Shown here: positions 1 through 25,495 of the stretch, in pieces
Layout: each line of letters opens with the position of its first letter
Position numbering within the stretch: the stretch's first letter is position 1
DNA from: Nitrospinota bacterium
GTDB lineage: Bacteria > UBA8248
Length of the DNA stretch: 25,495 nt
Direction: 5' to 3'
Assembly (NCBI GenBank): GCA_003506735.1
Contig: DNYS01000181.1
Location: 17,651-43,145, forward strand
Program-made: the position numbers and the translations under genes
The notes under the pieces: model-generated
The model's database searches: none
What the model was told of the DNA's origin: nothing
What the model saw: only the letters and a program-made list of their open reading frames with translations

Positions 1-674
1 CCCGACGGCCTCCCGTAGCAGACCTGTATCAGATCCCGCATTCGGCCCGTTCCGGTCAGCTTGACGTAGGTGACGCGAATTCCCGCCACGCGGAGTGAAA
101 ACGCCAGCGAGGCGGCGCAAGTGGTTTTGCCCACATCCATGTCCGAGCCGGCGATCAGGACGATCGGGGCTCCCGGATAGGGCTGGTCCCCGGCGTGCGC
201 GGCCGCGCCCTGAATTGACGGGAGGCCCGAGAGCAAGGCGGGTCCGCCTTCGAGCTCAATGCCCCCCAGAAGGCGCACCTTGACGACGGCCTCATCCGCG
301 GAATCGGCCACGCCGATGACGCCGCCCGTGTTCAGAAGGTCCAGAACCGAGCCCGGAGGGGCGGGGGATGGGGGGGCATGGCCGCTCACGCTTCGGTTCG
401 CGAACCGGCCGCCGAGGGCGCCCACGAATATTGTCTCCGGGGTCAAATCCACCTCCAGGGTCCGCCATGCGTCCGGGGCGCCGGAGAGCGATTCGATGAC
501 CTCGAGCCTCCTCACACGGGCCCCCTCCGGCGCCTCGAGGACCTCCACGGCCGCCGCCGCGCCCGGGGGAATGGGCTCCGCCGCCAGGGACACGCAATCC
601 GCCCCCCGCGCGAGGCCGCCGGGACTCAGAAAAAGGCCCCGTACCGTGGATGCAAAATGATCGACGCGAAGCAA
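1..674 (-). CDS. P-loop NTPase (BioD/DUF1611-like fold), 3' end outside window
   Basis: An open frame of about 224 codons reads leftward and leaves the window without a stop, so the C-terminus is missing. I place the start at TTG 674, because GGGAGA (681-686) lies 6 bases upstream; GTG 680 is in frame but touches the Shine-Dalgarno. Residues 1 to about 150 form an unrecognised beta-rich region. A Walker A motif, GSDMDVGKTT (176-185, Lys183), follows, and after it a run ending in YVKLTGTG. That arrangement resembles dethiobiotin synthetase/CobB and the DUF1611 C-terminal domain, where the P-loop binds ATP for an amide-forming or ligase-type reaction. It lies 11 bases downstream of the ATP-grasp gene and is probably co-transcribed with it. 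The NTPase fold is clear from the motif; substrate and family are inference. Confidence 0.72.
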   Translation of the reverse strand, partial: MLRVDHFASTVRGLFLSPGGLARGADCVSLAAEPIPPGAAAAVEVLEAPEGARVRRLEVIESLSGAPDAWRTLEVDLTPETIFVGALGGRFANRSVSGHAPPSPAPPGSVLDLLNTGGVIGVADSADEAVVKVRLLGGIELEGGPALLSGLPSIQGAAAHAGDQPYPGAPIVLIAGSDMDVGKTTCAASLAFSLRVAGIRVTYVKLTGTGRMRDLIQVCYGRPS

Positions 675-685
675 ATACACTCTCC

Positions 686-2125
686 CTATGGAACGGCGGT
701 CAGGTTCAAGGCATCCGTGAAGGATTGAACCAATTGGACCGTGAGCGGGGTTACGTCTTCGGCCTCCTCGTCCAGAAGGCTTCCCAATCCCTCGAGTTTG
801 AAAAAAGCCCCGCGCGGCTCGACCTCGGTCCCGGCGGCGGGCGGCGAGCAGGTGAGGAGAATCTCCTCGGGCCCCTGCAGGTCGCCGAGCCGGCTCCCGT
901 CCCGGATCAACCGGGGGGCGGCGCCATCGAGGAGATAGATCCCCGGTTCGACGGCGCGGCCGATCCGGACCGGGAAGGGCCGCGTGTTCCGCAAGAGTAG
1001 CTGAAAGCCCGCCAGCGGCGATTCTCCCATCCGGGCCAGCTGGGGCGATCCCTCGTCCTCCTCCCGGCCCGCGTCCAGGAGCTCCGCCAAGTGCCAGTAC
1101 ATTGTGGGCGGGCGTGGATTGTCCCGGAGTTCGAGCTCGGTCATGAGCTGGGTGGTGCCCAGCAGGCGCGGATTCACCTCCAGCGCGTAGGGCTCGCCGC
1201 CATGGACGACAAAATCCACCCCGAAAATTCCCTTGTATCCCATATCGGCGACCCATTCACCGATGCTTAGCGTGTTTTCCCGAATCTTTCGGCGGGCCGA
1301 ATCGGGGAGGCGGGTGTAGGCCCCGTAGTCGCTGCCCGCGTAATCGAAGCGGTGCATGGACGAGCCCGCCAGGCCCGTGATCATGGCCGAGGGATGGGAC
1401 ATCCGAGGCCGCCCCCGGAAGATGATGGCGGCCACGCCGATGGCCGGCCCGGACAGGAACCGGCTCACGATTGCCGGCTCGTCCGGCCCCGATTTTTCGA
1501 TCAGCCGGATTTTGAGGGAATCCATCTCGCCGGGGTTTTCGATGAGATGGGTTTGATTTCCCGAGGAGCCGATCCGCTCGCTGACGATGATCCGGGGGCC
1601 CCACTTTTTGATGAGCACCCCCGAGAGATCGCCGATGGCCAGAATCTCGCCGGGCGGCAGTGGAATACCTCGCCTCTCCGCCTCCCGGCGAAAGGCGGTT
1701 TTATCGTCGAGCTGGATCTTGAGTTCGAGGGGATTGGCGAGAACCGAGATGCGCCCGCCGGTTTCGGCGGCCATTTGCTCCAAAAATTCGGTCGAGCGGT
1801 AGGGCACGATCACCCGGGGCGCATCGCCCGAGGTGAGATAGCTTTTCAGCTCATCTCCCCAGGCGCCCTCGTAGGCCGCGACGATGGAGCCGTGGGTCCA
1901 CACGATTCGCCTGCCGAGGGGGCGCTCGACCGCGAAGTAGCGGAGGCGGGAGTCCCACTTCGCTCCGTCCATCCCCCAATCGCAGGCGACGATGAAGCTG
2001 AGCGGGAGACACTCCTCGACGGCGATCGAATCGGCCGCCCGGAGCCCCTGGAACCCGAATTGCGCCGAGGCCGACGCGGCCTCGATCAGGCGCTCTCGAA
2101 ACTCGGACATGGGTGCTGAATTCAA
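686..2125 (-). CDS. ATP-grasp ligase-like protein
   Basis: A 479-residue protein with an ATP-grasp core. LDDKTAF (139-145) matches the nucleotide-binding lysine region that opens the domain. FGVDFVV (301-307) and EVNPR (316-320) match the acidic and asparagine metal/ATP ligands that close it. ATP-grasp enzymes join a carboxylate to an amine or thiol through an acyl-phosphate, so a carboxylate-amine ligase is the likely chemistry. Residues 1-130 resemble a pre-ATP-grasp substrate domain, and the last 120 residues are an extra domain I cannot assign. The TTG start at 2125 is supported by GGAGGA (2131-2136) 5 bases upstream; ATG 2110 is in frame but too far from it. The partner P-loop NTPase follows directly. 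No transport or regulatory gene is attached, so the product is unknown. Confidence 0.8.
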   Translation of the reverse strand: MNSAPMSEFRERLIEAASASAQFGFQGLRAADSIAVEECLPLSFIVACDWGMDGAKWDSRLRYFAVERPLGRRIVWTHGSIVAAYEGAWGDELKSYLTSGDAPRVIVPYRSTEFLEQMAAETGGRISVLANPLELKIQLDDKTAFRREAERRGIPLPPGEILAIGDLSGVLIKKWGPRIIVSERIGSSGNQTHLIENPGEMDSLKIRLIEKSGPDEPAIVSRFLSGPAIGVAAIIFRGRPRMSHPSAMITGLAGSSMHRFDYAGSDYGAYTRLPDSARRKIRENTLSIGEWVADMGYKGIFGVDFVVHGGEPYALEVNPRLLGTTQLMTELELRDNPRPPTMYWHLAELLDAGREEDEGSPQLARMGESPLAGFQLLLRNTRPFPVRIGRAVEPGIYLLDGAAPRLIRDGSRLGDLQGPEEILLTCSPPAAGTEVEPRGAFFKLEGLGSLLDEEAEDVTPLTVQLVQSFTDALNLTAVP

Positions 2126-2292
2126 TCAAATCCTCCAGGCGGCGAAGCCGCCGCGGCAGCGCGGTCATTCCAATCGAGGGCGGATTCTAAATCGACACGG
2201 CCAAATACGGCAAACGCGCGGCCGGTTATCGCAGCCGGGGGGCCTGGAAGGCCTCTATGGTTGCTGCGCACAATTTCGATCCCCTGTGCTAA

Positions 2293-2338
2293 GATAACAA
2301 AAGAGATTCTTTTTAAGACTTGAATTTCTTTTGTTATC
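2293..2338. promoter_or_regulatory. 17-bp inverted repeat upstream of the ABC operon
   Basis: The arms are 2293-2309 and 2322-2338, with a 12-base loop (2310-2321). They are complementary throughout except one G/T position, which becomes a G-U pair in RNA. The arms are AT-rich in an otherwise GC-rich window. TAAGAT at 2290-2295, preceded by TGC, could be an extended -10 element, which would put transcription start inside the left arm. The element could therefore be an operator or a leader hairpin. It sits 22 bases before the permease start. The remainder of the 2126-2359 gap shows nothing else I can name. Confidence 0.6.
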
Positions 2339-2359
2339 CTCCGAATCGAAAAGAGATTG

Positions 2360-3286
2360 ATGTCCGCACAAACGGGCGTTCAGCCTTATCCTGCACCGGG
2401 CGATGAATTCAAAGATGATTTCGGCCCGGAATGGCGCAAGGCGCTGGGCAGCCTGATCCGGGTCAGACCCGCCTTTGTCGGGGCCCTTTTCCTGGTGGGC
2501 CTGCTTTTCATCGCCATCGCCGCTCCCATTATCGCGCCCATGGATCCCTCGAAGGTGGATGTACGTCTGCGGCTCAAGCCGCCCCTGGGGCTGGAGGGCG
2601 CGAGGAGCCAGAACCTTCTCGGCACGGACGCCCTGGGGCGGGATATCCTGAGCCGGTTGATGTACGGCTCGCGCATATCCATCATCGTCGGTCTCAGCTC
2701 GGTCCTTATTTCAGGCGTCATCGGAATCGTCCTGGGCCTCCTGGCGGGGTATTTCGGCGGGAAATTGGACGACCTCATCATGGGCTTCGCGGAAATCCAG
2801 CTGGCGTTTCCGTTTATCCTCCTGGCCATCACGATCATGGCCGTGCTGGGCCCCGGTTTGATGAATACCATCGTTGTCCTCGGCATCAGCCGTTGGGTGG
2901 CCTATGGAAGAATTGTCCGGGGCCAGGTCCTCGCGGTCCGGGAGATGGAGTATATCGAAGCCGCCCACGCGCTGGGGTATCCGGTCTACCGGGTGCTCTT
3001 TTTCCAGATTCTTCCGAACATCACCTCCCCCCTCATCGTCATCGCCAGCTTCGCCGTGGCCGGAAACATCATCTCGGAGGCCTCGCTGAGCTTCCTGGGC
3101 TTGGGCGTCCCCCCCTCCATCGTCACCTGGGGGGGCATGCTCGCCGAGGGGCGGGAGTATTTGCGCGTATCCTGGTGGATGGCGACGCTTCCCGGCCTGG
3201 CCATCATGGCGACCGTCTTGAGCATCAATTTGATTGGAGATTGGCTCAGGGATTACTTGGATCCCCGGGTGAGAACCGATCCTTGA
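2360..3286 (+). CDS. ABC transporter permease, DppC/OppC type
   Basis: An inner-membrane permease of about 308 residues from the peptide/nickel importer family. A short cytoplasmic N-terminus precedes a first hydrophobic helix at about residues 40-60, and the OppC-type signature LLGTDALGRDILSRLMYG follows. Further helices lead to the EAA loop (EAAHALGYPVYRVLFFQILP), which docks on the ATPase subunit. The ending WLRDYLDPR is typical of the family. I use ATG 2360; TTG 2357 is in frame, but AAGAGA (2351-2356) spaces poorly for either. The gene comes first in the cluster, ahead of the binding protein, which is the reverse of the usual order. The transported compound cannot be read from a permease. 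Confidence 0.9.
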   Translation: MSAQTGVQPYPAPGDEFKDDFGPEWRKALGSLIRVRPAFVGALFLVGLLFIAIAAPIIAPMDPSKVDVRLRLKPPLGLEGARSQNLLGTDALGRDILSRLMYGSRISIIVGLSSVLISGVIGIVLGLLAGYFGGKLDDLIMGFAEIQLAFPFILLAITIMAVLGPGLMNTIVVLGISRWVAYGRIVRGQVLAVREMEYIEAAHALGYPVYRVLFFQILPNITSPLIVIASFAVAGNIISEASLSFLGLGVPPSIVTWGGMLAEGREYLRVSWWMATLPGLAIMATVLSINLIGDWLRDYLDPRVRTDP

Positions 3287-3338
3287 TCCGGCCCCGTGCC
3301 CCCGGCGGCCGGGGGAGGACTGCGTGGAGGTTTACTGG

Positions 3339-4892
3339 ATGGCAATGAGAATATTTTGGACCGGGATTTTTCTGGCTTTTTTTCTGTTCACGCTCCAGTC
3401 CTGCGGCGGAGAAAAAGGCGATCGCCCGCTCACCATCTTGATGTCGGTCGAGGCGCGGACCTTCGATCCCCATTTCGCCTCATCGACGGTGGAGTGGAGT
3501 TTTTTGATGAACATTTTCGACGCCCTCGTCGTCCGCGGCGACGACATGACGGTCGGGCCGGGATTGGCCCTAAAGTGGGAGGTCGATTCGAGCAAAAAAG
3601 TGTGGACCTTCCACCTCCGCAAGGGGGTGAAATTCACCAACGGCGAGCCGTTCGGCGCCCAATCGGTGAAATTCACCTTCGAGCGGATGCAGAACAAGAA
3701 ACTGCGCCCCCGGACGACCGTACCGAGGCGAATCGCGCTCGACCGGGTGGAGATCGTGAATGAACACACAGTGCGCATCCACACGAAGCGGCCCGTGGCG
3801 ACCCTGCCGATCTGGCTGGTCAACGCCTTCATGCTTCCGCCGAAACACTACGGCGAGAAATCCGCCAAGGAGGTTTCCGGCAAGCCCGTGGGGACGGGCC
3901 CCTACAAGATGGTGAAGTGGGTCAAGGACGATTTTATCCGCATGGAGGCCAACGAAAACTGGTGGAAGGGGGAGGTCAAGATCAAGACCGTCCTCTGGCG
4001 GCCGGTTCCGGAGGCCTCCTCCCGCATCGCCGAGATCGAATCGGGCGCGGCGGATATCATCACGAACATATCGCCCGATCAGGGGGCGATGATTGCCAGC
4101 GAGGAACGCGGCAACCAGCTCAAGGCCATTCACGGCGGGCGGCGGATCTATCTGGGAATCCGCCAGAATTTCGAGGTGTTTAAATTAAAAAAAGTCCGCC
4201 AGGCCCTGAACTACGCGGTCGATTTTCCCCTGATCGCCGAGAACGTGCTGAATGGACACGGCAGCCGCCTGGCGACCATCGTGAACGCCCCCAACGCCGA
4301 TGAATCGATCAAGGCCTATCCCTATAACCCGAAAAAAGCCAAGCAGCTCCTGGCCGAGGCCGGGCTGAAGGACACGAACGGGGACGGCGTGCTGGAGTAT
4401 CAGGGCAAGCCGGTCGCCTTCAAGCTCGACGTTCCCACCTCCCGGTATCTCAAGGGCAAAGAAATTTGCGAGGCGGTGGCCGCGAATCTCCGGGCGGTGG
4501 GCCTCAAGGTCGAGGTCAATCCGCTCGAATGGTCCGTCTATCTGTCGCGCCGCTCGAAGAAGAAGTTCTCGCCCCTGTATTTTCACGGCTTCAGTTCGGC
4601 CTTCAACGCAGAGCTCGACCTGGGCGTGCTACGGCCCAACCTGTACGCCAACCTGACCCATTGGAATAACCCCGCCTTCATCCAGGGCTACAACCGCCTG
4701 GGCCAGACGTTCGACGCCGCGGAGCGGAAAAAGATCAGCTACGCCATGCAGCGCATCATCCGGGAGGATGCGCCCTGGGTCTTTTTGTGGAATCAATACG
4801 ACTTTTACGGCCTCAGCCCCCGCGTGAAGTGGTTCCCGCGGGCGGACGAGAGGATCTACCTTCCCTCGATCATCATGAAAGCGAAGAAGTAG
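3339..4892 (+). CDS. ABC transporter substrate-binding lipoprotein, SBP family 5
   Basis: A 517-residue extracytoplasmic solute receptor (DppA/OppA type). From ATG 3339 it begins with a short basic start and a hydrophobic stretch ending in the lipobox LQSC (Cys22), so it is lipid-anchored. The family signature after the leader includes RTFDPHFASS and LRKGVKFTNGEPFGAQSVKF. The C-terminal half carries the usual SYAMQRIIREDAPWVFLWNQ segment. GGAGG (3326-3330) is 8 bases upstream of ATG 3339; GTG 3324 is an in-frame alternative that would give a poorer signal peptide. The family binds peptides, nickel, opines, glycosides and other amphipathic ligands, so no ligand is assigned. It lies between the two permease genes, and a 15-bp direct repeat begins at its stop codon. 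Confidence 0.93.
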   Translation: MAMRIFWTGIFLAFFLFTLQSCGGEKGDRPLTILMSVEARTFDPHFASSTVEWSFLMNIFDALVVRGDDMTVGPGLALKWEVDSSKKVWTFHLRKGVKFTNGEPFGAQSVKFTFERMQNKKLRPRTTVPRRIALDRVEIVNEHTVRIHTKRPVATLPIWLVNAFMLPPKHYGEKSAKEVSGKPVGTGPYKMVKWVKDDFIRMEANENWWKGEVKIKTVLWRPVPEASSRIAEIESGAADIITNISPDQGAMIASEERGNQLKAIHGGRRIYLGIRQNFEVFKLKKVRQALNYAVDFPLIAENVLNGHGSRLATIVNAPNADESIKAYPYNPKKAKQLLAEAGLKDTNGDGVLEYQGKPVAFKLDVPTSRYLKGKEICEAVAANLRAVGLKVEVNPLEWSVYLSRRSKKKFSPLYFHGFSSAFNAELDLGVLRPNLYANLTHWNNPAFIQGYNRLGQTFDAAERKKISYAMQRIIREDAPWVFLWNQYDFYGLSPRVKWFPRADERIYLPSIIMKAKK

Positions 4893-4933
4893 GGCGGGGC
4901 CGGAAAAGCGGGGACAAAAGGGCGGGGCCGGAA
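4891..4933 (+). repeat. Direct repeat between binding-protein and permease genes
   Basis: A 15-base unit, AGGGCGGGGCCGGAA, occurs at 4891-4905 and again at 4919-4933, a 28-base period. The first copy overlaps the TAG stop of the binding-protein gene. The second copy abuts the GGGGAG Shine-Dalgarno (4934-4939) of the next permease. It may be a short duplication or an element that tunes translation of the following gene. Confidence 0.7.
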
Positions 4934-4945
4934 GGGGAGTCCAAC

Positions 4946-5863
4946 GTGGGTTCATATCTGGTGCGCAGGGCGTTCCGAGCCCTTCTCGTGGTCGTTGGGG
5001 TGAGCTTCATCTCCTTCGCCGTTTTGTTTCTCTCGGGCGATCCGACGGATACCATGGTGGGCGAGGATTGGACGATCGAGGAGGTTCAAAGGCTCCGCCG
5101 AGACATGGGTCTGGACCGGCCCTGGTTCATTCAGTACATCACCTATGCGAGCCGGGCCGTGCGGGGGGATTTCGGCGAGAGCCTGCGCTACCGCCAGCCT
5201 GCCTTCGAACTTATCGCCGAGCGCATACCCGCCACCCTGGAACTGGCTCTCGTGGCCCTGGTGCTATCCATCGTGCTCGCCCTGCCGGTGGGGGTCGTCA
5301 GCGCCTCGAAGCGGGGCTCCGCCTACGACCAGGGGGGGATGATCTTCGCCCTCTTCGGCCAGGCGATGCCGGTTTTCTGGCTGGGCCTCATGCTCATCCT
5401 CATCTTCGGGGTTCACCTGAGATGGCTTCCGGTGAGCGGAAGGGGAGGGCTGGAGAGTCTGATTCTCCCCTCGATCACGCTGGCGACCTACTCCCTGGCG
5501 CGCAATACGCGCGTCATCCGAAGCTCGATGCTGGATGTCCTGGCACAGGATTACGTGAGAACGGCCCGGGCGAAGGGGCTGGCAGAGCAGATGGTCATCT
5601 ACCTCCATGCCCTTCGGAACGCGCTCATTCCCGTCGTCACCATCATCGGACTCGAATTCGGCCACCTTCTCGGCGGGGCCGTCATCGTCGAGACGATATT
5701 CGCCTGGCCCGGCATCGGGCGGCTCATGATCCAGGCCGTCTATGCCAAGGATTTTCCGCTCGTCCAGGCATCGGTGACCATCGCCGCCCTGATATTCGTC
5801 ACCCTCAATTTTTTCGTCGATTTCATTTACTCCTACCTAGACCCGCGCGTCCGGCTGCACTAG
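4946..5863 (+). CDS. ABC transporter permease, DppB/OppB type
   Basis: A 305-residue permease that pairs with the DppC-type gene upstream. It starts at GTG 4946, 6 bases after GGGGAG, and reads MGSYLVRRAFRALLVVVGVS, the usual DppB opening with a first helix at about 10-30. The hallmark PTDTMVGEDWTIEEVQRLRR region follows, then five more helices and an EAA loop (VRTARAKGLAEQMVIYLHAL). It ends FVDFIYSYLDPRVRLH, as expected for the family. The open frame extends further upstream, but that stretch lies inside the binding-protein gene and is not coding in this frame. No ATP-binding subunit gene follows; the next gene is an amidohydrolase. Confidence 0.92.
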   Translation: MGSYLVRRAFRALLVVVGVSFISFAVLFLSGDPTDTMVGEDWTIEEVQRLRRDMGLDRPWFIQYITYASRAVRGDFGESLRYRQPAFELIAERIPATLELALVALVLSIVLALPVGVVSASKRGSAYDQGGMIFALFGQAMPVFWLGLMLILIFGVHLRWLPVSGRGGLESLILPSITLATYSLARNTRVIRSSMLDVLAQDYVRTARAKGLAEQMVIYLHALRNALIPVVTIIGLEFGHLLGGAVIVETIFAWPGIGRLMIQAVYAKDFPLVQASVTIAALIFVTLNFFVDFIYSYLDPRVRLH

Positions 5864-5897
5864 CGCGTCCCCTTTTCTCGCATTCGAGGAATTTCGC

Positions 5898-6839
5898 GTG
5901 GCCCGGACAGCGTATTTTTGGGATTCATCCTCGCTGGACCACAACACCGGCCGCCACGTCGAGTGCATCGCGCGGGCCGAGCGCCTGCATCCGGACAGGA
6001 TGCGCGAGCGCGCCCCCGGCATCGATCATCGCCCCATCCTCGCGCACGGCGCCGAGGAGTTGATTCTGCGCGTCCACGACGCCGAATATCTCGAGTTCGT
6101 CAGCACCGCGCACGAAAACGGATTTCGCGCCCTGGACCGGGGGGACACGAGAATCAGCGCCGGAAGCTACCGGGCGGCCCTGAACGCCGTGGACGCGGCG
6201 GCGACAGCGGCCGATGGAGTGATGAGCGGCGCGTATGAGACGGCTTTTTGCGCGATGCGCCCGCCGAGCCACCATGCCCTCCCGTTCCAAGCCATGGGGT
6301 TTTGCCTGTTCTCCACCCCCTCGATACTGGCCCGCTACCTCCAGGCGCGCCACGGCCTGGGCCGGGTCGCGATTCTGGATTGGGATGTCCATCACGGGAA
6401 CGGAACCCAGTATATTTTTTGGGAGGACCCGGACGTCTTTTTCCTCTCCCTCCACCAGCATCCCCTCTATCCGGGGAGCGGGCTCGAGGACGAAACCGGG
6501 GAGGGGCCGGGAAAGGGAGCGACCCTGAACCTGACGTTTTTGCCCGGGACGGAGGAGGCGGACTATCTCGCGCGCTTTGAAGCCCAGGCCGTTCCGGCGC
6601 TTCTGGCCTTCGAGCCGGAATTTATAATCCTCTCGGCCGGGTTCGACGCCCACTGCGATGACCCGCTGGGAGAACTCCGCCTCACCCCGGAGGGGTTTGC
6701 CCGCATGACCCGGTGTGTGAAGGAGGCCGCCGCCCAATCGTGCGGCGGGCGCATGGTCAGCCTCCTGGAGGGCGGATACAATCTCGACGCTCTGGAATCC
6801 TCCGTGGGAGCACATTTGGTCGGTCTTTGCTCGGATTAG
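5898..6839 (+). CDS. Histone-deacetylase-fold amidohydrolase (class II / acetylpolyamine type)
   Basis: A 313-residue zinc hydrolase of the HDAC/AcuC/acetylpolyamine amidohydrolase superfamily, which removes acetyl or acyl groups from amines. The catalytic parts are all visible. H125-H126 lie in RPPSHHALP. The metal motif DWDVHHGNG supplies Asp163 and His165. GFDAH supplies the third ligand, Asp250. The transition-state tyrosine is Y294 in LEGGYN. There is no signal peptide, so it is cytoplasmic. The GTG start at 5898 has GAGGA (5886-5890) 7 bases upstream. It follows the ABC permease by 34 bases and is probably in that operon, which suggests (inference) that the imported compound is N-acylated, for example an acetylpolyamine. 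Bacterial members are diverse and the true substrate is open. Confidence 0.9.
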   Translation: MARTAYFWDSSSLDHNTGRHVECIARAERLHPDRMRERAPGIDHRPILAHGAEELILRVHDAEYLEFVSTAHENGFRALDRGDTRISAGSYRAALNAVDAAATAADGVMSGAYETAFCAMRPPSHHALPFQAMGFCLFSTPSILARYLQARHGLGRVAILDWDVHHGNGTQYIFWEDPDVFFLSLHQHPLYPGSGLEDETGEGPGKGATLNLTFLPGTEEADYLARFEAQAVPALLAFEPEFIILSAGFDAHCDDPLGELRLTPEGFARMTRCVKEAAAQSCGGRMVSLLEGGYNLDALESSVGAHLVGLCSD

Positions 6840-6920
6840 GATGATTATTAACTTTAAGTATTACTCCTAAATATATGTAAAGTATCATTAAAAAACGTTG
6901 GTATAGTATTGTGCAAAAAT

Positions 6921-6936
6921 TTAGTTGACTAACTAA
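6921..6936. promoter_or_regulatory. Palindromic candidate operator upstream of the TetR gene
   Basis: TTAGTT (6921-6926) and AACTAA (6931-6936) are exact inverse complements around a 4-base centre, with a further partial AACTAAC copy overlapping on the right. The site is 36 bases before the TetR start, inside the AT-rich gap 6840-6972. TetR-family proteins commonly autoregulate through such sites. TATAGT at 6902-6907 could be a -10 element, but no good -35 accompanies it. Confidence 0.45.
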
Positions 6937-6972
6937 CTAACAGGGCCTACCTTGGTCTCAGGAGGAAGCAAT

Positions 6973-7614
6973 ATGACGGATCGCGTTGCGGAGCTTGCGC
7001 CGAAAAAAGCCGCGCTTACGCCAAAAAAAGAGGGGACTGACACCCGGGACCGGATTGTCCGGGCGGCGGCCGATCTGTTCTACCTGCAAGGGTACTCGGG
7101 CACCTCGTTGGACACGGTGGCCCGGAAGGCGGGGGTGAACCGGGGGAGCCTGTATTATTTTTTCCGCTCGAAAAAAAATCTCGTCCTTGCCGTTATCGAT
7201 TATTTCGAGCGCCTGATTCACCAAAACTTCATCGATGCGGCGGAAGAGGGGGCATCGGGTGGGCGCGGGCGCCTGGAGCGCCTGGCCGAGTTCTATTCCG
7301 GGATGCCCCGGGCATCCTCGCCCTGTTGCGGCTGCCCGATCGGGAAGCTCTCGCTCGAGCTCAGCGGCCTGGACGATGACATGCGCCTTCGCCTGAAGGA
7401 TGTCTGGGCCGGGGTGATCGGGCGAATCGAGAGGATGGTCCGGGAGGCGCAGGCCGAGGAGGCGCTGCATCCGGAGGCCGACGCCGCGATCCTGGCGCGG
7501 GCCTTTTTCGAGCAGATCCAGGGGGCGCACATCATCGCGCGCACCACGCTCGACGAGGAGGATCTTCGGGCGGACTGCCGGCGGGCGTTCGAGAGCCTGC
7601 CCTGGATGACGTAA
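6973..7614 (+). CDS. TetR-family transcriptional regulator with CCxC cluster
   Basis: A 213-residue DNA-binding protein. Residues about 26-72 form the TetR helix-turn-helix: TRDRIVRAAADLFYLQGY, then a recognition region GVNRGSLYYFF. The C-terminal ligand-binding half contains SSPCCGCPIGK, with Cys118, Cys119 and Cys121. Relatives usually keep one cysteine in the matching GCxxG segment, so the extra pair is unusual and could bind a soft metal. ATG 6973 is chosen because GGAGGA (6961-6966) is 6 bases upstream; TTG 6952 precedes that site. The gene sits 60 bases before copA, so copper control is a reasonable inference, and the copper-responsive TetR protein ComR is a precedent. A separate good promoter lies in the gap before copA. 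Confidence 0.9.
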   Translation: MTDRVAELAPKKAALTPKKEGTDTRDRIVRAAADLFYLQGYSGTSLDTVARKAGVNRGSLYYFFRSKKNLVLAVIDYFERLIHQNFIDAAEEGASGGRGRLERLAEFYSGMPRASSPCCGCPIGKLSLELSGLDDDMRLRLKDVWAGVIGRIERMVREAQAEEALHPEADAAILARAFFEQIQGAHIIARTTLDEEDLRADCRRAFESLPWMT

Positions 7615-7619
7615 GGGCC

Positions 7620-7648
7620 TTGAAACAACTTTCATTGATTTTTTTAAT
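7620..7648 (+). promoter_or_regulatory. Sigma-70-type promoter for copA
   Basis: TTGAAA (7620-7625) and TTTAAT (7643-7648) are separated by 17 bases, each one base from consensus. Transcription would start near 7655, about 20 bases before the copA start. The inverted repeat TGATT (7636-7640) / AATCA (7646-7650) overlaps the -10 region and is a possible repressor site. The -35 element begins 5 bases after the TetR stop codon. Confidence 0.6.
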
Positions 7649-7674
7649 CACCTGAATAAATCGGAGATATGGAG

Positions 7675-10080
7675 ATGTCTGGAGCAAAAGAAGCCACCCT
7701 GGCGAGGACCGAGATTCCGGTTGCGGGGATGACCTGCGCCTCCTGCTCGGCCCGGGTGGAAAAGCGCCTGAACGCCCTGGAGGGAGTCGAGGAGGCCACC
7801 GTTAATCTCGCCACCGAGCGCGCCAGCGTGGTCTATGACCCGGAGACCGTGACCCCCTCCGGGATCGCCGAGCGCATCGTCCAGACCGGTTACACAGTTC
7901 CCGAAAAATCGGCCGAGCTCGCGATCGGCGGGATGACCTGCGCCTCCTGCTCGGCGCGGGTGGACAAGCGCCTGAACGCCCTGGAGGGGGTGGTTTCGGC
8001 GATCGTGAACCTGGCCACCGAGCGGGCGCACGTGCGCTACCGGCCCGGCGTCGTATCGCTCGAGGACCTGATCGAGCGGGTGGAGAAGACCGGCTACACC
8101 GCCAGTGAGATAGCCGATGATGGGGGCGATGCCGAGCGCGCGGAGCGGGAGGCGAAGGAGCGTCGCGAACTCTGGATTCTCGTGGCATCGGCGCTGCTGT
8201 CCCTTCCCCTTCTTTATCAGATGACCGGACATTTTTCGGGAAACGGCGCGGCCTGGGAGCTTCCCCGGTGGTGGCAGTTCGCCCTGGCCACACCCGTGCA
8301 GTTCATCGCGGGCTGGCGCTTCTACCGGGGGGCCTACCATTCCGTCCGCGGCGGCGGGGCGAATATGGACGTTCTCGTTGCCCTGGGCACCTCGGCGGCC
8401 TATTTCCACAGCCTGGGTGTGACGGCGCTGGGCCTGGATTCGATGTTCGTTTACTACGAGGCCTCCTCGGTTCTCATCACGCTCATCCTCATGGGGAAAG
8501 TCCTCGAAAGCCGGGCCATGGGGCGGACCTCGGACGCCATCCGCAAGCTCATGGGCCTTCAGGCGAAGACGGCCCGTGTCCTCCGCGATGGCGTGGAGCG
8601 CGAGATTCCCATCGAGCAGGTCGTCCCTGGCGATCTGATTCAGGTCCGGCCGGGCGAGAAGTTCCCGGTGGACGGGGAGATTATCGAGGGCGCGACCTCG
8701 GTGGATGAATCCATGATCACAGGCGAGAGCATCCCGGTGGAAAAGGGCCCCGGCGGCGGAGTGACCGGGGCGACGCTCAACGGGCTCGGCGCCGTGCGCT
8801 TCCGCGCGACCCGGGTGGGCAAGGATACGGTCCTGGCCCAGATTATCCGCATGGTGCAGGAGGCCCAGGGCTCGAAGGCCCCGATTCAGCGGCTCGCCGA
8901 CCAGATCTCGGGCGTATTCGTCCCGGTTGTGATCGTCATCGCCGCTCTTACGTCGGCCTTGTGGTACTACTACGCCGGTTTCACTCCGGCCCTGGTGAAC
9001 GCCGTCGCCGTGCTGGTGATCGCCTGCCCGTGCGCGTTGGGGCTGGCGACGCCGACCGCGATCATGGTCGGCACCGGCAAGGGGGCCGAGATGGGCGTCC
9101 TCATCAAGGGCGGCGAATCCCTCGAAACCGCTCACAAGATCGACGCCATCATTCTCGACAAGACAGGCACCCTCACGAACGGAAAGCCCGTCGTGACCGA
9201 CATCGTGCCCTTTGACGGGACCGATCCGGACGAACTCCTCCTCCTCGCGGCGAGCGCCGAGCAGGGTTCCGAGCATCCCCTCGGCGAGGCCATCCTGGAG
9301 CGGGGCAGGAGCGAGGGCCTGAAAATGCTTCAGGCGGAGGATTTCCGCGCCCTGCCGGGCCTCGGCCTCGAGGTCAAGGTGGGGGGCCGGGCGCTCTGGT
9401 TCGGCAACCAGAAGCTCATGGCGGAGCGGGGCCTCTCCCTCGGCGGGCATGCGCCGGCCGCGGCGGTTCTCGAGGAGGCCGGAAAAACGGTCATGTTCCT
9501 GATGGACGAGACGCGAATCCTCGGGGCGGTGGCGGTGGCCGACACGCTCAAGGAGACCTCGGCCGAGGCGGTGAGTGGCCTCCTGGAAATGGGCATCGAG
9601 GTCTACATGATGACGGGCGACAACCGGCGCACGGCGGAGGCCATCGCCGCCCAGGCCGGAATCTCCCGCGTCATGGCCGAAGTCCTCCCCGGCGAGAAGG
9701 CGGCCCGGGTGAAGGCGCTTCGCGGGGAGGGCAAGGTGGTCGGCATGGTGGGGGACGGGATCAACGATGCGCCCGCGCTGGCCGAGGCGGACGTGGGCTT
9801 CGCCATCGGAACGGGCACCGACGTGGCGATGGAGGCCTCCGACGTGACCCTGATGCGCGGCGATCTGCTGAGCGTCGCCGACGCGATTCATCTTTCACGC
9901 GCGACGTTGCGAAAAATCAAGCAGAATCTTTTCTGGGCGTTTTTCTACAACGTCATGGGCATCCCGCTGGCGGCGCTCGGCTTCCTGAGCCCGGTTGTGG
10001 CGGGAGCGGCGATGGCGTTCAGTTCGGTATCGGTGGTGAGCAACACGCTTTTGCTCCGGCGGTGGAGGCCGGATCGGTAG
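7675..10080 (+). CDS. copA: Cu(I)-exporting P1B-type ATPase
   Basis: An inner-membrane copper efflux pump of 801 residues, typical for CopA. Two N-terminal metal-binding domains carry GMTCASC (Cys21/24 and Cys89/92). The actuator domain has TGES (349-352), the transport site is CPC (451-453), the phosphorylation motif is DKTGTLT (Asp495) and the hinge is GDGIND (693-698). The terminal helices keep FYNVMG and [11 protein letters not shown], the pair that marks Cu(I) specificity. The start is either ATG 7669 or ATG 7675. GGAG at 7663-7666 is only 2 bases from the first and 8 from the second, so I use 7675. A strong promoter lies just upstream and a CopZ-like chaperone gene follows. The two metal-binding domains share a nearly identical DNA stretch. 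Confidence 0.96.
7726..7988 (+). repeat. Internal duplicated 59-bp segment in copA metal-binding domains
   Basis: Bases 7726-7784 and 7930-7988 match at 57 of 59 positions, offset by 204 bases (68 codons). They encode the same part of both metal-binding domains, from the CxxC motif to NALEG. Sequence after the segment diverges quickly. This points to recent gene conversion or duplication over the CxxC region rather than an ancient domain pair alone. Confidence 0.85.
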
Positions 10081-10107
10081 TGGGCCTTTTTAAGGAGGGC
10101 ATGTGAA

Positions 10108-10314
10108 ATGGAAACGGTGATTATTCAGGTCAAGGGGATGTCGTGCGAGCACTGCCAGGCGGCGGTCGAGGGCGCGCTGGGCGGGGTGGCCGGGGTCGCC
10201 TCGGCAAAGGTGGACCTCGCGGGCGGGACCGCCGAGGTGGTTTTCGATGAGGGGGCGGCGGGCGAGAAGGATCTCCGGCTGGCGGTGGAGGAGGCCGGCT
10301 TCGAGGCCGCCTGA
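10108..10314 (+). CDS. copZ: CopZ-like copper chaperone (heavy-metal-associated domain)
   Basis: A 68-residue single-domain protein with the HMA motif GMSCEHC (Cys13 and Cys16), which carries Cu(I) to the ATPase. The length is normal for CopZ. The middle, VAGVASAKVDLAGGTAEVVF, and the ending EAGFEAA fit the beta-alpha-beta-beta-alpha-beta fold. AGGAGG (10093-10098) is 9 bases before ATG 10108, and the gene begins 27 bases after copA, so the two are surely co-transcribed. The protein lacks a signal peptide and is cytoplasmic. The 88 bases between it and the convergent dioxygenase gene hold only a weak 5-bp hairpin with no U-tract. Confidence 0.92.
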   Translation: METVIIQVKGMSCEHCQAAVEGALGGVAGVASAKVDLAGGTAEVVFDEGAAGEKDLRLAVEEAGFEAA

Positions 10315-10402
10315 TTTTCTACCTTCTTTGCCAAGCCGGTGGGGGTGTGGGCGGACCCCGTAATTTTGGGGTGAGGGGGGGAGCCCTCCTTCGCCGTGCC
10401 GG

Positions 10403-11062
10403 TTAGCCGCCGAAGGCGTTTCGCCCGAGGACGATATCGAACTTTCCCGCCAGGGCTCCGGCCTCGATTTTCCCTTCCGGTTTCAGCCTCACCAAAAGAA
10501 TTTGCCGCGCGCGGGGGTCGGCCACGCGGTTGAAGATGCCGTCGCCCAGGTTCAGCGGGTGGCCTTCGAGATACATCTGGGTGGTCCACACCCCGGACCC
10601 CGCCCCTGAAATTCCGAAGTGAATGTGCGGGGTCCTGCCCGGATAGGGCACGGGCTTGATGGTCCGGAACCGGTAGCTTCCGTCTTTTCCGGTCACCGTC
10701 CGCCCGAACCCCTGGAAATTGGGATCGGCGCGTCCGCCCCGGTCCCAGGGATGATGATAGAAACCGAAGGCGTCGCATTGCCAGATTTCGACATGCGCCC
10801 CGCGAACCGGCTTGCCGTCCACGTCCAGGACGCGACCGATGATGTGGGTGACCTGGCCCGCCGCCGGCCGCTGGCGGCCGTTGACCCGGACGAGATCCGA
10901 ATTCGAGTCGAGCGGAATTTTTTGCGGATAAAACGGCCCCGGGGTCTGCCATGGGGTGGGAATCAGCCCCGCCGCGGCAGCGGGCTCCAGCGCCGATAAA
11001 AAGGCCAGGGACAGCCCGGAGGCCAGCAGGCGCCGCCTTGAGATGAGGAGGGTTTCGGCCAT
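10403..11062 (-). CDS. Tat-exported intradiol ring-cleavage dioxygenase
   Basis: A 219-residue protein of the protocatechuate 3,4-dioxygenase/catechol 1,2-dioxygenase family, which cleaves a catechol ring between its hydroxyls using Fe(III). The expected iron ligands are present: Tyr102 in GFYHHP, Tyr140 in PYPGR, and His146 and His148 in HIHF. The N-terminus SRRRLLASGLSLAFLSALEP is a twin-arginine signal, so the folded enzyme is likely exported; such exported members form a poorly characterised subgroup. ATG 11062 follows AGGAG; the frame stays open to GTG 11179, but that would bury the signal. It is last in a minus-strand run after an SDR and a flavin reductase, with a structured 145-base gap before it. 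Substrate is not determined. Confidence 0.88.
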   Translation of the reverse strand: MAETLLISRRRLLASGLSLAFLSALEPAAAAGLIPTPWQTPGPFYPQKIPLDSNSDLVRVNGRQRPAAGQVTHIIGRVLDVDGKPVRGAHVEIWQCDAFGFYHHPWDRGGRADPNFQGFGRTVTGKDGSYRFRTIKPVPYPGRTPHIHFGISGAGSGVWTTQMYLEGHPLNLGDGIFNRVADPRARQILLVRLKPEGKIEAGALAGKFDIVLGRNAFGG

Positions 11063-11116
11063 TTGTTTTCTCCTGCCGGGGAGGGGTGTCACCCGTCCCC
11101 CCCCCGATGGGGATGA

Positions 11117-11177
11117 GGGTGATGCGGCGGCTTCGATTCGAGCTGGGACGCTGGCGGCGTGTTCGACCGCATCACCC
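11117..11177 (-). promoter_or_regulatory. Structured leader (11-bp inverted repeat) before the dioxygenase gene
   Basis: GGGTGATGCGG (11117-11127) and CCGCATCACCC (11167-11177) are perfect inverse complements 39 bases apart. Between them lies a smaller hairpin, ACGC-TGGCG-GCGT, and repeated TTCGA units. The element sits in the gap between the flavin reductase and dioxygenase genes, so it would fold in their shared transcript. It matches no riboswitch class I recognise. Confidence 0.5.
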
Positions 11178-11207
11178 ACCGGAGAGGCGGCATTTACTCA
11201 CCTTCCC

Positions 11208-11831
11208 TCAGCGGGGCTGGCCGTCGTGAAATTCGCGGTGGAGAATTTCTCCCATCGTCGAGTAGAAAAAACCGTTCAGCCGGCCCAGCGGATCGAGCTT
11301 TTCCATCTTGATGTAGCCACCTTCCATGACATCGGGGTTTACGTGAAAATAGACCACCTCGCCGATGAGGAGGGGATGTTTGTTCACCCCGAGTTCGAGC
11401 ACCCGCTCCACCTTGCACTCGAAATGGATGGGCGCCTCCTGCACGCGCGGGGCCGAGACCTTGACGCTGGGAATAGGGGTCAGGCCCGTGTGCTCGAACT
11501 CGCTGTCCCCCTCCGGGAAGCCGTTGGCCGAATCCACCATCGCTTTCCAGTTTGGGACGGTCACGACGTTGAAGCAGAACTCGCCCGTCGCCTCGGCGTT
11601 GAGCAGCGTATGTTTCTTGCTGCCGTCCGGGTTGCGGGCGATGGTGAGCGAGATCATCGGCGGGGCGACGCAGACGACGGTGAAAAAGCTGAAGGGGGCG
11701 AGGTTGGTGATGCCCTCTTCATTGACGGTGGAAGCCCATCCGATGGGCCTGGGGACGACGGAGCCGGTCAGGAGCCGGTAAACTTCCCGCCGCTCGATCG
11801 TCTGCGGATCGTATTCCAGATAATCGGCCAT
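11208..11831 (-). CDS. Flavin reductase-like FMN-binding protein
   Basis: A 207-residue member of the flavin reductase-like/DIM6-NTAB family. These proteins bind FMN in a split-barrel fold and either reduce flavin for a partner monooxygenase or act directly. The N-terminal motif LLTGSVVPRPIGWASTVNE and the following NLAPFSFFTVV are characteristic, as is HFECKVERVLELG in the second half. The ATG at 11831 has GGAG upstream. The frame stays open beyond it, but that stretch overlaps the SDR gene in another frame. It lies 35 bases after the SDR and upstream of the dioxygenase, so a role in aromatic or cyclic-compound oxidation is plausible. No monooxygenase partner is present in the window. Confidence 0.88.
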   Translation of the reverse strand: MADYLEYDPQTIERREVYRLLTGSVVPRPIGWASTVNEEGITNLAPFSFFTVVCVAPPMISLTIARNPDGSKKHTLLNAEATGEFCFNVVTVPNWKAMVDSANGFPEGDSEFEHTGLTPIPSVKVSAPRVQEAPIHFECKVERVLELGVNKHPLLIGEVVYFHVNPDVMEGGYIKMEKLDPLGRLNGFFYSTMGEILHREFHDGQPR

Positions 11832-11866
11832 GGATGTTTTCTCCGCGTGGAGGTAAGGGAATGGGA

Positions 11867-12634
11867 TCAGACGGCGAGCCGTCCGCCGTTCACCGAGACC
11901 GTCTGGCCCGTGAAATAGCCCGCCTCGGGCGAGGCGAGAAACAGAATCCATCCCACCATGTCCTCGACCTCGCCGATTCGCCCCAGGGGCGACATCGCGC
12001 CGATCTGCTTCATCTGCTCCGGGCTGCGCAGGGCGACCACCCGGTCGGTGGCGGTGGTGCCGGGGGCGAGCGCGTTGACGGTGATGCTGTGCTCGCCGAG
12101 CTCGAAGGCCATGACGCGGGTCATGGCGTGAACGCCGGCCTTGGCCGCCGAGTAGGGGGGCGATGAGCGGGTCATGGAAGCCAGCCCGGCGACCGAGCCC
12201 ATGTTGATGATCCGACCGCTTTTTTGCTTGATGAGGGTGGGTATCGCGGCTCGCGAGCAGAGGAAGAGGCCCTTGAGGTTCCGGTCGATGACCTGGTCCC
12301 ATTCCTCCTCGTCGGTCTCGGCGGTGGTAAGCTGGGTCTTGAATCCGCCCGCGTTGTTCAGGAGGATGTCGATCCGTCCGGCCTCGGAGACGATTCGGCC
12401 GAACGTCTCCTGGACGGATTTCGAGTCGGTGATGTCGCAGTGGATGAAGCTGGCCTCCCCGCTCTGGCCGCGTATCCCCTCGGCGGCCTTTTCGCATTTT
12501 TCATCGTCGATATCGAGGAGATAGGCCCGCGCTCCCGCCCCGGCGAAAGCCTCCGCGGCGCCCTTGCCGATGCCGACCGCCGCGCCCGTGATGACGGCTA
12601 CCTGTCCGGAAAAATCGAATTTCGTCGTCCCCAT
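11867..12634 (-). CDS. Short-chain dehydrogenase/reductase (classical SDR)
   Basis: A 255-residue NAD(P)-dependent oxidoreductase with a complete classical SDR set. It has the cofactor motif TGAAVGIG (16-23), NNAG (93-96), Asn119, Ser147, and YSAAK with Tyr161 and Lys165. An aspartate after the second strand (LLDIDD) favours NAD over NADP. The ending TGQTVSVNGGRLAV is typical. ATG 12634 has a GAGG/AGGA site just upstream; the longer frame to 12931 reads into the divergent intergenic region. It opens the minus-strand run with the flavin reductase and dioxygenase, where it may act on a diol or hydroxy intermediate. The 220-base gap to the AhpD-like gene contains a consensus TTGACA (12754-12759) on the plus strand but no convincing -10. 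Confidence 0.92.
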   Translation of the reverse strand: MGTTKFDFSGQVAVITGAAVGIGKGAAEAFAGAGARAYLLDIDDEKCEKAAEGIRGQSGEASFIHCDITDSKSVQETFGRIVSEAGRIDILLNNAGGFKTQLTTAETDEEEWDQVIDRNLKGLFLCSRAAIPTLIKQKSGRIINMGSVAGLASMTRSSPPYSAAKAGVHAMTRVMAFELGEHSITVNALAPGTTATDRVVALRSPEQMKQIGAMSPLGRIGEVEDMVGWILFLASPEAGYFTGQTVSVNGGRLAV

Positions 12635-12854
12635 TCGAATCCTCGCCTCATGATGTGTGGGTGTATGAATGCCCGCCGGGCGCGCGGCAAGCGCCGCCTG
12701 ACGCCGCCCTCGCTCCGGGGATATGCGGAAGAATATCGCCCGAGGGGCGCGCTTTGACAAGGCCGAGGGGATTTGAACTTTTTTTCGGGGACAAGGCATG
12801 GTATTCGAATGGGGACGGAAAAAGGATTTATTGCAACAGGAGGCTGGAACCTTC

Positions 12855-13430
12855 ATGGCGGAACCGGAAAACGGGGGCGAGAATCCCATCGCCTGGGTGT
12901 ATACCGTGCCCGAGACGGAGGCGGAGGGCATCGTTAAGGCGAATTACGAGGCGGGACGGAAAAAACTGGGTATCCCTCAAATATCTCGCGCCTCTTCAGC
13001 AACCGGCCCGAGCTCATGCGCGCCCACCGGGGGCTCTACCTGACCCTCATGCACGGCGAGAGCGGCCTTTCGCGCATCGAGCGGGAGTTCATCGCCGTTG
13101 CGGTCTCGAAGGCGAACGGGTGTTTTTACTGATATACGAGCCACGGGGAGTTTCTCCGTGAGGAGTTGGGCGACGATGCGCGCGGTGCTCGCCTTCGCGC
13201 GTCGGCTCATGAAAGATTCCCATGGCATGCGGCGCGAGGACCTGGCCCCGCTCCGCGAGGCGGGGCTGGACGATGGGGCCATCGTGGACCTGGTCTCGGT
13301 GGTGGGGTATTTCAACTTCATCAACCGGGTGGCGCACGGGCTGGGGGTGTACCTGGAGGAGCCGATGAGGCCCCGCGCCGACCCCGAGGATCTCTGGCAG
13401 GAGCTGGAGCGGCTGGACGAGGGGGCCTGA
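12855..13430 (+). pseudogene. AhpD-like peroxidase-related gene, frame-broken, TGA at CxxC
   Basis: The sequence encodes an AhpD/carboxymuconolactone-decarboxylase-fold protein of the peroxidase-related type, but in three frames. Frame one runs from ATG 12855 (AGGAGG at 12838-12843) to AGRKKLG near 12968. One missing base there, such as a fourth G at 12968-12970, would continue as YPSNISRLFSNRPELMRAH to NGCFY. A TGA (13130-13132) then stands where the second Cys of CxxC belongs, and the same frame resumes YTSHGEFLREELGDDA. A third frame from about 13185 gives RAVLAFARRLMKDS through VVGYFNFINRVAHGLGV to the stop at 13430. Relatives have roughly 15-20 more residues at this join. The gene therefore looks decayed or mis-assembled, though the TGA could be a selenocysteine codon. 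Confidence 0.7.
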
Positions 13431-13446
13431 ATTGACGCCGGGCGCT

Positions 13447-13599
13447 CTATTTCACTAGGCTGGCCATCGTATCCAGGAGGCCGTTGTCGAAGAGTGTCCA
13501 TCCGGTGACGATGACGACGAGGACCAACAGGGCGAGGAGAAGGTATTCCATCAGGCCGGGCCGGGCGCCGGGGGGTCCTTTTTGGGATTCTTTGGTCAT
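13447..13599 (-). CDS. Small single-span membrane protein
   Basis: A 50-residue open frame from ATG 13599. It has a short charged N-terminus (MTKESQKGPPGARPG), then a membrane helix, MEYLLLALLVLVVIVTGWTL, and a short tail LFDNGLLDTMASLVK. No convincing Shine-Dalgarno precedes the start, and the frame is open upstream to 13665. The ...G-LMEYLLL... layout is reminiscent of Flp-type pilins, but the Glu-Tyr pair is too close to the glycine and no tad genes are nearby. It is convergent with the AhpD-like gene and divergent from the DUF3090 gene. I do not recognise its function. Confidence 0.5.
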   Translation of the reverse strand: MTKESQKGPPGARPGLMEYLLLALLVLVVIVTGWTLFDNGLLDTMASLVK

Positions 13600-13792
13600 C
13601 GAGGGGGCCTGGATGATTCGGATGAGGGCGGCGTTGCTTCCGGCGGGGGAACTCTCCCGCCGCAACGTGTTCGATTATAGTCCGGCCGGGGGATTTTGCA
13701 AAAGTTTTTCCAGACATTTTTCATGCCGCCCCGGAATTCGGATAGGGGGGGGCGCTGGCGCGGCATCGAGAGGATGCGAAGATATCGTGGAA

Positions 13793-14383
13793 ATGGCACA
13801 GCATAATTTCGGATTGGTCGTCATGTTCGAGCCCGAGTCGCTGGGCGTTCCGGGGAAGCGCGTGTTCCGCCTTCTGATCGACGGCAAGCATCCGGCCTCG
13901 GCGACCCTCTGGATCGAGAAGGAGCAACTCTATGGCATCTCGATCGCGCTCAAGAACCTGATCGAGAGCGAACCCTGGAAAGAGGGCCGGGGCGCCAAAA
14001 TTCCGACAATCGACGATGCCGGATATCTGGAAGGGGATTCGAGCGAAATTCTCGAATTCAAGGTCGGCCGCCTGGGGCTCGCCTTCGGTCCCGGGAAGGA
14101 GTATGTCACGCTGTTTTTTCACGATTTCAGGGATGAGGCGGAGGAGCCGGAGGACCCCTATTCCGATGATGATGATGAGGGCACGGAGGATTTCACCGGC
14201 GGGGAGGAGGCGCTCCCAAAGGCCAAGCTCCAGATTAGCATCGAGGTCGCCCGCGCGGAGGAATTCGTCAACCGGAGCCTGGAGCTTTGCGCCTCGGGCC
14301 GGGGAACGGATTCCCTCTCGCGCCAGGCCCTTGTCGCCACCGGGAAGGTCAACCCCAACACCAATGGCTATTTCAAGCATTAG
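13793..14383 (+). CDS. DUF3090 family protein (TIGR03847-like)
   Basis: A 196-residue protein that resembles DUF3090, a family known mainly from actinobacteria and of unknown function. Family traits visible here are the opening (FGLVVMFEPESLGVPGKR), WIEKEQLYGISIALKNLI, and FKVGRLGLAFGPGKEYVTL. An acidic insert (about residues 113-140, including SDDDDEG) separates the two halves. DUF3090 proteins normally end in a cysteine-rich zinc-type motif followed by NGY. Here NGYFKH is kept, but the region before it (170-190) has no cysteines, and the protein's single Cys is Cys166. ATG 13793 is a tentative start; GTG 13787 is in frame. The SCO1664-family gene follows 32 bases later, the same pairing seen in actinobacteria. 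Confidence 0.78.
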   Translation: MAQHNFGLVVMFEPESLGVPGKRVFRLLIDGKHPASATLWIEKEQLYGISIALKNLIESEPWKEGRGAKIPTIDDAGYLEGDSSEILEFKVGRLGLAFGPGKEYVTLFFHDFRDEAEEPEDPYSDDDDEGTEDFTGGEEALPKAKLQISIEVARAEEFVNRSLELCASGRGTDSLSRQALVATGKVNPNTNGYFKH

Positions 14384-14415
14384 CCCCCGCCGCCTCCGCG
14401 AAACAGGATGCCGTT

Positions 14416-15207
14416 GTGGCCGCGATGCCGATTGACGATCCGGGAGCCAAAGGGGAGGAATCCGCCACGGACGAGGATGGCGCCCGTACGATGTCCCCCG
14501 GCGAAATCGAGAGGCTGCTCGCCGAGGCGACGGTCGAGGGGGGCAAGCTCGTCCCGCACGGCTCGAACTACACCTTCGCCGTCCAACTCCAAAGCGGCGA
14601 TCTGAATTTCCTGGGCATCTACAAGCCGGCCGGGGGAGAGCGCCCGCTCTGGGATTTTCCCTACGGGACCCTTCACTTTCGCGAGCGGTGCTCTTTTCTC
14701 ATCAGCCAGGCGCTTGGCTGGAATCTGGTGCCGCCCACGGTGATTCGCGAAGGCCCCCATGGCGAGGGCTCGATGCAGCTCTACATCGCCCACAATCGGA
14801 GCGCCAATTATTTCACCCTCCTCGAGGAGGGTCGGCCCGAACTGTTTCTCATGGCGGTGCTCGATCTCATCATCAATAACACCGACCGGAAGGGCGGCCA
14901 CTGCCTCAAGGGAAACGACGGCCGGGTCTGGGGGATCGATCACGGCCTGACGTTTCATGCCGAACAAAAGCTCCGGACCGTGATCTGGGAATTTTCGGGC
15001 CAGGAGCTGCCCGGGAACCATGTGGAAGACCTCAAGAGGCTCGAGACCTCGTTGGGCGGCGCGGACGCCCCCCTGGCCCGCGAGGTGAACTCTCTCCTGG
15101 ATCCGGAGGAGTCCGCGATGCTCCGCCGCAGGATCCGGGCGTTCATCGAATCGCCCCGTCTGCCTCATCCCGAAGAGTACAGGAGCTTTCCGTGGCCGCC
15201 CGTATGA
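14416..15207 (+). CDS. SCO1664-family protein (PI3/4-kinase-like fold)
   Basis: A 263-residue protein of the SCO1664/TIGR03843 family, which has distant similarity to phosphatidylinositol 3/4-kinases; its substrate is unknown. The expected blocks are present: HGSNYTFAVQL, then IYKPAGGERPLWDFPYGTL with the likely ATP lysine Lys70, GWNLVPPTVIREGPHGEG, a catalytic-loop motif NNTDRKGGHCL (Asp157), and GIDHGLTFH with a metal-binding Asp175. GTG 14416 is favoured because AGGA (14405-14408) is 7 bases upstream; ATG 14425 is in frame. It pairs with the DUF3090 gene just upstream. In actinobacteria a phosphomutase-like third gene often completes the set, but none is seen here. Its stop overlaps an ATG of the next frame. 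Confidence 0.85.
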   Translation: MAAMPIDDPGAKGEESATDEDGARTMSPGEIERLLAEATVEGGKLVPHGSNYTFAVQLQSGDLNFLGIYKPAGGERPLWDFPYGTLHFRERCSFLISQALGWNLVPPTVIREGPHGEGSMQLYIAHNRSANYFTLLEEGRPELFLMAVLDLIINNTDRKGGHCLKGNDGRVWGIDHGLTFHAEQKLRTVIWEFSGQELPGNHVEDLKRLETSLGGADAPLAREVNSLLDPEESAMLRRRIRAFIESPRLPHPEEYRSFPWPPV

Positions 15208-15269
15208 GCGGGGACCCATTGGGCCGAGCCCCCTTGAGCCGGGACAAAAAAACCGGGAGAGGGGTTTCG

Positions 15270-16562
15270 TTGAAGCGGGCGGCATCGCGCACCCTCGCGT
15301 GCGCCTCAATCGCGCTCCCTCTCCTCCTCTCCCTGGCCTCGTGCGGCGGCCGGTCCGTGGGAACGAGCAAAACCGGCCCCTCCCTGTACGGGGCCGTCTT
15401 CGAAAACCCGGACGCGATCCGGACCTCTGGCATACGCAGCAAATCGGATGATACCGATTTCCGGCGGGCCCAGGAGTTTCACACCGCCCGGGCCTACCTT
15501 CGCTATATCGAGCGCCACCCGGACGGACGCCACACCAGGCAAGCGCGCCGCCAGGCCGAGCACCTTTCCTACCTCGACGCCATCGCCCGGAGGAGGCCCG
15601 CCGAGCTCAGGGATTTCTTTCGGAAATATCCCCAAAGTCCCTTCGCCTCTCAGGCCCGGGAAAGGCTCCAGGGCGTGGATTTCAAGGCGGTCCGCCAAAA
15701 GGATTCCATCCCTGCCTACCGGGCCTTTTTAAAGCGCCACAAGGGCGCGCCCTCCGAATGGACGGCCGCCGCCACCCAGCGGCTCGAGCGGCTCCTTCTC
15801 GATAAGGTGAAGCTGGGCGGAAAGGAGCTGGCCCTTTCGCGCTATATCTACGACAACCCCGGCTCCCCTTACATGGCCGAGGCCAAGGAGGCTTTGCGGA
15901 CTCTTGCCTTTGAGCGCGTGATGGCCTCGGCGGAGGAGGACGATTGGCTTCAATTCCTCCGCCGCTTCAAAGGCTCCGTGGAGGCGCGCCGCGTCGCGCG
16001 GCACATGCGGGAGGAAAGGCTCCGCGCCGCCGAGCGCTCGGGCAGCGCCTCGGCCCTCGAAAAATATCTTCTCCTCTATCCCCAAACCCCCCACAAGGGG
16101 CGGATACTCACCGCGCTCTCCTTGATGGCGCACGATCGGGCGAAAGAGGGGGGGCGGTGGGTGAAGGTGAAGATGGCCGAGATCGAAGTGTCCCGCCCCC
16201 TTCGGTGCAAGGAGTGCCCGGCCGCCCTCAGGATCCGGGGGACGCTGGCCAGCACCGACAAGGATTTTGCCTACGATGTGGTGCTCGAAGCCGTTCTCAT
16301 CGTAAAGGGAAAACGCTGCTGCGCCGCTTCCCACCGCGTGAGAGGGCTGGCGCCCGGCGAGAGGCGGGCGTTCTCGTTTCCGATCCCCGGAAAAGAGCCC
16401 AAGGGCCCACCTCCCGCCTTTCGGCTCCGGATCAAGAAGTGGAGCGCCTACCGGAACACCCCTCCGGGCGGGTTGAAGCACAAGCGCGAGATTCAGGCCT
16501 CGGGGGAAAAAGCCCCCGTCGACCGCTTCAAGCCGGTCCCCGTCCCGTCCCCGGGAAAATAA
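15270..16562 (+). CDS. Repeat-rich outer-envelope lipoprotein
   Basis: A 430-residue predicted lipoprotein. From TTG 15270 it reads MKRAASRTLACASIALPLLL and reaches the lipobox LASC (Cys25); GGGAGAGGGG (15255-15264) is 5 bases upstream. An earlier ATG 15204 overlaps the previous stop as ATGA but would place 46 residues before the cysteine. Residues about 65-300 hold several degenerate helical repeats of the TPR/BamD sort, each with a Y-(x)n-P-(x)n-A-R pattern, for example YLRYIERHPDGRHTRQARRQ and FFRKYPQSPFASQARERL. The last 120 residues look beta-rich and include a CKECP pair and a CC pair. Such proteins usually scaffold envelope complexes. Its link to the kinase-fold gene is by position only. 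Confidence 0.78.
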   Translation: MKRAASRTLACASIALPLLLSLASCGGRSVGTSKTGPSLYGAVFENPDAIRTSGIRSKSDDTDFRRAQEFHTARAYLRYIERHPDGRHTRQARRQAEHLSYLDAIARRRPAELRDFFRKYPQSPFASQARERLQGVDFKAVRQKDSIPAYRAFLKRHKGAPSEWTAAATQRLERLLLDKVKLGGKELALSRYIYDNPGSPYMAEAKEALRTLAFERVMASAEEDDWLQFLRRFKGSVEARRVARHMREERLRAAERSGSASALEKYLLLYPQTPHKGRILTALSLMAHDRAKEGGRWVKVKMAEIEVSRPLRCKECPAALRIRGTLASTDKDFAYDVVLEAVLIVKGKRCCAASHRVRGLAPGERRAFSFPIPGKEPKGPPPAFRLRIKKWSAYRNTPPGGLKHKREIQASGEKAPVDRFKPVPVPSPGK

Positions 16563-16617
16563 AGATCGCGCGGCGCGCCGAATGCCCGCCGCCCGGTTTC
16601 ATCCTCTTCACCCCCCG

Positions 16618-17562
16618 TCAACCCCGCGGGGGTTTCCGCGTCCATAGGCGCGGCCGGTTCACTTTCTTGAGATTCGAGGAAATGAAGCGGCACAGCGGCG
16701 GGTTCCCGGCGAGGAGGGACTGGCGCCATTTCCGGGCGGCGTCGATGTTTTTCGGAAGTTGATCGGGCGGGAAAAACGCCTCGAAGGAATCCCAGCGGTC
16801 GGTTCCCCCGCGGCGGACCATGGGATCGCCGCCGGCCTCCCGGACGATGAGGACGCCCGCCGCCACGTCCCAGATGCTGGGCGCGCCGAACAGCGCATAG
16901 TGGAGCCCCCCGCGCGCCACCAGGGCCAGCTCGTAGGAGATCGAGCCCGTCGCCCGGATCTCTCCCATGCCCGATTTCAGCGGCCCCGTCGGGCGGAACT
17001 GCATCCAGTAGGCGCCGGGCAGGCTGGCGATCCGCTTGCCGGTCGGCTTATCGTCCCCGGCCACCTCGATGGGACGATCCCCCCGGTAGGCGCCGCCGCC
17101 CTCCCAGGCGCGGTAGATGACCCCGCCCTCGCCGGTCGAGGATTTGGGCGCGGATTCGGGCGTGAAAATGGCCCCGGCCACCGGGCGGCCGTTGCGGAGG
17201 ACCCCCACCGAGCATCCCCAAACCGAGAGGCCGTTCAGGAAGTTTTTCGTCCCGTCCAGTGGATCCAGCACCCAAAGATATTCGGCGATTTCGCGCTCCC
17301 CCTCCCGCTTGGCCTCGTCCTTGTCCTTGGGTTTTTCCTCGCCCAGGACGGCGTGCCCCGGGTAGCGGGCGGCGATGGCTTGGGTGAGAAAGGCCTGGCT
17401 CGCGGTGTCGGCTTCGCTGACGGGGTCGGTCTTGGCCTTGTTTTTATAATCCACCTCGACGCGCTTGCCGAACAGGCCGAGGAGAATATCGCCGGCCCCT
17501 TGCGCGAAATCCACGGCGGCAGCGGCGAGTTCTTCGGGCGAATGCGCGGGGGAGGAGTTCAT
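16618..17562 (-). CDS. Inositol monophosphatase family protein
   Basis: A 314-residue Mg-dependent, lithium-sensitive-type phosphatase (IMPase/CysQ/FBPase superfamily). The metal ligands are present: Glu75-Glu76 in LGEEKP, Asp100 and Asp103 in WVLDPLDGTKNF, and Asp232 in IWDVAAG. It removes phosphate from a small sugar, polyol or nucleotide. ATG 17562 overlaps the stop of the upstream Ldh_2 gene as ATGA, so translation is probably coupled. It is the last gene of a six-gene minus-strand run and converges with the lipoprotein gene 55 bases away. The 60 residues after the WD motif are longer than in most relatives. Possible roles are inositol phosphate, 3'-phosphoadenosine 5'-phosphate or sugar-phosphate hydrolysis. 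Confidence 0.9.
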   Translation of the reverse strand: MNSSPAHSPEELAAAAVDFAQGAGDILLGLFGKRVEVDYKNKAKTDPVSEADTASQAFLTQAIAARYPGHAVLGEEKPKDKDEAKREGEREIAEYLWVLDPLDGTKNFLNGLSVWGCSVGVLRNGRPVAGAIFTPESAPKSSTGEGGVIYRAWEGGGAYRGDRPIEVAGDDKPTGKRIASLPGAYWMQFRPTGPLKSGMGEIRATGSISYELALVARGGLHYALFGAPSIWDVAAGVLIVREAGGDPMVRRGGTDRWDSFEAFFPPDQLPKNIDAARKWRQSLLAGNPPLCRFISSNLKKVNRPRLWTRKPPRG

Positions 17563-18608
17563 TCGAAGGTTTCCATCTCGGGGATGCCGATTTGCCCGGC
17601 GAGTTCGGCGAGTTCCGCATAGCGCTCCGGGAGCAGGGGGATCCCGGCGGTCCGCCGCTCCTCGGCGCGCTCGTACTCCATCTCGCCCGGCATGAAGATG
17701 CGCTCGACGCCGGCCGCCCTCGGGGAGAGGCGGAGGAGGGCGCACAGTGCCGTCACCGCCGCGCTGAATTCGGCCAGCGGTACGAGCGCCTCGATGCGGA
17801 TCGCGCCGAAGAAATGCGTCACGTTTCCCGGTTCGGTGTGGTTCATGATGCCGATGATGTTGTGGCTGTGGGCCCCGCCCGTCAGGGAGCCCAGGACGGC
17901 ATCGATGGCGACGGAGAGCCCCACGCCCTTGTAGCCGGCTATCGCGGTGAGCGAGCCCGACTGGAGCACCTCGCCGGGATCGGTGGTCGGCCTTCCCTCC
18001 GAATCGACGCCCCAGCCCTCGGGGATGGTTTTTCCCGCCCTGTGGGCCTGGAGTATGTATCCGCGCGCGACGGTGCTGAGGGCCATGTCCAGGACGATGG
18101 GCGGATCGCCGGGGACGGCGATGGAGACGGGGTTGTTTCCCAGGATTTTCTCCTTGCCGCCTGCCGGGGCGATGGTCTTGACCGCGTTCGTGGTGACGAA
18201 ACCGGCCATCCCCCGGCGCACCGCCATTTCGGCGAAGGTGCCCGCCGCGCCGAAGTGGTTGCTTCGGCTCATCACGACGATTCCGACGTTGTGGTTTTCG
18301 GCCCGGTCGAGGCATTCCTCCATTCCCCTCCGGGAGACGACCTGGCCCATGCCGTTGTCGCCATCGAGGAGGGCGAGCGCCCCCGCGTCCTTCACGACCC
18401 GCACCTCGGGGCGAGTGTTGATGGCCCCCGTCTCCAGGCGCCGCATGTAGTCGGGAATCCGGATGACGCCGTGGCTCGACGTTCCCCGGAGCTCGGCCTG
18501 GGCCAGGGTCTCGGCGGTCCAGGCGGCGTCGCCCTCCGGCATCCCCGCATGGACGAAAATTTGGGTGACAAACCGCCTGACCTCTTCCGCTTTGACGAGC
18601 CGGCTCAT
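17559..18608 (-). CDS. Ldh_2-family malate/L-lactate/sulfolactate-type dehydrogenase (copy 1)
   Basis: A 349-residue NAD(P)-dependent 2-hydroxyacid dehydrogenase of the Ldh_2 family. The family includes malate, ureidoglycolate and (R)-sulfolactate (ComC) dehydrogenases and is unrelated to classical lactate dehydrogenase. Visible family elements are LRGTSSHGVIR (His46), SRSNHFG (His118), ILGNNPVSIAVPG and DMALSTVARGYI. It is a paralogue of the copy at 20968-22017, which has the same length. The carboxyl-terminal segment ends EMETFE and its stop overlaps the phosphatase start. ATG 18608 begins 30 bases after the methyltransferase-like gene. Its place in one run with the lyase suggests it makes or consumes that enzyme's 2-hydroxyacid substrate. 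Confidence 0.9.
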   Translation of the reverse strand: MSRLVKAEEVRRFVTQIFVHAGMPEGDAAWTAETLAQAELRGTSSHGVIRIPDYMRRLETGAINTRPEVRVVKDAGALALLDGDNGMGQVVSRRGMEECLDRAENHNVGIVVMSRSNHFGAAGTFAEMAVRRGMAGFVTTNAVKTIAPAGGKEKILGNNPVSIAVPGDPPIVLDMALSTVARGYILQAHRAGKTIPEGWGVDSEGRPTTDPGEVLQSGSLTAIAGYKGVGLSVAIDAVLGSLTGGAHSHNIIGIMNHTEPGNVTHFFGAIRIEALVPLAEFSAAVTALCALLRLSPRAAGVERIFMPGEMEYERAEERRTAGIPLLPERYAELAELAGQIGIPEMETFE

Positions 18609-18638
18609 CCCGCCCTCCTCAAATGATCGGCCATGATT

Positions 18639-19256
18639 TCAGGGTGCCTGGCGCGTGAGGAGGAACGCCGCGCCGTGGCGGGCGTGCTCGTCGGCGGTCA
18701 CCTCCGAGAGATAGTCGCTCCGCGAGACCGACCAGCGATCGGCCTCCCCGATGGGGGCGGCGCGCCATGCCGGATTCCGCCAGAGGGCCCCGCTCCCCGC
18801 GAAGCCCGGCCCCGTTTGCACGATCGCCAGATACCAGCGCACGCCCGGATCGGCCAGGATCATTTCTTCCGCGCCCGAATCGAAGGGAAGCCAGCAGGAA
18901 AGGACCAGATCGGGGCGGTGCCGCTCCAGGGCCTCGCGCGCCCCGAGCCGCTCGACCCCGCCCAGCCGCACGCTTCCGCCCTCCGGGCCGGGACCCGCTG
19001 AGCCGGTCCCGGCGGGGTCGGTTAAGGCAAAGGGAATGCCTCTCTCGATGAGGGCGCGCCCCAGCTCTCCCGATCCCGCGCCCACCTCGACGGGTCTCTC
19101 CGCCCCGAGGGGAAGGATCGCCCCCGCCAGCGCGTCCACCCACTCGGCGGTGGGAAGCTGATAGATCTCCAGCCGCTCGCAGTAGGAGAGCCAGCCCTCG
19201 CCGCCCTCCTCCCCGGCGAGCAGGACCAGCGCATCCGCATAGCCGATCAACGGCAC
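18639..19256 (-). CDS. SAM-dependent methyltransferase-like protein
   Basis: A 205-residue protein with a weak class I methyltransferase look. PVEVGAGSGELGRALIERG (about residues 55-73) is a good motif I for S-adenosylmethionine binding. FALTDPAGTG fits the acidic loop after strand 2, and RPDLVLSCWLPFD fits the motif IV region. I do not recognise the acceptor substrate. The GTG start at 19256 lies 20 bases after the UxaA-type gene and has only a poor Shine-Dalgarno, so the exact start is uncertain. It sits between the lyase and an Ldh_2 gene in the operon. Parts of the protein are GC-driven and low in complexity, but the reading frame is intact. Confidence 0.65.
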   Translation of the reverse strand: MPLIGYADALVLLAGEEGGEGWLSYCERLEIYQLPTAEWVDALAGAILPLGAERPVEVGAGSGELGRALIERGIPFALTDPAGTGSAGPGPEGGSVRLGGVERLGAREALERHRPDLVLSCWLPFDSGAEEMILADPGVRWYLAIVQTGPGFAGSGALWRNPAWRAAPIGEADRWSVSRSDYLSEVTADEHARHGAAFLLTRQAP

Positions 19257-19276
19257 GCTCTTGGCCCGCGAATTTT

Positions 19277-20476
19277 CTAGACGCTGGGCCCGACGCGGGT
19301 GATGGCGAAGGCGTTGTCCTCGTGGAGGATCTCGGCCTTGGTCATCTTACCGCTGGCGACGTCGATCACCTCGTCATAGACGCGCCGCCCGGCAACCTCG
19401 ATGGGGGTCCCGGTGAAAATGTCCGTCACGTCCACGTCGAGCGTGTCCCGCTGGAGTTTTGCCGAGACGGGGTTTCCCGTGATGCGCAGGGTGCTCATGA
19501 GCGGGTGGTTGATGGTATGGCCGCCGCCGGTCGAGAAGATCAGGACCTGGGCCCCCCCGCCCGCGATGCCGGTGATGGATTCGCCGCCGTGGCCGGGCGT
19601 GTCCATGACGTGGAGGCCCGGGATCCGCTTCGCCCGCTGGGCGTAGGGGATGACGTCCACGATGGGGGCCGAGCCCGCCTTCTGGATGGCGCCCAGCGAT
19701 TTTTCCTCGATGGTGGAGAGGCCGCCCTCGATGTTGTCGCCGGTGGGCTGGCTGCCGCGCAGGTCCACGCCGCAGGCGAGAATGTCCGCTTCCATCTTGC
19801 TGACCATCGCCCAGATTTTCCTGCCCAGGGCGGGGCGGACGCATTTCGCGGCCAGCACGTCCTCGCCCCCCATCATCTCGGTCGTCTCGGCGAGCAGCGC
19901 CCGGCCGCCGAGCTTGATGACCTGATCGGTCACCCAGCCGGTGGCCTTGTTGTGCGAAATGCCCGAGGTCGTGTCCGAGGTGCCGCAGTTGAGGCCGAGG
20001 AGGAGCTTGGAGACGGGGACCTCCCGGCGGCGCTCGTTGGTGAGCTCCCGGATCATTTCCATTCCGATGCGCGTGACCTGGGCGGTGGCCTCGATGGCCC
20101 CTCCGCTCAGGCGGATGTTGACCGCCTCGACGCGCTTGCCCGTCTTGGCGATCTCGTGGGCGATCTCATCGGCGGTGCAGCCCTCCTCGCGGTGGTGGTC
20201 GATGACGATGACGGCCCCGGCGTTGGCGTTCTGGCCGTGGGCGACGAGGGTGTCGAAGGTGCGCTTGAGATCGGGCGCAATCTGGCACCGGCCCAGGGGG
20301 TGGGTGATGGCGACGCTGTGGCGCAGGGTGCGCGTGACGCGCTCGCAGGTGGGGTTGGCGTAGAGGGTGCCGCTCAGGAGCAAGAGATAGTTGCGCGCGC
20401 CCACGTCGCCGTTCTCGCGGGGGAAGGCGAACCAGGTCTTGCGCAGCCGGGGCGCCGGTGTTTTTCTTCTGGCCAT
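19277..20476 (-). CDS. UxaA/SuyB-type lyase, large subunit
   Basis: A 399-residue protein equal to the C-terminal part of altronate dehydratase UxaA and to the beta subunit of (R)-sulfolactate sulfo-lyase SuyB. Family blocks include FPRENGDVGARNYLLLLSG near the start, HPLGRCQIAPD, LGLNCGTSDTTSGISHNKA with a conserved cysteine, and QPTGDNIEGGLSTIEEKSLG. These enzymes eliminate water from an aldonate, or sulfite from sulfolactate, usually with iron. The small SAF-domain subunit is encoded just 13 bases upstream. Two flanking Ldh_2 dehydrogenases favour a 2-hydroxyacid substrate. I cannot separate SuyB from split UxaA by eye, so no symbol is given. Confidence 0.88.
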   Translation of the reverse strand: MARRKTPAPRLRKTWFAFPRENGDVGARNYLLLLSGTLYANPTCERVTRTLRHSVAITHPLGRCQIAPDLKRTFDTLVAHGQNANAGAVIVIDHHREEGCTADEIAHEIAKTGKRVEAVNIRLSGGAIEATAQVTRIGMEMIRELTNERRREVPVSKLLLGLNCGTSDTTSGISHNKATGWVTDQVIKLGGRALLAETTEMMGGEDVLAAKCVRPALGRKIWAMVSKMEADILACGVDLRGSQPTGDNIEGGLSTIEEKSLGAIQKAGSAPIVDVIPYAQRAKRIPGLHVMDTPGHGGESITGIAGGGAQVLIFSTGGGHTINHPLMSTLRITGNPVSAKLQRDTLDVDVTDIFTGTPIEVAGRRVYDEVIDVASGKMTKAEILHEDNAFAITRVGPSV

Positions 20477-20489
20477 CGAATGGGCCTCC

Positions 20490-20789
20490 TTAGTTATTTT
20501 CGAGGTCGCCGCGGCCCCGGTTGCTTTCGAGATTGTGGATGTGAATGTAGTCGCCCACCTGGATGTCCTTGCTGGCCGAGCCGATCGAGAGACCGTACTT
20601 GAGGCACTGATCGCCCTTCTTCATCCCCTTGACGCAAATCTTGTGGGCGAAGGGAATGTTTTGCTTGGCCTTGATCTTTTTCGATTTCCGGCCGTCCCGC
20701 ATGAGTTCCACCGTCTCGCCGCGCTTGACGGCGGAAATACAGGTGGCGACGTGGTCCGTCTTGTCGATGATCATGGCGACTTTTGCCAC
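20490..20789 (-). CDS. SAF-domain small subunit of UxaA/SuyA-type lyase
   Basis: A 99-residue protein corresponding to the UxaA N-terminal SAF domain or to SuyA. The hallmarks are DHVATCISAVKRGE, IPFAHKICVKGMKKGD, KYGLSIGSASKDIQVGDY and the closing IHIHNLES with paired histidines. It works with the large subunit encoded 13 bases downstream. GTG 20789 is chosen because GGAGGA ends 5 bases before it; ATG 20816 is in frame but lacks such a site. The 178-base gap between it and the Ldh_2 copy 2 gene could hold a promoter, but I see no convincing -35/-10 pair, only a 6-bp hairpin (20931-20936 with 20950-20955). Separate subunits are the arrangement seen for SuyAB and for split altronate dehydratases. 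Confidence 0.88.
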   Translation of the reverse strand: MAKVAMIIDKTDHVATCISAVKRGETVELMRDGRKSKKIKAKQNIPFAHKICVKGMKKGDQCLKYGLSIGSASKDIQVGDYIHIHNLESNRGRGDLENN

Positions 20790-20967
20790 AGCGATCCTCC
20801 GGTGATGGTGAACCATTCCGCCGGCCGCGCCCCGCGGGCGATGCCGGATCGAAAAAAATAACGTGGAAATTGGAACCGCGCCTACATTACCGCAATGGCG
20901 GAGCGATGTTCAAGGAATGCGCGGCGGATGCGCCCGGGGTTTCAAGGGGCGGGCGCCGGGAAAACGA

Positions 20968-22017
20968 TCAGGGCGCGGCGGGGGGATCGATGCCGAGCTC
21001 GCCCGCGATGCGGCAAAGATCCCCGAACAAAGCTTCCTTGAGCGGGATTCCGTTTTTGAGGAACGCGGTGTAGCGGCGGTGGGACCCCTCGCCGGGAATG
21101 CGAATTTCATCGAAATTGGGCGCGAGGGGCGACGCCTTGACGCGCCGGACGGTCTCGTCCACCGCCGCCTGATAGTCTCCGCCCAGGCACCGCACCGGGT
21201 CGATCGCGATCGCGAGCAGGGGCAGGGCGAATGGGCGCTCCTCGTCGAGCCAGTCGGGCTGATCGGCCTCGAATCCGTTTCCGCTGAGGGCCGAGGTGAG
21301 GAAGCTGAACATGAGGGCCAAACCGTACCCCTTGTGTTCGCCCAGCGGGAGCATGGTCCCCTTGGCGCCCAGGGCGGCGTCCGTCGTGGGGCGGCCCTCG
21401 GAGTCGAGCGCCCAGCCCTCGGGTATCGGCTCGCCGGCCCTTGCGGCGAGGAGGACATACCCGCGCGCGACCTTCGAGGTCGCCATGTCGAAAATGATCG
21501 GGAACTCCTGGTTCGAGGGAATGGCGAAGGCGACCGGGTTGTTTCCGAGCATGCGCCCGGCCCCGCCCCAGGGGGCGAGGTTTCCGGCCGCGCCGCTGAT
21601 GACGATGCCGATCATGCCCTTTTTTAGCGCCAGGGCGGCCAGGTAGCCGATGTGGCCCGTGTGGGAGGAGCGGCGCAGGGCGGCGGCCCCGAAGCCTCCG
21701 GCCTCGGCCTTTTCCATAGCGATCTCCATCGCCCGGCTCCCCACGACGGCGCTCATCCCCAGGTCTCCGTCCAGGAGCGAGAACGCCGGAAGATCCGTGA
21801 TCGTCTTGATGTCGGGCCGCGGGTTGGCCGTCCCCCGCCGGAGGCGGCTGACGAAGACCCCGAAGCGCACGCACCCGTGCGAGCCGACCCCCCGGAGCTC
21901 GGCGTCCACGGTCTGGGCCGCGCACTTGGCCGCATCGCCCGGGGGGAGCCCGAGCGCCGCGTAGGCGCGGGCGAGGAAGGCGTGAAGCGTCTCGGCCGGG
22001 AGCGTTATGTCCGCCAT
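20968..22017 (-). CDS. Ldh_2-family malate/L-lactate/sulfolactate-type dehydrogenase (copy 2)
   Basis: A 349-residue NAD(P)-dependent dehydrogenase, paralogous to copy 1 and of equal length. It shares LRGVGSHGCVR (His47), RRSSHTGHIGYL (His119), MLGNNPVAFAIPS, DMATSKVARGYVL and EGWALDSEGRPTTD with that copy. The family's partners include malate, sulfolactate and ureidoglycolate. ATG 22017 has GAGGA about 6 bases upstream; the frame extends to 22182 but no site supports it. It is the first gene of the minus-strand run and diverges from an SDR gene across a 216-base gap. Two related enzymes of this family beside one lyase may act on opposite stereoisomers or on two steps of one route; that is inference. 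Confidence 0.9.
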   Translation of the reverse strand: MADITLPAETLHAFLARAYAALGLPPGDAAKCAAQTVDAELRGVGSHGCVRFGVFVSRLRRGTANPRPDIKTITDLPAFSLLDGDLGMSAVVGSRAMEIAMEKAEAGGFGAAALRRSSHTGHIGYLAALALKKGMIGIVISGAAGNLAPWGGAGRMLGNNPVAFAIPSNQEFPIIFDMATSKVARGYVLLAARAGEPIPEGWALDSEGRPTTDAALGAKGTMLPLGEHKGYGLALMFSFLTSALSGNGFEADQPDWLDEERPFALPLLAIAIDPVRCLGGDYQAAVDETVRRVKASPLAPNFDEIRIPGEGSHRRYTAFLKNGIPLKEALFGDLCRIAGELGIDPPAAP

Positions 22018-22092
22018 GGTTTTCCTCAGATGGTGATAGAGACTGTGGAAAGAGACTGAAGGCATACCATATTCGCGGGGTCCGGTCTCGCC

Positions 22093-22121
22093 TTGGTGCG
22101 GGGGGCGAATGGCGTTATATA
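22093..22121 (+). promoter_or_regulatory. Candidate promoter for the SDR gene
   Basis: TTGGTG (22093-22098) and TATATA (22116-22121) are separated by 17 bases. Transcription would start near 22128, giving a leader of about 105 bases before ATG 22234. The rest of the 22018-22233 gap shows no other element, and I find no clear promoter for the divergent Ldh_2 gene. Confidence 0.45.
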
Positions 22122-22233
22122 GAGAGTCACCGAAAAACGAGGGGAAGCGGACCGGGGAGCGAAGCCGCCGCCCGGTCCGCATGAATTTTTCGGACGATTT
22201 TTTTTATCAATCCCATTGGGAAAGGGGTTTGGC

Positions 22234-23022
22234 ATGGATCTAGGCTTGAAGGGAAAACGAGCGATCGTCACCGGCGCCAGCCGGGGCATCGGCCGCGAGG
22301 TCGCACTTCAGTTGGGAAGGGAGGGCGCGCGGGTCTGCGTGACGGCGCGCGATGAGGCTCTTCTCGAAACGGCGGTGAGCGAAATCAACGCCGCCGGCGG
22401 CGAGGGCATGTCGGTCTCTTCCGATCTGACTTCGCTCGATGGGTGCAAAAAGGTGGTGGACGCCGTCGCCGAAAAATTCGGCGGGGTGGATATTCTGGTC
22501 AACTGCGCCGGCGCGGCCAAGGGCGGCGATATCCTCGATCTCGACGTGGATCTATTCACCGACGCCCTCAGCCTGAAAACCTTCGGCTACATCCGCATGG
22601 CCCAGCTCACCGTCCCGCACATGAAAAAGGGCGGATGGGGGCGGATCATCAACGTGTGCGGCGGCGCGGGCGCCAGCCCGGCCCGGGGCAACCTGCCCAC
22701 CAGCTTCGCCAACATCACCGTTCTCAACTCCTCGCGGGGCCTCTCCGACGCTGTTGCGGGCGACGGGATCATCGTCAACAACATCTGCCCCGGCATGACG
22801 AACACCCAGCGCGCGCGCGACCTCACCCAGGCCGCCGCCGACAAGGCGGGCAAGGATGTCGAGGAAGTTTTGAAAGAGCGGGGCGCCAAGACCCCGGCGG
22901 GCCGGATTTGCGAGCCCGGGGAAATCGGCAAGATGGCCGCCTTCCTGGCGTCCGAGACGAATTCCTACTCGTTCGGAAGCTCCATCTACATGGACGGCGG
23001 CGCCCGGCGCGGCACGCCCTAA
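22234..23022 (+). CDS. SDR-fold protein lacking the catalytic tetrad
   Basis: A 262-residue protein with an SDR Rossmann fold and an intact cofactor motif, TGASRGIG (13-20), plus NCAG (90-93) and a proper family ending (GSSIYMDGG). Every catalytic position is changed: Asn to Ser113 (LSLKT), Ser to Gly143 (IINVCGG), Tyr to Phe158 and Lys to Thr162 (SFANIT). It may bind NAD(P)H without classical SDR chemistry, use a different mechanism, or serve a structural role. ATG 22234 has GGGAAAGGGG just upstream; TTG 22216 is an in-frame alternative. It diverges from Ldh_2 copy 2 and is followed by a strong terminator, so it is probably a single-gene unit. Confidence 0.85.
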   Translation: MDLGLKGKRAIVTGASRGIGREVALQLGREGARVCVTARDEALLETAVSEINAAGGEGMSVSSDLTSLDGCKKVVDAVAEKFGGVDILVNCAGAAKGGDILDLDVDLFTDALSLKTFGYIRMAQLTVPHMKKGGWGRIINVCGGAGASPARGNLPTSFANITVLNSSRGLSDAVAGDGIIVNNICPGMTNTQRARDLTQAAADKAGKDVEEVLKERGAKTPAGRICEPGEIGKMAAFLASETNSYSFGSSIYMDGGARRGTP

Positions 23023-23034
23023 GCGGGATTTTAA

Positions 23035-23067
23035 AAAAGGCCCGGCGCGATTCGCTCCGGGCCTTTT
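23035..23067. terminator. Intrinsic terminator after the SDR gene
   Basis: AAAAGGCCCGG (23035-23045) pairs perfectly with CCGGGCCTTTT (23057-23067), and a small GCG-ATT-CGC stem sits in the 11-base loop. T-runs follow the stem on the plus strand, and A-runs precede it, so it could work in both directions. It begins 12 bases after the SDR stop codon. Confidence 0.85.
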
Positions 23068-23112
23068 CGTTCCGCTCCCGGCCGTTTTGCTCCGCTCCGG
23101 GCCGGTTTGTTC
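23053..23112 (+). repeat. Three tandem 20-bp repeats derived from the terminator arm
   Basis: Units 23053-23072, 23073-23092 and 23093-23112 are exactly 20 bases each and begin CGCTCC. Units 1 and 3, and units 2 and 3, each match at 17 of 20 positions. The first unit contains the 3' arm of the terminator. The block ends 38 bases before the ATG of the next gene. Confidence 0.75.
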
Positions 23113-23150
23113 GAAAACATCATTTCCTTATTCCAGGAGAATTTTGAGGC

Positions 23151-24224
23151 ATGCCCCATTTGTTCGATCCGCTCCAGCTCCGGGGGGTGACGCTCCGCAA
23201 CCGGATCGGGGTCTCCCCCATGTGTCAGTACATCGCGCAAGAGGGCATGGCCAACGGTTGGCATCTGGTTCACCTGGGCGCGCGCGCGGCCGGGGGCGCC
23301 GGCCGCGTCTTCATCGAGGCGACCGGGGTGACGGCCCAGGGGCGCATCACGCCGGGGTGCATGGGCATCTGGACGGACGATCATGTTGAGCCCCTGGCGC
23401 GGATCGCCCGCTTCGTCTCCGGGCAGGGCGCGGTGGCGGGCATCCAGATCGGCCATGCCGGCCGGAAGGCCAGCTGCGACGTCACCTGGAAGGGGGGCGT
23501 ACCTCTATCGAACGATGAGGGCGGATGGGAGATCGTGGCCCCCAGCCCGCTTCCGTTTCAGGACAAGTCGCGCCTGCCCAAGGAGCTGGGGCTGGAGGAT
23601 ATCGCCCGAATTCAGGAAGCCTTCCGCACGGCGGCCCGCCGGGCGCTCGCGGCCGGTTTTGAGTGGATCGAGGTCCACGCGGCCCACGGCTACCTGATGC
23701 ACAGCTTTTATTCGCCCATCTCGAATAAACGGACCGACAGGTACGGCGGCTCCTTCGAGAACCGCACCCGCTTCACGGTCGAGACCGTGCGGATCGTGCG
23801 GGCCGAATGGCCGGAGGACAAGCCCATGTCCGTCCGCCTCTCCTCGACCGACTGGGCCGAGGGGGGCTGGACCTTGGAGGAGACGGTCGCGCTGTCGAAA
23901 ATTCTCAAGGCCGAGGGTGTGGACCTCATCGATTGCAGCGGCGGCGGGGGGACCCCCCTGGCGAAGATTCCGGTGGGCGCGGGCTACCCGGTTCCCTTCA
24001 CCGAGGCCCTCCGCCGGGAGGCGGAGATTCCCACCGCGGCGGTCGGGATGATCACCGAGCCCTGGCAGGCCGATCAGATCGTGCGCAACGGGCAGGCGGA
24101 TATCGTATTGATGGCGCGGGCGATGCTCCGCGAGCCCTACTGGCCCCAGAAGGCCGCCGCCGCCCTCGCCAAGAAAGATCTCGCCTACGTCCCCGATCCC
24201 TACCACCGGGCGCACGGGCGCTAA
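23151..24224 (+). CDS. Old Yellow Enzyme family NADH:flavin oxidoreductase (YqjM-like)
   Basis: A 357-residue FMN-dependent ene-reductase that reduces activated C=C bonds with NAD(P)H. The sequence matches the YqjM/NamA branch: RIGVSPMCQY (active-site-modulating Cys25 and Tyr27), QIGHAGRKAS, HAAHGYLMHSFYSP and KRTDRYGGSFENRTRF. The C-terminal phosphate-binding part (GMITEPWQAD, ADIVLMARAML) is intact. It is soluble and cytoplasmic. ATG 23151 has AGGAG and GAGG upstream. It lies beyond the terminator, so it has its own promoter, possibly within or after the 20-bp repeats. Substrate is not predictable; the surrounding dehydrogenases suggest catabolism of unsaturated organic acids or xenobiotics. 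Confidence 0.93.
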   Translation: MPHLFDPLQLRGVTLRNRIGVSPMCQYIAQEGMANGWHLVHLGARAAGGAGRVFIEATGVTAQGRITPGCMGIWTDDHVEPLARIARFVSGQGAVAGIQIGHAGRKASCDVTWKGGVPLSNDEGGWEIVAPSPLPFQDKSRLPKELGLEDIARIQEAFRTAARRALAAGFEWIEVHAAHGYLMHSFYSPISNKRTDRYGGSFENRTRFTVETVRIVRAEWPEDKPMSVRLSSTDWAEGGWTLEETVALSKILKAEGVDLIDCSGGGGTPLAKIPVGAGYPVPFTEALRREAEIPTAAVGMITEPWQADQIVRNGQADIVLMARAMLREPYWPQKAAAALAKKDLAYVPDPYHRAHGR

Positions 24225-24382
24225 GGAGTCCTCGCGGAAACGCTCCGGCGGCCCAGCCCGCTCCGGCGAGAATGGGGTGGCGGGTCCTCTCCCGCCGGGT
24301 TACACTAAGGATAAGTGTTAAATCCCGATTCGCGGCGCCGTGTGCGTTCGCATCGAAACCTCTTCGATGGGTGGGTTCAGCC

Positions 24383-24547
24383 ATGCCTGTATACGATTTC
24401 AGATGCCTGAAATGCAAAAAGAAAGTGACCTTGACGATGCCCCTCGCCGAGTACGAGGGGAAAAAATTCAAGTGCCCCAAGTGCGGCGGAAAGCGCCTCG
24501 AGCGCCTCGTCGCCACGTTCCAGGCGGTGACCTCCCGGAAAAGCTGA
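24383..24547 (+). CDS. FmdB-like zinc-ribbon protein
   Basis: A 54-residue protein that starts MPVYDFRCLKCKKKVTLTMP, the usual FmdB opening (MPxYxxxCxxC). Two CxxC pairs, Cys8/Cys11 and Cys31/Cys34, form a zinc ribbon. FmdB-type proteins are regulators or adaptors of unknown partner. The end (RLERLVATFQAVTSRKS) is slightly shorter than many relatives but not truncated. ATG 24383 is clear, though its Shine-Dalgarno is weak. Upstream, ACACT (24302-24306) and AGTGT (24314-24318) form a small inverted repeat that might be a control site. The 145 bases after it, up to the convergent His-rich gene, hold no gene I can see. Confidence 0.85.
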   Translation: MPVYDFRCLKCKKKVTLTMPLAEYEGKKFKCPKCGGKRLERLVATFQAVTSRKS

Positions 24548-24692
24548 TCCTTGCGCGCCCCCCTCAGGCGCCGGGGGAAATACGGCTCATCATAAAAGCC
24601 CCATCCAGGCCCACTCCCACCCACAAAAAAATCTCCCCGGCGGTGCGCCCGCAGGGAGGAGGCTGAAATAACGGTTCCGTTTCTTTCGCGCT

Positions 24693-25495
24693 CTAATTCG
24701 CGGGCGCCCCGGTCATGCGCCTCATGCAGGCGCGCCGGGAGGCTTTCGGGCCGCGCGCGCAGATGCTTCGCGCCTGGCCCACCAATTTTCTCAGTTGCGC
24801 CCTTATATTTTTGATCCTTCCGCCAATTTGAGCGAGCTTCCTGGCGGCGGCCGTGTTCTTCGCAGCGGCGCGGGCCTTCGCAACTGCGCGGACCTTGGCG
24901 GCGCGGGGGTTGTTGAAGCGCCCGGCCCCGAACGCGCCGTGCGGGTGGTTCTTTATGTGCTTGTGGTTCTTGACCATCTTGCGGTAGGCCACGCGGGGGT
25001 GCTTGTGTTTCGTGTTGCGGTGCTTGTGTAGATAGGCATTGTGGGTAATGTACTTTATTGTCGGGATCTTCTTCCAGTGCTTGTGTAAATCGCGGTGTTT
25101 GTGGTTGAAGGCGGGTGTCGGCTTTACATATTTGGCGGTGTGAATGTGGAGTTTTTTATGACGGTGCAACCTTTTACACTTTCTCCTTCCACGGTAAATA
25201 TACCCATACCCTTGTTTGCAGTGTATCTTAGCACCAGGGTGTCGTACAAAGTGGAAGTGCCTCCCTCCTTCCGCCCCCCCCCCCGTGTGGCGCGATGCTT
25301 GTGAAAATCGTGCCAGTGATTGGTAGAAACCAATTTTAACCCGGCTACCTTTCTTTTAACGCTCGGGTGTCTGTGCTTCTTGCCGGGGTGGATGTGGATC
25401 TTGCCGGGGTTTACGACGATGGTTTTGTAGTGCTTGTGCATCGTGATGTGTTTATGGATCGCAATTTGCGCCCCGGGGCGGGTGGGCATGACGAA
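24693..25495 (-). CDS. Histidine/lysine-rich repetitive protein, broken at a G11 tract, 5' end at window edge
   Basis: Two minus-strand frames read as one protein of about 265 visible residues. The upstream part is open to the right edge; a possible ATG is 25489, but the frame has no stop before the edge. It is rich in HKH, HIH and HRH units (IHKHITMHKH, GKIHIHPGKKHRHP). At 25274-25284 an 11-base G run (minus strand) breaks the frame: as sequenced, it ends at 25124. The other frame continues HFHFVRHPGAKIHCKQGYGY, then FNHKHRDLHKHWKK and others, and ends at 24693 in an arginine/alanine-rich basic tail. I count eight HKH motifs. Base composition is clearly less GC-rich than the neighbours. I recognise no family. 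Metal or polyanion binding is inference. Confidence 0.6.

Follow-up and report, generated by a model that had tools for sequence, protein, structure and literature searches.

A histidine-rich repeat gene divided by an eleven-guanine tract beside an assembly gap in a Nitrospinota bacterium

Two His/Lys-rich stretches on the minus strand, running from the end of the window to position 24693 in different frames on either side of an eleven-guanine tract (G11), belong to a single gene. The window is the whole stretch of DNA analysed (25,495 nucleotides; G000:C198:17651-43145, where C198 is the contig), and the assembly comprised 3.8 Mb in 297 contigs with 84% completeness and 5.1% contamination. 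On the reading that we narrowly favour, the gene would encode a basic, exported HxH binder and has kept its coding constraint, and the tract is either mis-resolved or the snapshot of an unstable homopolymer, with no proof of a dedicated switch. A genetic switch at G11 is possible, though no more likely than an error in the tract. The features are listed in Table 1.

Table 1. Features of the histidine-rich gene and its left neighbours, in window coordinates.
Feature	Position	Strand	Basis
FMN oxidoreductase (PF00724), bordering the variable site on the left	23151..24224	+	Family match
Small zinc-ribbon protein (PF09723), between the oxidoreductase and the His-rich gene	24383..24547	+	Family match
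3' piece in the second frame, nine HxH at about 24939-25259	24693..25273	-	Open to the stop at 24693
C-terminal Ala/Arg/Lys-rich helices and C-x10-C helical turn (predicted)	24711..24908	-	Single-sequence AlphaFold2; paralogous fragment G000:C229
G11 tract (C11 on the + strand), meeting point of the two coding frames	25274..25284	-	Sequence; differs in the second assembly
5' piece, His/Lys-rich, six HxH at about 25295-25456	25285..25495	-	Frames, third-position G+C and shuffles; start and export-signal-like N-terminus from P0002

The frame read from position 25495 gives ...HDFHKHRATRGGG, continues into HxH-free sequence and stops at 25124, where the product is truncated as sequenced. The frame read from 25493 is HxH-rich through to its stop. 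Third-position G+C was 0.71 in the His-rich frame of the upstream piece, compared with 0.51 and 0.36 in the other frames, and 0.715 in that of the downstream piece, compared with 0.53 and 0.46, which supports the His-rich frame of each piece as coding. The upstream piece held 6 HxH motifs against a mean of 1.86 in residue shuffles (a count reached in 38 of 20,000), and the downstream piece held 9 against 2.16 (reached in 1 of 20,000). The initial annotation had claimed that the two flanking frames are parts of one gene, that the product truncates as sequenced and that the protein has a basic Arg/Ala-rich tail; all three claims stood, the first by the HxH excess and the third-position G+C on each side. 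The net charges were +13 for the upstream and +50 for the downstream piece. In the feature test, the homopolymer was found to interrupt a coding sequence, with one half of a single protein encoded on either side, and a 220-codon frame is open across the region 3' of G11. We infer that the gene is still under coding constraint. Twin spacing of the HxH motifs was also considered; in shuffles keeping the HxH blocks together, it was not significant upstream (3049 of 20,000) and merely suggestive downstream (696 of 20,000).

The 5' end of the gene lies outside the window, which stops at a run of 108 N (C198:43146-43253). The start was placed at about C198:43278, beyond this gap; a purine-rich ribosome-binding site and ATG AAA CGA TCG GTC CTT CTG TTC were found upstream of the gap. 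A public protein of 108 aa (P0002), derived from a 7825-base contig that is absent from this genome's assembly, spans the gap with its first residues (MKRSVLLFSLASLVFVMTQFVMPTRPGAQ / MKRSVLLFSLASLVFVMTQFVMPTRPGAQIAIHKH), and its N-terminus confirms the gene start. P0002 implies about 32 bases where 108 N are written (our own count, assuming equal length), and reading through the tract would give a whole product of about 285 residues (also our own count). In the feature test, the start of P0002 (MKRSVLLFSLASLVFVM) consisted of basic residues followed by a hydrophobic stretch, with a 15-residue hydropathy mean of up to 2.27. Judged from this composition, the N-terminal segment is a putative export signal, and the protein is probably exported or membrane-anchored.

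P0002 also provided a second view of the tract. It was identical to the 5' piece at 73 of 78 aligned positions, and up to the tract it matched the window residue for residue, bar one D/E difference. Past the tract, the rest of P0002 (GRREALPLCTTPWC) is read in the third frame, and the protein aligns to C198 in two frames. The tract therefore differs between the two assemblies, and in neither are the His-rich halves in one frame; such disagreement is expected of a variable tract and of poor assembly too. A comparison of tract length across strains had been proposed; it came to this one second copy, which differs at the tract, and both copies are frame-breaking. Slippage on the G run during transcription or translation, a process described along with frameshifting in reviews and studies, could yield some full-length protein from the out-of-frame gene. 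Nothing specific at this gene points to it, however, and one fixed shift would not serve both copies, because P0002 is in another frame past the tract; we regard slippage as highly improbable.

If phase variation were real, the G tract would undergo slipped-strand mispairing and so toggle a full-length exported protein, and both assemblies would represent off states. This explanation is consistent with the difference between the two assemblies, with the frame that is still open 3' of the tract, and with a coding-strand G run of a length that is mutable elsewhere. A study of the Campylobacter phasome (PMC6321876) attributes switching to poly-G tracts at least eight long; the genes described there and the present gene share a coding-strand G run of switch-prone length, and here the protein is probably exported and the length differs between two assemblies. 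The present case departs from the Campylobacter one in that neither an in-frame state nor a mixture of lengths within a population was seen, the lineage is unrelated and uncultured, and the run lies near an assembly gap. Further points against phase variation are that a search among proteins of about 145-462 aa returned no in-frame copy, the 158-aa downstream piece being the sole match, and that P0002 carries a Cys amid glycines at the tract, which implies that its run is interrupted (as read from the protein). Long G/C runs in the sample described below also track assembly gaps. We consider phase variation somewhat unlikely.

G11 lies 212 bases from the N gap. Runs were sampled over 373,653 known bases on 11 contigs, all taken from the genome's own tract list, and 7.3% of these bases are no more than 300 bases away from an N gap or contig end. 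The same zone contained 15 of the 22 G/C runs of at least 10, the window's run included, or 8 of 15 when clustered neighbouring runs, which are not independent, were counted once; the contigs had been chosen for their tracts. For shorter G/C runs, the counts near a gap or end were 5 of 12 (length 9) and 0 of 17 (length 8), and for A/T runs they were 4 of 28 (length 8), 1 of 7 (length 9), and 2 of 2 (longer). The whole genome contains 120 G/C runs of at least 9, compared with about 133 predicted from base composition (13.1 per 374 kb, scaled), so there is no surplus of runs of 9; the other four genomes of the genus, 2.4 to 4.1 Mb in size, contain 56, 82, 57, and 45. Runs of at least 11 numbered 18 in the sample against 1.3 expected, an excess inflated by the selection of all 11 contigs from the tract list. 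Very long G/C run clusters (up to G40) were noted at G000:C108:22533-22657, C203:58-171, and C172:13762-13813, each located at, or close to, an N gap or contig end.

As long G/C runs cluster at gaps and contig ends, the assembled length of G11 is weak evidence for switching, and with two out-of-frame assemblies, mis-resolution accounts for the same data as a switch. The initial annotation, supported in part as a whole, had proposed phase variation, with a sequencing error as the plain alternative. The tract difference between the assemblies is what a switch would predict, but both are out of frame and the runs cluster at gaps. This clustering lends weight to an error, though not to its simplest form. 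Two-colour Illumina chemistry can yield false poly-G, according to one report (PMC13218037). By eye, the orientation of the long runs followed no simple rule, and the window's run is wrongly oriented for reads pointing at the gap, and thus at odds with a simple dark-cycle artefact. Three further points speak against mis-resolution: a run of 11 bases is within short-read reach, and thus the assembled length may be right; the D/E difference hints that the second copy may come from a separate strain, which speaks for a genuine change of tract length; and few other long runs lie in a convincing coding frame (by eye), which makes the window's run less ordinary. Mis-resolution or instability is favoured by the frame signals on both sides, the open 3' frame, the departure of P0002 in the third frame, the runs near gaps, and the variable site.

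The gene was assigned to no known family: in scans of Pfam and NCBIfam, no match reached the curated cut-off, in agreement with the initial annotation, and the best matches among PDB sequences had E-values of 0.091 and 0.24. At E <= 0.001, the 60 other genomes searched (17 belonging to the same family) contained no relative, and none turned up in viral contigs or in genome_contigs (one genome per species for 84,980 species, from which the window's own genome or very close ones may be missing). Against 5.8 billion proteins, the 158-aa downstream piece matched only itself (P0001) at E <= 0.001 among candidates of about 87-276 aa; its last 105 residues within a 264-letter query retrieved P0001 alone at E <= 10, and the upstream piece retrieved P0002 alone at E <= 1 among proteins of about 67-212 aa. 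P0001 and P0002 belong to clusters of 10 and 6 sequences, respectively. Because these protein searches require 5-residue words in common, they could have missed distant relatives. Two other genomes were matched by the P0002 query at chance level (E 0.033 and 0.051), and the ten matches viewed at E <= 10 were chance-like except those of G009 and G013:C103. A literature search returned no paper title describing the protein; we do not claim its absence from print. The gene is thus a near-orphan, with one paralogous fragment in its own genome and its own two pieces in the protein database. A recently broken gene, with a frameshift fixed at the tract and the full-length protein no longer produced, would suit an orphan of patchy presence whose two known assemblies are both out of frame. 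However, the 191 codons past the tract are open and retain coding-type third-position G+C and an HxH excess, where decay would be expected over time, and we judge this explanation improbable.

The paralogous C-terminal fragment (C229, 59% identity) is cut by an N gap and a contig end. Over a 28-codon ungapped core, 16 codons were identical, 4 synonymous, and 8 non-synonymous, and the differences by codon position were 4, 3, and 8; a 46-codon comparison was left out, as the alignment there has a four-residue gap. The C-terminal region is predicted to be helical: single-sequence AlphaFold2 of the 158-aa piece gave a block mean pLDDT of 78-93 for residues 91-150, while the model was unreliable over the His part (mean pLDDT 64.9). 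The C-x10-C turn corresponds to Cys137 and Cys148 of this piece. A profile of the two C-termini retrieved a Cys-rich array protein in G009 (E 8.1e-4, for one genome of 61); an unrelated genome, G057 (0.031), ranked above G013 (0.042). The link to the Cys-rich proteins received a probability of 94.3% over 39 columns from hhalign, which is no independent test because the rows were picked after an earlier search had matched them. These Cys-rich repeat proteins (G009:C18 and G013:C103), from genus g6 within the same family, resemble the window protein in carrying a C-x10-C turn shortly before the stop but differ in being Cys/Pro-rich arrays without HxH repeats, and the link is weak. A C-terminal module common to the His-rich and Cys-rich proteins, short of family membership, is possible from these alignments. 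In genus g6, Cys-rich repeat arrays (L019:3-1157 and L034:1-345) are cut off at contig starts and lie beside a peptidase-like gene that we take to be M16.

The His-rich gene is flanked on one side by the oxidoreductase and the zinc-ribbon gene, presumably FmdB-like, and on the other by an alpha/beta hydrolase. The site is empty in the Nitrospinae MAG FO_M_Nitrospinota_01 (L104), where 35 bases separate the oxidoreductase from the hydrolase. The same space is occupied by an unrelated 214-aa frame in G004 and by other frames in a Tectomicrobia MAG (L106); in G001, the hydrolase is on another contig and the gene after the oxidoreductase encodes a different His-rich protein that looks exported. 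The site is therefore variable. Among the five genomes of the genus, the oxidoreductase was present in three (E <= 1e-80) and the hydrolase in all five (E <= 1e-40), and the closest named relatives of the oxidoreductase were those of FO_M_Nitrospinota_01 and bacterium ODZ_NOB7a (80% identity), which points to an uncultured, Nitrospinota-like organism. The G001 protein (L098:928-1452, 174 aa) is His/Lys-rich and unrelated, with all family matches below the cut-offs. Past the window end, a G16 run (C198:44587-44602) lies just 5' of the likely hydrolase start; across it, the divergent gene is presumably fatty-acid-desaturase-like.

Low G+C had been read as a sign of transfer, and this reading held in part. 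The lower G+C is real (0.565 for the gene, 0.644 for the window), and the insertion-like position fits, but about half of the deficit is due to amino-acid composition, from which values of 0.566 and 0.613 were expected for the two pieces (observed 0.524 and 0.568). Third-position G+C was 0.71, compared with 0.79-0.80 expected from the codon usage of the neighbours; the position of the gene below all 18 reference frames is biased, as these were selected with third-position G+C above 0.72. The insertion-like site and the residual deficit are weakly consistent with late acquisition.

On the favoured reading, that of a constrained gene with a mis-resolved or unstable tract, a minus-strand gene of about 285 codons would encode a strongly basic, exported or membrane-anchored protein with an N-terminal hydrophobic segment, about eight HxH-bearing stretches, an Ala/Arg-rich helical region, and a C-terminal C-x10-C turn. 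It would act outside the cytoplasm, where the HxH motifs may bind transition metals or the net positive charge may bind polyanions. The gene would be a lineage-specific insertion between two convergent genes retained in relatives, and G11 as assembled would be mis-resolved or an unstable homopolymer caught at one length. Helicobacter Hpn, spore-coat CotG, silaffins, and histidine-rich glycoprotein are histidine-rich metal- or polyanion-binding proteins. They share with the present protein a low-complexity, His/Lys-rich, basic composition with repeated HxH, but the searches above found no sequence relation to them, and binding is putative here.

Poly-G switching is best known in host-associated bacteria. 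That an uncultured Nitrospinota-like bacterium uses poly-G to switch a polycationic HxH-repeat protein that is exported and belongs to an undescribed family, and thereby controls metal capture or surface charge, seems to us unlikely. If there is no switch, the locus serves as a warning that a long G run in this assembly is often the sign of a poorly assembled region, and that anyone claiming a switch from one assembled genome should first look for gaps close by. If the tract varies within populations, poly-G switching would gain an example in an environmental lineage without cultured members, with an undescribed His-rich repeat protein, itself exported, as its target.
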